A stretch of DNA of 64,000 nucleotides, from assembly GCF_030644365.1 (NCBI RefSeq), contig NZ_CP130058.1, forward strand, positions 1,364,001 through 1,428,000. The letters run 5' to 3'. Positions 1-64,000 of the stretch are shown here, piece after piece (positions within the stretch are counted from its first letter, which is position 1; each line of letters starts with the position of its first letter). The notes beneath the pieces were generated by a model, which was not told the origin of the DNA, did not search any database, and worked only from the letters and a program-made list of their open reading frames with translations. Both the position numbers and the translations under genes were made by a program. The stretch is from Schaalia sp. HMT-172. GTDB lineage: Bacteria; Actinomycetota; Actinomycetes; Actinomycetales; Actinomycetaceae.

Positions 1-1806
1 GATGCGGCGCTTGCCCGACAGGTACTGTCCGGTCAGCGACTTGCGGTTCTCAAGCAGCTCGGCCAGCGGACCCGAGTGGACGACCCACCCGCCGGTTTCG
101 CCAGCACCGGGGCCGATATCGACGATCCAGTCGGCCTCTTCCATCGTCTCCTCGTCGTGCTCGACGACGATGAGCGTGTTGCCCAGATCCCGCAGGCGCT
201 CCAGGGTCGCGATGAGCTTGCGGTTGTCGCGCTGGTGCAGGCCGATCGAGGGTTCGTCGAGGACGTACAGGACGCCGACGAGGCCGGAGCCGATCTGTGT
301 GGCCAGCCGGATACGCTGTGCCTCGCCGCCCGACAGCGTTCCAGCGCCGCGCGAGAGCGTCAGGTAGGTGAGCCCGACGTCCACGAGGAAGGCCAGGCGG
401 GCCTCGATCTCGGTGAGGATCGGCTCGGCGATCGAACGTGCGCGCTGCTCGAGCTCCACTGTCGCGAGGAATTCGCGCGCCTCCGAGATCGACATGTTGG
501 AAAGCTCGGCGATCGACTTGTCCCCGATGTGCACGGCGAGAACCTCAGGCTTGAGGCGCGCACCGTGGCACGTCGGGCACGGAATCTCGCGCATGTAGGA
601 GTCGAGCTTCTCGGACACGGCGGCCGACTCGGTCTCCTCACGCTTGCGCTCGATGTAGTTGACCGCACCCTCAAATCCCGTCGTGTAGGAGCGCTCGCGC
701 CCCCAGCGGTTGCGGAACTTGACGGTGACCTCGTAATCCTTGCCGTACAGGACGGCGTCCTTGACCTTCTTCGGCAGGTTCTTCCACGGCGTGCCCATCG
801 CGAAGCCCAGCTCCTTGGACAGGGATTCGAGGAGCTTCTTGTGGTACTTGAAGTTCGAGTTCCAGGGGATCACCGCTCCGTCGGCGAGGGAGAGTTCCTC
901 GTCGGGGACGACCAGCTCGGGATCGACCTCGAGGCGGAAGCCCAGGCCCGAGCAGTCCGGACAGGCACCGTAGGGGGCGTTGAAGGAGAAAGTGCGCGGC
1001 TCGATCTCGTCGAGCAGCAGCGGGTGATCGTTGGGGCATGCGCGCTTCTCGGAGAAGCGGCGGCGGCGCTCAGGATCGTCCTCGTCCAGATCCACGCAGT
1101 CGATGACGACCAGGCCGTCGGAGAGACGCAGCGCGGTCTCGACGGAGTCGGTCAGGCGCTGGCGCATCCCGTCGCGCACGACGAGGCGGTCGACAACGAC
1201 CTCGATGGTGTGCTTGAGCTTTTTCTCCAGCTTGGGGGCATTTTCAAGGCGCACCATCTCACCGTCGATGATCGCGCGGGTGTAGCCCTCCGAACGAAGC
1301 TCGTCGATGAGGTCCTGGTACTCGCCCTTGCGTCCGCGCACGACCGGGGAGAGGACCTGGAAGCGCGTGCCCTCGTCCATCGTGCGCACGCGATCGACGA
1401 TCTGCTGGGGCGTCTGCGCCTGGATGCGGGCCCCGCACTCGGGGCAGTGCGCGACGCCGGCGCGGGCGTAGAGCAGACGCAGGTAGTCGTGGATCTCCGT
1501 GATCGTGCCGACGGTCGAGCGCGGGTTGCGCGAGGTGGACTTCTGGTCGATGGAAACAGCGGGTGACAGGCCTTCGATAAAGTCCACGTCGGGCTTGTCC
1601 ATCTGGCCGAGGAACTGGCGCGCGTAGGAGGAGAGCGATTCCACGTAACGGCGCTGTCCCTCGGCGAAAATCGTGTCGAAAGCGAGGGATGATTTACCGG
1701 ATCCGGACAGGCCGGTGAAGACGATCATGGAGTCGCGGGGCAGCTCGAGGTTCACGTCCTTAAGGTTGTGTTCGCGGGCGCCCTGGATGATTAGCTTGTC
1801 ATGCAC
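1..1806 (-). CDS. uvrA: UvrABC excinuclease subunit A (partial, 3' end outside window)
   Basis: This is the DNA-damage recognition ATPase of nucleotide excision repair, which loads UvrB onto lesions. The minus-strand translation opens with an ABC Walker A ([17 protein letters not shown], near residue 30) and continues with [19 protein letters not shown] and a zinc-binding CPEC module. A second CPDC cluster and the first ABC signature [19 protein letters not shown] with the [13 protein letters not shown] Walker B follow, all typical of UvrA. About 602 of the roughly 950 residues are present, and the second ATPase half lies beyond base 1. The start is GTG at 1806, because an in-frame TAG lies four codons upstream and no other start intervenes. 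There is no useful Shine-Dalgarno, but a TAGGAT element sits 6 nt upstream, so the mRNA is probably leaderless. It is divergent from the YciI-like gene. uvrB is 5 kb away and not linked. Confidence 0.96.
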
Positions 1807-1812
1807 CCTTCG

Positions 1813-1818
1813 ATCCTA
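1813..1818 (-). promoter_or_regulatory. -10 element of uvrA (leaderless start)
   Basis: On the minus strand TAGGAT is followed by 6 nt and then the GTG of uvrA. That spacing puts the transcription start on the start codon. No good -35 is visible. Confidence 0.5.
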
Positions 1819-1850
1819 TCCGCCCCCTAGGCAAAAGCGCGGATCAGGGC

Positions 1851-1856
1851 TAGTGT
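1851..1856 (+). promoter_or_regulatory. -10 element of the YciI-like gene (leaderless start)
   Basis: TAGTGT lies 7 nt before the ATG at 1864, and TAGGCA (1828-1833, four of six matches to TTGACA) lies 17 nt further upstream. This supports transcription starting at the second in-frame ATG rather than at 1858. Confidence 0.5.
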
Positions 1857-1863
1857 TATGCGT

Positions 1864-2145
1864 ATGGCTTACTATGCAGTTGAATACGTGTACAACCCCT
1901 CGATGACGCAGACCATGGACGAGGTTCGCCCGACGCACCGCGCGTTCCTGTCCGGCCTGCTCGAGCAGGGAATCAACATTGCGTCCGGGCCACTCGTTGG
2001 CGAGATCCCCGGCGCTCTCATCCTCATCAACGCCGAAACCCAGGCTGACGTCGAGCGCATCCTCAACGAGGATCCTTTCTACGTCGCCGAGGTTATCCAG
2101 GCGCGCCTCATCCGCGAGTGGAACCCCGTCATTCGGGCGTTCTGA
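1864..2145 (+). CDS. YciI-like domain protein
   Basis: This is a small protein of 93 residues of the YCII/dimeric alpha-beta-barrel family, which is related to muconolactone isomerase. The N-terminal strand YYAVEYVYNPS is followed by RPTHRAFLSGLLEQG and a conserved SGPLVGEIPGALILI segment. It ends with the typical NEDPFYVAEVIQARLIREWNP, in which the DPF motif of the family is present. Members are single-domain cytoplasmic proteins, some are linked to dehalogenation or peroxide chemistry, and most have no assigned substrate. I cannot say more about the reaction here. An ATG at 1858 is also possible, but the -10 element 7 nt before 1864 favours the later start. It is transcribed away from uvrA and converges with the P-type ATPase gene. 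Confidence 0.85.
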   Translation: MAYYAVEYVYNPSMTQTMDEVRPTHRAFLSGLLEQGINIASGPLVGEIPGALILINAETQADVERILNEDPFYVAEVIQARLIREWNPVIRAF

Positions 2146-2159
2146 TCGCACGTCGCGAA

Positions 2160-2197
2160 CGAGGCCGGGGCCGGGTTGATACCCGACACTGGCCTCG
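2160..2197. terminator. Hairpin between convergent genes
   Basis: CGAGGCC (2160-2166) pairs with GGCCTCG (2191-2197), and an inner stem CGGGT/ACCCG lies at 172-176/181-185 of the same block. It lies between the ends of the YciI-like gene and the P-type ATPase gene. It has no T-run on either strand, so its terminator role is inferred from position. Confidence 0.4.
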
Positions 2198-2213
2198 CCT
2201 CGTATCCGCCCCC

Positions 2214-4604
2214 CTACTCCTGGATCGAGCGGGCGAATTGGCGCGCGTAGAAGATGCGCTGAGCGATCTCGATGAGGGCGGCGGCGCACGCGCCGACACA
2301 CGCGATCACGAGCCACTCGTATCCGGTGGGCGCGACCATCGAGAAGAAACCGCGCACCGGCGGCAACAGAACGCCGCCGACCGTCGCGGAGATAACGCTC
2401 ACCAGTAGGACCCACTTCCACAGCGACAGGGGTCGCGAGGTGATCACGAGCAGCCAGATGGCGCCCAGCATGAGGGACAGGATCGCGGCGGTGGACTCGC
2501 GCGCGATCGGTGGGCCATCGACGATGCCGAACGCGGTCAGCGCAGCCGCCGCCAGGATGAAGCCCGTGGGCATCGCGAGCGACAGGGTACGCCTCAGGAA
2601 TCCGGGCACGTAGCGGCGCGGGTTGGGCCACAGCGCCAGGAAAAACGCGGGGATACCGATCGTCAGCGAGTCGATGTAGCTGAACTGGCGCGGCAGGAAC
2701 GGATAGCGCCAACCGACCAGGGCGGTGACGATCACCAGCACCGCCGCGTAGGTGGTCTTCGCGAGGAACAGCGAAGACACGCGCTCCATGTTCGCGATGA
2801 TGCGTCGCCCCTCCGACAAGACCCCGGGCAGGACAGAAAACTTCGAGTCAACGAGCACGATCTGCGCGACCGCCTTCGTGGCCTGCGTACCGTTGCCCAT
2901 CGCGATACCGAGGTCGGCGTCCTTGAGCGCCAGGGCGTCGTTCACGCCGTCGCCCGTCATGGCCACGCAGTGATCGCGCGCCTGCAGGGCACCCACCATG
3001 GCCCGCTTCTGTTCGGGCGTCACGCGCCCGAACACGTCGTGACTCTCGATCGCGTTGTTGAACGCCTCCGAGGTCAGGTCCTCGGGAAGGTCGCGCGCGT
3101 CCATGAGGCGAGCGGGCGAACCGTCGGGCGCCGTCAAGCCCGCCTGGGCTGCCAGCGCGCCGACCGTCGTCGGGTTGTCGCCCGAAATGACGCGCACGTG
3201 CACGCCCTGCGAGCGGAAGTAGTCAAGAGTCTCGGCCGCGTCCTCGCGCAGGTCCTCCTCCAACGTCACGAGGGCGGCCACCGTCCGACGCGCGGGCAGC
3301 TCGTCGTCGATCACGGCCTCGTCCGCACGAACCAGCGCCACGACGCGGGACCCCTGAGTGGCAATGGCGCGCACCCGCTCCAGGAGAACCGCGTTCGTCG
3401 CCACGGCCTCGTCGATAACGAACTCGGGCGCACCCAGGATCCAAGACTCGCGTCCGGTCCCCCACGCGCTCCACTTGCGGGCCGAGGAGAAGGGAACGGA
3501 CCACTCGATACGCTCGACAGCCCCGGCCTGCTCGGCTCCATCCAGGTGCTGCCAGATCGCCTCGGCAGTGGCATTGGTACGGTCGCACGAGGCGCTCGCG
3601 AGGGCACGCATCACCTCCTCCGCGTCCCCCGAAACCACGTCGACCTCGCGCACCCGGATGCCACCCGTCGTCAGCGTGCCCGTCTTATCCAAGCACAGGC
3701 AATCGACGCGGGCCAGCACCTCGACGGCCGGAAGCTCCTGAACGAGGACGCCCCGGCGTGCCAGCGTCGCCGATCCGATCGCGAAATTCATCGACGTGAG
3801 CAACACCAGGCCCTGGGGGATCATGCCGATGACGGAGGCGACCGACAAGACGAGAGCCTCGCGCCAATCCCCGCCCGAGCCGCCGGCGATACGGTTCTGC
3901 GAGTAAAAGGTCAGCGCAACGACCGGGAGCAGCATGACGGAGACGACCTGCAGCACGCGGTTGATCGACACCTGAATCTCGGACACGGTACGGGTGAAGG
4001 CGCGCGCCTGCTCAGACAGGCCTTGCGCGTACACGCGCTCACCGACCGCCGTCGCCACCATGCGCCCCGAGCCGGCCACGACGCTCGTGCCCGCAAGCAG
4101 CTGATCGCCCTCTTTCTTCTTGACGGGACGCGATTCGCCGGTGAGCAGCGACTCGTCGATCTCGAGGCCCGCGGAGGCCAGGACCGTCCCGTCCACGCTC
4201 ACCTGATCGCCGAGCGTCAGCTCGATAACGTCGTCGAGCACGACGTCGCGAGCCGGAATGACCGACAGGGTCCCATCGCGCAGGACACTCGCCTGCGGGG
4301 CATCCACGATCGCCAGCGAATCCAAGGTGCGCTTTGCGCGCAGCTCGGAGACGATACCAATCACGGCATTGATAATCATCACGCCGCCGAAGATGCCATC
4401 GCGCAGGTCACCGAACAGCAGCACGATGATCGACGCGCCCACGATGATCGCGTTAAAGAGCGTCAGCACGTTCTCTCGAACGATCGATGCCACGGAACGC
4501 GACGTGCGGTCCTTCACGCGGTTAACCGCGCCGCGGGCGACGCGCTCCGCGACCTCTGCCGCACTCAGGCCGCGCTCGCCGAGGCTCGTCACGTCAGCGC
4601 TCAC
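2214..4604 (-). CDS. P-type (HAD-IC) cation-transporting ATPase, CtpE-like
   Basis: This integral membrane ATPase pumps cations and resembles mycobacterial CtpE, which is linked to calcium. An actuator domain with ESLLTGESRP leads to a TM4 motif IPQGLVLLTS, then the phosphorylation site LDKTGTLTTG. The ATP-binding loop carries VISGDNPTTVGALA and the hinge motif MTGDGVNDALALKDAD, and four or more C-terminal membrane helices follow. The length (about 796 aa) fits the family. The TM4 ion-site motif is PQGL where CtpE has PEGL, so a carboxylate ligand is replaced by glutamine. The chosen start is GTG 4604, which has AGGGGG a few bases upstream; ATG at 4610 or 4619 is possible. All of these overlap the end of the TerC gene, so the two are translationally coupled. 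Because the operon begins with a manganese riboswitch, Mn2+ (perhaps with Ca2+) export is the best guess for its substrate. Confidence 0.9.
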   Translation of the reverse strand: MSADVTSLGERGLSAAEVAERVARGAVNRVKDRTSRSVASIVRENVLTLFNAIIVGASIIVLLFGDLRDGIFGGVMIINAVIGIVSELRAKRTLDSLAIVDAPQASVLRDGTLSVIPARDVVLDDVIELTLGDQVSVDGTVLASAGLEIDESLLTGESRPVKKKEGDQLLAGTSVVAGSGRMVATAVGERVYAQGLSEQARAFTRTVSEIQVSINRVLQVVSVMLLPVVALTFYSQNRIAGGSGGDWREALVLSVASVIGMIPQGLVLLTSMNFAIGSATLARRGVLVQELPAVEVLARVDCLCLDKTGTLTTGGIRVREVDVVSGDAEEVMRALASASCDRTNATAEAIWQHLDGAEQAGAVERIEWSVPFSSARKWSAWGTGRESWILGAPEFVIDEAVATNAVLLERVRAIATQGSRVVALVRADEAVIDDELPARRTVAALVTLEEDLREDAAETLDYFRSQGVHVRVISGDNPTTVGALAAQAGLTAPDGSPARLMDARDLPEDLTSEAFNNAIESHDVFGRVTPEQKRAMVGALQARDHCVAMTGDGVNDALALKDADLGIAMGNGTQATKAVAQIVLVDSKFSVLPGVLSEGRRIIANMERVSSLFLAKTTYAAVLVIVTALVGWRYPFLPRQFSYIDSLTIGIPAFFLALWPNPRRYVPGFLRRTLSLAMPTGFILAAAALTAFGIVDGPPIARESTAAILSLMLGAIWLLVITSRPLSLWKWVLLVSVISATVGGVLLPPVRGFFSMVAPTGYEWLVIACVGACAAALIEIAQRIFYARQFARSIQE

Positions 4605-5592
4605 GGGCATCCCCCTCATCCATCGCGGTACGTATCAACGACGCGACAACAGTTACCGCCAGCGTCACGACGATGACGCCCAGCGATACCGACACGGAAA
4701 TGTTGGGCGCCCACTCCACACCCCGACCGCCATTGATAAACGGGAGGGTGTTGGCGTGCAGCGCCTCAAGAATCAGCTTAATACCGATAAAGCTCAGGAT
4801 GACGCCGAGGCCGTAGCCCAGGTAGACGAGCTTGCCCAGCAGCGCGTCCACGAGGAAAAACAGCTGGCGCAGACCCATCAGGGCAAACACGTTGCAGGCG
4901 AAGACCAGGAACGCCTGCTGGGTCACGCCGAAAATCGCAGGAATCGAATCAAACGCAAACATCAGGTCCGCGGAGCCCAGGGCCAGCACGACGACAAACA
5001 GGGGCGTCAGGTAGGTGTGCCCGCCGTGACGGTAGAGCATCCGGTTGCCGATGAAACCGTCGGTGATCGGCAGGACGCGCCGCACGAGGCGAATGAAGCC
5101 ATTCTCGTGGTACTCGTCGTCCGCCTCTTCGCCCCTGGCAGTCTCCCGAACTTGAGACACGGCGGTCCACAGCAGCCACGCGCCAAAAATGAAGAACACC
5201 CACGAGAATCGAGAGACCAGCGCGGCGCCGAGCAGGATGAAGACGAGGCGCAGCACCAGCGCGATGACGATGCCGAAGAGCAGCGCCTTCTGCTGGTTCT
5301 CTCGGGGCACCCGGAACGCTTTGAGGATGAGAATGAAGACGAAGAGGTTGTCGACCGACAGCGACCACTCCATCGCCCAGCCGGCGTAGAACTCCTGGGC
5401 GTACAGCCATCCGTTCGTCAGCCAGATGCCGACGCCGAAGAGGGCGGCGAGCCCCACGTAAAAGAGAGTCCATCGGGCCGCCTCAGCGGCCGTGGGTGGA
5501 TGCGGGTTGCGTGCGTGCCCGAGGAAGTCGATCACAACGAGTCCGACGGCGACGAGCGCCAGGATCCCCCACGCCCACGGGTGAATAACCAT
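4594..5592 (-). CDS. TerC family integral membrane protein (copy 2 of operon)
   Basis: This polytopic membrane protein has 332 residues and belongs to the TerC/Alx family. Members either export Mn2+ or hand metal to secreted enzymes at the membrane. The family signatures are all visible: AMEWSLSVDNLFVF, then the loop DGFIGNRMLYRHGGHTYLTP, then SADLMFAFDSIPAIFGVTQQ with the acidic membrane residues, and the C-terminal FIGIKLILEALHANTLPFI. It lies 40 nt downstream of a closely related TerC gene and is clearly a paralogue. Its ATG has GAGG 5 nt upstream. The ATPase gene begins inside its last codons. The short gap to the upstream copy and the absence of a terminator place all three genes in one transcript under the riboswitch. 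Confidence 0.93.
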   Translation of the reverse strand: MVIHPWAWGILALVAVGLVVIDFLGHARNPHPPTAAEAARWTLFYVGLAALFGVGIWLTNGWLYAQEFYAGWAMEWSLSVDNLFVFILILKAFRVPRENQQKALLFGIVIALVLRLVFILLGAALVSRFSWVFFIFGAWLLWTAVSQVRETARGEEADDEYHENGFIRLVRRVLPITDGFIGNRMLYRHGGHTYLTPLFVVVLALGSADLMFAFDSIPAIFGVTQQAFLVFACNVFALMGLRQLFFLVDALLGKLVYLGYGLGVILSFIGIKLILEALHANTLPFINGGRGVEWAPNISVSVSLGVIVVTLAVTVVASLIRTAMDEGDARER

Positions 5593-5632
5593 GAATACCT
5601 CTTAACTATTCGACCGGCGAATTTTACCGCTC

Positions 5633-6634
5633 TCAGGCGGCACTGTCGTCGCTTCCGCGCCGAACGCGAGATGCCACGAGCGAAGCTGCGACCGTGATCA
5701 CGATCGTGACCACGATGAATCCGAGCGAGAAAGCGATGGACGGCTCGGGGACCGTCGCGACCTCGTGGCCGCCGTTGATGAAGGGCAGCTCGTTGGTGTG
5801 CAACGCGTGGTTGATGAGCTTGAAGCCAATGAACCCGAGGATCGCGGCGAGGCCATAGTGCAGGAACACGATGCGGTCGAGCAGGCCGTCGATGAGGAAG
5901 TAGAGCTGGCGCAGCCCCAGCAGCGAGAACGCGTTGGCGGCGAACACGAGGTAGGCCTCGGAGGTCAGCGAGTAGATCGCGGGGATCGAATCGACGGCAA
6001 ACATGACGTCGGCCGTACCGATCGCGATGACGCACAGCAGCATCGGCGTAATGTAGGTGCGTCCGCCGTGGCGGTACAGCATGCGCGAGCCGATGAAACC
6101 ATCGGTGACGGGCACGACCTTCGACACCCAACGCACGAGCGACGGCGGGCGGTAGTCCTCGTCCTCCTCGTCGCCACCGATGCCCTCACGAACCTGACTG
6201 ATCGCGGTCCACATGAGCCACGCGCCAAAGAGGTAGAACACCCACGAGAAGTTCTCGATGAGCGCGGCGCCCGCGAGAATGAAGATAAGGCGCAGCACCA
6301 GCGCGATGACGATACCCGCTAGCAGGACCTCCTGCTGGTTCTTGCGGGGCACGCGGAAGGCCGACAGGATGATGACAAAGACGAAGAGATTGTCGATGCT
6401 GAGGGCTTTTTCGGTGATGTAGCCGCCCAGGTATTCCTGTCCGTATTGTGGCCCCCAGACTGCCCAGACGATGGCGCCGAAAATGAGGGCGATCGCAATG
6501 TAGGCGATGGACCACCAGGTCGCTTCCTTAAGCGTGGGTTCGTGGGGTGTGCGGACGTGGCCGACGATGTCGACGACGATCATGGTCAGAATAATGCCAG
6601 CCAGGATGATCCAGGCAAGGGCGTGCACGTGCAT
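5633..6634 (-). CDS. TerC family integral membrane protein (riboswitch-proximal copy)
   Basis: This is the first gene of the Mn-riboswitch operon and encodes 333 residues. It has the same layout as its downstream paralogue, with ALSIDNLFVFVIILSAFRVPR, then DGFIGSRMLYRHGGRTYITP, then TADVMFAVDSIPAIYSLTSE and FIGFKLINHALHTNELPFI. The conserved membrane aspartates of TerC metal transporters are retained. Established roles of the family are Mn2+ efflux (Alx/MntP-like physiology) or metallation of exoenzymes in Bacillus. The start is ATG 6634 with a strong GGAGG (bases 6643-6647) 8 nt upstream. That GGAGG is also one arm of a 10-bp hairpin with the 3' strand of riboswitch P1. This is direct sequence support for translational control by metal. 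Confidence 0.94.
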   Translation of the reverse strand: MHVHALAWIILAGIILTMIVVDIVGHVRTPHEPTLKEATWWSIAYIAIALIFGAIVWAVWGPQYGQEYLGGYITEKALSIDNLFVFVIILSAFRVPRKNQQEVLLAGIVIALVLRLIFILAGAALIENFSWVFYLFGAWLMWTAISQVREGIGGDEEDEDYRPPSLVRWVSKVVPVTDGFIGSRMLYRHGGRTYITPMLLCVIAIGTADVMFAVDSIPAIYSLTSEAYLVFAANAFSLLGLRQLYFLIDGLLDRIVFLHYGLAAILGFIGFKLINHALHTNELPFINGGHEVATVPEPSIAFSLGFIVVTIVITVAASLVASRVRRGSDDSAA

Positions 6635-6642
6635 ACGTGGGG

Positions 6643-6669
6643 CCTCCGGTACGAGTCGGGTACCGGAGG
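6643..6669 (-). promoter_or_regulatory. Shine-Dalgarno-sequestering hairpin (riboswitch expression platform)
   Basis: CCTCCGGTAC (6643-6652) and GTACCGGAGG (6660-6669) form a perfect 10-bp inverted repeat with a 7-nt loop. Read on the minus strand, one arm holds the GGAGG ribosome-binding site of the first TerC gene. The other arm is the 3' strand of aptamer helix P1. The two pairings exclude each other, which predicts that metal binding frees the ribosome site. Confidence 0.75.
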
Positions 6670-6773
6670 TCTCCTCCCGCCAGGAATCCTGGCCGGTGAC
6701 GCCGGAGGCCGCGCCGCGTTGGCGGGCCGTCGTGATGACGACGCCACTGTTGGTGGGAGTACTCCCCTCCGCT
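6663..6773 (-). ncRNA. yybP-ykoY manganese riboswitch aptamer
   Basis: The minus-strand leader holds the hallmarks of the yybP-ykoY Mn2+ aptamer. The 5' side is GGAGGGGAGTA (the L1 consensus), then GTCGTCA, then a CCGGCG helix region, and the L3-side GGAGACCTCCGG closes helix P1 (CGGAGG with CCTCCG). It sits directly upstream of a TerC gene, the class most often controlled by this riboswitch. The aptamer ends about 30 nt before the start codon, and its last strand can instead pair with the ribosome-binding site. A TAGGAT -10-like sequence at 6783-6788 on the minus strand is a possible promoter. Identification rests on the two conserved loops and context; a covariance-model score was not available. 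Confidence 0.85.
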
Positions 6774-6915
6774 TACACCTCTATCCTAGTCGGAAGTAGC
6801 CGATCCCAGGCGATTCATAACAAGTGGCGTCTGTCGCCTTCACGGTGTCGACCGCTCCCGATGGACGAGGCCGCAGCCGCATCCGGCGTCCGGCCGCCCC
6901 GGGCAACATGCACGA

Positions 6916-8997
6916 TCAATGGGCGCGCTTCATGGCGCGCAGTTCCTTCTTGAGATCCTCGATTTCGTCGCGTAGGCGCGCCGCGACCTCGAACTGGAGG
7001 TGCTGGGCGGCGGTCATCATCTGGGCAGACAGCTCCTCGATGAGTTCGGCGAGCTCGGCCTCCGCGCGCTGACCAGGATTCGAGACGGCAGGCGTCGCGG
7101 CCGCACCTCGGTCGCGTGCGCTCTTCTCCTTGCGATACCCGCCCTCGAGGAGGGTCTGCGTGTCGACCTGCTCGCGGGCGAGCATGTCGGTCACGTCGGA
7201 GATCTTCTTGCGCAGGGGCTGCGGGTCGATGCCGTGTTCCTTGTTGTAGGCGATCTGAATCTCGCGACGGCGCATCGTCTCGGAGATGGCCTCGTTCATC
7301 GAATCGGTCATGTTGTCCGCGTACATGTGGACCTCGCCGGACACGTTTCGTGCGGCGCGACCGATCGTCTGGATGAGCGAGCGGGTCGAGCGCAGGAAGC
7401 CTTCCTTGTCGGCGTCGAGGATGGACACGAGGGAGACCTCGGGCAGGTCCAGGCCCTCACGCAAGAGGTTGATGCCCACGAGCACGTCGAAGGTACCCAG
7501 GCGCAGTTCGCGCAGCAGCTCGACGCGGCGCAACGTGTCGACGTCGGAGTGCAGGTATTCGACCTTGACGCCGCGCTCGGCCAGGTAGGTGGTCAGTTCC
7601 TCGGCCATCTTCTTCGTGAGGGTGGTGACAAGGACGCGCTCGTCGCGTTCGACGCGCAGGCGTACCTGTTCGAGGAGGTCGTCGATCTGTCCCTCGGTGG
7701 GCTTGACGACGACGAGCGGATCGACCAGGCCCGTCGGGCGAATAATCTGCTCGACCACCCCGTCGGAGCGTTCGAGCTCGTAGGGGCCGGGCGTCGCGGA
7801 CAGGTAGACGGTTTGGCCGATGCGCGCCGTGAACTCATCCCATTTGAGCGGGCGGTTGTCCATCGCGGAGGGCAGGCGGAAGCCGTAGTCGACGAGGGTG
7901 CGCTTGCGCGACATGTCGCCCTCGAACATCGCGCCGATCTGGGGGACGGTCACGTGCGACTCGTCGATGATCAGCAGGAAGTCGTCCGGGAAGTAGTCCA
8001 GGAGGGTGTGCGGCGGCGTGCCGGGTCCGCGCCCATCGATGTGACGCGAGTAGTTTTCCACGCCCGAGCACGACCCGATTTCCTTGAGCATCTCCAGGTC
8101 GAAGGTGGTGCGCATGCGCAGGCGCTGCTCCTCGAGGAGCTTGTTCTGGCCGCGGAACCACGCGAGGCGATCGTCGAGCTCGTCCTCAATCGAAGCGATC
8201 GCCTTCTTCATGCGCTCCTCGCCGGCGACGTAGTGCGAGGCGGGGAACAGGTAGGTGTGGTCGACTTCGGAGATGACGTCGCCCGTGAGCGGGTGCAGAA
8301 CCGCGAGGGAATCAATCTCGTCGCCGAACATCTCGATGCGGATCGCGAGTTCCTCATACACGGGGATGATCTCGATCGTGTCACCGCGCACGCGGAAGGT
8401 ACCGCGCGTAAACGCCATGTCGTTGCGCACGTACTGCATGGCGACGAAGCGTCGCAGCAACGCATCGCGATCGATGATCATGCCGCGGCTCAGCTCGATC
8501 ATGCGCGCCACGTACTCCTCGGGGGTGCCGAGGCCGTAGATGCAGGACACCGAGGAGACGACGACCGTGTCACGGCGGGTGAGCAGGGAGTTCGTAGCGC
8601 TGTGACGCAGGCGCTCGACTTCGTCGTTGATCGAGGAATCCTTCTCGATGAACGTGTCCGTCTGAGGGACGTAGGCCTCGGGCTGGTAGTAGTCGTAGTA
8701 GGACACGAAGTACTCGACCGCGTTGCCCGGCAGGAGCTCGCGGAACTCGGCGGCGAGCTGCGCGGCGAGGGTCTTGTTCGGCTCGAGGACCAGCGCGGGT
8801 CGTTGCAGCTCCTCGATGAGCCAGGCGGTGGTCGCGCTCTTACCCGTACCCGTCGCACCCATGAGGACGACGTCCTGCTCGCCGTCGCGAATGCGCGCGG
8901 CCAGCTCTCGGATCGCCTTAGGCTGGTCGCCCGACGGCGTGTACGGGGAGATAACCTCGAAGGGCTTGTTCTGGCGGATGACGGGGGTTTCGCTCAC
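6916..8997 (-). CDS. uvrB: UvrABC excinuclease subunit B
   Basis: This is the helicase-fold core of nucleotide excision repair, which verifies damage and recruits UvrC. The 693-residue product starts with [17 protein letters not shown] and has Walker A ([13 protein letters not shown], about residue 45). The beta-hairpin region [20 protein letters not shown] follows. Helicase motifs include [24 protein letters not shown] and the late motifs [13 protein letters not shown] and [11 protein letters not shown]-terminal UVR coiled coil (residues about 650-690) binds UvrC. The length and domain order are normal. The start is GTG 8997, which has TAGCGT 6 nt upstream on the minus strand and no properly spaced Shine-Dalgarno, so a leaderless mRNA is likely. 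It is not linked to uvrA in this window. Confidence 0.97.
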
Positions 8998-9003
8998 TCC
9001 CCT

Positions 9004-9009
9004 ACGCTA
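9004..9009 (-). promoter_or_regulatory. -10 element of uvrB (leaderless start)
   Basis: TAGCGT on the minus strand stands 6 nt before the GTG start of uvrB. The intervening AGGGGA touches the start codon and is too close to serve as a Shine-Dalgarno. Confidence 0.45.
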
Positions 9010-9091
9010 CCGCCCACGCCCTGACATCGCGCGGAGGACCCGCCCGGGTGCGCGGCGAGCGACAGTGTGCCCCGGCCTCGTCGTTTGCCCC

Positions 9092-9772
9092 CTAGAGATC
9101 GGCGATCAGCCAGCGCCGCCACACCCGGGACGCGACCTGCCGCAGGTCCTCGGCGCTGCCGCAGTTGTCGATCCACACGTGCGCGATAGCGCGGCGCTGG
9201 CGTGACGAGGCCTGGGCACGGATGCGAGCGCGCGCATCCTCGGGCGACACTCCCCTGCCCTCCAAGCGCGCGATCCGCGCCTCGATGGGGGCGTCGACGA
9301 TGACGACGGCATCAAAACGCTCCGCCCCTGCCCCCTCGACGAGAAGCGGGACGTCATAGACCGCGAGCGAACCGGCGGGGGCGGCGCTCAGGATCTGCCA
9401 GGCGCGACGCTCGATGGCGGGGTGCGTGATGGCATTGAGGGCTGCGACGCACTCGTCGGCATTCTCACCGGCGAAGACACGACGCGCGAGGCCCGCGCGA
9501 TCGAGGGTCCCGTCAGGCCGAATCAGGTCCACCCCGAAGCGCGCGGCGACCTCAGTGAGGGTGCTGTGCCCAGGCTCCATGATCTCGCGCGCGATGGCGT
9601 CGGCGTCCGCGACGATGGCACCCAACGAGGCGAAGGCGGCGGTCACCGTGGATTTGCCGGAGCCGATCCCACCGCTGACCGCGACCACGCGGGAGGGGCC
9701 CTCTGTGCGCGCCGGGCCCAGTGGGCGCAGGAGCGTGGCGGAGCATTCTCCGTAAGAAAGCGACGTCGTCAT
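9092..9772 (-). CDS. coaE: Dephospho-CoA kinase
   Basis: This cytoplasmic enzyme catalyses the last step of coenzyme A synthesis, phosphorylating the 3' hydroxyl of dephospho-CoA. It has the P-loop AVSGGIGSGKSTVTAAF near residue 30 and the CoA-binding segment DADAIAREIMEPG. The ITHPAIERR motif and the lid region YDVPLLVEGAGAERFDAVVIV are also present. At about 226 residues it is a single-domain bacterial CoaE without the C-terminal extension seen in mycobacteria. The open frame reaches upstream to 9820, but the start at 9772 (MTTSLSYGE) has TACGCT 6 nt before it and matches family length better. It is divergent from brnQ. Confidence 0.95.
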   Translation of the reverse strand: MTTSLSYGECSATLLRPLGPARTEGPSRVVAVSGGIGSGKSTVTAAFASLGAIVADADAIAREIMEPGHSTLTEVAARFGVDLIRPDGTLDRAGLARRVFAGENADECVAALNAITHPAIERRAWQILSAAPAGSLAVYDVPLLVEGAGAERFDAVVIVDAPIEARIARLEGRGVSPEDARARIRAQASSRQRRAIAHVWIDNCGSAEDLRQVASRVWRRWLIADL

Positions 9773-9778
9773 GGCGCC

Positions 9779-9784
9779 AGCGTA
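9779..9784 (-). promoter_or_regulatory. -10 element of coaE (leaderless start)
   Basis: TACGCT on the minus strand is 6 nt from the ATG at 9772. It agrees with the pattern at other first genes here and is the main reason for preferring this start over 9820. Confidence 0.45.
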
Positions 9785-9861
9785 TCCCCCCTGCGGTTGC
9801 GCATACGTACCCTCATGCAAGAATTGGTCCTGTTAAAGCCCCCACAACACAGCGAGTAGCA

Positions 9862-11211
9862 GTGACGCACACAATCAACGACGATACCACCCAGCGCTCA
9901 GGTACCGCGGTCCTCATCGCGACCTCACTGACCCTCTTCTCCATGTTCTTTGGGGCCGGTAACCTTATTTTCCCGCCGATTATGGGCGCGTCCGCCGGCT
10001 CGAACTTTACCCCCGCGATCATCGGCTTCCTCATCGCCGGCGTCGCCCTGCCCGTCGTCTCCATCATCACGATCGCCCTGTCGGGCACCGACATGCGCGA
10101 CCTCGTCAGCCGCGCGGGCACGTACTTCGGCCTCGTTTTCTCGGTGCTGGTCTACCTCTCCATCGGAGCCTTCTACGCGCTCCCACGCACGGGGGCCGTC
10201 TCCTTTTCCACGGCCGTCGCACCCATTATCGGCACACAGTCCACCGTTGCATCGATCATCTTCAACCTGATCTTCTTCGCCATCGCCTTTTACCTGTGTT
10301 GGAACCCGACCAACATCATCGACAGCCTCGGCAAGGTGCTCACCCCGATCCTGCTGGGCCTGCTCGTCCTCCTCGTCTTCCTCTGCCTGGCGTCCCTGCC
10401 GGCTTCACACGACGCTCCCACGGGCGAATACGTCCGCAACCCTCTGGCCGCCGGCCTGCTGGAAGGCTACATGACGATGGATTCCATCGCGGCTCTGGCC
10501 TTCGGCATCATCGTCGTGACGTCGCTGGGGCACACGGGCGGCGGTATCGGAGCCAAGGTCGTTCGGCGTACCTCCACCGCGGCAGTGATCGCTGGGGCGC
10601 TCCTGGGCGTGGTCTACGTCGGCCTGGGCCTGATCGGGCACGTCATCCCCAACGCACAGAGCTACACGGACGGTGCGAGCCTCCTGGCCGATGCGGCGCG
10701 CTCGACGATGGGCTGGCCCGGTCAGATAGTCTTCGGTCTCATCGTGCTCACCGCATGCATGACGACCGCCGTAGGCCTCATCGCCGCCACGTCGGAGTTC
10801 TTTAACCGCTTGCTGCCCTCGATCTCCTACCGGGCGTGGATGATCCTCTTCACGCTTATCTCCTTCGTACTGGCATCCACGGGCCTGTCCTCAGTGCTGG
10901 CGATCGCGGTGCCGATCATCACCTTCCTCTATCCGATCGCCATCACGGTCGTCTTCATGACGATCGTGAGCCACCCCTTCCGCCTCGCCACGCCCGCGAT
11001 GTGGACCTTCCGCCTGGGCACGTGGACGGCCGCCGCCTGGTCGGGGGCGACGACGCTGGCGCAGGTCGGCGTCGCCACCGACCGAATCAACTCCCTGCTC
11101 ATGTGGAGTCCCCTCCAGGCCAACCAGCTCGGCTGGATCCTCCCCACCGTCGTCGCGGCATTGATCGGCGCGTGCGTTGACGTGGCGCTGTTGAAGCGCT
11201 CGGCGGCCTGA
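9862..11211 (+). CDS. brnQ: Branched-chain amino acid:cation symporter (LIVCS family)
   Basis: This permease imports leucine, isoleucine and valine with Na+ or H+. The product of about 449 residues has roughly twelve hydrophobic helices. It shows the family hallmarks SMFFGAGNLIFPPIMGASAG near the N-terminus, GAFYALPRTGAVSFSTAVAP, and the GYMTMDSIAALAFGIIVV segment. It ends shortly after the last helix with KRSAA. The open frame extends upstream to 9721, but those residues are not like a membrane transporter. GTG 9862 (VTHTINDDTTQ) gives the family's usual N-terminus. No clear Shine-Dalgarno or -10 element explains this start, so it is less certain than others here. It is a single-gene unit divergent from coaE. 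Confidence 0.94.
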   Translation: MTHTINDDTTQRSGTAVLIATSLTLFSMFFGAGNLIFPPIMGASAGSNFTPAIIGFLIAGVALPVVSIITIALSGTDMRDLVSRAGTYFGLVFSVLVYLSIGAFYALPRTGAVSFSTAVAPIIGTQSTVASIIFNLIFFAIAFYLCWNPTNIIDSLGKVLTPILLGLLVLLVFLCLASLPASHDAPTGEYVRNPLAAGLLEGYMTMDSIAALAFGIIVVTSLGHTGGGIGAKVVRRTSTAAVIAGALLGVVYVGLGLIGHVIPNAQSYTDGASLLADAARSTMGWPGQIVFGLIVLTACMTTAVGLIAATSEFFNRLLPSISYRAWMILFTLISFVLASTGLSSVLAIAVPIITFLYPIAITVVFMTIVSHPFRLATPAMWTFRLGTWTAAAWSGATTLAQVGVATDRINSLLMWSPLQANQLGWILPTVVAALIGACVDVALLKRSAA

Positions 11212-11554
11212 CCTGCGTCGACCACAGACCCCGCACGACATCGGCGAGCGGGATCTCGTTATCTGTACGACGAGGAACGATGTAACCCCGAGCAAAAGTC
11301 GCACGTAATTTACATCGGTCAGTTTTCAAGATGTGCTCAAAACGTTGCAATTCGAACGACGCGATTTCAGTGTTTGAAATACTCGCACGGGAATTACGTG
11401 CGAGATCGCTGAGCAACTAGGCCGGCCGATTGGAAGTCACCGCGAGGCCTCGGGGCCTGGCAGGGCTTCGGGACGAGGCACCGAGCGAAGCTCGCGGCGC
11501 GGACGGCGAGCGGGCCTCACGGCGGTCGGACATCTAACGGCACGTCAAGCAAAA
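11212..11554. other. Gene-free gap with AT-richer core
   Basis: Between brnQ and the rpsA terminator there is no convincing gene. The first part (11280-11400) is visibly richer in A and T than the surroundings and carries the nested inverted repeats described separately. The part from 11416 to 11550 is GC-rich with only short palindromes such as CGAGGCCTCG. A 105-codon minus-strand frame crosses the area but overlaps brnQ and has no ribosome site. Confidence 0.6.
11279..11404. repeat. Nested, mutually exclusive inverted repeats
   Basis: TCGCACGTAATT (11299-11310) is the exact reverse complement of AATTACGTGCGA (11392-11403). A second repeat, CTCGCACG/CGTGCGAG (11383-11390/11397-11404), uses the same right arm. 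A third, CGATGTAA/TTACATCG (11279-11286/11310-11317), overlaps the left arm. The arms compete, so an RNA from either strand could switch between two folds. No known family was recognised. Confidence 0.6.
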
Positions 11555-11590
11555 AGTGGTGGCCCCCAGGAAAACCTGGGGACCACCACT
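11551..11590 (-). terminator. Intrinsic terminator of rpsA
   Basis: The 16-nt arms at 11555-11570 and 11575-11590 (one mismatch, loop AAAA on the plus strand) form a strong stem. On the minus strand the stem is followed by a T-run (bases 11551-11555). It lies 54 nt beyond the rpsA stop. Confidence 0.9.
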
Positions 11591-11643
11591 CATGCGTTCA
11601 CTGGCGTGAACCGACGAGTTGAAGCTCAGTCTAAGCGACCGAT

Positions 11644-13080
11644 TCAGTTGTTCGTCAGCTTCTCACGCAGCGCGGCCAGCGCCTCGTCGGACGCAAGGGT
11701 ACCCTCGTTGTCGACCGGGGTCGAGTAGGAGGCCTGCTCCTCGATGGAGGGAGCCGCTTCGGCGTCCTCTTCGAGGGCCTTGCGGACCTGAGCCTTGTGG
11801 GCCTCCCAGCGGGCCTGAGCCTCGGCGTACTGGGCTTCCCACGCCTCGCGCTGAGCGTCGAAGCCTTCCATCCACTCCTGGGTCTCCGGATCGAAGCCCT
11901 CGGGGTACTTGTAGTTGCCGTTCTCGTCGTACTCGGCGGCCATACCGTAGAGCGAAGGATCGAACTCTTCGGAGTTCGGGTCCACGCCCTCGTTGGCCTG
12001 CTTGAGGGACAGGGAGATGCGGCGACGCTCGAGGTCGATGTCGATGACCTTGACGAAGACCTCTTCGCCGACCTTGACGACCTGGTCCGGCAGCTCGACG
12101 TGACGCTGAGCCAGCTCGGAGATGTGGACGAGACCCTCGATGCCGTCCTCGACGCGCACGAACGCGCCGAAGGGAACCAGCTTGGTGACCTTGCCGGGCA
12201 CAACCTGGCCGATGGCGTGGGTGCGAGCAAAGGCCTGCCACGGATCTTCCTGGGTGGCCTTGAGGGACAGGGAGACGCGCTCGCGATCCATGTCGACGTC
12301 GAGAACCTCGACGGTGACTTCCTGGCCAACCTCGACGACCTCGGACGGGTGGTCGATGTGCTTCCAAGACAGTTCGGAGACGTGCACCAGGCCGTCGACA
12401 CCGCCGAGATCGACGAACGCGCCGAAGTTGACGATGGAGGACACGACACCCGAGCGCACCTGGCCCTTCTGGAGGGTGTGCAGGAAGTTCGTGCGGACCT
12501 CGGACTGGGTCTGCTCGAGCCATGCGCGGCGGGACAGGACCACGTTGTTGCGGTTCTTGTCGAGCTCGATGATCTTCGCTTCGATCTCGCGACCGATGTA
12601 GGGGGCGAGGTCGCGGACGCGACGCATCTCGACGAGGGAGGCGGGCAGGAAGCCACGCAGACCGATGTCGAGGATCAGGCCGCCCTTGACGACCTCGATG
12701 ACGGTGCCGGTGACGACGCCGTCCTCTTCCTTGACCTTTTCGATCTTGCCCCACGCACGCTCGTACTGAGCGCGCTTCTTCGACAGGAGGAGACGGCCTT
12801 CCTTGTCTTCCTTCTGGAGGACGAGCGCCTCGATCTGGTCGCCCACGGCGACGACGTCTTCGGGGTTGACGTCGTGCTTGATGGACAGCTCGCGAGAGAG
12901 GATGACACCCTCGGTCTTGTAGCCGATGTCAAGGAGGACCTCGTCGTGGTCGACCTTGACGACAGTGCCCTCGACGATGTCGCCATCGTTGAAGTACTTG
13001 ATGGTCTCGTCGATGGCTGCGATCAGGTCTGCTTCCGAACCAATGTCGTTGATAGCGACCTGCGGCGTATTCGTGGTCAT
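11644..13080 (-). CDS. rpsA: 30S ribosomal protein S1
   Basis: This protein binds mRNA on the small subunit and is built from repeated S1 RNA-binding domains. Four S1 repeats are readable: GDIVEGTVVKVDHDEVLLDIGYK (near residue 37), GVVTGTVIEVVKGGLILDIG, RSGVVSSIVNFGAFVDLGG and GQVVPGKVTKLVPFGAFVRV. Each has the usual VHISEL or VHVSEL-type ending. A C-terminal acidic, low-complexity tail of about 120 residues (WMEGFDAQREAWEAQYAEAQ and onwards) is normal for actinobacterial S1. The 478-residue length matches relatives of about 480. The start MTTNTPQVAIND at 13080 has GGAG upstream; the open frame to 13152 is leader. A promoter with an extended -10 lies about 95 nt upstream and a clear terminator follows. 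Confidence 0.97.
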   Translation of the reverse strand: MTTNTPQVAINDIGSEADLIAAIDETIKYFNDGDIVEGTVVKVDHDEVLLDIGYKTEGVILSRELSIKHDVNPEDVVAVGDQIEALVLQKEDKEGRLLLSKKRAQYERAWGKIEKVKEEDGVVTGTVIEVVKGGLILDIGLRGFLPASLVEMRRVRDLAPYIGREIEAKIIELDKNRNNVVLSRRAWLEQTQSEVRTNFLHTLQKGQVRSGVVSSIVNFGAFVDLGGVDGLVHVSELSWKHIDHPSEVVEVGQEVTVEVLDVDMDRERVSLSLKATQEDPWQAFARTHAIGQVVPGKVTKLVPFGAFVRVEDGIEGLVHISELAQRHVELPDQVVKVGEEVFVKVIDIDLERRRISLSLKQANEGVDPNSEEFDPSLYGMAAEYDENGNYKYPEGFDPETQEWMEGFDAQREAWEAQYAEAQARWEAHKAQVRKALEEDAEAAPSIEEQASYSTPVDNEGTLASDEALAALREKLTNN

Positions 13081-13174
13081 GTAGTAGTTTCTCCGAAACG
13101 GACTGGATAGTAGATGGACAGTTCCAGCGCCTGCGGACGAATGCGGATGCACCTGTCCCTAGGCACCGTGGTTC

Positions 13175-13180
13175 AGTTTA
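13175..13180 (-). promoter_or_regulatory. Extended -10 promoter of rpsA
   Basis: On the minus strand TGC-TAAACT forms an extended -10 (TGN plus TANNNT). It predicts a leader of roughly 90 nt before the rpsA start at 13080. The -35 region is weak. Confidence 0.5.
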
Positions 13181-13251
13181 GCAGCCTTTGACGCGTAAAT
13201 GTGACGAATTTGGCGACAGTTTGCGTGGCGTGCGTCGCGTCGTCACACCGA

Positions 13252-15960
13252 TCAGTGCGCCGCGAGCTGCCACGACGCGCCGACGCCGACGGCGACGTCC
13301 AGCGGGACGGACAGCGTGACGGGCGACGCCATCTGTGCCCGGACGAGCTCTTCGACGGCGGCCTCCTCGCCGGGGGCGACCTCGAGGAGAAGCTCGTCGT
13401 GGATTTGCACGAGGAGGCGCGAGGCCAGGCCGGCCTCGCTCAGGGCGGCGGCGACGTCCATCATGGCGATCTTGACGATGTCGGCGGCGCTGCCCTGAAT
13501 GGGGGCGTTGAGCGCGGCGCGCTCGGCCATTTCTCGGCGCTGACGGTTCGTCGAGCGCAGGTCGGGCAGGTAGCGGCGACGTCCGAACATGGTCTGCGTG
13601 TAGCCGTCGGCGCGGGCCTGGGCGACGAGGCCTTCGAGGTAGTCGCGGACCTTGCCGAAGCGCTCGAAGTAGCGTTCTCGCAGGGCTGCGGCCTCGGGGA
13701 CGGGGATGCCGAGCTGGGCGGCCAGGCCGTAGGAGGACAGGCCGTAGGCGAGGCCATAGGAGGTGGCCTTGATGCGTGAACGCTCCTCGCCGGTGACCTC
13801 GGCGACGGGAGTGCCAAAGACCATGGATGCCATGGTGCGGTGCAGGTCCTCGCCGGAGTTGAAGGCCTCGATGAGCGCCTCGTCGCCGGACAGGTGCGCC
13901 ATGAGACGCATTTCGATCTGCGAGTAGTCAGCGCTCATGAGGGACTCGTAGCCCTGGCCCGCGACGAACGCGCCGCGGATGCGCATGCCGTCGGCGCTGC
14001 GCGCGGGGATGTTCTGCAGGTTGGGGTCGGAGGAGGCCAGGCGTCCCGTGGCCGCGGCGACCTGGGAGAAGGTCGTGTGGATGCGGGAGTCGGATGCGAC
14101 GGTGGCGGACAGGGAGTCGACCATCTGCTTGAGCTTGATGCGGTCGCGGTGGGTGAGAAGGAAACCGAGGAAGTCGTGCCCCGCTCCCCCGCTCTCCTCG
14201 GTCTTGGCCCACAGGTCTACCAGCGCGTCGGCGTTCGTCGTGTAGCCGGTCTTGGTCTTCTTGGTCTTGGGCAGCCCGAAGTGGTCGAAGAGGATTTCTT
14301 GGAGCTGCTTGGGGCTGGAGAGGTTGACCTCGCGTCCGGCGGCGGCCCACGCGCCGTCGCGGGCGGCCTCGACGTCGGCGCCGAGCTCAGCCGAGAGGTC
14401 GTCGAGGACGCGGGCGTCCGCGGCGATGCCGACGGTCTCCATCTGGGTCAGGAGGCGCGAGAGCGGCATCTCCATGTCTGTCAGGAGCGCCGTTTCGCCG
14501 CTCTCGTCGAGCGCCCGGCGCAGCTTGTCGGCCAGCGGGTGGAGCGTGGCTGTGAGGCGGCCCGCGCGCACCTGGGCGGCGGTAGGCCCCTCGCCGATCT
14601 CGCCGAGGTCGAAGAGGGCGTCTGAGTCGGCGTTTCCCTCCTCGATGGTCATGCCGAGCAGGCGCGAAGCCACGTCCTCAAGCTTGTGGGATCGCTGGTC
14701 GGGGTGGGCCAGGTACGCGGCGAGCATCGTGTCGAAGGAAGGCGCTCCGAGGGCCCATCCCCTCGATGCGAGGGCGTGACGCGTTCCCTTCTCGTCGTGC
14801 ACGATGAGGGACGAGGCCTGGGCGAGGACGGCGGTGAGCGCGCCCTCTTGCGCGGGGCTGAGCTCGGCTGGATCAATGACCAGGGCCTCGTCGGCGGTCG
14901 CGAGGACGATCCGGGAGACATCTCCTCGGGTTGGGCGCATGTCGCCTTGGACGAGGAGGGCGACAGTGGGGTGCGCGAATGTCCACGCGGCGATGTCGCA
15001 GTCGGCGTCGGCTAGGCGCACCTCAACCTGCGTCTCGGGCACGGCCTCCTCGGCGGGCTCGGCCGCGGGGGTCTGTCCCATGCCAATGCCGGCGACCTCG
15101 CGGACCTTGACGCGCAGGCGCCCGAACTCCAGGGAATCGAAGAGCCTGTCGATGGCCGCCACGTTGGTCGCGCGGCGGGCCAGGTCGGCGGGGGTGACCT
15201 CGAGATCCATGTCGGTCAGGAGGCGATTGAGGCGGCGGTTGCGCACGACGTCGTCCATGTGCTCGCGCAGGGCGGCGCCGCGCTTTCCACCGATCTCATC
15301 GGCGCGCGCCAGCAGGTTGTCCAAGCCGTCGTACTTGTTGATCCACTGTGCAGCCGTCTTGGGTCCCACACCGGGCACTCCCGGCAGATTATCCGACGTC
15401 TCGCCGACGATCGCAGCAATCTCCGGGTAGCGATGCGGCGGCACCCCGTACTTGGCCTCGATGGCCTCGGGCGTCATACGACGCAGGTCGCCCGGGCCCG
15501 TGCCCGGGTACAGGACGGTGACGCTGTCGGTCACCGTCTGGAAGGAGTCGCGGTCACCCGACACGACGAGGACGGTCGCTCCTTGCTGGCTGGCACGGTG
15601 AGCGAGCGTCGCCAAAATATCGTCTGCCTCGAAACCTTCGCGCGACAGCGAGACAATACCCATCGCGTCCAGGACCTCGCGGATGAGCTCCACCTGGCCC
15701 TTGAACTCCTCGGGGGTCGCCTCGCGCGTGCCCTTGTACTCCGGGTACTCCTCGGAACGAAATGAGTGCCTCGACACATCGAAGGCGACGGCCACGTGCG
15801 TCGGACGCTCCGTCTCGAGCAGGCGCGTGAGCATTGACACGAAGCCGTAAACAGCGTTCGTGTGCTGCCCCGTCGCCGTCACGAAATTGTCCGGCGGGAG
15901 CGCATAGAACGCACGAAATGCCATCGAATGGCCGTCAATAATCAGCACAGTGTCACTCAC
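13252..15960 (-). CDS. polA: DNA polymerase I
   Basis: This replication and repair enzyme fills gaps and removes RNA primers. The 5'-nuclease domain starts at once (VLIIDGHSMAFRAFYALPPD) and carries VSGDRDSFQTVTDSVTVLYP and the helix-hairpin-helix DNLPGVPGVGPKTAAQWI. The central domain keeps the exonuclease fold (SFDTMLAAYLAHP) but lacks the FDTE-type first catalytic motif, so proofreading is probably lost, as in mycobacterial PolA. The polymerase domain has SADYSQIEMRLMAHLSGDE (motif A), RSRIKATSYGLAYGLSSYGL (motif B) and QIHDELLLEVAPGEE (motif C). The start is GTG 15960 with TAGGGT 7 nt upstream. Upstream codons to 15981 are unlikely. The length of about 902 aa is normal. Confidence 0.96.
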   Translation of the reverse strand: MSDTVLIIDGHSMAFRAFYALPPDNFVTATGQHTNAVYGFVSMLTRLLETERPTHVAVAFDVSRHSFRSEEYPEYKGTREATPEEFKGQVELIREVLDAMGIVSLSREGFEADDILATLAHRASQQGATVLVVSGDRDSFQTVTDSVTVLYPGTGPGDLRRMTPEAIEAKYGVPPHRYPEIAAIVGETSDNLPGVPGVGPKTAAQWINKYDGLDNLLARADEIGGKRGAALREHMDDVVRNRRLNRLLTDMDLEVTPADLARRATNVAAIDRLFDSLEFGRLRVKVREVAGIGMGQTPAAEPAEEAVPETQVEVRLADADCDIAAWTFAHPTVALLVQGDMRPTRGDVSRIVLATADEALVIDPAELSPAQEGALTAVLAQASSLIVHDEKGTRHALASRGWALGAPSFDTMLAAYLAHPDQRSHKLEDVASRLLGMTIEEGNADSDALFDLGEIGEGPTAAQVRAGRLTATLHPLADKLRRALDESGETALLTDMEMPLSRLLTQMETVGIAADARVLDDLSAELGADVEAARDGAWAAAGREVNLSSPKQLQEILFDHFGLPKTKKTKTGYTTNADALVDLWAKTEESGGAGHDFLGFLLTHRDRIKLKQMVDSLSATVASDSRIHTTFSQVAAATGRLASSDPNLQNIPARSADGMRIRGAFVAGQGYESLMSADYSQIEMRLMAHLSGDEALIEAFNSGEDLHRTMASMVFGTPVAEVTGEERSRIKATSYGLAYGLSSYGLAAQLGIPVPEAAALRERYFERFGKVRDYLEGLVAQARADGYTQTMFGRRRYLPDLRSTNRQRREMAERAALNAPIQGSAADIVKIAMMDVAAALSEAGLASRLLVQIHDELLLEVAPGEEAAVEELVRAQMASPVTLSVPLDVAVGVGASWQLAAH

Positions 15961-15967
15961 ACATGCC

Positions 15968-15973
15968 ACCCTA
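15968..15973 (-). promoter_or_regulatory. -10 element of polA (leaderless start)
   Basis: TAGGGT on the minus strand is 7 nt from the GTG at 15960, and no Shine-Dalgarno is present. This supports the shorter PolA N-terminus. Confidence 0.45.
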
Positions 15974-15979
15974 GATGCC

Positions 15980-16456
15980 ATGACACACGATCACCAGACG
16001 AAACACACCCGCACCTCCAGGCCCGACCCCCTCGCGACAGGCGGCTGGGTGGGCGCCCACTGGCCGGGAACACTCATGGAGGCCACCGGCATGGAGGTGC
16101 TCGAACACTCGGCGGCGCGCACCGTGATCTCGCTGCCCATTGACGGCAACCGTCAAAGCGCCGGGATCCTGCACGGCGGCGCCTCCGCTGCTCTCGCCGA
16201 GACAGCGGCCTCTTTCGCCGCTCAGATCCACGCGCGCGAAACGCACCCCGGCAAGCAGGCCTACGCGGTCGGCACCGAGCTCAACGCCTCCCACATCAGC
16301 GCGGGGCGGGAGGGTACGATCACGGCGACGGCGACCGCCGTGCACCTGGGTCGTTCCTCGACCGTGCACACCGTCGACATTCGAGACGACGCGGGACGAC
16401 TCATCTCCGTCGCCCGTGTGACCAACCGCATCCTCGTGCGTTCCGCGCACGAGTGA
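15980..16456 (+). CDS. PaaI-like hotdog thioesterase
   Basis: This small protein of about 158 residues has the hotdog fold of acyl-CoA thioesterases. The core HGGASAALAETAASFAAQ contains the HGG motif and the catalytic acidic position of the PaaI/MenI class. The strand VGTELNASHISAGREGTITA and the C-terminal RSSTVHTVDIRDDAGRLISV complete the fold. It would hydrolyse a CoA thioester in the cytoplasm; a menaquinone-pathway substrate (DHNA-CoA) is possible but no men genes are nearby. The ATG at 15980 is chosen. A GTG at 15950, which has AATAAT 7 nt before it and overlaps the divergent polA start, is a credible alternative. It converges with pdtaR and shares a strong terminator with it. Confidence 0.87.
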   Translation: MTHDHQTKHTRTSRPDPLATGGWVGAHWPGTLMEATGMEVLEHSAARTVISLPIDGNRQSAGILHGGASAALAETAASFAAQIHARETHPGKQAYAVGTELNASHISAGREGTITATATAVHLGRSSTVHTVDIRDDAGRLISVARVTNRILVRSAHE

Positions 16457-16473
16457 GCGCGTCGTCAGACGAG

Positions 16474-16508
16474 GCAGGCGGGGAGAGTCGTTGACTCTCC
16501 CCGCCTGC
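16474..16508. terminator. Bidirectional terminator hairpin
   Basis: A perfect 16-bp inverted repeat (16474-16489 with 16493-16508, loop GTT) lies between the convergent thioesterase and pdtaR genes. It has no long T-run, but its strength and position fit termination on both strands. Confidence 0.7.
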
Positions 16509-16524
16509 GCCGTAAGGTCTGTGA

Positions 16525-17115
16525 TCAGTCGTCGACCTGGTTGATGACCGCGTCGGCAACCTCACGCATGGAGAGGCGACGATCCATCGACGTCTTCTGA
16601 ATCCAGCGGAAGGCCTCGGGTTCGCTCATGCCCATGTTCTTCATGAGCAGGCCCTTGGCGCGATCCACGCGCTTACGAGTCTCGAAACGGTCAGTCAGAT
16701 CCGCGATCTGATCCTCCAGGGACTCAATTTCCGCGTGACGCGACAGCGCGATCTCAACCGCGGGAATCAGGTCGGAGGGACTGAAGGGCTTGACCACGTA
16801 GGCCATGGCGCCCGCGTCGCGGGCGCGCTCGACCAGCTCGGTCTGGGAGAAGGCGGTCAGCATAACCACCGCGCAGGACAGCTCCTGCAGGATCTTCTCG
16901 GCCGCCGTGATGCCATCCATCTTCGGCATTTTGACGTCCATCACACACAGGTCGGGCTCCAGCTCCAGCGCCAGCTCGACTGCTTCTTCACCGTCGGCAG
17001 CTTCGCCGACGACCTCGAACCCCGCCTGGGTCAGAGTCTCAACGATATCGAGACGAATCAGCCCCTCATCCTCGGCGACGAGGACGCGACGCGGTTCAGC
17101 CTGCTCTTCACTCAT
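16525..17115 (-). CDS. pdtaR: ANTAR-domain response regulator, PdtaR-type
   Basis: This two-domain regulator has 196 residues. The receiver domain shows VLVAEDEGLIRLDIVETL, the phosphoacceptor aspartate in DLCVMDVKMPKMDG and the switch lysine in AYVVKPFSPSDL. A coiled linker leads to the C-terminal ANTAR domain (KRVDRAKGLLMKNMGMSEPE, then SMREVADAVI). ANTAR proteins bind paired hairpins in nascent RNA and prevent termination, and the mycobacterial homologue Rv1626 acts with a histidine kinase. No kinase gene is adjacent here. The start at 17115 has GAGG 9 nt upstream; the in-frame ATG at 17121 is too close to that site. The longer open frame to 17379 runs through the tRNA gene on the other strand and is not real. 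Confidence 0.95.
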   Translation of the reverse strand: MSEEQAEPRRVLVAEDEGLIRLDIVETLTQAGFEVVGEAADGEEAVELALELEPDLCVMDVKMPKMDGITAAEKILQELSCAVVMLTAFSQTELVERARDAGAMAYVVKPFSPSDLIPAVEIALSRHAEIESLEDQIADLTDRFETRKRVDRAKGLLMKNMGMSEPEAFRWIQKTSMDRRLSMREVADAVINQVDD

Positions 17116-17131
17116 TGTCATATTCCTCAGT

Positions 17132-17160
17132 TTGATCGGTGTGCTCAGCTGTTCTATTGT
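17132..17160 (+). promoter_or_regulatory. Promoter of the tRNA-Leu gene
   Basis: TTGATC (17132-17137) and TATTGT (17155-17160) are separated by exactly 17 nt. They predict transcription from about 17167, 13 nt before the tRNA. This is one of the best sigma-70-type promoters in the window. Confidence 0.75.
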
Positions 17161-17179
17161 GGTTCTCGCACACGCGAAA

Positions 17180-17253
17180 GCCCCGATAGCCCAACTGGCA
17201 GAGGCGGTCGGCTCAAACCCGGCTTGTTGTGGGTTCGAATCCCACTCGGGGTA
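17180..17253 (+). tRNA. tRNA-Leu (anticodon CAA), short variable loop
   Basis: The sequence folds as a 74-nt tRNA. The acceptor stem is GCCCCGA with TCGGGGT and discriminator A73. The D arm has a 3-bp stem GCC/GGC and a Leu-like loop ending GGCAGA. The anticodon stem is GTCGG/CCGGC with loop CTCAAAC, so the anticodon is CAA, which reads UUG leucine codons. The T arm is GTGGG-TTCGAAT-CCCAC. The variable region is only 5 nt (TTGTT), whereas bacterial leucine tRNAs normally carry a long variable arm. The 3' CCA is not encoded (CCG follows). I believe similar short-arm CAA tRNAs occur next to ANTAR regulators in other actinobacteria, but that is recollection, not evidence from here. Confidence 0.88.
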
Positions 17254-17342
17254 CCGCCACTGGAGTACGTGCTCCATGGTACCGGCAAACAGGTACTGGC
17301 GCGACGCTGGAACCGTTATTGATACGAGTTGTCGCATCGCAG

Positions 17343-17375
17343 AAAAGGGGCCGACAAGCAACGCTTGTCGGCCCC
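17343..17375 (-). terminator. Intrinsic terminator of the 71-aa gene
   Basis: GGGGCCGACAAGC and GCTTGTCGGCCCC (17347-17359 and 17363-17375) form a 13-bp stem with loop AAC. On the minus strand TTTT follows (17343-17346). It ends 13 nt after the small gene's stop. Confidence 0.85.
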
Positions 17376-17387
17376 TCACCGTATCTG

Positions 17388-17603
17388 TTAGGCAACCACG
17401 CTCAGCTCGAGGCCGAGAAACTCGGCTGCCTCTCCCCTGCGGGTCGGCTCGTCGAGATCGGCGATCGCCTGCTTGACCCTCCTGTCATGGAAGTCGGCAA
17501 ACCACGGCTCGACGGCTCGCGAGAGCTGGGCGACCTCCAGGTTGTTGGCCACGCGGCCAAACAGAGTGTCATGGACCGACACGGTCCGGATGTTCGTATT
17601 CAT
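17388..17603 (-). CDS. Small protein of unknown function (71 aa)
   Basis: I do not recognise this protein. It encodes 71 residues that start MNTNIRTVSVHDTLFGRV and include EPWFADFHDRRVKQAIADLD and a C-terminal EFLGLELSVVA. It has no signal peptide, membrane segment or cysteine motif, and is probably a soluble alpha-helical cytoplasmic protein. It is accepted as a gene because every expression signal is present. GGAGG stands 5 nt before the ATG at 17603. A strong promoter (TGGACA, 17 nt, TAAAGT) lies 130 nt upstream among palindromes, and a clear intrinsic terminator follows. It stands alone between pyk and the tRNA gene. An alternative ATG lies four codons upstream (17615), but the ribosome site favours 17603. 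Confidence 0.72.
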   Translation of the reverse strand: MNTNIRTVSVHDTLFGRVANNLEVAQLSRAVEPWFADFHDRRVKQAIADLDEPTRRGEAAEFLGLELSVVA

Positions 17604-17716
17604 TTCTTCCTCCATCTTCCGTTGTGGGCGCGCGGAAACGTGCTTTGTTCGCACTGGCATTCCGTGATGTGCCCGCAGCAACCTGCTGCCTCGCCGCGCC
17701 GTCGTTGGAGCGGCGT

Positions 17717-17734
17717 TACACGTCTCAACGTGTA
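17717..17734. repeat. Palindrome at the start of the small-gene leader
   Basis: TACACGT and ACGTGTA form 7-bp arms around CTCA. It begins 2 nt downstream of the expected transcription start, so it could be an operator or a 5' RNA hairpin. Confidence 0.6.
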
Positions 17735-17736
17735 TT

Positions 17737-17771
17737 TGGAATACTTTATTCCAGCGTTGTCATTGTGTCCA
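17737..17771 (-). promoter_or_regulatory. Promoter of the 71-aa gene with palindrome over the -10
   Basis: On the minus strand TGGACA (17766-17771, five of six consensus bases) is followed after 17 nt by TAAAGT (17743-17748). A perfect palindrome, TGGAATA-CTT-TATTCCA (17737-17753), is centred on the -10 hexamer. This is a good layout for repression by a dimeric regulator. Confidence 0.65.
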
Positions 17772-17801
17772 CGCGAAGGGACTCACATCGCAGAAAACGA
17801 C

Positions 17802-17832
17802 GGTGGGGTGCTGGCCATGCCAGCACCCCACC
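17802..17832 (-). terminator. Terminator hairpin of pyk
   Basis: GGTGGGGTGCTGG (17802-17814) and its complement (17820-17832) form a 13-bp perfect stem, 18 nt after the pyk stop. On the minus strand a short distal T-run (CGTCGTTTTC) follows. Confidence 0.75.
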
Positions 17833-17849
17833 GTTTGCGCCTCTACGGT

Positions 17850-19289
17850 TTAGCGTGCGCCGCCGATCGCGTAATCGGCTTCGTCACCCACCTCGTGGAT
17901 ACGCAGCATGTTCGAGGAACCGGGGATGCCCGGCGGCATGCCGGCGACGATGACGAGCTGCTCGCCGATCTCCGCCAGGTGCGAGGACTGCACGACCTGA
18001 TCGAGCTGCCAGACCATGTCATCCGTGTGCTGCACCTCGGGGACGCGGTATGTCTGGATGCCCCACGACAGGGCCAGGCGACGGCGCGTCGACTCCAGCG
18101 GCGTGAAGGCCAGCATCGGGATCGGGCGGCGCATGCGCGACAGCAGGCGCGCAGAGGTACCCGACTGGGTGAAGGTCACCAGGTAGCGGGCGTCCATGTG
18201 TTCTGCGATGCGGGCGGCCGCTTCGCAGATGACGCCTGCGCGGTCGGCGAAGAAGCTGGGAATGGACGCGATACGCTCGCCACCGTTCTCTTCGGTGGAC
18301 TCGATGATCGCTGCCATCGTGCGCACCGTCTCGATGGGGAAGGCACCCACCGAGGTCTCGCCGGAGAGCATGACCGCGTCGGCACCATCGAGGATGGCGT
18401 TCGCACAGTCGGAGGCCTCGGCGCGGGTCGGGCGCGGGTTCTTGATCATGGAGTCCATGACCTGGGTCGCCACGATGACGGGCTTAGCGGCAAGACGAGC
18501 CAGCTCGATCGCACGCTTCTGAACAAGCGGCACGGCCTCGAGGGGCATCTCGACGCCGAGGTCGCCGCGGGCAACCATGATGCCGTCAAAGGCCTCGACA
18601 ATCTCCTCCAGGGCCTCGACGGCCTGGGGCTTCTCGATCTTGGCGATGACGGGAATGCGCTTACCCATCTCGTCCATGATCTCGTGGACGTCCTTAATGT
18701 CGTGGGCCGAGCGCACGAAGGACAGGGCGATGAAGTCGGCATCCTGCTCGATCGCCCAGCGCAGGTCCTCCTTGTCCTTCTCGGACAGCGCAGGAACGGA
18801 CACGGCGACGCCGGGCAGGTTCAGGCCCTTGTGGTCCGAGACCACGCCGGGGACCTCGACGCGGGTCACGACGTCCGTATCGCTCACCTCGACGACGCGG
18901 ACCGCGACGTTGCCGTCGTCAATCAGCAGGCGGTCGCCGGGCGCGCAGTCACCGGGCAGGCCCTTGAAGGTGGTACCGACAAGCTCCTTCGTGCCGGGAA
19001 CATCGCGGGTGGTGATGGTGAAGGTGTCACCAATCTTCAGCTCCTGGGGGCCGTCCTGGAAGGTCTCCAGACGGATCTTGGGGCCCTGGAGGTCGACGAG
19101 AACCGCGATCGCACGGCCGGACGTCGCAGACGCCTTTCGCACGCGCGCAATAACGGCCTCGTGTTCCTCAGCCTTTCCATGCGACCGGTTGATACGCGCG
19201 ACATCCATGCCGGCGTCCACCAGCGCCTGGAGCTGCTCAGGGGTTTCAGTGGCAGGTCCAATAGTGCAGACAATTTTAGCTCGACGCAT
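17850..19289 (-). CDS. pyk: Pyruvate kinase
   Basis: This glycolytic enzyme converts phosphoenolpyruvate and ADP to pyruvate and ATP. The 479-residue product begins RRAKIVCTIGPATETPEQL and has the K+/substrate motif INRSHGKAEEH. The active-site signature IPVIAKIEKPQAVEALEEI, the metal-site MVARGDLGVEMP and ATQVMDSMI follow. The allosteric C-domain includes FTQSGTSARLLSRMRRPIPM. The ATG at 19289 has no Shine-Dalgarno, but TAGACT lies exactly 7 nt upstream, so it should be translated from a leaderless mRNA. It is downstream of the trp-lgt cluster on the same strand but has its own promoter and terminator. Confidence 0.97.
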   Translation of the reverse strand: MRRAKIVCTIGPATETPEQLQALVDAGMDVARINRSHGKAEEHEAVIARVRKASATSGRAIAVLVDLQGPKIRLETFQDGPQELKIGDTFTITTRDVPGTKELVGTTFKGLPGDCAPGDRLLIDDGNVAVRVVEVSDTDVVTRVEVPGVVSDHKGLNLPGVAVSVPALSEKDKEDLRWAIEQDADFIALSFVRSAHDIKDVHEIMDEMGKRIPVIAKIEKPQAVEALEEIVEAFDGIMVARGDLGVEMPLEAVPLVQKRAIELARLAAKPVIVATQVMDSMIKNPRPTRAEASDCANAILDGADAVMLSGETSVGAFPIETVRTMAAIIESTEENGGERIASIPSFFADRAGVICEAAARIAEHMDARYLVTFTQSGTSARLLSRMRRPIPMLAFTPLESTRRRLALSWGIQTYRVPEVQHTDDMVWQLDQVVQSSHLAEIGEQLVIVAGMPPGIPGSSNMLRIHEVGDEADYAIGGAR

Positions 19290-19296
19290 AAAGCTT

Positions 19297-19302
19297 AGTC
19301 TA
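19297..19302 (-). promoter_or_regulatory. -10 element of pyk (leaderless start)
   Basis: TAGACT, 7 nt (AAGCTTT), then the ATG of pyk on the minus strand. The lack of any purine-rich ribosome site supports transcription from the A of the start codon. Confidence 0.55.
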
Positions 19303-19412
19303 CCGTCCAGTCACAAAGTAATCACTAAGGAGCTCGGCCCGGCCGACGTGATCATTCCCATGAATGAGCCCATGATGGGACCTTCTACTCCACTAGCGTG
19401 CCCGCCGCTGGT

Positions 19413-20366
19413 TTAAAACTCCTCGAGAGAGCTCTCCTGCGCGGACTCGTCCTCGCTCACGCGCGTGTCGATGACGTCCTCAGCATCGGAGTCGCTTCCC
19501 TCAGGGCTCGCCCCCGCACGCTCATCGTCATCCGTCACCGCCCCGTCGCCGACGACCTCGCGCGGCCGACCCAGGCGACCCGCGAGGACAAACAGTGCGA
19601 CGCCAAGGAGGAACACCGCCAGGGACGTCCACACATTCAGGCGTAGACCGGCAATCGTGTGTGCGTCGTCGATACGCAGCATTTCGATCCACGCGCGTCC
19701 CGCGGTGTACACCATCAGGTACATGCCGAACAGCTGGCCGGCCGCGAAGCGGCGGCGGCGCTCAAGCGCCACGATGAGCGCAGCGCCGGCCAGGTTCCAC
19801 AGGCACTCGTACAGGAACGTGGGATGGAACAGGGTGCCCACCGGGTAGCCCGCGGGCAGGTGCGCGGCGTCAATCTGAAGCCCCCACGGCAGAGTCGTCG
19901 GGGCGCCGAACAACTCCTGGTTAAACCAGTTTCCCCACCTGCCGATCGCCTGGGCAACCAGCAGGGCAGGCGCCAGAGAGTCCGCGATTGGCCCGAAACG
20001 CACGCCGGCCCTCTTGACGGCGAGGAAGGCACCCAGCGCGCCGAAGGCGACGCCTCCCCAGATCCCCAGGCCGCCGCGCCAGATCTGCAGGGCGAGCCAG
20101 GGATCGCCGCCCGGCCCGAAGTAGGCCTCGGGCGAGGTGACGACGTGGTAGAGGCGCGCACCGACGACGCCCAGCGGGATCGCCCACAGAGCGACGTCGA
20201 AGATGGTGTCGGGGTTGCCCCCGCGCGCCGCGTAGCGCCGGGAGGTCCACCACACGCCGACGATCATGCCGACGGCGATGATGATGCCGTAGGCGCGCAG
20301 CGGGAGCGATCCGAGGTACCACACGCCCTGGGAGGGCGAGGGAATGCCAGCAGCGAGGAGACTCAC
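19413..20366 (-). CDS. lgt: Prolipoprotein diacylglyceryl transferase
   Basis: This membrane enzyme moves diacylglycerol from phosphatidylglycerol to the lipobox cysteine of prolipoproteins. The 317-residue product has seven hydrophobic segments. The signatures PLRAYGIIIAVGMI, RGGLGIWGGVAFGALGA and the Lgt motif AIGRWGNWFNQELFG are present. GRAWIEMLRID near the C-terminal helices matches the family's essential arginine region. A charged, acidic C-terminal tail of about 55 residues (DGAVTDDDERAGASPEGSDS and onwards) is an extension seen in actinobacteria. The start is GTG 20366, overlapping the trpA stop by 4 bases (GTGA), so lgt is coupled to the trp genes. Its substrates would include the FepB lipoprotein in this window. 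Confidence 0.95.
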   Translation of the reverse strand: MSLLAAGIPSPSQGVWYLGSLPLRAYGIIIAVGMIVGVWWTSRRYAARGGNPDTIFDVALWAIPLGVVGARLYHVVTSPEAYFGPGGDPWLALQIWRGGLGIWGGVAFGALGAFLAVKRAGVRFGPIADSLAPALLVAQAIGRWGNWFNQELFGAPTTLPWGLQIDAAHLPAGYPVGTLFHPTFLYECLWNLAGAALIVALERRRRFAAGQLFGMYLMVYTAGRAWIEMLRIDDAHTIAGLRLNVWTSLAVFLLGVALFVLAGRLGRPREVVGDGAVTDDDERAGASPEGSDSDAEDVIDTRVSEDESAQESSLEEF

Positions 20367-21172
20367 GCGCGCGCTCCGCTCACACCGGCCTTGAGCTCAC
20401 GGGCGAGCTCGCTGAGCGCCCGCAGGCCGCGGTCGACGTCGTCTTCGAAGAGGGTCTTGACCAGAGCCGAACCGACGATGACGCCGTCTGCGTAGGCACC
20501 GATCTGCCGCGCCTGGGCACCGTTTGACACGCCCAGGCCCACGCACACGCGCTGGGCACCGGCCGCACGCGTGCGTGCAACGACGTCCGCCACGTGCGCG
20601 CCGACAGCCGCGCGGGCGCCCGTGACACCCATCGAGGAGGCCGCGTACACCCAGCCGCGCGAATGCGCGGCGATCAGCTTCAGGCGATGCTCCGGGGACG
20701 AGGGGGCCGTCAGGTAGATGCGCTCCAGGTCGTACTTATCCGAAGCTTCCTCCCACTGCGCGCCCTCCTCGGGCGGCAGGTCGGGGGTGATGAGGCCCGA
20801 GCCGCCGACGGCGGCGAAGTCCTTCGCGAAGCGCTCGACACCCCACCACTCAACGGGGTTCCAGTAGGTCATCGAGGTCGTGGAAATCCCATACGAGGTC
20901 AGCTCGTCCACCGCGTGGAAGAGATCCTCCAGGTGCGTGCCACGCTCAAGCGCAGCGACGGTTGCGCGCTGAATCGTGGGGCCGTCCATGCCCGGGTCGG
21001 AGTAGGGAAATCCCAGCTCGATGACGTCGACTCCGGCATCCGCGAGGACCTTACCCGCGCGAACGGAGTCCTCGACCGACGGAAAACCGACGGGCAGGTA
21101 GGCGATCAGCGCGGCATCGCCGCGCTCGAGTGCCGCATCGATGGCGACGGCGGAATGGGGGGCTCGCGTCAT
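20363..21172 (-). CDS. trpA: Tryptophan synthase alpha subunit
   Basis: This subunit cleaves indole-3-glycerol phosphate to indole, which is channelled to TrpB. The TIM-barrel protein of 269 residues shows ALIAYLPVGFPSVEDSVRAG and the catalytic glutamate region ELGFPYSDPGMDGPTIQRA. DLPPEEGAQWEEASDKYDL, YAASSMGVTGARAAV and the phosphate-binding GLGVSNGAQARQIGAYADGV follow, with IVGSALVK at the end. The trpB stop is 1 nt upstream of its ATG, and its own stop overlaps lgt. The length and motifs are normal. Confidence 0.97.
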   Translation of the reverse strand: MTRAPHSAVAIDAALERGDAALIAYLPVGFPSVEDSVRAGKVLADAGVDVIELGFPYSDPGMDGPTIQRATVAALERGTHLEDLFHAVDELTSYGISTTSMTYWNPVEWWGVERFAKDFAAVGGSGLITPDLPPEEGAQWEEASDKYDLERIYLTAPSSPEHRLKLIAAHSRGWVYAASSMGVTGARAAVGAHVADVVARTRAAGAQRVCVGLGVSNGAQARQIGAYADGVIVGSALVKTLFEDDVDRGLRALSELARELKAGVSGARA

Positions 21173-21173
21173 G

Positions 21174-22469
21174 TCACTTCTCCTCGTTCTCGTCCAGGAC
21201 GGCCACGCCCGAGGGGCCGGCGCTCGGGTCGATGACCTGTAGCTTCGCGCGGCCGTATCCGAACCAGCGCGACGCCGTGTCCACGTCCTTGTCGCCGCGC
21301 CCCGACACTGTCACGATGGCGATGGGCTCGTCTCCGGGCGCGAAAGGTCCCTCGGCCTCGGCTTTCGCCCGGGCCCACGCGCGCACCCCGGCGAGCGCGT
21401 GCGATGACTCGATCGCGGGAATGATGCCCTCCGTGCGTGACAGGTGCAGGAAGGCGTCCATGGCCTCGGCGTCGGAGACGGGGATATACGAGGCCCGCCC
21501 CGATCGGGCCAGCCACGCGTGCTCGGGGCCCACGCCCGGGTAGTCGAGGCCCGCCGAGATCGAGTGCGAGGCCTTCGTCTGTCCGTCGCGCTCCTGCAGG
21601 ACGAACGTGCGAGCGCCGTGCAGCACTCCAACCTGGTCGGCCGTGATGGAGGCGGCGTGACGCCCCGTGTCGAAGCCGTCGCCAGCCGCCTCGCAGCCCA
21701 GCAGCTCGACGCTCGGATCGTCGATGAACGCCGTGAAGGAACCGATCGCGTTCGACCCGCCGCCCACGCAGGCCACAACGACGTCGGGCAGTCGTCCCTC
21801 GGTCGCGAGCAGCTGGGCGCGCGCCTCGTCGCCGATAACGCGTTGAAGATCGCGCACGAGCTCCGGGAAGGGGTGCGGGCCAGCCGCCGTGCCGAAGATG
21901 TAGTTCGTCGTCTCGACGTTGGTCACCCAGTCGCGGAAGGCCTCGTTGATGGCGTCCTTGAGGGTCGCAGAGCCGGCCGTCACGGCGATCACCTCGGCGC
22001 CGAGCATCTGCATGCGCGCGACGTTGAGGGCCTGACGTTCCGTGTCCTCGCGCCCCATATAGATCGTGCAATCCAGTCCGAGGAGGGCCGCCGCGGTTGC
22101 GGTTGCGACCCCGTGCTGACCGGCTCCTGTCTCGGCGATGACGCGGGTCTTGCCCAATTCCTTCGTGAGCAGGGCCTGGCCCAGCACATTGTTGATCTTG
22201 TGCGAGCCCGTGTGGTTGAGATCCTCGCGCTTGAGGAAGACACGCACGCCGCCCAAATCTGCCGCGAAACGCGGCGCCTCGGTCAGCAGGGACGGGCGAC
22301 CGGCGTAGTTGGCAAACAGGTCACGCAGACGCGCCTGGAAAGACTTGTCGCGCCACAAGCGCTTCCACGCCGCCTCAACCTCTTCGAGGGGGCCCATCAG
22401 CGACTCGGCCACAAATCGGCCGCCGAAATCACCGAAATACGGTCCGGGGACGAAGTTCTCAGCGCTCAT
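21174..22469 (-). CDS. trpB: Tryptophan synthase beta subunit
   Basis: This PLP enzyme condenses indole with serine to give tryptophan. The 431-residue product has the N-terminal [20 protein letters not shown] and the PLP lysine in [40 protein letters not shown] and the phosphate cup [14 protein letters not shown] follow, then [16 protein letters not shown]. The ATG at 22469 is preferred over GTG 22472 because AAGGA is correctly spaced for the former. The chosen start overlaps the trpC stop by one base (TGATG). It is a single-type TrpB1 partner for the adjacent trpA. Confidence 0.97.
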
Positions 22470-23317
22470 CACAGTCCTTCCTTGCGGGCCGCGGCGACGC
22501 GGGCCCGACGATCCGTGCGCAGCGCCGGATGCTGACCGGCGCTGACCATGTCCTGAATGCTCGAGAGAGGATCGCCGGACGTCACCAGCGCCTCACCAAC
22601 CAGGACCGCGTCCGCGCCCCACTTGGCGTACTCGAAGACATCGTGTGCCTGTGCAACCCCCGACTCGGCGACCGCGATGACGTCCTGCGGGATCACGTCG
22701 ATGACCTGCTCGACCGTCGAACGGTCGACCTCGAGGGTCTTCAGATTACGCGCGTTAACGCCGATGATCGACGCGCCCGCGTCGAGGGCACGCAGCGCCT
22801 CCAGGCGCGAATGCGTCTCGACGAGGGCCTCCATGCCCAGCGAACGCGTGCGCTCCAGGAGCGACACCAGCGCGTTTTGTTCCAGGGCAGCCACGATCAG
22901 CAGGACGAGATCCGCGCCGTGAGCACGCGCCTCGTGAATCTGGTAGGGCGTCACGATGAAATCCTTGCGCAGGATCGGGATGTCGACCGCCGCGCGCACC
23001 GCGTCGAGATCCGCAAGCGACCCGTGGAAGCGACGCTGCTCGGTCAGTACCGACACCACGGAGGCGCCCCCAGCCTCGTAGACGGACGCCAGGGCGGCAG
23101 GATCAGGGATCTGCGCGAGTGCTCCCTTCGAGGGGGAGGATCGCTTCACCTCCGAAATGATCTTGACGGCGCCGTCGCGATTGCGCAGGGCACCCAGCGC
23201 ATCCTTCGCCTCGGGAACGCTCTGTTCCATCTCCTTGACACGGCTCAGAGGAACGCGATCCTCGCGCTCTTTCAGGTCCTGACGGACCCCCACGATAATG
23301 TCATCGAGAACGCTCAC
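22469..23317 (-). CDS. trpC: Indole-3-glycerol phosphate synthase
   Basis: This enzyme closes the indole ring from carboxyphenylamino-deoxyribulose phosphate. The TIM barrel of 282 residues contains the catalytic lysines in [15 protein letters not shown] and [52 protein letters not shown] and the phosphate site [20 protein letters not shown] complete the family pattern. The start is GTG 23317 with GGGGAG 6 nt upstream. It is separated from trpE by 88 nt that hold a weak terminator-like stem, so trpC-B-A may also be expressed apart from trpE. No trpF is present; in actinobacteria PriA normally covers that step. Confidence 0.96.
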
Positions 23318-23368
23318 GACGCTCCCCTTTCACCGAGAAACAGTTGGACGCCATCAAGGCTAGCGAAT

Positions 23369-23394
23369 AAAAGGGACGCCCGGGCAAAGCATCC
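23369..23394 (-). terminator. Weak terminator-like stem between trpE and trpC
   Basis: On the minus strand GGATGC and GCGTCC form a 6-bp stem (one G-U pair) followed by CTTTTATT. It lies just after the trpE stop and could lower read-through into trpC. It is short, so its effect is uncertain. Confidence 0.35.
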
Positions 23395-23405
23395 GGCCGC
23401 GCGTC

Positions 23406-24971
23406 TCACGACAGCGGGGCCAACGTCGAGGCGCGCACGACGGACTCGACCGCGGCGGCGGCCTTATTGCGGGACTCCTCGTACTCCAGCTCGGGCACCG
23501 AGTCCGCGACCACGCCGGCACCGGCCTGAACCGAGGCCACGGAGTCCCTGAGGGAGGCCGTGCGGATGGCGATCGCCAGATCGGCGTCACCCGACAGGTC
23601 AAAGTAGCCGACGACGCCACCGTACACGCCGCGGGCGGCCGGCTCGAAGTCGTCGATCAACTGGATAGCACGAGGCTTGGGCGCACCCGAGAGGGTACCC
23701 GCCGGGAAAGTCGCAACCAGGGCATCGAGAGCGTCCGCATCCGGTCGCAGGACCCCCGTCACGGTCGACGAAATGTGCTGGATGTGAGAGAAACGCTTGA
23801 GCTCCATGAGCGTGGACACCTCGACCGAGGCGGGATCGCAGACCTTCGACAGGTCGTTGCGCGCCAGGTCGACGAGCATGACGTGCTCGGAGAGCTCCTT
23901 GGGATCGTCCAGGAGCTCCGCAGCCAGGCGGTGGTCCTGAGCCGAGTCGGCGCCGCGGGGACGCGAGCCCGCGATCGGGTACGTCCACACGCGACGGCCC
24001 TGCGCCTTGACGAGCGTCTCCGGGGAAGAACCCACGACCTCGAAGTGACCACCACGCTCGTCGGGCAGATCCAGGTAGTACATGTAGGGCGAGGGGTTGA
24101 CCGTACGCAGGACGCGGTACACGTCCACGCCGCTGGCCTCAGTCGACACGTCGAGGCGCTGAGACAGGACGATCTGGAAGGCATCCCCGTCCGTAATCGC
24201 GCGCTTGGCGGCGTTGACGGAAGACTCGAAGTCGGTGCGGCGCGTGCGCTGGCGGACGGCCGGAGGTTCCTGGCCGCTCACCCCTAGCACCGCCGGGGCG
24301 ATGGGCGAGGCCAGCTGGCTCGTCATGGCGTCAAGCCGCTGGATCGCGCGGTCGTAGGCGCCATCGACGCCCTCATCAGAGCCGTTGAGGTTCCAAGCGA
24401 TGGCCATCAGGTACACCGACCCCGTCGCGTGATCGATCGCAGCGACCTCCGTGGCGAGCACGAGCGTCGCGTCGGGGAGGTCGGACTCCTTGGGTGCGGT
24501 TGCCGCCAGGGTCGGCTCCCATTCAGGAATGATGCCCCATCCCAGCGACCCGACGAGGGCGCCCGTCAGCGGGGGCAGCCCCTCAATGGGCGACGCCGCC
24601 AACTGTTCGAGCGCGGAGTGCACAACCTCCAGGAACGTCCCCTCCACGACGGCACCCTCCGGGTGTGCACCCACCCACTGCGCGTGGCCGTCGCGTGCCA
24701 CGATGGCGCCGGCGCTGGACGCTCCCACGAAGGACCAGCGGCCCCAAGAACCCCCGTGCTCGGCGGATTCGAGAATAAAGCTGCCGTAGTCGCCGTGGGC
24801 GAGCTGACGGTAGACGCCAACGGCGCTGAGCTCATCGGCGAGGACGCGGCGCACGACGGGAATCACGCGCCTCGACGTGGCGAGCTTCGAGAAGACGTCA
24901 CGAGGGGGCCAAGTCTGACCCCATTCGAGGCTGACAGGCTCGGACGGATGCGAAGGCGTCGTAATACTCAC
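23406..24971 (-). CDS. trpE: Anthranilate synthase component I
   Basis: This enzyme makes anthranilate from chorismate with ammonia from a glutamine amidotransferase partner. The 521-residue product includes the feedback-site region SFILESAEHGGSWGRWSFVG. The chorismate-binding core reads GDAFQIVLSQRLDV, PSPYMYYLDLP, SSPETLVKAQGRRVWTYPIA, GSRPRGADSAQDHRLAAELL and the final GAPKPRAIQLIDDFEPAARG block. The amidotransferase TrpG is not encoded nearby. The start is GTG 24971; GACAAT lies 6 nt upstream, so transcription may begin at the start codon, which would exclude a classical leader-peptide attenuator. The prepilin peptidase gene ends 67 nt upstream. Confidence 0.96.
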   Translation of the reverse strand: MSITTPSHPSEPVSLEWGQTWPPRDVFSKLATSRRVIPVVRRVLADELSAVGVYRQLAHGDYGSFILESAEHGGSWGRWSFVGASSAGAIVARDGHAQWVGAHPEGAVVEGTFLEVVHSALEQLAASPIEGLPPLTGALVGSLGWGIIPEWEPTLAATAPKESDLPDATLVLATEVAAIDHATGSVYLMAIAWNLNGSDEGVDGAYDRAIQRLDAMTSQLASPIAPAVLGVSGQEPPAVRQRTRRTDFESSVNAAKRAITDGDAFQIVLSQRLDVSTEASGVDVYRVLRTVNPSPYMYYLDLPDERGGHFEVVGSSPETLVKAQGRRVWTYPIAGSRPRGADSAQDHRLAAELLDDPKELSEHVMLVDLARNDLSKVCDPASVEVSTLMELKRFSHIQHISSTVTGVLRPDADALDALVATFPAGTLSGAPKPRAIQLIDDFEPAARGVYGGVVGYFDLSGDADLAIAIRTASLRDSVASVQAGAGVVADSVPELEYEESRNKAAAAVESVVRASTLAPLS

Positions 24972-24977
24972 CGTGTC

Positions 24978-24983
24978 ATTGTC
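24978..24983 (-). promoter_or_regulatory. -10 element of trpE (leaderless start)
   Basis: GACAAT (four of six consensus positions) is 6 nt before the GTG of trpE on the minus strand. No leader ORF or tandem Trp codons are seen. Confidence 0.35.
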
Positions 24984-25038
24984 CCATCACAAGCGGCCTT
25001 GGGCCCGACGGGTCCACGATGAGGCGCGTGAGACCGGC

Positions 25039-25731
25039 CTATAGCCAGTCGGGCACGACACCCCAGGCGATCGCACCCACGAGGGCGGAGCCGATCATCC
25101 ACGGGCCCATGGCGACCCGCGACTTAGTGCCGGCGGAGCCCACGACGATCTTCCACAGGGCGGCCAAACCCGCGGATATGAAGGACAGGGCGAGCGCGAA
25201 GACGGCGGCGTGCAGCCCGACTGAGCCCACCATGGCCCCGAGCACGGGGGCGAGCTTCACGTCACCCCCGCCCATTCCTCCGGGCAGACGGTTCAGGATC
25301 GCGACGGGGACGAGCCAGATGAGCGCGCCCACGGCGAAGCCAATGAGTCGCCCAGACCACATCGGGGAAATCAGGCACCCGATGAGGGCACCGACGATAA
25401 CGCCGATCCCCATGACCACCGTGTACATGTTGGGAAGCCGGTGCGTGCGCGCGTCCACGTAAGCGCTGAGGGTGCCGATCATGGCGACCGTCATCACCGC
25501 CGGCATGCCGGGTCGCATCTGCGCGGCGACGAAGAAGAGAGCACCGACGATGCCCGCCACCCACACGATCGCGTTACGCGACAGAGGCTTTTGGGTCACC
25601 TCGATGAAGTATCGGCGCTGCACCCTCCACCCGGAGTGCCACAGCCATCCCAGAATAATGATCCACGTGAGAAAGCCCGAGACGAGGGACAGGTCGGAGC
25701 TGATGCGAGGCGAGAGCCACTCGGCAATCAC
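25039..25731 (-). CDS. Prepilin peptidase (A24 family), short form
   Basis: This is a membrane aspartic protease of the type IV prepilin/Flp peptidase family. The 230 residues span about seven hydrophobic segments. The two catalytic aspartates are visible: AYVDARTHRLPNMYT (first Asp) and the GMGGGDVKLAPVLGAM segment with the GxGD motif. The N-terminal zinc-binding methyltransferase domain of full-length PilD is missing. The first 60 residues instead contain one membrane helix and a basic stretch (RVQRRYFIEVTQK). Its substrates would be type IV or Tad pilins or pseudopilins, none of which is in this window. The gene overlaps the aroE stop by 4 bases and so belongs to the alaS-ruvX-mltG-aroE operon. 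Confidence 0.88.
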   Translation of the reverse strand: MIAEWLSPRISSDLSLVSGFLTWIIILGWLWHSGWRVQRRYFIEVTQKPLSRNAIVWVAGIVGALFFVAAQMRPGMPAVMTVAMIGTLSAYVDARTHRLPNMYTVVMGIGVIVGALIGCLISPMWSGRLIGFAVGALIWLVPVAILNRLPGGMGGGDVKLAPVLGAMVGSVGLHAAVFALALSFISAGLAALWKIVVGSAGTKSRVAMGPWMIGSALVGAIAWGVVPDWL

Positions 25732-26600
25732 GGGTGCCCCTCTCCCCCGCTCGCGCGCTCGCGCCGCGCGAGCTCATCCTCCAGGGCGGCGCGCATGAGG
25801 GACGGGTCGGGGCTGCGTCCGGTCATCAGCTGAACCTGAGCGGCCCCCTGATAGACCAGCATGTCGGTGCCCTCGGCCACGACCGCCCCGGCGCGCTCGA
25901 AGGCTGCCCGCAGGGCGGTGTCGCGCGGAGAATAAATAACGTCGAGCAGGACCTGGTCCTCTCGAGCAGTGAGGGCGGCCGCGAGCGGATCCGCGACCGT
26001 GGCTGGCAGGGTCGAGATGAGAACGTCGCAGGCAGTCGCCGCGGCGGTCACCGCGCGCATATCCGACCACATCACCTGCTCGACGCTGACACCGAGGCGG
26101 GACGCCGCAGCGATCACCGAGCCAGGTCCGCCGAAACGCCGGGCCGCCACCGTGGTCGTCGTGATACCGAGTTCACCCAGGGCTGCCAACGCAGACGAGG
26201 CCGTCGCGCGGGCCCCCAGGACCAGGGCACTCGTCGGAAGCGGGACCCCCGCCTGGTCACAGGCGCGCCTGATCGCCGAGGCGATGCCGGCCACGTCCGT
26301 GTTGAATCCCGCGAGCACCCCGGCGGAAGGAACGACCGTGTTGACGGCTCCGACCGCGCTGGCCAGCGGGTCGATGGCGTCGAGCAACCCCATGATCGCC
26401 TGCTTGCAGGGCATCGTCACCGACAGGCCACGGAAGGAGTCATCGAGGCACGCGACGAAGGCGGGCAGGGTCCCCTCGTCCACCTCACAGCGCCGGTACT
26501 CCCAGTCTTCAATCCCGAGCTGGCCCCAGGCCGCGCGGTGAATCACCGGGGACAGAGAATGCGAGATCGGGGAGCCGATGACCCCAGCCCATGCCGTCAT
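25728..26600 (-). CDS. aroE: Shikimate dehydrogenase
   Basis: This enzyme reduces dehydroshikimate to shikimate with NADPH in the aromatic amino acid pathway. The 290 residues start MTAWAGVIGSPISHSLSPVIHR, which holds the substrate serines. RGLSVTMPCKQAIM carries the catalytic lysine and VGAVNTVVPSAGVLAGFNTD follows. The dinucleotide fold is SALVLGARATASSALAALGE, where the usual GxGGxx glycine run is changed, so cofactor preference may differ. The open frame extends to 26615, but the ATG at 26600 overlaps the mltG stop as ATGA, which decides the start. It feeds chorismate to TrpE encoded nearby. Confidence 0.93.
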   Translation of the reverse strand: MTAWAGVIGSPISHSLSPVIHRAAWGQLGIEDWEYRRCEVDEGTLPAFVACLDDSFRGLSVTMPCKQAIMGLLDAIDPLASAVGAVNTVVPSAGVLAGFNTDVAGIASAIRRACDQAGVPLPTSALVLGARATASSALAALGELGITTTTVAARRFGGPGSVIAAASRLGVSVEQVMWSDMRAVTAAATACDVLISTLPATVADPLAAALTAREDQVLLDVIYSPRDTALRAAFERAGAVVAEGTDMLVYQGAAQVQLMTGRSPDPSLMRAALEDELARRERASGGEGHP

Positions 26601-28063
26601 GACTGGGGGTTGCACTGGTCGGTGTGGGTCTTGCAGTACTCGACCAGCTTCTCCTTGTTCTTCTCGTGGTCGGCCGCGTTGGACGCGAAGAGAGTGTCGC
26701 CCGTGTTCAGGTCGACCGTCACGAAATAGAGCCAGTCGCCGTCGGCCGGTTTGAGGACGGCCTTGATGGCCTCCAGACTGGGCTGGTTGATCGGTGTGGG
26801 AGGCAGGCCCGCATGCAGGCGCGTGTTGTAGGGGTTGTCCGCATCCAGGTCGGCCTGGGTGGGCAGGCCGCCCTCCTTGCCGACGCCGTACAGCGTCGTC
26901 GAGTCCATGCCGAGCATGCCCTTCGTCTCGCCCTCCGTGTCGGCCAGTCGATTGTCGATGACTCGGGCAACCATCGGCATGTACTTCGAGTTCGTGCCCA
27001 TCTCACCCTCGACGATCGAGGCCTTGATGAGGACGGTCTCGCGGTCCGCGGCGGGCACACCCAGCTTGTCCAGTTCTTCGACGGTGGCCGCAACCATACG
27101 GGCGACGACGCTCGTCGGCGTGTCATCCTTCTCGACCTTATATTCGCCGATGTGCAGCCAGCCCTCGACGTTGCCGCCGGCCTCGGCGGGCAGACCGATG
27201 GCCGCGGTGTTCGCAAAGGCCTGTTCGACCTCGGCATCGGAGACGTCCATGACTTCGGCGATGCGCTTCTTGATCACCGACATGCGTTCGCCCGCCAGGA
27301 CCGTCACAGTCGAGTCGACGCGATTCATCGGATCGAGCAGGACGGCGAGCGCATCCGCGGCGCTCATCTGCAGCTTGAAACGATAGGTGCCCGGATTAAT
27401 GCTGCGTGCCGCACTGTTCTTCTCGTACTGACGCACGAAGGCTCCCACGGAGCGGACGACGCCTGCTTCGTAGAGCTTCTGGCCGATCTCGCGTCCGGTC
27501 GCCTGGTCGTCGATCGTCACCAGGATGTCGGTCGTGCCGGGGCCCGGGTAATCGTCGGAGGCAACGGTCGAGGAATTCATCAGTTGAGAGTATGCAAAGT
27601 AGCTCGCGCCGCCCACGAGGCCGAGCACGAGAACGATCACGAAGAAGGAACGAATACGGCGGCGGCGCTTACGCTTGCGGGCGGCGCGGCGTTCGCTGGC
27701 GATCCGCCGAGAGCGCATGCCGGTCGTCTCCGAGGCAGCGTCGGTCGGCTTCCACGCGGGGTGCTCGCCCCGCGGCTCGGACTCGCTCAGCGATGAACGC
27801 GCGGGCGTCACAGCAGGCACGCCCTGAATCGGGGTGGGCGTGGGGTCGGCCTGGGAGACGGCGGGCGTGCTCTGGCGGGACAGGCGCGCGTCACTCTCAT
27901 CAAACGAGGCGTGGGCGGGCGAGGCGGTTCCGCGCACCGGGGTGGGCGTCGGATCCGATGGCGTAGGGGTCACGTCCTCGTTGGGAGCGTCGGAGTAGAC
28001 CTTGGGCTGGCCGGAATGGATCTCTCGGCGCGAGCGGAAGGGATACGTGGGGGGCGTACTCAT
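26597..28063 (-). CDS. mltG: Endolytic murein transglycosylase MltG
   Basis: This membrane-bound lytic transglycosylase cuts nascent glycan strands and limits their length. The 488-residue protein has an unusually long cytoplasmic N-terminus. Residues 1-125 are rich in Pro, Thr and Ser (repeats of DPTPTP), then a basic patch (RRAARKRKRRRRIRSF) precedes one membrane helix near residues 138-160. The extracellular part contains a LysM-like region and the YceG catalytic block ASIVEGEMGTNSKYMPMVAR with the conserved glutamate, GMDSTTLYGVG, and YNTRLHAGLPPTPINQPSLE. It overlaps ruvX upstream and aroE downstream by 4 bases each. The disordered N-terminus may be a phosphorylation target, but that is only an idea. 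Confidence 0.95.
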   Translation of the reverse strand: MSTPPTYPFRSRREIHSGQPKVYSDAPNEDVTPTPSDPTPTPVRGTASPAHASFDESDARLSRQSTPAVSQADPTPTPIQGVPAVTPARSSLSESEPRGEHPAWKPTDAASETTGMRSRRIASERRAARKRKRRRRIRSFFVIVLVLGLVGGASYFAYSQLMNSSTVASDDYPGPGTTDILVTIDDQATGREIGQKLYEAGVVRSVGAFVRQYEKNSAARSINPGTYRFKLQMSAADALAVLLDPMNRVDSTVTVLAGERMSVIKKRIAEVMDVSDAEVEQAFANTAAIGLPAEAGGNVEGWLHIGEYKVEKDDTPTSVVARMVAATVEELDKLGVPAADRETVLIKASIVEGEMGTNSKYMPMVARVIDNRLADTEGETKGMLGMDSTTLYGVGKEGGLPTQADLDADNPYNTRLHAGLPPTPINQPSLEAIKAVLKPADGDWLYFVTVDLNTGDTLFASNAADHEKNKEKLVEYCKTHTDQCNPQS

Positions 28064-28548
28064 TGGTTCGCTCCTTCGCTATTCTCGAGGACGATCTCCT
28101 CCCCGGGCGCGCGACCGCTCATGCGCTCGAGCTCCAGGGCCTGTTCCAAGATGATCTGCGCCGCAACCTGATCAATGACGCTACGGTGCTCACGCTCCGG
28201 AATACCGGATGCGCGCAGACGCTCGTGCGCCTGGTTGGAGGTAAGCCGCTCGTCGACCATCGCAACGCGCACGCCCCCAACGAGCTTCTTAAGGCGACGC
28301 GCGTACTTGCGGGCGCCCTTAGCGGAGATGCCTTCCCCGCCGCGCAAGTGCCGCGGCAGCCCCACGATCACCTCGATGGCCTCGTGCTGGGCGACGATAT
28401 CCGCGAGCTGATCGAGGTCCGACGAGTCGGGGGCGCGCGTGAGGGTCATGACGGGCATCGTGAGGATGCCGTCGGAGTCGCATCGGCTGACGCCGACACG
28501 CACGGTGCCGACGTCCACGCCGATGCGGATTCCCCTGCGCAGGCTCAC
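28060..28548 (-). CDS. ruvX: RuvX/YqgF family putative Holliday-junction resolvase
   Basis: This small RNase H-fold nuclease has 162 residues. GIRIGVDVGTVRVGVSRCD holds the first catalytic aspartate, IEVIVGLPRHLRGGEG follows, and the late VAMVDERLTSNQAHERLRAS holds the acidic pair. The last motif is RSVIDQVAAQIILEQALE. In E. coli YqgF acts in 16S rRNA 5' processing, and a junction-resolving role has been reported elsewhere. The alaS-ruvX-mltG-aroE order is a conserved actinobacterial operon. The start is GTG 28548, overlapping the alaS stop (GTGA), and its stop overlaps mltG (ATGA). Confidence 0.94.
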   Translation of the reverse strand: MSLRRGIRIGVDVGTVRVGVSRCDSDGILTMPVMTLTRAPDSSDLDQLADIVAQHEAIEVIVGLPRHLRGGEGISAKGARKYARRLKKLVGGVRVAMVDERLTSNQAHERLRASGIPEREHRSVIDQVAAQIILEQALELERMSGRAPGEEIVLENSEGANQ

Positions 28549-31253
28549 AGCGACTCGATCTGCGAACGGATCGCTGCCAGGCCGGCCGCAATACCCTCGG
28601 GCTTGGTACCGCCACCCTGGGCAATGTCGGCCTTGCCGCCACCGCGACCATCGACGTGCGCGAGTCCCGCGCGCAAGAGCGCGCCCGCGTCGAGCGTCAG
28701 CTCGCGCGCACGCTCGTTGGTGGCAACCACCAGAGCAACCTTGCCGCCCTCAGCACCGGCCAGGGCGACGACCGCACCGCGCTCGTGCCCCAGACGCGCC
28801 GCAACGTCCTGGACCAGACCGCGCAGCTCCTTCGTCGGAACACCGTCGACCGCGGCTGCCACGAGGTCGACCGCCCCGATGCGCTCAGCGGATGCGGCCA
28901 GGTCGCCGCCCCGACGCTTTGCCTGATCGGCCTGAATCTTCTCCAGCTTCTTCTCGGACTCGCGCAGCTTGGCGAGCAACGACTCGATGCGCTCGGGCAG
29001 CTCATCCACGCGGCCGCCCACGAGCTGGGAGAGCTGGGAGACGAGAGCGTGTTCCTTCGCCTGGAACTCGTAGGCGCCGGAACCGACCAGGGCCTCGATG
29101 CGGCGCACGCCGGAGGCCACCGAACCCTCGCCGAGCACCGTCACGCGGCCGATGTGGCCCGTCGTCGGTACGTGGGTGCCGCCGCAGAGCTCGCGGTCGA
29201 AGCCGTCGCCGATCGTCACGACGCGTACCTCGGAGCCATACTTCTCTCCGAAGAGAGCGATCGCGCCCATTTCCTTCGCCTTGTCAATGCTCATGACCTC
29301 GGTGGTCACGGGCAGGTCCTCGGCCAGCTTCTCGTTCACCAGCTCCTCGATGTCGCTGAGCTGAGAGCCGGAGAGCGCGCTGTTGTGACGGAAGTCGAAG
29401 CGCAGACGCGAGGGCGAGTTCTCCGACCCTGCCTGGTCCGCGTGCTCGGACACGACGTTGCGCAGTCCCGCGTAGACCATGTGGGTCGCCGTGTGCGCAC
29501 GAGCGATCGCCAGGCGACGCTCGGAATCAATCTCGGCGATCACCGAATCACCCAGAGCAATGCCACCCTGACGCAGGTGACCACGGTGGACGGTCAGCCC
29601 ACGGATCGGAGCCTGAACGTCGGTCACGTCGATCACCGTGTCGCCGCCGGGCAACCGAATCGTTCCGTGGTCGGCCAGCTGGCCGCCCATCTCCGCATAG
29701 AAGGGCGTCTGATCGAGGACAATGTCAATAGCGGCGGGAGCTTGCGCCACCGGCACCGGCTGTCCGTCCACGAGGATCGCATGGACGCGGGCAGGCGCAG
29801 ACTCCTGGGTGTAGCCGAGGAACGTCGAACCGCCGCCCATCTCCTTTTCGATGTCGTGGAAGACGCGCACGTCAGTATGTCCGGTCTTCTTCGAGCGCGC
29901 GTCGGCGCGCGCGCGTTCCTTCTGCTCGGCCATGAGGGCGCGGAAGCCCTCCTCGTCGACGGACACGCCCTGCTCGGCGGCCATCTCGAGGGTCAGATCA
30001 ATCGGGAAACCATAGGTGTCATGCAGCAAGAATGCCGACTTACCCGAAATCAGGGGCGCGCCCGCCGATTCCTTCGCGCTCGCCACGGCCACGTCCAGGA
30101 TCGTCGTTCCGGCGCTCAGCGTGCGACGGAAAGCATCCTCCTCCGCGTAAGCGACCTCGGAAATCGTCTTCCAGTTCGTCTCCAGCTCGGGGTAGGAGGC
30201 CTTCATCGCGTCCTTCGACGCCGTCAGCAGCGTCGGCATCGTCGCTTCGTCGACACCCAGCAGACGCATCGAACGAACGGCGCGGCGGATCAGGCGACGC
30301 AGCACGTAGCCGCGGCCGTCGTTGCCCGGACGCACGCCGTCACCGATGAGCATAAGGGAGGAACGCACGTGGTCGGCCACGACACGCATGCGCACATCAT
30401 CGTCGTAGGCCGCGCCGGCCTCGGGACCCGCGGCCCCCAGGCCGTAGCGCTTGCCGCTCATCTGCATCGCGGCATCGATGACGGGGAAGACCTCGTCGAT
30501 CTCGTACATGTTCGGCTTATCCTGCATGACGAACGCGAGGCGCTCGAGGCCGGCACCGGTATCGATCGCCTTCTTATCGAGTTCCCCCAGCAACGGGTAG
30601 TCCTTGCCGGTTCCCTCGCCACGCATGAACTGGTCAAACACCAGGTTCCACACCTCGAGGTAGCGGTCGCCACCCGGGTCCACAGTGCCACCCACGGCCT
30701 CGGGACCGTAGGAGGGGCCGCGGTCGTAGTGCCACTCGGCGCAGGGGCCGGCCGGGCCGGGCTGACCCGTGTCCCAGAAGTTCTCAACGCGCGGCAGGCG
30801 CACGATGTGCTTGGGGTCCATGCCGATCTGCTTCGTCAGGACGTTCAGAGCCTCCTCGTCCTGGTCCCAAATCGTCACCCAGAAACGATCACCGTCGAGG
30901 CCGTACTTGCCTTCCTCGCGCGAACCGGTCAGCAGGTCCCACGCAAAATTGATGGCGCCTTCCTTGAAGTAGTCACCAAAGGAGAAGTTACCGTTCATCT
31001 GGAAGAACGTGCCGTGACGGGTCGTCTTACCAACGTTGTCAATGTCGTTGGTACGAATACACTTCTGCACCGACGTGGCCCTCGGCCACGGAGCAGGCTC
31101 GACGCCCATGATGTAGGGAATGAACGGAACCATGCCTGCGATCGTGAAGAGGATCGAGGGCTCCGGAGAGACCAGTGAGACGGAGGGACACACCTCGTGA
31201 CCCTGCTTCTCAAAGTAGTCGAGCCAACGGGTGCGGATTTCAGAAGTACGCAT
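28545..31253 (-). CDS. alaS: Alanyl-tRNA synthetase
   Basis: This class II synthetase charges tRNA-Ala; the 902-residue product has the full domain set. The catalytic core opens MRTSEIRTRWLDYFEKQGHE and includes PSILFTIAGMVPFIPYIMG, VQKCIRTNDIDNVGKTTRH and GAGLERLAFVMQDKPN. The editing domain has HTATHMVYAGLRNVV (HxxxH zinc site) and the matching RELCGGTHVPTTGHIG. The C-Ala domain ends in the glycine-rich GLAHVDGRGGGKADIAQGGG segment. It heads the operon alaS-ruvX-mltG-aroE-prepilin peptidase. Its ATG has AAGG 4 nt upstream, and TAACAT 8 nt upstream is a possible -10, so its leader is very short or absent. Confidence 0.97.
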   Translation of the reverse strand: MRTSEIRTRWLDYFEKQGHEVCPSVSLVSPEPSILFTIAGMVPFIPYIMGVEPAPWPRATSVQKCIRTNDIDNVGKTTRHGTFFQMNGNFSFGDYFKEGAINFAWDLLTGSREEGKYGLDGDRFWVTIWDQDEEALNVLTKQIGMDPKHIVRLPRVENFWDTGQPGPAGPCAEWHYDRGPSYGPEAVGGTVDPGGDRYLEVWNLVFDQFMRGEGTGKDYPLLGELDKKAIDTGAGLERLAFVMQDKPNMYEIDEVFPVIDAAMQMSGKRYGLGAAGPEAGAAYDDDVRMRVVADHVRSSLMLIGDGVRPGNDGRGYVLRRLIRRAVRSMRLLGVDEATMPTLLTASKDAMKASYPELETNWKTISEVAYAEEDAFRRTLSAGTTILDVAVASAKESAGAPLISGKSAFLLHDTYGFPIDLTLEMAAEQGVSVDEEGFRALMAEQKERARADARSKKTGHTDVRVFHDIEKEMGGGSTFLGYTQESAPARVHAILVDGQPVPVAQAPAAIDIVLDQTPFYAEMGGQLADHGTIRLPGGDTVIDVTDVQAPIRGLTVHRGHLRQGGIALGDSVIAEIDSERRLAIARAHTATHMVYAGLRNVVSEHADQAGSENSPSRLRFDFRHNSALSGSQLSDIEELVNEKLAEDLPVTTEVMSIDKAKEMGAIALFGEKYGSEVRVVTIGDGFDRELCGGTHVPTTGHIGRVTVLGEGSVASGVRRIEALVGSGAYEFQAKEHALVSQLSQLVGGRVDELPERIESLLAKLRESEKKLEKIQADQAKRRGGDLAASAERIGAVDLVAAAVDGVPTKELRGLVQDVAARLGHERGAVVALAGAEGGKVALVVATNERARELTLDAGALLRAGLAHVDGRGGGKADIAQGGGTKPEGIAAGLAAIRSQIESL

Positions 31254-31329
31254 AGTGCCTTATGTTAGTCGGTTCCCACCCATGACGGCACATCGGCACG
31301 CTTACGCGCGCTGTGGGATACACATACAA

Positions 31330-31363
31330 CCGCGCCCCCCAAGCACGTGCTTGGGGGGCGCGG
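31330..31363. terminator. 34-bp perfect palindrome downstream of rpsD
   Basis: The 17-bp arms (31330-31346 and 31347-31363) are perfectly complementary with no spacer. They lie 13 nt past the rpsD stop and 77 nt before alaS. There is no T-run, but a stem of this strength is the likely transcript end. Confidence 0.65.
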
Positions 31364-31375
31364 TGATGACAAAGG

Positions 31376-31999
31376 TCAGCGCGAGTAGTGCTCGACGACC
31401 ATCTGCACGTCAACGGTCACGGGGACCTCGGCGCGCTTCGGGCGACGCACCAGGGTCGCCTTCAGGCGGGAGAGCTCAACGTCCAGGTACTCGGGGACGG
31501 CGGGCAGCACGTCGCGGTGAATGCCCTCAGCGGCAATCTCGAAGGGGACCGTGGTCTGCGACTTGGGCTTGACCTGGATGGTCTGGCCGGGCTTGACGCG
31601 GAAGGAGGGGCGGTCCACGATCTTGCCGTCGACGAGGATGTGACGGTGGACGACCACCTGACGGGCCTGCTGGATGGTGCGGGCGAAGCCGGCGCGCAGG
31701 ACCAGGGCGTCCAGGCGCATCTCGAGCAGCTCGACCAGGTTCTCACCGGTCAGGCCGGCGGTGCGGCGGGCCTCTTCGAAGGTGCGACGCAGCTGCGACT
31801 CACGGATGCCGTACTGGGCGCGCAGACGCTGCTTCTCCTTCAGACGAACGGCGTAGTCGGAGTCCTGACGACGGCGGGTGCGGCCGTGCTCGCCGGGGCC
31901 GTAGGGGCGCTTCTCGAAGTAGCGGACGGCCTTGGGGGTCAGCGCGAGGCCGAGAGCGCGGGACTCGCGGACCTGCTTACGGGAACGATTTGTTGCCAT
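31376..31999 (-). CDS. rpsD: 30S ribosomal protein S4
   Basis: This is a primary 16S rRNA-binding protein that starts small-subunit assembly; in several bacteria it also represses its own operon by binding mRNA. The 207-residue product has the N-terminal SRALGLALTPKAVRYFEKRP and the long helix SQLRRTFEEARRTAGLTGEN. The S4 domain has RLDALVLRAGFARTIQQARQ and VVHRHILVDGKIVDRPSFRV. The zinc-site cysteines seen in some S4 proteins are absent. The gene stands alone here instead of in the alpha operon, as in mycobacterial relatives only in part, and has a structured leader described separately. A purine-rich GGAAAG precedes the ATG. Confidence 0.97.
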   Translation of the reverse strand: MATNRSRKQVRESRALGLALTPKAVRYFEKRPYGPGEHGRTRRRQDSDYAVRLKEKQRLRAQYGIRESQLRRTFEEARRTAGLTGENLVELLEMRLDALVLRAGFARTIQQARQVVVHRHILVDGKIVDRPSFRVKPGQTIQVKPKSQTTVPFEIAAEGIHRDVLPAVPEYLDVELSRLKATLVRRPKRAEVPVTVDVQMVVEHYSR

Positions 32000-32024
32000 G
32001 ATTCTTCTTTCCTGTTTCTCATGT

Positions 32025-32093
32025 CATGTCGGGACGTTCGCCCGACATGGGGCCAACTCCAGGACCGGTGAAGGTCCGTCGGCTAAGGCCCCA
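32025..32093 (-). promoter_or_regulatory. Structured rpsD leader, candidate S4 autoregulatory element
   Basis: The leader holds three nested or adjacent stems. CATGTCGGG/CCCGACATG (32025-32033/32041-32049) lies 25 nt before the start. TGGGGCC/GGCCCCA (32048-32054/32087-32093) encloses GGACC/GGTCC (32062-32066/32073-32077). Ribosomal protein S4 controls its own mRNA in several bacteria, so an autoregulatory role is a reasonable inference. A terminator for the upstream rarA is the alternative. Confidence 0.45.
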
Positions 32094-32124
32094 GGTGCCC
32101 GCGCAAGCGGACAACTGTTCCATA

Positions 32125-33468
32125 CTAGCGTCTTTTCAGCAGATTGCGAATGACACCAAGCCTCTTCGTGAGCATCGCCTCATGCCCGTTCTCGGTCGGC
32201 TCGTAGTAGCGGGTACCCTCCAGGTCGTCGGGCAGGTACTGCTGGGCCGCGACGTGATGGGGATGATCGTGGGCGTAGAGGTACCCGTCGCCGTGCCCGA
32301 GCGAGGAGGCCCCGGAGTAGTGGGCGTCGCGCAGGTGGGGAGGAACCGCTCCCCCGCGCCCGGCTCTCACGTCCGCGAGGGCACGATCGATCGCCAGGTA
32401 CGTGGCGTTGGACTTCGGGGCGGTCGCAACCGCAACAACCGCTTGGGCGAGGAGGAGGCGCGCTTCCGGCATGCCAATGAGGGCGACTCCCTGGGCGACA
32501 CTGACGCATGTCGTGAGCACCTCTGGCGCGGCCATGCCGATCTCCTCCGAGGCGGCAATCATGATGCGCCTCGCGATGAAGCGCGGATCCTCTCCGGCCT
32601 CGATCATGCGCGCCAGGTAGTGCAGGGAAGCGTCGACATCCGAGCCGCGCATCGACTTGATGAAAGCGCTCGCCACGTCGTAGTGCTGGTCGCGGCCCCA
32701 CCGAACGAGCGCCTGATTCGCAGCTGCCTCCACGCTGGCCACCGTAATCTCACCGGAGCCGTCATCGCTGGCCACGCCCGCCGCGGCTTCGAGAAGCGTC
32801 AGCGACTTACGCGCGTCGGAGCCCGCCAGGCGCACGAGGCCCGCCACGGCCTCGTCGGTGATGGAAAACCGACCGGCGAGACCGCGCTCATCAGTGGCGG
32901 CACGCCGGACCAAGCCCTCCAGCGCACTGGAATCCAGGGGACGCAACGTCAGCAGGAGCGAGCGCGAGAGCAGGGGCGCGATCACGGAGAACGACGGGTT
33001 CTCCGTCGTGGCAGCGACGAGAACAACCCACCGGTTCTCGACCGCAGGAAGGAGCGAATCCTGCTGCGACTTGGAGAATCTGTGAACCTCGTCGACGAAA
33101 AGAATCGTCTCCTCGCCACTGCTCGCCAGGGTCCGACGCGCCGCATCCACGACACGACGCACGTCCCCCACACCCGATGACACGGCGGACAATTCGACGA
33201 AACGCCGACCCGAGGCGCGGGCGATCAAATACGCGAGCGTCGTCTTTCCGGTACCGGGAGGCCCCCACAGGACAACCGAGGAGACGGCGACCCCACCGCT
33301 CGACTCCGCGGAAAGCAAGCGTCGCAGCGGGGCGCCCTCCCCCAGGAGGTGTGACTGGCCGACGACCTCTTCCAACCTGGTAGGCCGCATACGAACGGCG
33401 AGGGGCGCGTCCGCGGTAAACGCGGGCACGCCCAGCTCGTCGAATGATTCAGAATCAAACAGATCCAT
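32125..33468 (-). CDS. rarA: Replication-associated recombination protein A (AAA+ ATPase)
   Basis: This clamp-loader-like ATPase acts at stalled replication forks. The 447-residue product opens with the short wHTH-linker [20 protein letters not shown]. Walker A is [20 protein letters not shown], sensor and arginine-finger regions follow ([20 protein letters not shown] as Walker [21 protein letters not shown]). The C-terminal tetramer domain includes [20 protein letters not shown] and the final [20 protein letters not shown]. It is the usual length for RarA/MgsA. TAGGCT stands 7 nt before its ATG, so the mRNA is probably leaderless. It is followed by rpsD on the same strand after 125 nt. Confidence 0.95.
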
Positions 33469-33475
33469 GAAACCT

Positions 33476-33481
33476 AGCCTA
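33476..33481 (-). promoter_or_regulatory. -10 element of rarA (leaderless start)
   Basis: TAGGCT lies 7 nt (AGGTTTC) before the ATG at 33468 on the minus strand. It touches the stop region of the upstream surface-protein gene. Confidence 0.45.
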
Positions 33482-34924
33482 CGTCAGGGTGACTCCCTGC
33501 GAGGAGGACCCGATCTTCGGACCGGACAGAACCTGGAGGACGACGAGGCCTCCAAGGATCAGCATGCACGCTCCGGCACCCAGCAGGTATCCGTTCAAGC
33601 CCTCGGACTCGTCGCCCGAGTTCGAAGAGGACAGGACCTCAGCGTGGAGCTTCACGGAGCCGGAGCCATCCACCGCGGTGCCGGGGCTCGCGGCGGCGAC
33701 CGTCGAGGCGACCTTGAACTCGGCCCAGCCAACCAGCTGGTGCGAGCGGTTCGCGACGACGACCTTATAGTCACCCATCGGCAGGCCCGTGACATCCATG
33801 GTCACCTGGTTCGAGGGCTCAACCTGGAGCCAACGCGCCTCGCCCGTCTGCATGATGCTGGCGCTCACCCACTCGCCAGCAACGGCCTTGTCAGAGGGAA
33901 CGTTGATCGTGAGCTGTCCACCGGTGAAGGCGGCGCTCACGCCACCCTTGTTGGCGTCGGTCAGCTGCGACTCATCGGTCACGGGCGACACGGGCGTGTC
34001 GGAGGGCTGGCTCGAGTGAGCGGCGGGAGAGGAGGAAGCGGAGGGACTGGGCGTCGGGCTCACAGAAGGAGTCTGGGTCGGCTGGACGACGGGCAGCTCC
34101 GGATCGTCGGGCTGTGGCGCAGGAGCAACGGTCGGTGCCGCCGACGGCTCGGGGGCGGGCTCCGGGGCAGGATCGGTCGTCGGCACCGGGGCGGGATCGG
34201 TCGTCGGCACCGGGGCAGGCTCCGGGGCAGGATCGCTCGTCGGCTCGGGGGCGGGCTCCGGGGCAGGATCGGTCGTCGGCTCGGGGGCGGGCTCCGGGGC
34301 AGGATCGGTCGTCGGCGCCGGTGCGGGCTCCGGGGCAGGATCGGTCGTCGGCGCCGGTGCGGGATCGGTCGTCGGCGCCGGTGCGGGATCAACAGGGTCG
34401 GTGTCGGCGGGGTTGTAGGGCTTGAAGACCTGTACCGAGTAGCTCGAGGTGGTCGCGAGCGTCTTATCGTCCTTGTAAGTGACGATAGTGACCCAATGCG
34501 ACGTGCCGGGTTCCCACGTGATGCCCTCGATGTTGTTGGTGCCGTTGGGCACAGGAACGATCATCGAGTAGCTGTTGAGCGGGGCAGCCTTCCACAGGTC
34601 ATCGGCGGTAGGGGCCACGATCTCACCGTCGCGCTCGAAGGTCACGGCCGACGTGGGAGTCACGCGGCCATTATCGAGAATGACGCCCCAGTAACCCGTC
34701 TTACCGTACTGCGCCTCGAAGTCAAAGGCGTTTTCGAGGCTGACGATAAAGGTCGTGTTGGGGATGGAGTAGGGACCATCGTTGCTGTCTGCACGCGCGG
34801 TGAAACCAGGAATGGCGAGCGCGATCGCGGCAAAGAGACACAGGGCCATCAGGACACTCATCGCCCGACTGCGGCCCGCGAGCCCCCGCGCGGAGAGGGC
34901 AGTCCTAGCCCGTCCGTGCTGCAT
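33479..34924 (-). CDS. Secreted, C-terminally membrane-anchored protein with Pro-rich repeats
   Basis: I do not recognise the family. The 481-residue protein has a clear signal peptide (hydrophobic residues 24-40, likely cut after FTARA near 45). An N-terminal globular region (46-168) with [20 protein letters not shown] is followed by a low-complexity stretch of [12 protein letters not shown] units (about 176-263) and a Ser/Pro/Thr linker. A second beta-rich domain (about 320-410, with [20 protein letters not shown] and [20 protein letters not shown]) precedes one C-terminal helix (443-466). No LPXTG motif precedes that helix, so it should stay in the membrane, not become sortase-linked. The Shine-Dalgarno AAGGAG is 7 nt before the ATG. 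It lies downstream of a protein of similar build and the siderophore-uptake operon. Confidence 0.85.
34136..34399 (-). repeat. Coding tandem repeats (Asp-Pro-Ala-Pro / Glu-Pro units)
   Basis: The DNA repeats units of GGCAGGATCGGTCGTCGGC type separated by variants of GGGGCGGGCTCCG. It encodes residues 176-263 of the surface protein. The near-identical units make length change by slippage likely. Confidence 0.85.
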
Positions 34925-35066
34925 AATGGTTCTCCTTAGTGACTAAATACTCAGCAGCTATTATCTAGAAACCAGAGTAACAGGTGTGACGACTGATTGC
35001 TAAATTCCAACGCACACCAACCGGTTAATCGTGATCTCATTGGCATGAGACGGCCCGCGACTGTCC

Positions 35067-36137
35067 CTAGTGAGCCCCCGGGTGCGGGCGGCGCACAATA
35101 CTGACCGTCACGACGGCACCGAGGAGGGCCAGCAGCCCACCACCAGCGAGGATCCATCCGTTCAGGCGCCCCTCTTCCTCACGGGCCGCCTGGTCGTTCG
35201 CCTGCTGCTCAGTGTGCGCTTTGGGTCCAATCTGCGAGGCGGAGACGCTCTGCTGTTCGGTAGAGGCGGAGGCTTGTGGGGTCGGGTCGGACGAATCTGC
35301 GGGCGCACCGGCACCGCCAGAGGAGGATCCACGGGCAGGGGAAGCGCTCGAAGAAGCCGATGGCGACGGGGACGAGGCCTCGCTCGCGCGGCGCTGTGCA
35401 TCGTCCGACTCGCCATCCGTCGGCTGCGTGAGGACCACCTTCGAGTTGGTGACGGGCTCCGCTTGCTCGTCGGCAGGAACCGCCGGTGGCATCACGGTCG
35501 ACGCGGATGAGTCGACGTCACTGGGAGCAGTCGCATCACCACCGGGCTCGGCGGCGTCGCCCCTCTGGTCCGGCTCGACGGGGGTCGGATCATCGACGGC
35601 AACAGAACAAGAGCGAACCGCGACCTGCGCATCGACAACCGTCACGCTCACCGTCACGTAGGTGCCCGTCACGCCGTCGCCGATCGCGATCTGATGACTG
35701 GAGCCAACCTCCCAGGTGGAGGGAACAGCGATGTCCGCCGAGAAGGAGCCATCGCCGTCGACCTCGAGAACCGCCCAGGCACTCCGATCGCGCGCAACGG
35801 CGGCCGGCACCCAGTCGGGAAGATTAGTATCGGCGGGGCGCCGCTCCTTGCCATCATCGAGGGTGACGATCACAAAGCCGCGCGTGGTGTCCGAGCTCGG
35901 ACCCCACCCACTACCCTCGGCATGAACGGGCTCACCCGCATGGAGGATAGAGGAGACGTGGACGGTCGCATCTTCTTCGGTTGCCACGAGGCAGGACGCC
36001 GACACATCCGGCACACCGTCGTCACTATAGGCGGGGGTGGCGGCGACAAACACGCCTGCGACGATGGACGCAGAGGCGGTCAAGCCGAGCAGGGACATGT
36101 GCAATCCCTTGCTCCGCGTGAGCGACCGTGTCGTCAT
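35067..36137 (-). CDS. Secreted, C-terminally membrane-anchored protein
   Basis: This is an unrecognised surface protein of about 356 residues. It has a signal peptide (SLLGLTASASIVAGVFVAAT, then cleavage near PAYS) and a single folded domain of about 140 residues. That domain has a beta-sandwich look (GEPVHAEGSGWGPSSDTTRG, SAWAVLEVDGDGSFSADIAV, GVTGTYVTVSVTVVDAQVAV). Two cysteines (SASCLVA and AVRSCSV) could form one disulfide. A Ser/Pro/Ala-rich linker of about 150 residues leads to a C-terminal helix (LNGWILAGGGLLALLGAVVT) and a short basic tail. The helix start LNGWIL resembles LNGYLL in the next protein, which suggests related anchors. No LPXTG is present. The start at 36137 has AAGGAAG upstream; a TTG at 36176 is less likely. 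It is transcribed from its own promoter after the fep terminator. Confidence 0.82.
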   Translation of the reverse strand: MTTRSLTRSKGLHMSLLGLTASASIVAGVFVAATPAYSDDGVPDVSASCLVATEEDATVHVSSILHAGEPVHAEGSGWGPSSDTTRGFVIVTLDDGKERRPADTNLPDWVPAAVARDRSAWAVLEVDGDGSFSADIAVPSTWEVGSSHQIAIGDGVTGTYVTVSVTVVDAQVAVRSCSVAVDDPTPVEPDQRGDAAEPGGDATAPSDVDSSASTVMPPAVPADEQAEPVTNSKVVLTQPTDGESDDAQRRASEASSPSPSASSSASPARGSSSGGAGAPADSSDPTPQASASTEQQSVSASQIGPKAHTEQQANDQAAREEEGRLNGWILAGGGLLALLGAVVTVSIVRRPHPGAH

Positions 36138-36216
36138 GCCTAATGTCTTCCTTTTCCTCGAGATAATCTCAACCAATCCTTGCAGTTCTGGGCAGAACGT
36201 TAATGTCAGTGTCCGA

Positions 36217-36231
36217 GTAACTACCGGTTAC
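36217..36231. repeat. Inverted repeat just after the predicted transcription start
   Basis: GTAAC (36217-36221) and GTTAC (36227-36231) flank a 5-nt centre, overlapping the expected start region of the surface-protein promoter. It could be an operator. Confidence 0.4.
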
Positions 36232-36238
36232 ATAGTCA

Positions 36239-36266
36239 ATAGTATTATCTCGCGCCCCCGACGCAA
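36239..36266 (-). promoter_or_regulatory. Promoter of the first surface-protein gene
   Basis: On the minus strand TTGCGT (36261-36266) and TACTAT (36239-36244) are 16 nt apart. They predict a leader of about 95 nt before 36137. The region is clearly AT-richer than its neighbours. Confidence 0.55.
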
Positions 36267-36321
36267 TTGCGAGCAACAAGCAAATTACTGGACCATAGGC
36301 TCGATAGTTGATTTTTCGGGC

Positions 36322-36356
36322 AAAAATAGCTCCGCACACCATTTATTGTGAGCTAT
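36322..36356 (-). terminator. Intrinsic terminator of the siderophore operon
   Basis: ATAGCTC (36326-36332) pairs with GAGCTAT (36350-36356), with further CACA/TGTG pairing inside. On the minus strand TTTTT follows at once. It lies about 73 nt after the ABC ATPase stop. Confidence 0.8.
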
Positions 36357-36428
36357 ATTATCGGATAATCATGCTGTCAGATAACCCGCTGGTCAGCATT
36401 TGAGATTGCGAGTTCACGTGCTCAACAC

Positions 36429-37226
36429 CTAGGGGCGTGGCACGACGAGCGGCGAACCCGTCTGCGGATCCTCGATGATCACGCACGGCACGTCGAACAC
36501 CGCCTCGATGAGGGCTGGAGTCACGATGTCACTCGGCGCCCCCTGCGCCACGATCCGCCCCTCCTTCATGCACACAAGGTGGGTCGCATAGCGAAACGCT
36601 AGGTGCAGATCGTGCAGCACGGCGACAATCGTCCTGCCGTCGGCCTGCAAACGCCGCGCGAGGCGCAACACCTCAAGCTGATGATTCAGATCCAGATAGG
36701 TTGTCGGCTCGTCCAACAACACGATGTCCGTCGACTGCGCAAGCACCATCGCGATCCACACTCGCTGACGCTGCCCGCCCGAGAGCTCCCCGACGCGCCG
36801 CCGAGCCAAGGCCTCAACGCCCGCCTGACGCATGGCCCACGCCACGGCCTCGTCATCCTCAGCGCTCCACTGACGAAGCAACGACTGATGAGGATAGCGC
36901 CCGCGCGCGACCAGGTCCTCCACGAGGATATCCGCGGGAGCCGTGGAAGACTGCGCGAGCAGCCCGAGTCGACGAGCCAGCTCCTTCTGGTTCATCGTCG
37001 TCAGGGCCCGACCATCCAATTCGACCACACCCGAGCGCACGCCCAGCACACGCGCCAAGGAACGCAACAGCGTTGACTTGCCGCAGGCATTCGGACCAAC
37101 AATCACCGTCAGCTGCCCCTCGAGAACGTCGAGAGACAGATCCTCCAAGATGGGAGCATCCTTGCCGTACCCCACCGTCACCGAACGCGCGCGCAACCCC
37201 CGCGCATCACCCCTGGCGCCCAACAC
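36429..37226 (-). CDS. fepC: Iron-siderophore ABC transporter, ATPase subunit
   Basis: This cytoplasmic ATPase drives the siderophore importer. The 265 residues contain Walker A (VIVGPNACGKSTLLRSLARV), the Q-loop region LGLLAQSSTAPADILVEDLV and the ABC signature GELSGGQRQRVWIAMVLAQS. Walker B is DIVLLDEPTTYLDLNHQLEV and the switch histidine lies in VAVLHDLHLAFRYATHLVC. These match the FepC/FecE class. It is the last gene of the fepB-D-G-C transcript, 1 nt after the second permease, and is followed by an intrinsic terminator. The gene symbol reflects the class; the exact siderophore is inferred from the neighbouring Fes esterase. Confidence 0.93.
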   Translation of the reverse strand: MLGARGDARGLRARSVTVGYGKDAPILEDLSLDVLEGQLTVIVGPNACGKSTLLRSLARVLGVRSGVVELDGRALTTMNQKELARRLGLLAQSSTAPADILVEDLVARGRYPHQSLLRQWSAEDDEAVAWAMRQAGVEALARRRVGELSGGQRQRVWIAMVLAQSTDIVLLDEPTTYLDLNHQLEVLRLARRLQADGRTIVAVLHDLHLAFRYATHLVCMKEGRIVAQGAPSDIVTPALIEAVFDVPCVIIEDPQTGSPLVVPRP

Positions 37227-37227
37227 G

Positions 37228-38274
37228 TCACCTCACCTCACGAACCAACAGAGCCAACAGATAGATACCGCCCACGACGCCCGTCACCACGCCGACGGGC
37301 AGCTCGTGCGGCGCCACGATACGCTGCGCGACCACGTCGGATGCCAACACGATGAGGCCGCCCACGCCAGCCGACGCCGTGAGGCCCACTCCCCCGCTAC
37401 GGCTCACACGCCGAGCGACATGGGGAGCAGACAGGGCGACAAAAGACACCGGACCGGCAACGGCAGTCGCCGCGCAGACCAGCACCATCGCCACGACAAT
37501 CGCGACAATGCGAACGACACGAACCCGCACCCCCAACCCTGTCGCGACATCATCGCCCATCGCCACGAGCCCCAACGGCACCGACGCCCACGCAAGGACG
37601 CATGCCGCGGCCAGGAGGACGACCACGAGGGGAAGCACCCGAGCCATCGTGACCCCCGCGAGGGAACCCGCGCTCCACAGCTGCGCTCGCTGGGCAGCCT
37701 CCAGAGGTGCCTTCACAATGAGGAGCGAGTTCACGGCCCTCAGAGCCGCCGAGCACCCGATACCGACCAACACCACGCGCATCCCCGTGACCCGCACGCC
37801 GCCCGCGCACGCCACGATGACAACACCCGAGGCCAGCCCACCCACGAGGGCTCCAACCCCCGTGACGGCAGGACTCGAACCCAGAACGATAATCGCGACG
37901 AGAGCCCCCGTCGCCGACCCCGTGGACAGGCCAACTATGTCAGGGCTACCCAGCGGGTTACCCGAAATCGTCTGAAAGACCGCACCGGCGATCCCCAACG
38001 CACACCCAACGCACACGGCTGCGACCATGCGGGGCAGGCGAACAGATCGCACGAAGTAGACGCCGAGGAAATCGTCCGACGGACCACCATCACCCATCAG
38101 GCGCCGAAACGAATCCGCGGCGCTGAGCCCGTAGTCCCCCAACGTCAGCGACAAGACGCACAGGGCAACGAGGACGACGAGGGCCCCGAGCACGACAACG
38201 GCGCTGCGCCTGTGAACGCGCACAGACACGCGCCCCAGTGCCACGCGCACGTACCGATCCCGCTCGCAGTTCAC
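37228..38274 (-). CDS. fepG: Iron-siderophore ABC transporter, FecCD permease (second)
   Basis: This is one of two membrane subunits of the importer, with 348 residues and about nine to ten helices. The FecCD signatures VRLPRMVAAVCVGCALGIAG, GNPLGSPDIVGLSTGSATGA and GPVSFVALSAPHVARRVSRS are present, followed by the EAA-type region near the end (APHELPVGVVTGVVGGIYLL). Its N-terminus has a charged segment (RDRYVRVALGRVSVRVHRRS) before the first helix. It overlaps the upstream permease gene by 4 bases, so the two halves should be made in equal amounts. Assignment as FepG rather than FepD rests only on gene order. Confidence 0.92.
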   Translation of the reverse strand: MNCERDRYVRVALGRVSVRVHRRSAVVVLGALVVLVALCVLSLTLGDYGLSAADSFRRLMGDGGPSDDFLGVYFVRSVRLPRMVAAVCVGCALGIAGAVFQTISGNPLGSPDIVGLSTGSATGALVAIIVLGSSPAVTGVGALVGGLASGVVIVACAGGVRVTGMRVVLVGIGCSAALRAVNSLLIVKAPLEAAQRAQLWSAGSLAGVTMARVLPLVVVLLAAACVLAWASVPLGLVAMGDDVATGLGVRVRVVRIVAIVVAMVLVCAATAVAGPVSFVALSAPHVARRVSRSGGVGLTASAGVGGLIVLASDVVAQRIVAPHELPVGVVTGVVGGIYLLALLVREVR

Positions 38275-39269
38275 GACACTCCCCTTCCGCGCGCGCCGAG
38301 GATGAAGAACGGCGCGCCGATGAGCGCGATGACAACTCCGACGGGCACCTCCTGCGGGGCCAGCACGAGGCGGGACGCAACGTCAGCGGCCGTCACCCAC
38401 ACCGCTCCGACCACCACGGACCACGCAGCGATCAGCCCCTGTCGAGCGCCCACCGCCCGGCGCACGAGCAGCGGAACGGCCAACCCGACGAAGGTCAGGG
38501 GGCCGCCGATCGCCGTCGCCCCGCCCGCGAGGGATGCGACGGCGACAGTCCCCAAACCTCGCACGAGGCCCACGCGCACCCCAAGACCCGAGGCGGCCTC
38601 GTCTCCGAGGGTGAGCACTCCGAGGGCCGACGTCAGGGCCGCCCCCACGACGAGCCCACAGGCGATGACGATGCCGCCCCACACCAGGGTCGCCACGTCC
38701 ACGCCCTCGAGCGAACCGGACGCCCAGTAGCGGAACTCGTTGAACGCATTCTGATTGGAGGCGAGTACGGCCTGCGTGAGGGAGGAAAGCGCGGCGGACA
38801 CCGCGATACCGGCCAGGGCGAGGCGACCATGCGATCCGGCCCCGCCGCGCCCAGACAGGAGGATAACGAGACCCGAGGCGATACCAGCCCCCACCAGCGC
38901 CGCACCGATCGTCACGGCGCGCGTCGACACGCCGACCACTGCGGTGGCCGACACGACGACGAAGGCAGCGCCGGCGTTAATGCCCAGGACCCCGGGATCG
39001 GCCAGCGGATTGCGCGTCATCGCCTGCATAATCGAACCGGCAAGCCCGAGCGCGCCGCCGATCATGAGGGCGGCGAGCGTGCGGGGAACGCGCAGCGCGA
39101 GGACAACCTGCGCGTCCTGCGAGCTGCCGCCATGCACCAGAGCGTCCCACACCGCATCGGCGCCTATCTGGCGCGACCCCAGGGCGAGGGACGCGACGAT
39201 CACAGCGACGAGGACCAGCGTCGTCACCGCACAGGCGGCAACGACGCTGGCAAGGCGGCGTGGTCTCAT
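38271..39269 (-). CDS. fepD: Iron-siderophore ABC transporter, FecCD permease (first)
   Basis: The first membrane subunit has 332 residues. It shows LRVPRTLAALMIGGALGLAG, the conserved MQAMTRNPLADPGVLGINAG motif and GGPLTFVGLAVPLLVRRAVG. LVLAQEVPVGVVIALIGAPF-like C-terminal residues complete the FecCD fold. The substrate lipoprotein gene lies 36 nt upstream and the sister permease overlaps it downstream. Iron(III)-siderophore import is the established role of the family. The DtxR-type box before fepB would control this gene too. Confidence 0.92.
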   Translation of the reverse strand: MRPRRLASVVAACAVTTLVLVAVIVASLALGSRQIGADAVWDALVHGGSSQDAQVVLALRVPRTLAALMIGGALGLAGSIMQAMTRNPLADPGVLGINAGAAFVVVSATAVVGVSTRAVTIGAALVGAGIASGLVILLSGRGGAGSHGRLALAGIAVSAALSSLTQAVLASNQNAFNEFRYWASGSLEGVDVATLVWGGIVIACGLVVGAALTSALGVLTLGDEAASGLGVRVGLVRGLGTVAVASLAGGATAIGGPLTFVGLAVPLLVRRAVGARQGLIAAWSVVVGAVWVTAADVASRLVLAPQEVPVGVVIALIGAPFFILGARGRGVS

Positions 39270-39305
39270 CTCAGGTGCATTCCGGATAGTGCGTCGCCGC
39301 CCCCG

Positions 39306-40343
39306 TCACGAGGCCGGAACGAACTGCGCCTCGATGGACGAGACGATTCCATCCATGAGGAGGTAGCCGCCGGTCGAGGTCCACAGGGAGCCGTCGACCG
39401 GGATCACGTGGCCCGCCTTGACGGCACCGAGCGAGTCGAAACCAACGGTGTTCTTCGCCTCCTCGAGGGCGGCGGCAGAGGCCTCGACGCCGGTGGCACC
39501 GCCCGCGGCGGGGTTGTTCACCGAGGACTTACCCAGCGTGCCGAAGAAGATCCAGTCCGCGTCGATCTGATCGATGTTTTCCAGCGAGACAGGCTCGGAG
39601 TGTCCCTCACCGTCGCGATCCTGGTTGGCGGGACGCTTCATGCCGAGCGCGGTGAGAGCCTGGCCAGCGGGCAGCTCCTTGAGGATGAGGCCGGCGCTGT
39701 CGCCCTGCCAACGCACGACCGAGTAGGTCTGGTCGAGGTAGCCAGCATCCTTCAGGCGGGCGCTTACGGAGGAGACATGCTGATCAAACTCCGCGAGCTT
39801 CGTCGCAGCCTCATCGGACAGACCCAGCGCATCTGCGGTCAGGGTGAAGGTCTCGCGCCAGTCACCACCGGATTGAGTGGTGAAGAAGACGGGCGCGATC
39901 TGAGACAGAGCGTTGAGCGTCTCCGTGTCGTTGTCCTTCACGGAGGTGCCGTCGACGAGGATCAGGTCCGGGTGGGCGGCGCCGATTGCCTCGAGGTTGG
40001 GGGTGCCAATCGAGCCGAGGATCGGGATGTCTCCGGCGCGGTCGAGGAGGTAGTTGGGGACGGTCTGCTGGCCGCGGCCCGACACGACGCCGATGGGGGT
40101 GACGCCCAGGGCCAGCGCGTTGTCCGTCGTGGGCTCCGACAGGGTCACGACGCGGCTCGGGTGAGCGGGAAGCGTCACCTCCTGGCCGGAGGCGTCGGTG
40201 ACGGTGCGCGTCGCAGAGCTCTCGGACATCCCGGAGGCCTCGTGGGACGAGGCCGGAGCGGGCTGGTTGGACGAGCAAGCTCCCAGCGTCAAGGCTGCCA
40301 GGGCGAGCGCCGCGATGGCGCGGACTCGTGTCGAGATGTGCAC
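39306..40343 (-). CDS. fepB: Iron-siderophore-binding lipoprotein
   Basis: This is the extracellular solute-binding lipoprotein that feeds the FepDGC importer. The 345 residues begin with a signal sequence and lipobox (LAALTLGACSS, cysteine near residue 23), so lgt in this window would lipidate it. The two lobes match the FepB/PBP class III fold: HPSRVVTLSEPTTDNALALG, IPILGSIGTPNLEAIGAAHP, DLILVDGTSVKDNDTETLNA and the C-lobe LENIDQIDADWIFFGTLGKS. The start is GTG 40343 with GAGG 5 nt upstream. A near-perfect DtxR/IdeR box lies 35 nt upstream, inside the end of fes. Confidence 0.93.
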   Translation of the reverse strand: MHISTRVRAIAALALAALTLGACSSNQPAPASSHEASGMSESSATRTVTDASGQEVTLPAHPSRVVTLSEPTTDNALALGVTPIGVVSGRGQQTVPNYLLDRAGDIPILGSIGTPNLEAIGAAHPDLILVDGTSVKDNDTETLNALSQIAPVFFTTQSGGDWRETFTLTADALGLSDEAATKLAEFDQHVSSVSARLKDAGYLDQTYSVVRWQGDSAGLILKELPAGQALTALGMKRPANQDRDGEGHSEPVSLENIDQIDADWIFFGTLGKSSVNNPAAGGATGVEASAAALEEAKNTVGFDSLGAVKAGHVIPVDGSLWTSTGGYLLMDGIVSSIEAQFVPAS

Positions 40344-40364
40344 GTGTTCCTCGATTCGAATAGA

Positions 40365-41621
40365 TCACAATAGATGCGTAGGTAAGCCTAACCTAGGAGC
40401 GATTGGCGTCGCCTTGTCATCTTGCGCACCGTCGCCTCGAACACACCACTCGTCGAGCGCGCGCAGGAGCCCCTCGCGCCACCAGGCGACATCGTGCCCG
40501 CCCGAATAGGTCTCGAATCTGACAAGCGACGTCGCACCATCCAACAGCCCCACACAACGACGCACCACCGGCCACATCGCCACCTCACGCTCACCCACCT
40601 GACACCACAGTGTCAAGCCGTCTGGCAGGCGTCGCTCCCCCCTGCTCAGCTCAGCCATGAGCGTCCCCTCGCCCCGACCTCGTTCCCCTCCTCCCCACCA
40701 CAGGGATGGAGACTGTGCGACAAAACACTCGACGGGAAGCGTGCCCCCCAGGGCAGCTTCGAGGACACCGAGCCCGCCATAGGACTGCCCCGCCAGGGCG
40801 ATCGGTCCCACGCCGACCTCATCGCAGACCGCGCCCACGAGCGCCTCGACCCTGCCGGCATCGGTGAGCTCCCGCTCGCGCTCCCCCAGCTCGCCCGCGT
40901 CGATGGTCACGACGCGCAGACCCGGGTAGCGCCGCGTCAGCCACCCCACGCCGTTAGCCCTCCAGATCTGCCCATCGAACACAAGAAGCGTGCGCTGTGG
41001 CGTCCCATCACCATCATGCACGACCGCGACGCGCCGACGCGGCGACGACCCTCCGGACGCGACCAGCACCGCGCACTCCACCTCGCGCGCGGCGCGCATG
41101 TACGACGAATCCCCCTGAACAGCGGGCCAGGCAAGACGCGCATCCGGACCCGCGAACAGGGAAGCGACATGCCCTCGCCCATTGACGAGCACACGCGGAT
41201 GAGAGCGATCGCGCACCGCCGAGGCAACGACGCGTGCCCACGCACGCCGATCATCCGCCACGCGCGGATCAAGCCCGCCTGGCCCAACCGGCACAAACTG
41301 GTAACTCACGATGACATCGGCGGGCAACGCGCACGACAGCACCCACGGATCCACTCCGCCCACCCGCTCCATACGAAAGAGCTCCAGGTGATCGCGCGCC
41401 CGATCCGTCACCGTATTGAGGACCAGGTAGACCCCCGAGGCGCCATCCCCGGCGCACCGGAATGTCACCGAAACGGCGTCACGGCCATCGATCACCATCC
41501 GCGCGCCAACAAGCGGACCCGCGGCGGCGCCAGCAGACCGGACCACCGACGGCTCAGGAACAAGCCGAAGAAAACCCGTCTCAGAAAACGAAGGCGCGTC
41601 GATAATCAGCCGATCAGTCAA
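40365..41621 (-). CDS. fes: Enterochelin esterase (Fes family)
   Basis: This cytoplasmic hydrolase opens ferric catecholate siderophores so iron can be released. The protein of about 418 residues has the Fes N-domain (TDRARDHLELFRMERVGGVD, then LPADVIVSYQFVP) and a joining motif SHPRVLVNGRGHVASLFAGP. An alpha/beta-hydrolase domain follows, with the nucleophile serine in GPIALAGQSYGGLGVLEAAL, then FVAQSPSLWWGGGERG and the catalytic histidine in FETYSGGHDVAWWREGLL. These are close to E. coli Fes. The start is TTG 41621: the open frame reaches 41768, but the upstream part overlaps yciO. TTG gives an 8-base overlap with the yciO stop (TTGACTGA), typical of translational coupling. The last codons carry the iron box of the fep operon. 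Confidence 0.9.
   Translation of the reverse strand: MTDRLIIDAPSFSETGFLRLVPEPSVVRSAGAAAGPLVGARMVIDGRDAVSVTFRCAGDGASGVYLVLNTVTDRARDHLELFRMERVGGVDPWVLSCALPADVIVSYQFVPVGPGGLDPRVADDRRAWARVVASAVRDRSHPRVLVNGRGHVASLFAGPDARLAWPAVQGDSSYMRAAREVECAVLVASGGSSPRRRVAVVHDGDGTPQRTLLVFDGQIWRANGVGWLTRRYPGLRVVTIDAGELGERERELTDAGRVEALVGAVCDEVGVGPIALAGQSYGGLGVLEAALGGTLPVECFVAQSPSLWWGGGERGRGEGTLMAELSRGERRLPDGLTLWCQVGEREVAMWPVVRRCVGLLDGATSLVRFETYSGGHDVAWWREGLLRALDEWCVRGDGAQDDKATPIAPRLGLPTHLL
40378..40396 (-). promoter_or_regulatory. DtxR/IdeR iron-box operator
   Basis: The 19-bp palindromic site GTAGGTAAGCCTAACCTAG matches the DtxR consensus TTAGGTTAGCCTAACCTAA at 16 of 19 positions. It is 35 nt before the fepB GTG and inside the last codons of fes. 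It predicts iron-dependent repression of fepB-D-G-C. Confidence 0.88.
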
Positions 41622-42231
41622 AGAGCGAAATGTCGCCCGCGCCCACGCGAGCAACAACCGCGTCGCCGCCCGCGAAGTCGATGACCGTCGTCGGCTCTGC
41701 CACGCCGACCGGACCCACGACGACGAGATCGACCTGGTGACCAATGCGCTCATCCACGTCGAACCCATCCGTCAAAGGCTCGGTCTCTCCGGGCATGATG
41801 AGCGTCGAGCAGGCGAGGGGCTCGCCGAGCGCCTCCACGATCGTCTGCGTGATGACGTGATCCGGGATGCGCACGCCGACCGTGTGCTTCTTCTTGTTGA
41901 GCATCACGCGCGGCACCTCCTTGGTCCCACGCAGGATGAACGTGTAGGGTCCGGGCGTTAGGGCCTTCATCGTGCGGAACTCATGGTTATCCACGATCAC
42001 CAACTCCCCAAGCTGGGCGAAGGAATGGCACAGCAGCGAGAAGTTATGCTTGTCGTCGAGCTTGCGGACCGCGCGAATCGTGTCCATGCCCGACTTATTG
42101 CCGATCTTCGTGGCGATCGCGTAGCCGGAGTCCGTGGGCAGTGCGATGGTGCCGCCGCGCTCCAGCAGATCAACGACCGTGTTGACCAGACGTGCTTGAG
42201 GATTTTCCGGGTGCAGCTCAATGTACGACAT
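41614..42231 (-). CDS. yciO: YciO-type Sua5/YrdC family protein
   Basis: This belongs to the threonylcarbamoyl-AMP synthase superfamily and is specifically YciO-like. It has about 205 residues, starting MSYIELHPENPQARLVNTVV. ALPTDSGYAIATKIGNKSGM, KLDDKHNFSLLCHSFAQLGE, TPGPYTFILRGTKEVPRVML and TVGVRIPDHVITQTIVEALG follow almost word for word the E. coli YciO pattern. YrdC/TsaC makes the tRNA t6A precursor, whereas YciO is a paralogue with weak or no such activity, so its exact role is open. The ATG at 42231 is chosen (frame to 42246 is open); CACAAT lies 6 nt before it. It is the first gene before fes and may share its transcript. Confidence 0.9.
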   Translation of the reverse strand: MSYIELHPENPQARLVNTVVDLLERGGTIALPTDSGYAIATKIGNKSGMDTIRAVRKLDDKHNFSLLCHSFAQLGELVIVDNHEFRTMKALTPGPYTFILRGTKEVPRVMLNKKKHTVGVRIPDHVITQTIVEALGEPLACSTLIMPGETEPLTDGFDVDERIGHQVDLVVVGPVGVAEPTTVIDFAGGDAVVARVGAGDISLFD

Positions 42232-42243
42232 ACCCCTATTGTG

Positions 42244-42284
42244 CACGAAACCCCCTCCGACCGGGGCCGGATGGGGGTTTCGTG
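42244..42284 (-). terminator. Terminator-like hairpin between aspS and yciO
   Basis: CACGAAACCCCC (42244-42255) pairs perfectly with GGGGGTTTCGTG (42273-42284), and an inner stem TCCG/CGGA lies at 42256-42259/42268-42271. It follows the aspS stop by 22 nt and lies 12 nt before the yciO start, so it could also block its ribosome access. Confidence 0.65.
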
Positions 42285-42306
42285 GACAAGACTGCCGAGA
42301 GCTAGA

Positions 42307-44112
42307 TCACTTCTTTTCCTCGTCGGTGGATTCCTCGCCGCGCTTCTTCGGCTTTGCATCGACGCCGGCTTCCTTACGCTGCGCGGGCGTGATCGGAGCC
42401 GGGGCCTCGGTCAGCGGATCGAAGCCGCCGCCGGACTTCGGGAAAGCGATGACGTCGCGGATCGACTCGGACTTCGTCAGCAGCGAGACGATACGGTCCC
42501 AGCCAAAGGCCACGCCGCCATGCGGCGGAGCGCCGAACTTGAAGGCATCGAGCAGGAAGCCGAACTGTGCCTGAGCCTCTTCCTCACCGATACCCATCAC
42601 GTTGAACACGCGGTTCTGGATGTCGCGGCGGTGGATACGGATCGAGCCGCCGCCGATCTCGTTGCCATTGCAGACGATGTCGTAAGCGTAGGCCAGCGCG
42701 TTGCCCGGATCCTTGTCGAAGGAGTCGATCCACTCGGGCTTGGGCGAGGTGAACGCGTGGTGGACGGCCGTCCAGGCGCTGTGACCCAGCGCGACGTCAC
42801 CCTCGGCCTCGGCATCACCGGTGGGCTTGAAGAGCGGCGCGTCGACAACCCAGGTGAACGCCCAGGCATCGGGGTCGATGAGGTTGCAGCGCTTGCCGAT
42901 CTCAAGGCGAGCAGCGCCGAGCAGCTCACGCGACGGGGTCGGCTTGCCAGCGGCGAAGAAGATGCAGTCGCCGGGCTCGGCGCCGGTGGCGCCGGCCAGG
43001 CCCTCGCGCTCGGCCTCGGTGATGTTCTTGGCCACGGGACCGCCCAGCGTGCCGTCCTCGGCGATCGTCACGTAGGCCAGGCCCTTGGCGCCGCGCGCCT
43101 TGGCCCACTCCTGCCACTTGTCAAAGGTGCGACGCGGCTGCGAGCCGCCACCGGGCATGACGACGGCGCCCACGTAGGGAGCCTGGAACACACGGAACGT
43201 CGTGTCCTTGAAGTACTCGGTGAGCTCGGTCAGCTCCAGGCCGAAGCGCAGGTCGGGCTTATCGGAGCCGTAGCGCTCCATCGCGTCCTTGTAGGTCATG
43301 CGCGGGATCGGCGTGGACAGGTCGTAGCCGATGAGCGCCCACACGTTCTTCAGGACGTCCTCGGCGACCTCGATGACGTCGTCCTGGTCCACGAAGCTCA
43401 TCTCGATGTCGAGCTGGGTGAACTCGGGCTGACGGTCGGCGCGGAAATCCTCGTCGCGGTAGCAGCGCGCGATCTGGAAGTAGCGCTCCATGCCCGCCAC
43501 CATCAGCAGCTGCTTGAAGAGCTGGGGGGACTGGGGCAGGGCGTACCAGGAGCCCGGGGAGAGGCGCGCGGGGACGATGAAGTCGCGGGCACCCTCGGGC
43601 GTCGAACGCGTCAGGGTCGGGGTCTCGATCTCGACGAAGTCGCGGGCGTAGAGCGCCTCGCGGGCCGCGCGCGAGACCTTCGAGCGCAGGCGAATCGCGT
43701 ACTGCTCGGGTTCGCGGCGCAGGTCAAGGTAGCGGTACTTCAGGCGGGTTTCCTCACCCACGTTGCCGGAATCTTCAGCATTGGAGGAGACCTGGAAGGG
43801 CAGGGGCGCGCTGGTGTTGAGGATCTCGATGTCGTCGCCCATGACCTCAATAGCGCCGGTGGCCAGGTGGGGGTTCTCATTACCCTCGGGGCGAGCGCAG
43901 ACCTCACCGGTGACCTTCAGGACGAACTCGGAGCGCAGCTCGTGGGCGACGCGCTCGTCGCGCACGACCACCTGGGCGATGCCGGACGCGTCACGCAGGT
44001 CGATGAAGGCGACACCACCGTGATCGCGGCGACGGTCCACCCAACCGGTGAGCGTCACGGTCGAACCGACCAGGTCGGTGCCGAGAGTTCCAATGTTGTG
44101 AGTGCGAAGCAC
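42307..44112 (-). CDS. aspS: Aspartyl-tRNA synthetase
   Basis: This class IIb synthetase charges tRNA-Asp (and in some actinobacteria tRNA-Asn). The product of about 601 residues has the N-terminal OB domain ([20 protein letters not shown], then [20 protein letters not shown]). The catalytic core shows [40 protein letters not shown] and [20 protein letters not shown] with [12 protein letters not shown]-like motif 2 text. A GAD insertion ([20 protein letters not shown]) is present, as in bacterial enzymes. The end is [20 protein letters not shown] (motif 3) and a charged tail STDEEKK. The start is GTG 44112 with AAAGGA upstream; the open frame to 44163 is leader. It is divergent from an MFS gene. 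Confidence 0.96.
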
Positions 44113-44201
44113 TGTGATTCCTTTCGTCATTACCATCCGCGAGACAGGCGGCGGCAGAGTCATTGTACGCCTGACGTCCGAAGAGTTGCGTGTGCCGCGA
44201 G

Positions 44202-44207
44202 TAGGAT
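44202..44207 (+). promoter_or_regulatory. -10 element of the MFS gene (leaderless start)
   Basis: TAGGAT ends exactly 7 nt before the ATG at 44215. The earlier ATG (44206) overlaps this element and is therefore unlikely to be used. Confidence 0.55.
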
Positions 44208-44214
44208 GGCCATC

Positions 44215-45612
44215 ATGCCCGCCGACGATTCCTCCGCCCCCGCTTCCGCCTCGTGGACCCCGTCCGAAATTGGCTTGGCCATCGGGTCCGTGCTTCTCAT
44301 TACCCTCGTGGCCTTCGAGGAACTCGCCGCCACGACGATCATGCCGGTCGTCGTCGAGTCTTTCGACGCGGCACCCTGGTACCCGATCGCATCGGGGGCG
44401 GCACTGGCCGCGCAGCTGAGCGCCACCGTGGTCGCGGGCGCCCTGGCCGATTGGAAGGGCCCCCGTGTCGTCTTGCTCGCGGGGCTGGTGCTCTTCGCAG
44501 TCGGCCTGCTGGTGTGCACCGTCGGCTCACACGTCATCGTCTTCGTCGTCGGGCGCGCGCTGCAAGGGCTAGGAGGCGGCCTCCTCATCGTCCCGCTCTA
44601 CGTGCTCGTGGGCTCGGTTGCCTCCCCTCGGCACCGCCCTACGTTCTTCGCATCTTTCTCCCTGGCGTGGGTGCTTCCCTCCCTGGTCGGCCCCGCGATC
44701 GCCGGTCACGTCACCCAGGAGTGGGGATGGCGCTACGTCTTCGGCGTCGTTCCCCTCCTCGTGCTGATCGCCGCCCTTCCCATTGCCTCTGTCCTGCGTT
44801 CCGTGCCGACCGCGCAGGGACAGCGCTCCCCCGTCCTGGCGGCCCTGTCTCGTGATGCCGGGCTCGTCGGCGTCGGGGTCGTGCTGCTCCAGCTCGCGGG
44901 AGCCCTCGCCTCGCCCGTCGCGCAATTCGGTGTTTTCGCCCTCGGCGCGGTCATCACGGTGTGGGCGCTCCCCCGTCTCCTCCCGCGCGGCACCTTCGTG
45001 TCGCGCCCGGGCATGCCCTCGGCGATCCTGGCGAGGCTCGGCGCACTCGCCTCCCAAGTCGGTCTCGCCGTCATGATCCCGCTGATCCTCCAGCGCGTGC
45101 ACGGCTGGTCCGAGGCCTCCTCCGCCTGGTGGGTCACCCTCGGTTCGATCACGTGGTCCATCGGCGCGGTCGGGCAGGCGCGCGTCCACGACCCGCACCT
45201 GCGCCGACGGCTCCCCGTCATCGGTGGCACGCTGATGGCTATCGGCTCGATCCCCGTGGGGGCCCTCCTCGTCCCCGCAATTCCCGTGTGGGTGGCCCTC
45301 ATCGGTTGGCTTCTGGTGGGCCTGGGCGTCGGCCTCGTTCACGCACCCCTGTCCGTCATGGCCCTCGAGGTAACTCCCGAGGCCAAGCACGGGCGCGTCG
45401 CCTCGTGGCTGCAGGTCGCCGATTCCGCCGGTCCCGCCCTCGAACTCGCCCTCGTCTCGGTGGCCATGAGTGCGTGGGCCGCCACCGCCACGGCGGGCGG
45501 GGCGGCCTACGCTCCCTATTGGGTGATTGCTGCTGCGCTCGCGATCCTCACGGTGTTTGCCGTGACTCGGCTGCGTCCCGCGTCGGAACGATCCACCGGT
45601 GGGGAGAGCTAG
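44215..45612 (+). CDS. MFS transporter, drug:H+ antiporter type
   Basis: This is a 465-residue member of the major facilitator superfamily. Helix 1 begins [20 protein letters not shown]. The loop after helix 2 reads [20 protein letters not shown], matching motif A (GxxxDRxGRR) loosely. Motif B/C-like text [20 protein letters not shown] lies in helix 4. About fourteen hydrophobic stretches suggest the DHA2 arrangement. Related proteins export drugs or metabolites, and no substrate can be read from sequence. Upstream of 44215 the same frame is open for 2.2 kb, but that part is the antisense of aspS and yciO. It is convergent with the DEAD-box gene, ending 3 nt from it. Confidence 0.9.
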
Positions 45613-45615
45613 CGC

Positions 45616-47772
45616 TCAGTCCTCGTAGCGGCGCTTACCGAAGTGGCGACGTCCGCCCTCGCGGCCACCGTCGCGCTCCCAGCCGTCGCGGCCGCCCTCG
45701 CGTTCACGACGCGCACGCTTGATGTCCTTTTCCCAGCGCTCGGTGCGCACCGAGCGGCGCGGTCGCGAGCCATCGCCCTTCTCGAAGCGGTGCGGGCGCT
45801 TGTCGTCGCGATCTGAGAAGCGCCCCTCGCGATCGCCGTAGCCGCCCCGGCCTCGGTAGTCGCGCTCGAAGTCGCGGCGCTCGAAGCCGTCTCGCTCCCC
45901 GCGCGCGCCCGGCCCCTCGTCCACGCGGATACGCAGCTGACGACCGGATACGTAGCCCTTGGAGATACGCGACAGCTGCTCGCCCGACAGATCCGCCGTG
46001 ATGTCGACGAGGGAGAAGGTCGGATAGATCTCGATGTTGCCGATGTCGCGGCCGTCGATGCCGCCCTCGCCCGCGATCGCGCCGACGATCGAGCCGGGCT
46101 TGACACGGTCCTTCTTACCGACTTCGATGCGGTAGCGCGTGCCGGAGCCGGGGGCCGGGCGGCCGCCGCCACGGCGGCGAGAGCCGTTGGCACCACCCTT
46201 GAGCGGGCGGTCCTTATCGCGTCCCGCCTCGAAGGATGCGCCGACGAATTCGCCGGACTCGTCCAGGCGCTCCTCGCGGCGAATCTTGCCATTTCCACGG
46301 CGGTCCTTCTCGCGGCGGGGCGCGGGGCCCTCGTCGCCGACCGCCGTGGCCATGAGCGCGGCCGCGATGTCCTCGACGCTCACGTCCTCGCCCATGTCGG
46401 CGAGCAGACCCTTGTACATGTCGAGGCGGCCGCGCTCGATTCGTGCGCCCAGGCCCTCGAGCAGGCGGCGAGCCCGGAACTCAGAGACGGCGGCGGGCGA
46501 GGGGATCTCGACCTCTTCCATCTCGGTCCCCGTCAGCTTTTCAATGCGACGCAGGCGGCCGTGCTCGCGCGGGGTAAAGAAGGTGAGGGCGCGGCCCTCG
46601 CGCCCGGCGCGGCCGGTGCGGCCGATGCGGTGCACGTAGGCCTCCGGCTCGCGGGGCACGTCGAAGTTGACGACCAGGGAGATGCGCTCCACGTCCAGGC
46701 CGCGCGCCGCGACATCGGTGGCGACCAGCACGTCGAGAGAGCCGTTCTTCAGGCGCTCGACCATGCGCTCGCGCTCAGTCTGGGCGACGTCGCCGGAGAT
46801 GCCTGCAGCTCGGAAGCCGCGGCCCGACAGCTCAAGGGACACCTCTTCGACATCCGCGCGGGTGCGCACGAAGACGATGGCCGCGTCGGCCTCCTCCTGA
46901 CCCGCCGCGATGTGCTGGGCCCGCGTGGCCAGGACGCGCGACAGTGCGCCGATCTTGTGCTTGTAGGGCACGACCGCGTAGGTCTGGTGAATCGTGTCGA
47001 CCGTCGACGATTCCGTCGAGACGGCGACCTTGACGGGATCCTTGAGGTGCTCGCGCGCCACCTTCTCAATGGCGGCGGGCATCGTGGCGCTAAACAGCGC
47101 CGTCAGGCGGTCATCGGGCACGCTCGACGCGATCGTCTCGACGTCCTCGGCGAAGCCCATGCGCAGCATCTCGTCAGCCTCGTCCAACACGAGCATGCGC
47201 ACGTTCGACAGGTCGAGTGCGCCCTTCTCGATCAGGTCGATGACACGGCCCGGGGTGCCCACGACGACCTGCGCGCCGCGCTTAAGCGCGCCGATCTGGG
47301 GACCGTAGGGGGAGCCGCCGTACACGGGGACGACGTCGAGGCGGGCGGTGCGCGCAGCGAAATCCTCAATGGCCTGGGCGCTCTGCATCGCGAGTTCGCG
47401 CGTGGGAGCCAGGACCAGGGCCTGGACGTCGCGCTCATCGGCATCGACGATGGCCAGCAGCGGCAGACCGAAGGCGGCCGTCTTGCCGGTACCCGTCTGG
47501 GCGATACCCACGACGTCGCGCAGCTCAAGGAGCGGCGGGATCGCGGCGGCCTGGATCGGGGTGGGGACGCGGAACCCCATATCGGTGACGGCCTCGAGGA
47601 TCTCCTCGGGCAGTCCGAGGCTCGCGAAGGTCACGGTATCGCCGTCTTCACCGTCGGCTTCCTGCCCGGCGTCGCGATCCTGGCCGTCGGCCTCATCGAC
47701 GAGATCGAGCTCGTCGTCCATGTCCATGATGTCGTCGCGCTCGTCGCGATCCATGTAGTCGTCAGAGGGCAT
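45616..47772 (-). CDS. DEAD-box RNA helicase (CsdA/DeaD-type) with RG-rich tail
   Basis: This RNA helicase of about 718 residues remodels structured RNA, notably in cold adaptation and ribosome assembly. An acidic N-terminus (residues 1-45) precedes the Q motif region MGFRVPTPIQAAAIPPLLEL. Helicase motifs follow in order: GIAQTGTGKTAAFGLPLLAI (I), VLAPTRELAMQSAQ (Ia), MLVLDEADEML (II), LFSATMP (III) and YVHRIGRTGRAGREGRALTF (VI). A C-terminal DbpA-type RNA-binding domain (YRIEVGKKDRVKPGSIVGAI) is followed by an Arg/Gly/Asp-rich disordered tail of about 110 residues. The ATG at 47772 has AAGGA 6 nt upstream; the frame to 47853 is leader. The leader is long (about 135 nt) and contains a possible 19-codon upstream ORF. 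Confidence 0.95.
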   Translation of the reverse strand: MPSDDYMDRDERDDIMDMDDELDLVDEADGQDRDAGQEADGEDGDTVTFASLGLPEEILEAVTDMGFRVPTPIQAAAIPPLLELRDVVGIAQTGTGKTAAFGLPLLAIVDADERDVQALVLAPTRELAMQSAQAIEDFAARTARLDVVPVYGGSPYGPQIGALKRGAQVVVGTPGRVIDLIEKGALDLSNVRMLVLDEADEMLRMGFAEDVETIASSVPDDRLTALFSATMPAAIEKVAREHLKDPVKVAVSTESSTVDTIHQTYAVVPYKHKIGALSRVLATRAQHIAAGQEEADAAIVFVRTRADVEEVSLELSGRGFRAAGISGDVAQTERERMVERLKNGSLDVLVATDVAARGLDVERISLVVNFDVPREPEAYVHRIGRTGRAGREGRALTFFTPREHGRLRRIEKLTGTEMEEVEIPSPAAVSEFRARRLLEGLGARIERGRLDMYKGLLADMGEDVSVEDIAAALMATAVGDEGPAPRREKDRRGNGKIRREERLDESGEFVGASFEAGRDKDRPLKGGANGSRRRGGGRPAPGSGTRYRIEVGKKDRVKPGSIVGAIAGEGGIDGRDIGNIEIYPTFSLVDITADLSGEQLSRISKGYVSGRQLRIRVDEGPGARGERDGFERRDFERDYRGRGGYGDREGRFSDRDDKRPHRFEKGDGSRPRRSVRTERWEKDIKRARREREGGRDGWERDGGREGGRRHFGKRRYED

Positions 47773-47845
47773 AGTCATTCCTTGCCTGTTGCGTGTGGGG
47801 TAGCAAAACCATCGGGGCGGGCCATCTCGGCTCCTCAGCGCGGCC

Positions 47846-47905
47846 TCACCCATAACAACAAATCCCGCGTCCCGCGGGGCACCATAACAAGGGGCTGCGC
47901 CTCAT
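47846..47905 (-). CDS. Possible 19-codon upstream ORF in the helicase leader
   Basis: ATG at 47905 opens a 19-residue frame (MRRSPLLWCPAGRGICCYG) that ends 73 nt before the helicase start. It has a Trp and three Cys. It lies about 5 nt after the transcription start predicted from the -10 at 47916. A CCCGCGGGACGCGGG stem lies inside it, flanked by two copies of TTGTTATGG. There is no good ribosome site. Coding is possible but unproven. Confidence 0.25.
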   Translation of the reverse strand: MRRSPLLWCPAGRGICCYG

Positions 47906-47915
47906 CGCTGCGTCC

Positions 47916-47921
47916 AGCATA
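47916..47921 (-). promoter_or_regulatory. -10 element for the DEAD-box gene
   Basis: TATGCT on the minus strand predicts transcription from about 47909, which gives a 5' leader of about 137 nt. Long structured leaders are common for cold-shock helicases. The -35 is weak. Confidence 0.4.
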
Positions 47922-47991
47922 GCGCGCGCTTGCTCGAAAAAGGTGCCTGTCGTCGGCGAATTCACTGTTCGCGCCAGTCCAAGGCGGCGCT

Positions 47992-49593
47992 TCACGACCT
48001 CCGGTCCAGGCGCAGGCGCGCCACGAAGGAGGCGATGGTGACCTGGCGGTTGTCTTCCGCGCGCAGCGGGGCGACGACGAGGCGCTCGACTTCGTCGCGG
48101 CACAGGGCCCTCATGTCGCGACGCACGGCGCGCGCACGCCTCGATGCCACCCAGGAGCTGACGACGCGGCTCGCCCCCGCGCACAGGAGCGTGAGCGCGA
48201 GCGACACGCCAATGATCACAGGAGGAACGGGAATCGGGCCGAGCGTGGGAACGCGGGCATCGATGAGGACCGCGCGGCCCAGGTGCGCGAGAAGAATCCA
48301 CGCACCCCCTCCCACGCAGGCGAGCCAGGCGAGCAGCTGCACGACGCCGAGGAAGCGAACGGCCGCGGGGGCGCTCGCGCTCACGCGCAGATTCGCAGCC
48401 ACCTCGCGGTGCGCGCCCTCCGGCACCTTCCCAGCGCCCGACAGCGCCCGATCGATGAGTAGGCGCCGCCAGCGCTCTGGGCGCCCCTGCGAGCGCGCGG
48501 CCACCTCGCGGCGCACCGCATTAGCGAAGGCCGCTTCGTCGGAGGTGGAGCGTGTCGGCAGCGTGGGCGTCGTGGCGCTCTCCTCGCGGGACTCGTCGCC
48601 CAGGTGAAGGCGTCGCAGAGGATCGGCCCCCAGACGCGAGAGCCAGCGCAGGGGAAGCCAGCCGCCGACGCGCGCACACGCGCGTCGCGTCGAGCCGGCC
48701 ACGGCCTCTTCGATGATAGGTGCCCCCGCAAGGTCCGCTGCGGCCTGAGCGAGCTCACCGGCCAGGCCCTCGGTCTCGACCCCACGGATGGTGCCCTCCA
48801 GGCCGAGCGCATCGCGCAGAAGGACCGCGGCCTCGGCCAGGGCGGCGCGCGCACGAGCTGCCTGACGCGACACACGGGCAGCTTCCCCGCCGAGATGGGC
48901 GGCGAGCGCGCTCACGCCCTCCCCCGTCGTCGCACTGACGGGAAGGATACGAGCGCCAGCGAGGCCGCGCGCATCGAGGATGCGGCGCAAGTCGGACTCG
49001 ATGGAGGCGCGCGAGGCGGCGTCCAACGTGTCGATGTGAGTCAGGGCGACCGTCACGGAGGCGTGCGAGGAACGCAGGCGCGACAACCACTCGTCGTGCA
49101 GGCGCGCGTCCGCATACTTTTGGGGATTGACCACGACGACCAGCGCGTCCACGCGCGAGGCCAGGCGTTGCGTCACCTCGGCATGAGCCGCCTCGACTGA
49201 GTCAATGTCGGGCAAGTCCACGATGACGGTATCGCCCTGCGGACCCGCGGGCGCATCCACACGCGCGGCCACGCCCAGCCACCCCAACAGCTGCGCGGGT
49301 TCGCGGCCCGCGGGCAGGACCGCGCAGGCCTCGTTGGTCGTGGGCCGCAAAATACCCGCGCGCACGACCTGCGCCCCGCACAGAGCGTTAACGAGGGACG
49401 ACTTACCCGCGCCCGTGCCGCCCAGCATGCCGATCACGCACCACGTCGGATCCATCTCGCTGCGCTCAGAGGTCACGTCGATGAGCTCGCGCACCCTCGC
49501 CAAGGTCGTCGGCTCGATGTCGGACGCGGCGAGCATCGTGATCTGGTCGAGCTGTGCCGCTGCCGCCGCAACGGGGATCGATGAGCGCCTCAT
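47992..49593 (-). CDS. Dynamin-like/YfjP-type GTPase with two membrane helices (partner 2)
   Basis: This is a GTPase of 533 residues. G1 is CVIGMLGGTGAGKSSLVNAL, G3 is DTVIVDLPDIDSVEAAHAEV and G4 is VALTHIDTLDAASR. ARILPVSATTGEGVSALAAH is a G5-like motif. After about 130 helical residues there are two hydrophobic helices (LGVVQLLAWLACVGGGAWIL and IIGVSLALTLLCAGASRVV), then a basic C-terminus. G domain, helical stalk and membrane paddle is the layout of bacterial dynamin-like proteins or of YfjP-type GTPases. Its start overlaps the partner's stop by 4 bases, so the two are co-translated and probably form a pair. Membrane remodelling or stress protection is the likely role by analogy, not proven. 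Confidence 0.82.
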   Translation of the reverse strand: MRRSSIPVAAAAAQLDQITMLAASDIEPTTLARVRELIDVTSERSEMDPTWCVIGMLGGTGAGKSSLVNALCGAQVVRAGILRPTTNEACAVLPAGREPAQLLGWLGVAARVDAPAGPQGDTVIVDLPDIDSVEAAHAEVTQRLASRVDALVVVVNPQKYADARLHDEWLSRLRSSHASVTVALTHIDTLDAASRASIESDLRRILDARGLAGARILPVSATTGEGVSALAAHLGGEAARVSRQAARARAALAEAAVLLRDALGLEGTIRGVETEGLAGELAQAAADLAGAPIIEEAVAGSTRRACARVGGWLPLRWLSRLGADPLRRLHLGDESREESATTPTLPTRSTSDEAAFANAVRREVAARSQGRPERWRRLLIDRALSGAGKVPEGAHREVAANLRVSASAPAAVRFLGVVQLLAWLACVGGGAWILLAHLGRAVLIDARVPTLGPIPVPPVIIGVSLALTLLCAGASRVVSSWVASRRARAVRRDMRALCRDEVERLVVAPLRAEDNRQVTIASFVARLRLDRRS

Positions 49594-51242
49594 GCCAGCG
49601 CCTCCCGGGCCTCGTCGAGCGCCAACGCGAGGGCCTCGACGCGCTCCCGTTCCTGCGAGCGATCCAGCTTCGCGGCAATGGGGGCGACGACGTCGGACAG
49701 CGAGTCGGCCGCCAGCGACTCCAGGGCCTCACGGGCCTGCGCGGCGAGCGCACGCACCGTGCGCTCGCCGAAATACGATTCGAGGATCGTCTGCGACAGC
49801 GCGGCCGACGCCCCCGCAACGCCGACCTCGATGCCCGTGACGCCGCCCGTCATCGCGAAAGCACTGACCATGAGCGACACCGTCACGACGTTAATTCCTC
49901 CGGCCAGGAGCCGCCCCGTCACGCGCGAAGACTCCGCCTGACCGCGCACGATCTGCGTCACCTCGCTGGTCCACGCCTGCGCCGTCCTGCGCGCGCGCTC
50001 AAGGCACGCCTGAGCGTCCAACAGCTCCTCGAACTCGCCGATTGCGACGACCGGCTCGGCCAGACGCAGGGCCTCGGTCCACGCACGATGGTACTGATCG
50101 CTCAAGCGCTGAGCCAGCCCGCCGGTCAAGTCACGACGCACCTGCTCCTCGGGGGCGGCAGTTCCGCGCACGGCACCCATGACGCGCTCACGCACGCTGC
50201 CAAGGACCCTGGCCAGAGTGCGTGTCATGTCCCACGAGCCGAGCACCTCGGCGATGCGGGCGCTCACCTCGCCGCGCAAGACGTCGTCGCTCGACGAGGA
50301 GGCAACCTCTCGAGCGCCCGAGGCGATCAGCTGATCGATGCCCTCGCTCGCGGAGGCGATCGCGCGGTAGGACTCTCGGGCGCCGTCCAACGCCTTCCTG
50401 GCCTCGTCGAGCGATGCGGCAACGGCCCCCGACAGGGAAGAACGAATGATGGCGGCGCGCTCCTGCGCGTCGTGCCCGATCCCCCGCAAGAAAGACCCCA
50501 CGGCGGCGATCGCATCGAAGGGAAGACGCCCCTCCGTCAGGGGCTGCTCAGTGATCACGATGATGGGCACCTCGCCCAGGCCTCGGCGCCGCGCGAGCGA
50601 GGTCAAATCCGCTCGGATCTCCTCCTGCGCGCCCTCGGGCACCCGGTTGAGGACGATGGCGACACGAAGGCCGCGCTCGGCCGCCTCCTCCAGATGCCTC
50701 CACGCGACCGCGTCCGCGTAGCGAGCAGCGCTCGTGACAAAAATCCACAGATCCGCGCCATCGAGAAGTTCCGAGGCGAGCCGACGGTTCCCCTCCTCGA
50801 CCGAATCGATGTCGGGGGCATCCAAGATGCCGATCGACGGCCACATCATGTCGTCCACCACCACCGTCACGGCGTCCAGGCTCGTACCCGCCCCGCCCTC
50901 GTGCTTCGCCAAGCGAGGCAGCACGCGATCCGACATGAACCACGCGCGAGCCGCGGGCGAACACACCACGACCGGGCGCCGAGTCGTGGGGCGAACGGCA
51001 CCCGACCGGGACACATTACGATCAAGCAGCGAGTTCACGAGGGTCGACTTGCCCGAACCCGTCGACCCGCCGACCACGACGAGCAGGGGCGCGTCAGCGT
51101 CCTCCAGACGCGGCAGCACGAGGTCCTGCAGGCGACGAAGCGCCCGCTCGGCCTCGGGGCGGGCGCCCTGGGGCATCGCCTCCAACGATTCCTTGAGCGC
51201 GCCCGCGAGGCGGCGGGCGCCTTCAACCGCGGTGGTCGGCAC
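49590..51242 (-). CDS. Dynamin-like/YfjP-type GTPase (partner 1)
   Basis: This is a GTPase of 550 residues that starts just past the hisS stop (GTG 51242; TGA-GTG with no gap). G1 is PLLVVVGGSTGSGKSTLVNSL, G2 threonines lie in SGAVRPTTRRPVVVC, and G3 is IGILDAPDIDSVEEGNRRLA. G4 is atypical (IVLNRVPEGAQEEIRADL). Long helical regions follow (about 250-430). A hydrophobic hairpin (VVTVSLMVSAFAMTGGVTGI and the following AGASAALS segment) near residues 450-490 could dip into the membrane. The two proteins share the GGSTGSGKS/GGTGAGKS loop and the DxPDIDSVE G3 box, so they are paralogues. In Streptomyces and mycobacteria paired dynamin-like proteins work as heteromers, which supports a joint role. 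Confidence 0.82.
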   Translation of the reverse strand: MPTTAVEGARRLAGALKESLEAMPQGARPEAERALRRLQDLVLPRLEDADAPLLVVVGGSTGSGKSTLVNSLLDRNVSRSGAVRPTTRRPVVVCSPAARAWFMSDRVLPRLAKHEGGAGTSLDAVTVVVDDMMWPSIGILDAPDIDSVEEGNRRLASELLDGADLWIFVTSAARYADAVAWRHLEEAAERGLRVAIVLNRVPEGAQEEIRADLTSLARRRGLGEVPIIVITEQPLTEGRLPFDAIAAVGSFLRGIGHDAQERAAIIRSSLSGAVAASLDEARKALDGARESYRAIASASEGIDQLIASGAREVASSSSDDVLRGEVSARIAEVLGSWDMTRTLARVLGSVRERVMGAVRGTAAPEEQVRRDLTGGLAQRLSDQYHRAWTEALRLAEPVVAIGEFEELLDAQACLERARRTAQAWTSEVTQIVRGQAESSRVTGRLLAGGINVVTVSLMVSAFAMTGGVTGIEVGVAGASAALSQTILESYFGERTVRALAAQAREALESLAADSLSDVVAPIAAKLDRSQERERVEALALALDEAREALA

Positions 51243-52595
51243 TCAGGCCGTCACCTTCTCCACAGTGGGCACCGCGTCCGCCGCGGGAACCTCCCACGTC
51301 GCGGCATCGGCCTGAACCTGCTCTCCCGTGCGGATGTCCTTGACCGTGTCGGCGGCCCCCTCCTCACCCGGGAACCAGACGAATGGAATGCCGCGCTTAT
51401 CCGCGAACTTGATCTGCTTACCGAACTTCGCCGCGCTCGGGGCGACGTCGGTCGAGATGCCTCGCCCACGCAGCGTCGCCGCGATCTCCTCGGAACGCTC
51501 GCGGTGCTCCTCGTTGGTCACGGCCACGACGACGGCCGTCGGAACCTTACGCGAGGCACGCACCAGCGGCGCAGAGATCATGCGCGAGACGAGGCGCGAG
51601 ACACCAATGGACAGGCCAACGCCCGGGTAAGTGCGCTTACCGTCCTTGGCCAGGGAATCGTAGCGGCCGCCCGAGCAGATCGACCCGAGGTCCTCATGGC
51701 CCTCAATCTCTGACTCGTAGACGCTTCCCGTGTAGTAGTCCAGGCCGCGCGCGATCTTCAGGTCGGCGACCACGGCACCCGGCATGCGCTTGTTGGCGGT
51801 GTCGAGCAGCTCGGCGAGCTCCTTGAGCCCCTCGTCCAGCAGCTCACCGCTCACGCCCAGTCCAGCCAGGCGCTCGCGCACCTGGGCCGAATCAGCCGTG
51901 CGAATCTGGGCCATCTGGAGCAGAACGGACGCCTGGTCGCCGTCGATGCCGGACTCGGCCAGCTCCCTGGCCACGCCCTCGGGCCCAATCTTGTCGATCT
52001 TGTCAAGCCCGCGCAGAGCCGCCTCGACGTCGGTGACTCCGAGGGACTCGCACACGCCCTGAACGACCTTGCGGTTGTTGACAAGCACGCGCACCGGCGG
52101 GATCGGCAGGCTGTTGAGGGCCTCGGCCATGACGAGAGGCAGGTCCACCTCGAAGTGGAAGGGCAGCTCGCCGTTGCCCACGACGTCGATATCGGCCTGC
52201 GTGAACTCGCGGAAACGCCCCTCCTGCGGGCGCTCCCCGCGCCACACCTTCTGAATCTGGTAGCGCTTGAAGGGGAAATCCAACTCGTTGGCGTTCTCCA
52301 CGACGTAACGCGCGAAGGGGACGGTCAGGTCGAAGTGCAGACCCATGCCCTTGTCCTTGGAAGCGCGCGCACCCGCGGCCGCAGCCTTCAGCGCTTGCAG
52401 GCGGTCAAGAACGTAGATCTCCTTCGAGGTCTCTCCCTTGGCCTCCAGCTGCGCCAGCGTCTCGACCGCACGCGTCTCGATTCCCGCGAAGCCGTGCAGC
52501 TCAAAGACACGGCGCAGCTCGTCGAGGACGTGCATCTCAATGATGCGTCCCTCGGGGAGCCATTCGGGGAAACCTGACAAAGACGTGCGAGCCAT
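51243..52595 (-). CDS. hisS: Histidyl-tRNA synthetase
   Basis: This class II synthetase of about 450 residues charges tRNA-His. GFPEWLPEGRIIEMHVLDEL opens the protein. Motif 2 is FKRYQIQKVWRGERPQEGRF, and the histidine signatures are KIARGLDYYTGSVYESEIEG and ICSGGRYDSLAKDGKRTYPG. The C-terminal anticodon domain (VVVAVTNEEHRERSEEIAAT, FVWFPGEEGAADTVKDIRTG) is present. The ATG at 52595 has AAGGA 7 nt upstream, and the frame to 52622 is leader. The order MBL-hydrolase-hisS and the adjoining GTPase pair suggest one transcript running on from the DUF349 gene. Confidence 0.96.
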   Translation of the reverse strand: MARTSLSGFPEWLPEGRIIEMHVLDELRRVFELHGFAGIETRAVETLAQLEAKGETSKEIYVLDRLQALKAAAAGARASKDKGMGLHFDLTVPFARYVVENANELDFPFKRYQIQKVWRGERPQEGRFREFTQADIDVVGNGELPFHFEVDLPLVMAEALNSLPIPPVRVLVNNRKVVQGVCESLGVTDVEAALRGLDKIDKIGPEGVARELAESGIDGDQASVLLQMAQIRTADSAQVRERLAGLGVSGELLDEGLKELAELLDTANKRMPGAVVADLKIARGLDYYTGSVYESEIEGHEDLGSICSGGRYDSLAKDGKRTYPGVGLSIGVSRLVSRMISAPLVRASRKVPTAVVVAVTNEEHRERSEEIAATLRGRGISTDVAPSAAKFGKQIKFADKRGIPFVWFPGEEGAADTVKDIRTGEQVQADAATWEVPAADAVPTVEKVTA

Positions 52596-52627
52596 AACAA
52601 AATCCTTGAGATCGAACGACACCTGCG

Positions 52628-53347
52628 CTAGCCGATACGACGAGCGCGGATCAAGTATTGGTTGGAGCGTATCTCATCCGCAAGCGTAGTCGCCGGACCG
52701 TGGCCGGGGATGAGGATCGTGCTCGGGTCGAGGGCGTTGGAAATAGTGCGCAGCGAGTGACGCATTTGCGTTTCGTCACCGCCGGGCATGTCGGTGCGCC
52801 CCACGCTGTCTTTAAACAGGACGTCGGCGGACAGCGCCCACGGCACCGCCTCCTCGCTGGCGTAGAAAGACTGGTTATTGACGCGCACGTCCAGCGGGCT
52901 GTGCCCGAGGAAGAGCGCCGATCCCTCGGTGTGACCGGGGGCGGGCACCATGCGCAGCCACACGCCCAGGGTCAGCTCGACGGAGTCCGCGGGCATCTCA
53001 CGCAGGTCGGTGGGCCTCACCCAGGGTCCCACGAAGTCGGGCGGGGCCATGGGCAGGAAAGAGGCCGGATCGTCCATGCGGTACATGTCCGGTCCCGGCA
53101 GGTAGCACGGGACCGTAGAACCGTCTGCTCCCCAGGTGGAGACCTCGGCCGCATCCCACACGTGGTCGGGGTGGCCGTGGGTAAGCAGCACGGCACCGAC
53201 GCTCACGCCCTCGAATTCGAGGATTTGCCGAATCAGGTGCCTGATGCCGGCGGAGGGGTCGACAACAAGGGCAGTGCCCGCCCCGGAAGGGACGAGCACA
53301 AGCCCATTCGCCGCGTAAAAGGGCGACGGGATGACGTGAAGACGCAT
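52628..53347 (-). CDS. MBL-fold metallo-hydrolase (glyoxalase II-like)
   Basis: This is a zinc-dependent hydrolase of 239 residues. The metal motif VLLTHGHPDHVWDAAEVSTW (HxHxDH) and the later VPAPGHTEGSALFLGHSPLD give the usual metal ligands. VDPSAGIRHLIRQILEFEG and DPSTILIPGHGPATTLADEI match the glyoxalase II-like subgroup found next to hisS in many actinobacteria. Substrate is not known; thioester or lactone hydrolysis is possible. The open frame reaches 53713, but the ATG at 53347 begins the recognisable fold. It starts 1 nt before the DUF349 stop. RBS and spacing suit coupling to that gene. Confidence 0.88.
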   Translation of the reverse strand: MRLHVIPSPFYAANGLVLVPSGAGTALVVDPSAGIRHLIRQILEFEGVSVGAVLLTHGHPDHVWDAAEVSTWGADGSTVPCYLPGPDMYRMDDPASFLPMAPPDFVGPWVRPTDLREMPADSVELTLGVWLRMVPAPGHTEGSALFLGHSPLDVRVNNQSFYASEEAVPWALSADVLFKDSVGRTDMPGGDETQMRHSLRTISNALDPSTILIPGHGPATTLADEIRSNQYLIRARRIG

Positions 53348-53348
53348 G

Positions 53349-54680
53349 TCACTCCATGGATGAGGAGATCTGCGCGAGCCAGGCGCGCTTGGTCTCGAGG
53401 GTCTCACGCACACTGGTCGCCGCCTTCGTATCGCCCTTGGCCTCGGCGTCGGCGAGGGAACGCTCAAGCTGAGCGATCTGCTCCTCCAGCTGGCCCACCA
53501 TGCCGGCCGCGCGGGCTCGCGTCTCGGGGTTGGTGCGGCGCCATTCCTTCTCTTCGGCTTCGCGAACGGCGGCCTCGACGGCGCGCAGGCGGCCTTCGAT
53601 GCGGTGCAGGTCGGAGGAGGGCACGCGGCCGACCTCTTCCCAACGGTCCTGAATCTGACGCAGCTGGGCCTTCGCGCGGTCGATATCGGTGACCGGCAGG
53701 ATGGCCTCGGCATCGACGAGGATCGCCTCCTTGGCCACCAGGTTCTCGCGGTACTCGGCGTCCGTGGCCTCGTCCTTGGCGCGGCGAGCGTCGAAGAACA
53801 CCTGCTGAGCGGCGCGGAAGCGCGCCCACAGGGCGTCGTCTTCCTTGCGCGAGGCGCGCGGGGCTGCCTTCCAGCGGTTCATGAGCTCACGATAGGCACC
53901 CGACGTGCGAGACCAGTCCACCGAGGAGGACAGGGCCTCGGCCTCGGCGATCAGGGCTTCCTTGATGCGCTTTGCCTCGGACTGAGCCAGATCCAGCTGG
54001 GAGAAGAACTGGCGGCGGTGGCGGTCGAACTGGGTGCGCGCGGTGGAGAAGCGCTTCCACAGTTCGTCTTCGACCGCCTTCTCCAGACGCGGGCCTCGGC
54101 GCTGCAGGGTCTTCCACTCTTCCAGGAGGTCGCGCAGCGTCTGGCCCGACTGCTTCCAGTGGGTCTTGGCGGGGTCCTGAGCGACGATGGACTCGGCGCG
54201 CTCGACGACGGCCGTGCGGTCGGCCAGGGCCTGCGCCTTGGCAGCCTTACGCTCCTCGCGAGCAATCTCCTTGCGTTCCTCGGCGGCCTTCTCGACCGCC
54301 GCGACGCGCTCGCGCAGCGCGGGGATGTCGCCGACGACGTTGGGGGAAGCAACCTGCTCACGCAACGTCGCGAGAGTCTGATCGATGTCGCGCGGGCTCA
54401 GGGAGCTCAGGCGATCCTCGAAGAGCTTGATCGTGGCCTCGAGATCGGCGTAGCGACGCTCGTACAGGGCATAGGGAGACGTGGGAATACCCTCCGGGAA
54501 GCCGCCGATGACGCGCTCCTCGTCGCCGTCCTTGACATAGACAGTCCCGTCCTCACCAATGCGGGCGAAGGGGTGCTCAGGCACCTCCGACGCTGCGATC
54601 GTCGAGGCCTGGGCTTCCTCGGGAGTAGCCGTCACGGCTTCGGGAGTGGTTTCGTTGTTCGGAATCGACGTCTCGGTCAC
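53349..54680 (-). CDS. DUF349 domain protein
   Basis: This is a helical protein of about 443 residues made of repeated DUF349 units. After an acidic N-terminus of about 40 residues there is FARIGEDGTVYVKDGDEERV. Then come repeats with the hallmark tryptophan/arginine text: HWKQSGQTLRDLLEEWKTLQ, DWSRTSGAYRELMNRWKAAP and QIQDRWEEVGRVPSSDLHRI. Coiled-coil stretches (VAAVEKAAEERKEIAREERK) link them. DUF349 proteins are common in actinobacteria, often beside rel, but no function is established. The start is GTG 54680 with AAGGA 6 nt upstream. A 31-bp operator-like palindrome lies 48-78 nt upstream. Confidence 0.88.
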   Translation of the reverse strand: MTETSIPNNETTPEAVTATPEEAQASTIAASEVPEHPFARIGEDGTVYVKDGDEERVIGGFPEGIPTSPYALYERRYADLEATIKLFEDRLSSLSPRDIDQTLATLREQVASPNVVGDIPALRERVAAVEKAAEERKEIAREERKAAKAQALADRTAVVERAESIVAQDPAKTHWKQSGQTLRDLLEEWKTLQRRGPRLEKAVEDELWKRFSTARTQFDRHRRQFFSQLDLAQSEAKRIKEALIAEAEALSSSVDWSRTSGAYRELMNRWKAAPRASRKEDDALWARFRAAQQVFFDARRAKDEATDAEYRENLVAKEAILVDAEAILPVTDIDRAKAQLRQIQDRWEEVGRVPSSDLHRIEGRLRAVEAAVREAEEKEWRRTNPETRARAAGMVGQLEEQIAQLERSLADAEAKGDTKAATSVRETLETKRAWLAQISSSME

Positions 54681-54727
54681 GATATTCCTTCTTAGACGAG
54701 GGCTGACGCCCGGCGCGGTCGCGTGCC

Positions 54728-54758
54728 GATGTGACACACAATGCTAGTGTGTCACATC
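54728..54758. promoter_or_regulatory. 31-bp perfect inverted repeat upstream of the DUF349 gene
   Basis: GATGTGACACAC (54728-54739) and GTGTGTCACATC (54747-54758) are perfect 12-bp arms around a 7-nt centre. On the minus strand the centre is part of TAGCAT, a possible -10. There is no T-run after the stem. An operator over the promoter of the DUF349 gene is the best reading; an RNA hairpin is the alternative. Confidence 0.6.
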
Positions 54759-54846
54759 TAACGAGAAAATGAGTGTTGACCCGCGAAAAACGGGACGGAT
54801 GTAACACCTCACCCCGCTTCCCAGCGGCGGCGCGCCGAGTCCTCGT

Positions 54847-57147
54847 CTAAGAATCCGCCCCGATGCGCACCGCTTCGAAGACACCATCCACCCGGCGAAG
54901 CGCCGACAGGACAGCGTTCAGGTGGCCCAGGTCCGCCAGCTCGAAGGAGAAGTTACCGGAGGCAACCTGATCCCCATCCGTCTTGAGGGCCGCGGCCAAG
55001 ATATTGACGCCATAATCAGACAGGACCCGGGTCAGATCGGAGAGGAGTCCACCACGGTCGAGTGCACGCACCTCGATCTGGACGCGGAACGGCGCGATGA
55101 GCCCCTCGGAGTTCCACGACACGTCCACGAAGCGCTCGGGCTGCAGCTGGCTCAGGCGCACCGCGTTCGCGCACGTGGAGCGGTGCACCGACACGCCCTG
55201 GCCGCGCGTAATGAAGCCGACGATCGCATCTCCGGGAACAGGCGTACAGCACTTGGCGAGCTTGACCCAAATCTCGTTCGGGCTCAGTCCGGACACGGTG
55301 ATCGCACTGTCCCCCGAGGCCTCCGACCGAGGCTTCTGCGAGCCCGGCGTGACGCCCTCGGAGAGCGTCTCCTCGGTGCCGTCTCCCCCACCCAGGTTAT
55401 CCACGAGCCTGTTGACGACGCTCTGGGCAGAGATATGCCCCTCGCCTACCGCCGCGTAGAGCCCCGAGACATCCGGGTATCCAAAGGATGTGGCGACCGA
55501 CAGGATTGACTCGTGGTTCATGAGCCGCTGGAGGGGAAGGTTCTGCTTACGCATCGCGCGGGCCAGCGCCTCCTTACCTGACTCCACGGCCTCCTCGCGG
55601 CGCTCCTTCGAGAACCACGCCTTGATCTTCGAACGGGCACGCGGAGAGGCGACAAAAGCCAGCCAGTCGCGCGATGGGCCGGCCTTGTCCGACTTCGAGG
55701 TGACGACCTCGACCGTCTCGCCCGACTCCAGCGGCGTATCGAGAGCGACGAGGCGCCCGTTAACCTTCGCGCCGACCGTGCGGTGCCCGACCTCCGTGTG
55801 CACCGCGTAGGCGAAGTCGACGGGGGTCGCACGCGCCGGCAGCACGATGACCTCACCCTTGGGTGTAAAGACATAGACCTCGTCGCCCGCGATCTCGTAG
55901 CGCAGCGAATCCAGGAATTCCTCCGGGTCACCCGTCTCGCGCTCCATCTCGACCAGAGCGCGCAGCCAGTTCGCCTGTTCTTCCGAGCTCATGCGGTCCG
56001 AGTCGCCGCTCGTGGCGTTCGGATTCTGCTTGTACTTCCAGTGAGCCGCGACGCCGTGTTCCGCGCGCTCGTGCATGTCGTAGGTGCGGATCTGGATCTC
56101 CACCGGCTTGCCACCTGGGCCGATAACTGTCGTGTGCAGCGACTGGTAGAGGTTGAACTTGGGCATTGCGATATAGTCTTTGAAGCGCCCCGGGATCGGA
56201 TTCCACCGGCCGTGCAGCGCGCCGAGAACGCCGTAGCAGTCCTTGATTGAATCCACCAGCACACGCACGGCGACCAGGTCGAAAACCTCGTCGAACGCTT
56301 TGCCGCGCACGATCATCTTCTGGTAGATCGAATAGTGGCTCTTCGGGCGGCCACTGACCGTACCCTTCGTTCCCGAGCGACGCAGATCCTCTTCGATCTG
56401 ATCGATGACGTCACGCAGGTATTCCTCCCGTTGAGGGGCCCTCTCCGCGACGAGCCGGTCGATCTCCTCGTAGATTTCCGGGTACAGGGTCTTGAAGGAG
56501 AGTTCTTCGAGCTCCCACTTCACCATGTTCATGCCGAGTCGGTGGGCCAGCGGTGCGTAGATCTCCAGCGTCTCCTGCGCCTTCTTCGCCGCCGACGCGG
56601 CCGGAACGAAGCGCCACGTTCGGGCATTATGGATGCGGTCGGCCAGCTTGATGAGCAGCACTCGGATGTCACGGCTCATGGCGACGAGCATCTTGCGCAG
56701 CGTCTCGGACTGGGCGGCTGCGCCGTAGCGGACCTTGTCGAGCTTGGTGACACCGTCGACCAGATTCGCGATGGGTTCACCGAAATCGGCGGCCAGCTCC
56801 TGGAGCGTGTAGTCCGTGTCCTCCACGGTGTCATGCAGCAGCGCGGCCACCAGGGTCGGGGTCGTCATGCCCATCTCCGCCAGGATCGTCGCGACCGCGA
56901 CCGGATGGGTGATATAGGGTTCGCCCGACTTGCGCATTTGCCCCCGGTGGCATTCCTCAGCCTTGCGGTAAGCCCTCTCAACCACGCTGATATCCGCCTT
57001 CGGATGATTCGCGCGCAGAGCCCGCACAAGCGGCTCAATCTCTGGGATCGTGGCGCGCCCACGCGAACCAAACCACACGAGGCCGGAGCGCACCCGGGAG
57101 ACGGCCGCGGGAAGCGCGGATCCTGAAGTCGTGTCGTCGCTGCTCAT
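54847..57147 (-). CDS. rel: Bifunctional (p)ppGpp synthetase/hydrolase
   Basis: This 766-residue enzyme makes and breaks the alarmone (p)ppGpp. The HD hydrolase domain is active in appearance: HPVAVATILAEMG (first histidine near 81) and VAALLHDTVEDTDYTLQ (HD at 105-106). The synthetase has RPKSHYSIYQKMIVRGKAFD and YQSLHTTVIGPGGKPVEIQI. A TGS domain (VFTPKGEVIVLPARATPVDF) and a C-terminal ACT domain (APFRVQIEVRALDRGGLLSD) allow ribosome control. The start is ATG 57147: TATCAT stands 6 nt upstream and no Shine-Dalgarno is seen, so it should be leaderless. It follows apt through a strong terminator. Confidence 0.96.
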   Translation of the reverse strand: MSSDDTTSGSALPAAVSRVRSGLVWFGSRGRATIPEIEPLVRALRANHPKADISVVERAYRKAEECHRGQMRKSGEPYITHPVAVATILAEMGMTTPTLVAALLHDTVEDTDYTLQELAADFGEPIANLVDGVTKLDKVRYGAAAQSETLRKMLVAMSRDIRVLLIKLADRIHNARTWRFVPAASAAKKAQETLEIYAPLAHRLGMNMVKWELEELSFKTLYPEIYEEIDRLVAERAPQREEYLRDVIDQIEEDLRRSGTKGTVSGRPKSHYSIYQKMIVRGKAFDEVFDLVAVRVLVDSIKDCYGVLGALHGRWNPIPGRFKDYIAMPKFNLYQSLHTTVIGPGGKPVEIQIRTYDMHERAEHGVAAHWKYKQNPNATSGDSDRMSSEEQANWLRALVEMERETGDPEEFLDSLRYEIAGDEVYVFTPKGEVIVLPARATPVDFAYAVHTEVGHRTVGAKVNGRLVALDTPLESGETVEVVTSKSDKAGPSRDWLAFVASPRARSKIKAWFSKERREEAVESGKEALARAMRKQNLPLQRLMNHESILSVATSFGYPDVSGLYAAVGEGHISAQSVVNRLVDNLGGGDGTEETLSEGVTPGSQKPRSEASGDSAITVSGLSPNEIWVKLAKCCTPVPGDAIVGFITRGQGVSVHRSTCANAVRLSQLQPERFVDVSWNSEGLIAPFRVQIEVRALDRGGLLSDLTRVLSDYGVNILAAALKTDGDQVASGNFSFELADLGHLNAVLSALRRVDGVFEAVRIGADS

Positions 57148-57153
57148 GAACCA

Positions 57154-57159
57154 ATGATA
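57154..57159 (-). promoter_or_regulatory. -10 element of rel (leaderless start)
   Basis: TATCAT (five of six consensus bases) is 6 nt from the rel ATG on the minus strand. The -35 position falls inside the apt terminator stem. Confidence 0.6.
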
Positions 57160-57165
57160 GCGACG

Positions 57166-57210
57166 AACGAGCGGCTCCGGGGATCAAGATAATCCCCGGA
57201 GCCGCTCGTT
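57166..57210 (-). terminator. Terminator hairpin of apt
   Basis: Perfect 18-bp arms (57166-57183 and 57193-57210) around a 9-nt loop lie 17 nt after the apt stop. Its 5' neighbour on the minus strand is apt and its 3' neighbour is the rel promoter. Confidence 0.8.
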
Positions 57211-57226
57211 GCTGGACGACGCTCAC

Positions 57227-57766
57227 TCAGACGAACAGCGCGGTCTCCACCGCGATGCCGTCAAGCTTGCTGCGCCCGTTCAGGCCCTCCAGCTCGAGCA
57301 GCACGGCGAGGGCCTCGACCGAGGCGCCGCACTGTTCCAAGAGGTCGACCGCGGCGCGGGCGGTCCCGCCCGTGGCCAGGACGTCGTCGATGATCAGGAC
57401 GCGCTGCCCCTCGTGAACCGTCTGGGGACGGATCTCCATGCGCGCGCTGCCGTACTCCAGGGAGTAGTCGACGCCGATCACCTCGCCGGGAAGTTTGCCC
57501 GCCTTGCGGATCGTCAGCATGCCCAGGCCCAGCTCGGCGGCAACGGGGGCCCCGAGGATGAACCCGCGCGACTCCAGCCCGGCCACCGCGTCGATGCGAC
57601 CCGCGTAGCGCGCGCCGATCAACTCTACGAGTTCCTTGAAGGCAGGTCCGTTGGCGAACAGGCCCGTGATGTCGCGGAACAGAACACCCGGCTCGGGGAA
57701 GTCCGGGATCTCCACCAGGTTGTCTTGGACAAGAGTGGCGACGCGGTCGCCGAGTTCACCGATCAT
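57227..57766 (-). CDS. apt: Adenine phosphoribosyltransferase
   Basis: This purine-salvage enzyme makes AMP from adenine and PRPP. The 179 residues include DFPEPGVLFRDITGLFANGP, VAGLESRGFILGAPVAAELG, IRKAGKLPGEVIGVDYSLEY and the PRPP motif RVLIIDDVLATGGTARAAVD. Length and motifs are standard. Its ATG overlaps the secF stop as ATGA, so it is translated from the secD-secF transcript. In actinobacteria secDF-apt-rel is a conserved order that ties purine salvage to alarmone control. Confidence 0.96.
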   Translation of the reverse strand: MIGELGDRVATLVQDNLVEIPDFPEPGVLFRDITGLFANGPAFKELVELIGARYAGRIDAVAGLESRGFILGAPVAAELGLGMLTIRKAGKLPGEVIGVDYSLEYGSARMEIRPQTVHEGQRVLIIDDVLATGGTARAAVDLLEQCGASVEALAVLLELEGLNGRSKLDGIAVETALFV

Positions 57767-58851
57767 CGATGAGTCTTCTTCCTGTGAGGCTGATTCTCGT
57801 TGCCCAGGCGCTTGCCGGGCTTAATAGGGGCCACCTTGACGACCTTCGCGGACGAGGACTCGCCGGTGGTGGTGCGGTGGGCGCGCTCGTGCGCGACGGC
57901 CGCGTTGTGCTCGCGGGTCTTGTCCGACAGCTCCTGGAAGGTGACGAGGAGCGGCGAGGCGATAAAGATCGACGAGTAGGTGCCCGCGATCATACCGATG
58001 AACAACGCCAGCGAGATATCCACCAGGGTACCCGGGCCCAGGGCCACCGTACCGATGATGAGGATCGCTCCGACCGGGAGAAGGGCCACAACCGACGTGT
58101 TGATCGAACGAACCATCGTCTGGTTGACGGCGAGGTTCACATATTCGGCGAAGGTGTAGTGCTTCTGCTCGTAGACGTCCGAGGTCAGCTCGCGCACCTT
58201 GTCAAAGACGACGACGGTGTCATAAAGCGAGTAGCCCAGAATCGTCAGGAAGCCGATGACGGTGGCCGGGGAGACCTCGACCTGCAGAATCGCGAACACG
58301 CCGACGGTTACTGCGATGTCGTGCACGAGGGCGAGCAGCGCGGAGGCGGCCATCTTCCAGGAGCGGAAGTACACGGTCATGAGCAGGGCCACGAGGGCCA
58401 TGAAGATGACGAGCGACTGCGCGGCCTTGGTCGTCACCGACGAGCCCCACGAGGGGCCGATCGAGGAGGACTGGACCTCGGACGCGTCCACGCCGTATGC
58501 GCTGGCCAGGGCCTCGCGCATCTGGGCGGTCTGGGCCGAATCCAGCGACGTGGTCTGGATGCGCACCGAGTCGGAGCCGACGCGGGTGACCTTGGGGGAA
58601 CCTGCGACGAGGCCGGTAGAGGTGACCGCGTGTGAGGCGAAAGACTCGCTCTGGTCAGCCACATGCGCGACGTCGAACTGGGAGCCGCCCGTGAACTCGA
58701 TCGAACGGTTCAGGCCCAGAATCGCCACGAGCGCGAAACCAGCGACGACCACCGCCGCGGCCAACCCAACGAAAATCTTGCGCTTAGGCACGACCGCATA
58801 GGACTTCTCGCCCGAATACAGGGCGTTGCCCCACTGAGCAAAACTCATCAT
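57763..58851 (-). CDS. secF: Protein translocase subunit SecF
   Basis: This membrane subunit, with SecD, helps release secreted proteins using the proton gradient. The protein of about 362 residues has six helices. The signatures are LNRSIEFTGGSQFDVAHVAD, ALVHDIAVTVGVFAILQVEV, the DTVVVFDKVRELT loop and VNQTMVRSINTSVVALLPVG. A basic C-terminal tail of about 50 residues ends in KKTHR. The open frame to 59067 would overlap secD, so the start is ATG 58851 with GAGGAG upstream, 2 nt from the secD stop. Assignment is firm from motifs and context. Confidence 0.96.
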   Translation of the reverse strand: MMSFAQWGNALYSGEKSYAVVPKRKIFVGLAAAVVVAGFALVAILGLNRSIEFTGGSQFDVAHVADQSESFASHAVTSTGLVAGSPKVTRVGSDSVRIQTTSLDSAQTAQMREALASAYGVDASEVQSSSIGPSWGSSVTTKAAQSLVIFMALVALLMTVYFRSWKMAASALLALVHDIAVTVGVFAILQVEVSPATVIGFLTILGYSLYDTVVVFDKVRELTSDVYEQKHYTFAEYVNLAVNQTMVRSINTSVVALLPVGAILIIGTVALGPGTLVDISLALFIGMIAGTYSSIFIASPLLVTFQELSDKTREHNAAVAHERAHRTTTGESSSAKVVKVAPIKPGKRLGNENQPHRKKTHR

Positions 58852-58852
58852 G

Positions 58853-60835
58853 TCAGTTCTCCTCTTCTTCGGTCGCCACGGGTTCAGCGGACACCTCGGA
58901 CGAAGCTGAGGCACCCTCGGCGGCGGCCTGCTCGGCCTTGCGCGCGGCCAGACGCGCCGCGCGGCGACGCTCGGCGATGGACAGTCCATCCCCGGCCTCG
59001 TCCTTCGTCGACGAGGCCGACTCCCCGCGCGCGACGACGCGACCGCGTCCGGCGTACACGAGGGCATTCTTTGCGCCCAGGTGCTCGGGGTCGAGGCCGG
59101 AGAGCTTGTGGCCCTCGCCGAAGAAGCGGGTGCGGATCAGGAGCTCCATCATCGGGTGCGTAAAGAGGAAGATCACGGCGATGTCGATGACGGTCGTGAC
59201 ACCCAGGGTGAAGGCGAAGCCCTGAACGCCACCGACGGCGAGCAGGTAGAGCACGACGGCTGCGACCAGGTTGACCGCGTCGGAGACCAGGATGGTGCGC
59301 TTGGCGCGATCCCAGCCCTCCTCGACGGCGGCCTGCAGCGGGCGACCGTCACGCACCTCGTCTCGGACGCGTTCGAAGTACACGATGAAGGAGTCTGTCG
59401 TCACACCGATAGCCATGATCAGGCCTGCGACGCCAGCCAGCGACAGGCGGTAGCCCATCGCCCACGACAGGAGCGAGATCACCAGGTAGGTGATAATCGA
59501 GGCGATGATGAGCGAGCCCGCGGAGATGACCGCGAGGCCGCGGTACTGCCAGATCAGGTAGAAGATGACGAGCAGGAAGCCGATGAGGGCCGCCCACAGG
59601 CCAACCGTCAGGTGATCGGTGCCGATGGTCGCTGAGATCTGCTGTTCGGACTCGACCTCGAAGTTCAGGGGCAGCGAGCCGAACTGCAGCTGGTTGGCCA
59701 GCGCGGTCGCGGACTGGGAGGTGAAGTTACCGCTGATCTGGGCCTCACCGTTGGAGATGATCGCCTCCATCGACGGGGCGGTGATGACCGTGCCGTCCAG
59801 GACGACTGCGAAGGCGTTGCGGTCGGGGCGTCCCTGATAGAAGGAGGAGCCCTGCGGATCCGAGTCGTGGTAGCCGTAGAGGATCGTGGACGTTTCCTTG
59901 AACTTCTCAGTGCCATCGGCGTTGAACTGCAGGGAGACGATCCACTGACCGGTGGTCTGGCCGTTGTTGTTGCGCGCGAGACCAGCCGTGGCGCTCTTCA
60001 GGTCCGAGCCGGGCACGGCCACGGGTCCCAGGATGTACTTAATCTGGCCGGACTCGTCGCAGGCGGCGTAGGGCTTGTCCGCCGCACCCTCGACGCGCTT
60101 GACGTCAGCGGAGGCGGAGCAGTCCAGGGTCAGGAAGTCGTACCAGACCTGCTCGGTGACCCACGCCAGGTCCGAGGCGTTGGCCGGCTCGCTCGCCGGG
60201 GTGTCCGACAGGACGCCATCGCCGTTCTGGTCCGCGATGCTCATCGCAGTCGCCTCGTCAAGGGCGGTGGACTGCACCTCGGACGCACCGGACTGGGCTG
60301 CGCCAGACTGGGCGTCAGCGCTGGACTGGGCTGCGCCGGACTGGGCGCCCGACTGAGCGCCGCTCTGTGCCTGGCCCGACTGGCCCTCGGCGTCACCAGA
60401 CGTCGCCGCCGTCGTCTGCTGGTTCTGGATCACGCCCTGGGCCGCGCCGACGCGCAGCACCGGGCGGAAGTTCATCTGCGAGGACGAACGAATGAGGTCC
60501 AGCTGCTCCTGCGAGGGGGTGCCGGGAATCGACACCATGATGTTGGAGTTACCGAGGGAGGAAATTTCGGACTCGGACACGCCGGAGGCGTCGATTCGAT
60601 TACGAATAATCGTGATCGCCTGCGTGATGTCGTTCTCGGTGATCTCGCGCTGACCCTCGGAGGTTGCGGTGGGGGTCAGGATGAGCTGCGTCCCGCCCTT
60701 CAGGTCGAGGGCGAGGTCGGGGTAGGGTGATACGCCCTTGACGAAGTGCCCGATCGCCAGCGCCGCGCACGCCGCCACGATGGCGACGGTGAGCGTCACG
60801 AGCGCGCGCACAGGGCGTCGCTTATGAGATGCCAC
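58853..60835 (-). CDS. secD: Protein translocase subunit SecD
   Basis: This is the larger SecDF subunit, 660 residues with six helices and a big extracytoplasmic P1 domain. DLALDLKGGTQLILTPTATS follows the first helix. After IRNRIDASGVSESEISSLGN comes the P1 domain with a low-complexity insert (residues 141-190, almost only Gln, Ser, Gly, Ala; DNA 60266-60415). Then SGNFTSQSATALANQLQFGS and the membrane core GVAGLIMAIGVTTDSFIVYF complete it. A long charged C-terminal tail ends the protein. The start is GTG 60835. The insert is not seen in standard SecD and is likely disordered, exposed outside the membrane. Confidence 0.95.
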   Translation of the reverse strand: MASHKRRPVRALVTLTVAIVAACAALAIGHFVKGVSPYPDLALDLKGGTQLILTPTATSEGQREITENDITQAITIIRNRIDASGVSESEISSLGNSNIMVSIPGTPSQEQLDLIRSSSQMNFRPVLRVGAAQGVIQNQQTTAATSGDAEGQSGQAQSGAQSGAQSGAAQSSADAQSGAAQSGASEVQSTALDEATAMSIADQNGDGVLSDTPASEPANASDLAWVTEQVWYDFLTLDCSASADVKRVEGAADKPYAACDESGQIKYILGPVAVPGSDLKSATAGLARNNNGQTTGQWIVSLQFNADGTEKFKETSTILYGYHDSDPQGSSFYQGRPDRNAFAVVLDGTVITAPSMEAIISNGEAQISGNFTSQSATALANQLQFGSLPLNFEVESEQQISATIGTDHLTVGLWAALIGFLLVIFYLIWQYRGLAVISAGSLIIASIITYLVISLLSWAMGYRLSLAGVAGLIMAIGVTTDSFIVYFERVRDEVRDGRPLQAAVEEGWDRAKRTILVSDAVNLVAAVVLYLLAVGGVQGFAFTLGVTTVIDIAVIFLFTHPMMELLIRTRFFGEGHKLSGLDPEHLGAKNALVYAGRGRVVARGESASSTKDEAGDGLSIAERRRAARLAARKAEQAAAEGASASSEVSAEPVATEEEEN

Positions 60836-60861
60836 GGTTCTACTTTCCGTTCAGCCTTGTC

Positions 60862-61272
60862 TTACTTCTGCTGCTCGTCGGAGTCCTGGGACGAGGACTG
60901 CGCGCCCGTGTCGTCGAGCCCGAGGATGGTCTCATCCTCATCCGCCGACTCAGGCGCGTCGGATGCCTCGGCCGCCTCGTCCTCCTCGGTCGTGGCCAGG
61001 GGCGGCTGGCCACCGATCTCGGCGATCATTTGGCGTTCCCAGTACATCTCGTGACCATCGGTGGTCTCTAGGACGACGATGTCGCCGTCCAGGTCGACGA
61101 AACGGCCCCAGAAACCGACGCGGGTACGCACCCACGTGCCGGGGGTGACGGCCGCAAGCTGGTCGCGCTTGTCCTGCTCCATTTTCTCCATCTGCTTCTT
61201 GCGGGAGCGCGATGTCCACACCATGAACAAGAGGGCGACAGCGATCAGGGCGAGCATGGTTAGGTTGTTCAT
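60862..61272 (-). CDS. yajC: Preprotein translocase accessory protein YajC
   Basis: This small membrane partner of SecDF has about 136 residues. One N-terminal helix (LTMLALIAVALLFMVWTS) is followed by the basic RSRKKQMEKMEQDKRDQLAA and the YajC core PGTWVRTRVGFWGRFVDLDG with DIVVLETTDGHEMYWERQMI. An acidic tail of about 50 residues follows. The ATG at 61272 begins at the helix; the open frame to 61317 adds residues not found in YajC. It lies 26 nt upstream of secD. A TAGACT sequence 52-57 nt before it may be its promoter. Confidence 0.93.
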   Translation of the reverse strand: MNNLTMLALIAVALLFMVWTSRSRKKQMEKMEQDKRDQLAAVTPGTWVRTRVGFWGRFVDLDGDIVVLETTDGHEMYWERQMIAEIGGQPPLATTEEDEAAEASDAPESADEDETILGLDDTGAQSSSQDSDEQQK

Positions 61273-61451
61273 AAAGGCTGGTTCACTTTCGATGACGGTC
61301 CGGCGCGTCGAGCGCACCTTGCCAGTCTAATGCCGAGGGAAGGTTTTAGCCTAAGTGATGTCCATGCGGCGCGGCGCATCGACGCCAGCGTCTTGATTTG
61401 TCACCCCGCGGGCGGCCGGGACCAGCGCCATCGGAGACGAGGCCCACTCCC

Positions 61452-62492
61452 CTAGTCGAAGAGAGCGCCGTCCGGCGCGGGCGGCGCGAGGCCGAGGTGT
61501 CCCCAGGCCTTCGGGGTCGCCATGCGTCCGCGATTGGTGCGCACAAGGAACCCTTCGCGCACCAGGTAGGGTTCGGCGACCGTCTCGACTGTCTCCGCCT
61601 CCTCGCCGATGGTCACGGACAGGGTCGTCAGTCCCACGGGGCCGCCGGCGAAACGACGACACACCGCGTCGAGGACCGCGCGGTCCAGGCGATCCAGGCC
61701 GGAGGGATCGACCTCGAAGAGCTCGAGGGCGCCGCGCGCCGCGTCCAGCGTCAGGGTCCCGTCCCCGTGCACCTGGGCGTAATCGACGACGCGGCGCAGG
61801 AGCCGGTTCGCGATGCGGGGTGTTCCGCGCGAACGCGAGGCGATCTCGTGGGCGGCGCGCGCGTCGATGGGCAATCCCAGGAGGGTCGCGGAGCGCGTCA
61901 CGACCGACTGGAGCTCCTCGGTCTCGTAAAACTCCAGGTGAGCGGTGAAACCGAAACGGTCGCGCAGCGGGGCCGGCAGCAGGCCGGAGCGCGTGGTAGC
62001 GCCGACGACCGTGAAGGGCGGCAGCGTCAGGGGAATGGAGGTGGCGCCGGGTCCCTTGCCGACGACCACGTCGACGCGGAAGTCCTCCATCGCCAGGTAG
62101 AGCATCTCCTCGGCGGTGCGCGCCAGGCGGTGGATCTCGTCAATAAAGAGGATGTCGCCTTCCTGAAGGCCCGACAGGATCGCAGCCAGGTCACCGGCGT
62201 GCTGAATCGCAGGTCCGGAGGTCAGGCGCAGCGACGTGCCCATCTCGGCGGCGATAATCATGGCGAGTGTCGTCTTGCCCAGTCCCGGGGGGCCGGCCAA
62301 GAGCACGTGGTCGGGGGTGGCCGAGCGCATGCGGGCGGCGTCCAGGACCAGCTGCAGCTGGCCTCGCACGACGCGCTGACCGACGAACTCGGAGAGCTTC
62401 TTGGGGCGCAGGGCCGCCTCGGCGGCGCGCTCAAGCTCACCCGCGTCCGGGGCGACAATGCGCATCGACTCGATGTCGGGCTGGTCAGCCAC
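61452..62492 (-). CDS. ruvB: Holliday junction branch-migration helicase RuvB
   Basis: This hexameric AAA+ motor drives branch migration with RuvA. The 346 residues show [20 protein letters not shown], Walker [21 protein letters not shown], Walker [21 protein letters not shown] and the arginine-finger segment [20 protein letters not shown]. The C-terminal winged helix carries [20 protein letters not shown]. It uses GTG 62492, overlapping the ruvA stop by 8 bases, which implies coupled translation of the two partner proteins. Confidence 0.97.
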
Positions 62493-63090
62493 GGCCGCCT
62501 CCCAGGCTCACGAGCGCGGCGCGCAGCATGTCGGAGGCCCCGAGCCCGCTGCCCGCGAGCTTCTCGATGGCCTTGGCTGCCTGCGCCTCGGACCAGCCCA
62601 GGCCCACGAGGGCGGCGCTCACCTCGGCGGCGACCGCGTCCTGGCTCGGCGCGGGCGGCGCGGTCGGCTCGGCTCCGGGCAGGGCCGCGGGGCTGCCCAG
62701 CTTGTCGCCGATCTCCAGGGCCATGCGCTGAGCCGACTTCTTGCCCACTCCGGGGATCCGCTGGAGCGTGGCCAGGTCCTGGTCTCGCACGGCGCGGCGC
62801 AGGTCGTCGGGGCGCAGGACGGCCAGGGCGGCCAGCGCGATCTTCGGGCCGATTCCCGACACCGACAGGAGCTTGGTGAAGACGTCGCGCTCGTCGCAGG
62901 ATTCGAAGCCATAGAGGGTCATCGAGTCCTCGCGTACGATCATCGAGGTGTAGACGGTGATCTCCTCATCGCGCGGGGCCGCCTGCGCGAAGGCGGGGGT
63001 CACGTGGACGCGGAAGCCAATGCCACCGACCACGACGTCGACGTGGTCGAGTCCGACGCTTGCGACAGCGCCGCGCAGAATCGAGATCAC
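62485..63090 (-). CDS. ruvA: Holliday junction DNA-binding protein RuvA
   Basis: RuvA forms a tetramer on four-way junctions and loads RuvB. About 201 residues start [20 protein letters not shown], the OB domain. The helix-hairpin-helix pair is [20 protein letters not shown] and [20 protein letters not shown]. The C-terminal RuvB-contact domain is [20 protein letters not shown]. The start is GTG 63090 with AAAGGA 5 nt upstream; the frame to 63111 is leader. The ruvC-A-B order is the usual one. Confidence 0.96.
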
Positions 63091-63147
63091 TACGGTCCTT
63101 TCCCTGGTCACTCGCCCGCGAGACCGCGGGCGAACATATGTACGATT

Positions 63148-63777
63148 CTAGCCGCGCCTGCGCCTCGGGTCGACGGCACCCGTGCGGCGTTGCGCGGCCT
63201 GGGCCTCGGCCCACGCCCGCTGAGCGGGCGTCATGGACCCGCGCGAGGTCAGGCGCCCGGAGATGGACACGGCGACCGAGGAATCCTCGGGCGCCCCGAG
63301 CAGGCCGGTCCCCCGCCAGGCGTGCGTGATCGCGATCGCCAGGGCATCGGCCGCGTCCGCGGGCTTGGGCGCCTTGGCGAGGCCGAGGATGCGCGCGACC
63401 ATCGTCTGGACCTGGGCCTTATCGGCGTTTCCGTTGCCGGACACGGCCGACTTGACCTCCGAGGGCGTGTGGACCGCCATCGGCAGGCCGGCGCGCCCGA
63501 CGCACGTCATCGCCGCTCCCATCACCTGCATGGTCGTCGTCACCGACTGCAGGTTGTCCTGCGCGAACACGCGCTCGATTGCGACGACCTCGGGCCGGTA
63601 CTGCTCGATGACCGCGTCGATCGCATCCGCGATGGTACGCAGGCGAAAGTGCGTGGCCAGATCCTTGTCGGTGCGGGCCACGCCGACATAGACGAGGCTC
63701 GCGCGCCGCGACTCATCCACGTCAACGACGCCGAGGCCGCAGCGCGTCAAACCGGGGTCAATCCCCATCACGCGCAT
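63148..63777 (-). CDS. ruvC: Holliday junction resolvase RuvC
   Basis: This endonuclease cuts Holliday junctions. The 209-residue product holds the four acidic residues of the RNase H fold: [20 protein letters not shown] (first Asp), VVAIERVFAQDNLQSVTTTM (Glu) and PKPADAADALAIAITHAWRG (last Asp with His). A tail of about 40 residues beyond the usual end is rich in Arg and Gln. Its ATG overlaps the pdxT stop by one base (TGATG), so the DNA-repair genes follow the PLP-synthesis gene in one operon. Confidence 0.96.
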   Translation of the reverse strand: MRVMGIDPGLTRCGLGVVDVDESRRASLVYVGVARTDKDLATHFRLRTIADAIDAVIEQYRPEVVAIERVFAQDNLQSVTTTMQVMGAAMTCVGRAGLPMAVHTPSEVKSAVSGNGNADKAQVQTMVARILGLAKAPKPADAADALAIAITHAWRGTGLLGAPEDSSVAVSISGRLTSRGSMTPAQRAWAEAQAAQRRTGAVDPRRRRG

Positions 63778-64000
63778 CAGGCGCGCGCCACCATAGTGAC
63801 GAAGAGGCCGTGGATACGGTCGTCGCCTCCCACCTCGGGGTGGAAGGACGTCGCCATCACGTTGCCGCGGCGCACGCCCACGATCGGACCGTCGGCGCTG
63901 TTGCCCGCGCGCGCAATCACCTCGACGCCTTCGCCGACCGACTCAACCCATGGGGCTCGAATGAACACGGCGTGGAAGGGGCCGCCCTCCAGTCCCGCGA
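63777..64000 (-). CDS. pdxT: Pyridoxal 5'-phosphate synthase glutaminase subunit (partial, 5' end outside window)
   Basis: This is the C-terminal portion (about 73 of roughly 200 residues) of PdxT, the glutaminase that supplies ammonia to PdxS for pyridoxal phosphate synthesis. The visible part reads [35 protein letters not shown] and the catalytic-triad block [20 protein letters not shown], where His and Glu (HPE) are the triad members. The N-terminal part with the nucleophile cysteine lies beyond 64000. The stop is next to the ruvC start with a one-base overlap. The pdxS-pdxT-ruvC neighbourhood is typical for actinobacteria. Confidence 0.93.

Follow-up and report, generated by a model that had tools for sequence, protein, structure and literature searches.

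A P2-less yybP-ykoY-type leader RNA precedes a putative Mn2+ export operon of two TerC proteins and a CtpE-like P-type ATPase in Schaalia sp. HMT-172

The window analysed here, a stretch of 64,000 nucleotides from Schaalia sp. HMT-172 (contig NZ_CP130058.1, positions 1,364,001 to 1,428,000), carries on its minus strand a structured leader (6774-6643) followed in order by TerC1, TerC2 and a P-type ATPase, as read from the open reading frame list and the sequence. Comparative evidence identified the leader as a yybP-ykoY-type aptamer despite its being missed by Rfam, and control of terC1, at the head of an export operon, by a Mn2+ riboswitch is likely. Sequence evidence supports the fold of the aptamer, the mutually exclusive pairing of its switch strand, the order of the genes and their family assignments.

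Organization of the operon

An earlier note on this DNA had described three open reading frames with a 40-nt gap and an overlapping start, and all of these were found on the minus strand where it had placed them:

5633..6634, minus strand: TerC1, an Alx-type TerC membrane protein (333 aa; PF03741; TIGR03718, 362.6 bits)
4594..5592, minus strand: TerC2, a paralogue of TerC1, 56% identical by alignment (332 aa; TIGR03718, 354.1 bits; own group in the TerC tree)
2214..4619, minus strand: P-type ATPase, CtpE-like (P6), with PQGL in TM4 and DSLTIG in TM6 (801 aa; TIGR01494, 234 bits; SERCA2 alignment; tree)

The spacer between TerC1 and TerC2 measures 40 nt (5593-5632), and the start of the ATPase frame overlaps the end of TerC2 by 26 nt. 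The view that the TerC and P-type ATPase genes form one conserved, same-direction unit was also borne out. The 5' end of the aptamer (6774) falls 1 nt beyond the range previously given (2214..6773). Searches of the whole genome at E<=0.001 returned no match to PF02659 (MntP) or PF01169 (GDT1), and one CDF gene was counted.

Architecture of the leader RNA

The following elements were assigned to the leader and its upstream region:

6783..6788, minus strand: TAGGAT, putative -10 element of the operon promoter (TANNNT hexamer 5' of the aptamer in 13/13 aligned sequences, by eye)
6660..6774, minus strand: aptamer, predicted yybP-ykoY-type Mn2+ riboswitch in a P2-less three-way junction form (model R1, 123.4 bits; covariation)
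6766..6771, minus strand: 5' strand of P1.1, CGGAGG, switch strand x (pairs with 6669-6664)
6760..6765, minus strand: L1, GGAGUA (partner GAGA at 6673-6670; invariant alignment columns)
6732..6738, minus strand: L3, 7-nt bulge UCAUCAC with the predicted Mn2+-sensing adenine at 6736 (length match to known L3s; adenine invariant)
6660..6669, minus strand: strand y, the P1.1 3' strand CCUCCG, doubling as anti-Shine-Dalgarno CCUCCGGUAC (pairing analyses)
6643..6652, minus strand: strand z, GUACCGGAGG, with the Shine-Dalgarno sequence GGAGG at 6647-6643, 8 nt 5' of the ATG (10/10 pairs with y)

The promoter scan of 1700-7000 did not list TAGGAT, and the -10 call is a consensus reading alone. The L1 consensus GGGGAGUA / GAGACC lies between P1.1 and P1.2 in conserved alignment columns, and the combination of GGGGAGTA with GAGACC at a spacing of 60-90 nt occurs once in the window (6668-6767, minus strand), the mean in shuffles being 0.01. 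P1.1 and P1.2 are paired in 97.4% and 96.8% of alignment cells, respectively, and the L3 sensing adenine is kept in 39/39 rows.

The leader shares the elements P1.1-L1-P1.2, P3.1-L3-P3.2 and P4 with the RF00080 riboswitches of E. coli alx, X. oryzae and L. lactis. The length of L3 and its sensing adenine agree with the crystal-structure aptamers as described in the available text of PMC6754395, where the L3 of X. oryzae reads ACAUACU and that of L. lactis UCAAUUC, both of 7 nt as here, and where P1.1 is likewise the switch helix. In contrast, the P2 hairpin, present in the Rfam model by our reading, is absent here, the leader falls under the Rfam 15 detection limit, and the predicted switch targets the Shine-Dalgarno sequence rather than a terminator. 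A four-way junction with P2 was not found in the 39-leader alignment, in which 6-8 nt alone separate P1.2 from P3.1. P2 as a CCAC/GUGG junction hairpin is feasible in the letters of the window and was rejected, as it is not kept in relatives such as L010, L015 and L017. Since the short P2-less form also occurs, by our reading, in E. coli alx and in 20/22 Xanthomonas-group terC leaders, P2 was not treated as obligatory.

Identification of the aptamer by comparative analysis

The yybP-ykoY assignment had been proposed together with a check against Rfam RF00080, the absence of a hit being named as contrary evidence. No match to RF00080 was found in the leader at the gathering threshold, none at E<=10 in 6500-6950, and none here in the genome-wide search. 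This result does not refute the assignment, because the same model scores the E. coli mntP leader at 41.6 bits, which is below its cut-off of 45, and returns nothing for alx at E<=1; the test is thus a weak one. RF00080 scored above cut-off in 0/151 Actinomycetaceae genomes and in 2/14 control genomes, whereas R1, a covariance model built from 39 Actinomycetaceae leaders, detected the leader in 133 of the same 151 Actinomycetaceae genomes.

The window leader, itself a training row of R1, scored 123.4 bits, and no further match at E<=10 was returned from the window or from the whole genome. Among untrained sequences, R1 picked up the E. coli alx leader just upstream of alx (E 0.0031 among 268,639 bases) and the terC leaders of Xanthomonas/Pseudoxanthomonas in 8/8 of those searched (from 22; E 4.7e-09 to 4.8e-04). 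All six motif-bearing leaders searched from more distant actinobacteria (from 10) were also detected; the E. coli mntP leader was missed. Three genomes keep the uvrB-terC-ATPase arrangement without an R1 match at E<=1. Within the 39-leader alignment, 93.1% of 1089 cells are paired as compared with 88.3 in shuffles and 42.7-57.1% in slid alignment controls, and 12/29 pairs are changed on both sides against 6.8 in shuffles, with 0/500 shuffles as high.

These data bear on whether the leader might be an unrelated structured RNA, or a protein-binding site, that merely resembles yybP-ykoY. The missing RF00080 match would fit such an explanation, which we nevertheless regard as highly improbable: R1 recovers the leader of E. 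coli alx and those of Xanthomonas, RF00080 treats the E. coli mntP and alx leaders no better, and the terC gene cg2157 of C. glutamicum has, according to the part of PMC3890552 available, a leader assigned to RF00080 by an older Rfam and seen in RNA-seq. We infer Mn2+ as the ligand.

A proposed switch on the Shine-Dalgarno sequence

The 3' strand of P1.1 has two alternative partners, the 5' strand of P1.1 and the Shine-Dalgarno sequence, and this exclusive pairing of y identifies, at the level of predicted structure, a translational ON design. Without ligand, the predicted y-z pair probabilities are 0.98-1.0, and the minimum free energy is -82.3 kcal/mol with the hairpin and -71.2 with P1.1 and P1.2 forced. 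Strand y can pair with the Shine-Dalgarno region in 42/42 leaders (no shuffle control), and in L255 and L258 it is altered in step with both partners, in a permissive test likewise without shuffle control.

When scored against shuffles, the Shine-Dalgarno hairpin was significant (p<=0.05) in just 26/39 genus-level loci, one of the 40 loci being unscored. Six scored loci have an ATPase downstream of TerC; L160 and L173 pass, while L169, L177, L189 and L191 fail, although L169, L177 and L189 show hairpins in the permissive three-strand test. An intrinsic terminator as expression platform was rejected, as no U-run follows the Shine-Dalgarno hairpin and the scan listed no terminator there.

The two TerC proteins

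Both proteins exceed the curated TIGR03718 (Alx) cut-off of 246.4 bits, and E75, D81, N82, D209 and D215 are identical in TerC1, TerC2 and E. coli Alx in a seven-sequence alignment. No sequence match to TerC was found in the PDB. In the TerC tree, TerC1 lies inside a 45-row starred clade (99/95) that contains zero TerC2 rows, and the TerC2 rows of Actinomyces and Schaalia group together (93/94, under the star). By this phylogeny the pair is the product of an old duplication, and the clades disfavour recent or repeated duplication. The tree also places the second TerC of two Cellulomonas loci in another lineage.

The earlier note had suggested a division of labour. In one form of it, one TerC would export Mn2+ and the other would load it into secreted enzymes, as might be expected from B. 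subtilis, in which two TerCs metalate exoenzymes and also export Mn2+ according to the available text of PMC10550928; the TerC1 and TerC2 groups are, moreover, kept apart across Actinomyces and Schaalia. However, the TerC content of the loci varies, with both copies present, TerC1 alone in many, and a TerC2-group copy alone in L053 (less surely in L169 and L189), and the acidic residues are kept in both copies. Division of labour is therefore not supported, and we consider split roles unlikely.

The P-type ATPase

The ATPase scores above cut-off with only one of its listed NCBIfam models, the general HAD-IC P-type model TIGR01494. Alignment with SERCA2 shows Gln for the Glu of PEGL, and in TM6 Asp for Asn and Ile for Asp (VTDG versus LTIG). 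We take the aligned SERCA2 positions to be the cation-site residues E309, N796 and D800. One trait of the P6 group, replacement of the TM6 Asp of Ca2+ pumps, is present, with Ile as described for CtpE (P6, family 23) in the part of PMC10654040 available; the other, PEGL in TM4, is not, the window ATPase reading PQGL.

The TM4 Gln occurs in 60/60 terC-locus ATPases examined, and Glu is kept in 23/24 ATPases elsewhere in Actinomycetaceae. Among 36 ATPases from outside the family, 28 have Glu, 6 Gln and 2 Lys, and no R1 match was found in the stretches around the Gln-bearing ones. The ATPase tree (80 rows) omitted 19 named terC-locus rows, two repeats (L160, L173) and, of the PEGL rows, 9 from elsewhere in Actinomycetaceae and 10 from outside. 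In this tree, which is without any sequence named CtpE, the window ATPase groups with other actinobacterial PEGL ATPases, and the terC-locus ATPases form one clade, with four as the fewest E/Q changes. By sequence comparison, the protein is probably a CtpE-like (P6) ATPase, and its clade is linked to the terC locus. The TM4 Gln is weak as independent evidence for Mn2+, because it is a signature of one clade and also occurs in 6/36 ATPases outside Actinomycetaceae.

The earlier assignment of the ATPase to export is not supported as stated, since CtpE, the sole characterised relative, is reported to be a Ca2+ importer (PMC5615198, as far as its available text goes). The protein could accordingly import Ca2+ like mycobacterial CtpE, its adjacency to TerC reflecting general metal homeostasis rather than Mn2+ export. 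CtpE is reported there to be Ca2+-specific, with PEGL in TM4 (PMC5615198 and PMC10654040, each in part) and an operon repressed by Ca2+, and it shares the TM6 Ile; the window ATPase, in contrast, has PQGL and lies in a predicted Mn2+-riboswitch operon. A Ca2+ importer induced by high Mn2+ would have no evident use, control by a Mn2+ riboswitch is described for an ATPase that exports Mn2+/Ca2+ in S. pneumoniae (reviews PMC9331361 and PMC9936198, in part), and the Gln/Glu division between terC-locus ATPases and those elsewhere, albeit within one clade, also speaks against import, which we judge improbable. We infer export of Mn2+ as the direction and metal of transport.

Linkage among relatives and possible reach of the riboswitch

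A terC gene lies immediately 3' of the RNA in 40/40 family loci and in 11/11 class-level loci examined. The ATPase is linked less strictly: of 103 matches (from 105 rows, the second fragments in G070 and G124 being omitted), 38 follow the RNA on its own strand at a distance of up to 8 kb, a further 11 are just upstream of it, and 45 are elsewhere in genomes possessing the RNA. The coupling recurs in five of the sampled genera, not in all; four other genera have the ATPase just upstream, and 7/40 named loci are without one in the stretch examined. A direct passage from TerC1 to the ATPase without TerC2 is common.

One further element was found before TerC2:

5621..5626, minus strand: TAAAAT, possible internal promoter element (promoter scan; conserved in close loci)

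The scan of 1700-7000 returned two promoter-like sites against 0.7 expected, one of them at 5649-5621. TAAAATT precedes TerC2 in the window and its six closest loci, together with ATAGTTAAGAGGTA, and is absent from L013, L018 and L026 as aligned (10 sequences). TerC2 may consequently have its own promoter. Riboswitch control of TerC2 and the ATPase, as first proposed, is thus not supported in that form, given this element and the upstream position of the ATPase in four genera. The riboswitch might govern TerC1 only, with TerC2 and the ATPase expressed from an internal constitutive promoter as neighbours rather than parts of one regulated unit, and the 11/103 upstream ATPases would agree with this. 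On the other hand, the element is missing from three loci with the same gene order, the scan matches are near chance, the TerC2 and ATPase frames overlap, and loci passing from TerC1 to the ATPase are common. We therefore hold separate expression to be possible but somewhat unlikely, and favour, with fair confidence, the view that the riboswitch also governs the ATPase by read-through.

Comparison with known systems and proposed mechanism

E. coli alx is likewise preceded by a Mn2+ riboswitch and encodes an Alx-type TerC, but neither another TerC nor a P-type ATPase is among its annotated neighbours, whereas here both follow. L. lactis yoaB, whose product we take to be a P-type ATPase, lies behind the L. 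lactis riboswitch, with no TerC mentioned beside it in the texts available. C. glutamicum cg2157 is also an actinobacterial terC with a yybP-ykoY leader, for which PMC3890552, in the part available, names terC and no ATPase. The S. pneumoniae P-type ATPase MgtA is under a Mn2+ riboswitch as well, and the available text of PMC9331361 and PMC9936198 mentions no TerC beside it. YoaB, MgtA and CtpE were compared by description, plasmid homologues standing in for their sequences. A literature search covering titles, the beginnings of abstracts and few subscription papers revealed no operon of TerC and P-type ATPase genes under a Mn2+ riboswitch and no link of CtpE to a riboswitch, the one text with both words concerning base editing by its title.

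We propose that at low Mn2+ the P1.1 3' strand CCUCCGGUAC would pair with GUACCGGAGG and mask the terC1 Shine-Dalgarno sequence, while Mn2+ would dock L1 and L3, allowing P1.1 to form, freeing the Shine-Dalgarno sequence and permitting synthesis of TerC1. The message would run on through TerC2 into the CtpE-like P6 ATPase, whose translation is probably coupled to that of TerC2 because the two frames overlap. The TerCs and the ATPase, the latter spending ATP, would jointly clear excess cytosolic Mn2+, and the TerCs may additionally supply Mn2+ to exported enzymes.

Taken jointly, and tentatively, at slightly less than even confidence, the terC-locus ATPases might be a distinct P6 clade that exports Mn2+, with the TM4 Glu-to-Gln change and the loss of the TM6 Asp marking a shift from Ca2+ to Mn2+; together with one or two TerCs they would constitute a riboswitch-gated, two-mechanism Mn2+ export system in Actinomycetaceae, whose P2-less sensor is missed by RNA annotation across the family. 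The P6 ATPases, whose sole characterised member is puzzling as a pump said to import Ca2+, thereby gain a genetic context in which their metal and direction become testable, and a three-strand translational switch becomes available for study. The Rfam 15 model overlooks the form of Mn2+ riboswitch used across Actinomycetaceae (0/151 genomes, as against 133/151 with R1), and the Mn2+ regulons of this family are therefore probably under-annotated.

Organization of the locus

The window covers positions 1364001-1428000 of the Schaalia sp. HMT-172 genome, a single contig of 2.53 Mb whose nearest named relative by TerC1 is an Actinomyces bouchesdurhonensis contig (97% identity), followed by Schaalia odontolytica and its kin (90-92%). 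Between uvrB and uvrA, the minus strand carries a leader RNA followed by two terC genes and a P-type ATPase gene; as in many relatives, a convergent gene separates the ATPase from uvrA. The positions in the window are:

6774-6643, minus strand, leader RNA
6634-5633, minus strand, TerC1
5592-4594, minus strand, TerC2
4619-2214, minus strand, P-type ATPase
1858-2145, plus strand, YciI-domain gene

TerC1 and TerC2 both passed TIGR03718 (Alx), and TIGR01494 was the sole model above cut-off for the ATPase. Two loci titled Sanguibacter keddieii (250_SKED, L006) and Xylanimonas cellulosilytica (352_XCEL, L009) carry Schaalia-like sequence whose proteins, compared for six genes, are 90-98% identical to those of the window, and these contigs are probably mislabelled.

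A P2-less aptamer of the yybP-ykoY class

Both yybP-ykoY loop motifs precede terC in 38 of the 40 named Actinomycetaceae-type loci (L004-L038, L042-L044, L052 and L053), the exceptions being L043 and L044. Within Mobiluncus (L042-L044) the RNA is kept before terC in M. curtisii and lacking at the loci of M. porci and M. mulieris; none of these three stretches contains the ATPase.

Thirty-nine leaders, including that of the window, were aligned (A1) and a structure comprising P1.1, L1, P1.2, P3.1, L3, P3.2 and P4 was written on the window's row. The L. lactis aptamer, in its presumed form, and the L1/L3 text of PMC6754395 guided this drawing. Pairing was found in 93.1% of 1089 cells of A1 versus 88.3% in shuffles, and both sides had changed in 12 of 29 pairs versus 6.8 in shuffles, an excess that kinship among the rows can by itself produce. 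Slid versions of the structure paired in 42.7-57.1% of the cells, a comparison that generally favours any structure written on a single row. The weakest helix was P4 (78.3%). L3 of the window is UCAUCAC (7 nt) and its adenine 6736 is invariant in 39/39 rows; the corresponding loops given in PMC6754395 are ACAUACU (X. oryzae) and UCAAUUC (L. lactis), in both of which the third base is the Mn2+-sensing adenine. P2 is missing throughout A1, the joint between P1.2 and P3.1 measuring only 6-8 nt. By reading, P2 is likewise lacking in E. coli alx and in 20 of the 22 terC leaders of the Xanthomonas group; the remaining two (L062 and L078) bear an insert at this position.

The earlier note had described a Mn2+ riboswitch operon, with the lack of a match to the Rfam family RF00080 as one possible refutation. 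This model gave no match at the leader at the gathering threshold, at E<=10 or in a whole-genome search. The same Rfam 15 model scored the E. coli mntP leader at 41.6 bits, below its cut-off of 45, did not return the alx leader at E<=1, and exceeded the cut-off in 2 of 14 control genomes. No Rfam family was found at gathering in 12 related loci, one of them from Xanthomonas, and RF00080 exceeded its cut-off in 0/151 Actinomycetaceae genomes. Weaker matches occurred in three of the 151, none at a site found by R1, the covariance model built from the A1 leaders; one of them (G051:C1:771011-771132, 29.5 bits) is possibly a P2-bearing Mn2+ riboswitch.

R1 was evaluated on 25 loci outside its training set, namely 8 of the 22 Xanthomonas-group loci, 6 of 10 motif-bearing loci from other actinobacteria, two from E. 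coli and 9 motif-free ones. It recovered all six actinobacterial leaders (Actinopolyspora group, Paractinoplanes, Cellulomonas and Myceligenerans; E 2.7e-16 to 2.7e-10), all eight Xanthomonas or Pseudoxanthomonas terC leaders (E 4.7e-09 to 4.8e-04) and the alx leader (E 0.0031), which agreed in the R1 alignment at L1 (GGGGAGUA), L3 (UCGUCAUUACG) and GAGACC. The mntP leader was not matched in this search, and all other matches had E values of 0.43 and above. Detection in this group needed a model whose training leaders had the short form. The pairing in A1 together with the recovery of the alx and Xanthomonas leaders upholds, by sequence comparison, the riboswitch operon of the earlier note.

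Distribution of the RNA and terC

R1 matched 133 of 151 family genomes (138 places, E<=0.01) and 116 of 246 class genomes (E<=0.001), with one copy in the genome of the window. A terC gene lay directly behind the RNA in 40/40 family loci read (one or two per genus plus five second copies) and in the 11/11 best class-level loci read, the common frame being uvrB-RNA-terC-uvrA. The actinobacterial riboswitch-terC pair was already known, since RNA-seq revealed a yybP-ykoY leader before C. glutamicum terC cg2157 (PMC3890552). A second RNA matched by R1 precedes a further TerC in five genomes (L153 and L155 in genus g21; L154, L156 and L157 in g22); the g21 protein is distant (38-45% to TerC1) and groups beside E. 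coli Alx and Xanthomonas TerC.

A putative Shine-Dalgarno switch

Strand y, the 3' side of P1.1 (6660-6669, CCUCCGGUAC), is complementary both to the 5' strand of this helix (x) and to a downstream strand (z, 6643-6652, GUACCGGAGG) containing the Shine-Dalgarno sequence, 8 nt before the ATG. Helices between y and z of at least 7/8 or 8/10 pairs could be drawn in 42/42 leaders, choosing the best placement and without shuffles. Ligand-free folding predicted the y-z hairpin with a probability near 1, and the form with P1.1 and P1.2 was predicted to be 11 kcal/mol less stable, so that the difference must be made up by ligand energy or by folding in the course of transcription.

In a wider set of 102 sequences, 97 were parsed and 93 had at least 7/9 y-z pairs under a permissive rule without shuffles. 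Two of the loci (L255 and L258) read CCUUCGG in y, CGAAGG in x and CCGAAGG in z, which indicates that all three strands change together. Under a stricter rule with shuffles, applied to 40 loci (39 scored), the hairpin passed in 26/39 at p<=0.05 and failed in 13; where the ATPase lies downstream of TerC, two of six loci passed and four failed (L169, L177, L189 and L191). The predicted switch is therefore a strong feature of the group to which the window belongs, without being universal.

The TerC pair

Both TerC copies occur in 14 of the 40 named loci. In a 110-row tree, TerC1 formed a starred 45-row clade and the TerC2 proteins of Actinomyces and Schaalia a separate 18-row group (93/94, just below the star); hence the duplication seems, from this topology, older than these two genera. 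The single TerC of L053 groups with Actinomyces TerC2 (starred), and those of L189 and L169 fall in the TerC2 group on long, unstarred branches. The conserved acidic residues are identical in TerC1, TerC2 and Alx; this speaks for a use that would be interchangeable, at least in part, and does not demonstrate a division of labour. The TerC and ATPase genes of Actinomyces ruminis (L052) were matched in several pieces, reflecting broken genes or poor assembly.

The P-type ATPase

Of the 40 named loci, 33 have the ATPase behind TerC (matched in pieces in L052) and 13 combine it with both TerCs; the ATPase also stands behind TerC in six loci from five genera of the genus sample (g1, g4, g15, g19 and g23). 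A census of 101 ATPase-bearing family genomes used 103 of 105 matches. Thirty-eight lay downstream of the RNA in the same orientation and no more than 8 kb away, a class that counts G033 too (4.9 kb away, uvrB in between); 11 lay immediately upstream at 39-112 nt (g11, g27, g28 and g34), and 45 had other locations. The remaining 9 came from genomes that R1 did not match at E<=0.01; one of these (G060) has a weaker match, and three others among them (G077, G108 and G141) keep the uvrB-terC-ATPase order with no RNA detectable by R1. The upstream arrangement was seen in L166 and L216 (g11), L213 and L214 (g27), L182 and L215 (g28) and L187 (g34); the upstream-placed ATPases of these genera have no R1 match of their own.

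On alignment with SERCA2, whose residues we take to have their customary roles, the TM4 PEGL Glu is Gln in the window ATPase, the TM6 Asp is Ile and the TM6 Asn is Asp. The change to Ile in TM6 is given as a mark of CtpE in PMC10654040, where a family P6 is proposed. PQGL was present in 60/60 terC-locus ATPases read (34 + 26, the 26 including two species already among the 34, three loci lacking the RNA, and two far copies). The 24 other ATPases read in the family comprised 23 with PEGL and one with PQGL (G043). This G043 copy (L238), of the terC-locus type, shares a contig with the riboswitch at a distance of about 105 kb, and the surrounding 18 kb contain no TerC. An 80-row tree built by a quick method placed the terC-locus ATPases in one starred clade of 40 rows, the G043 copy included, and PQGL in this type is thus one event.

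Thirty-seven other stretches with such ATPases gave no R1 match at E<=1. Other lineages likewise have ATPases with PQGL, in stretches with no R1 match (L119, L121, L123, L132, L143 and L148), so that the change may have arisen repeatedly. Related ATPases on Enterococcus raffinosus and E. gilvus plasmids (L145 and L146) have PKGL in TM4 and a differing TM6 (AIEGYP).

Proposed mechanism and significance

The best-supported step is that Mn2+ would open TerC1 translation. Expression would then extend to TerC2 and the ATPase by read-through and, where the two genes overlap by 26 nt, by coupling. The riboswitch may instead not be the sole control of these two genes, as suggested by a conserved TAAAATT before TerC2 that the window shares with the six loci closest to it.

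The riboswitch class and terC as its target are already known. Within the literature searched, the candidate novelties from sequence are the P2-less, Rfam-missed form across Actinomycetaceae, its predicted switch of three strands at the Shine-Dalgarno sequence, and the repeated association with a putative P6-type clade of ATPases whose cation site is altered.

By analogy, these genes would export Mn2+, on the basis of work on TerC (PMC10550928 and PMC13274385) and on the S. pneumoniae Mn2+/Ca2+ ATPase (reviews PMC9331361 and PMC9936198). As searches of the window's genome at E<=0.001 gave a single CDF gene and matched neither MntP nor GDT1, the TerC and ATPase genes may, with respect to these exporters, carry much of its Mn2+ export.
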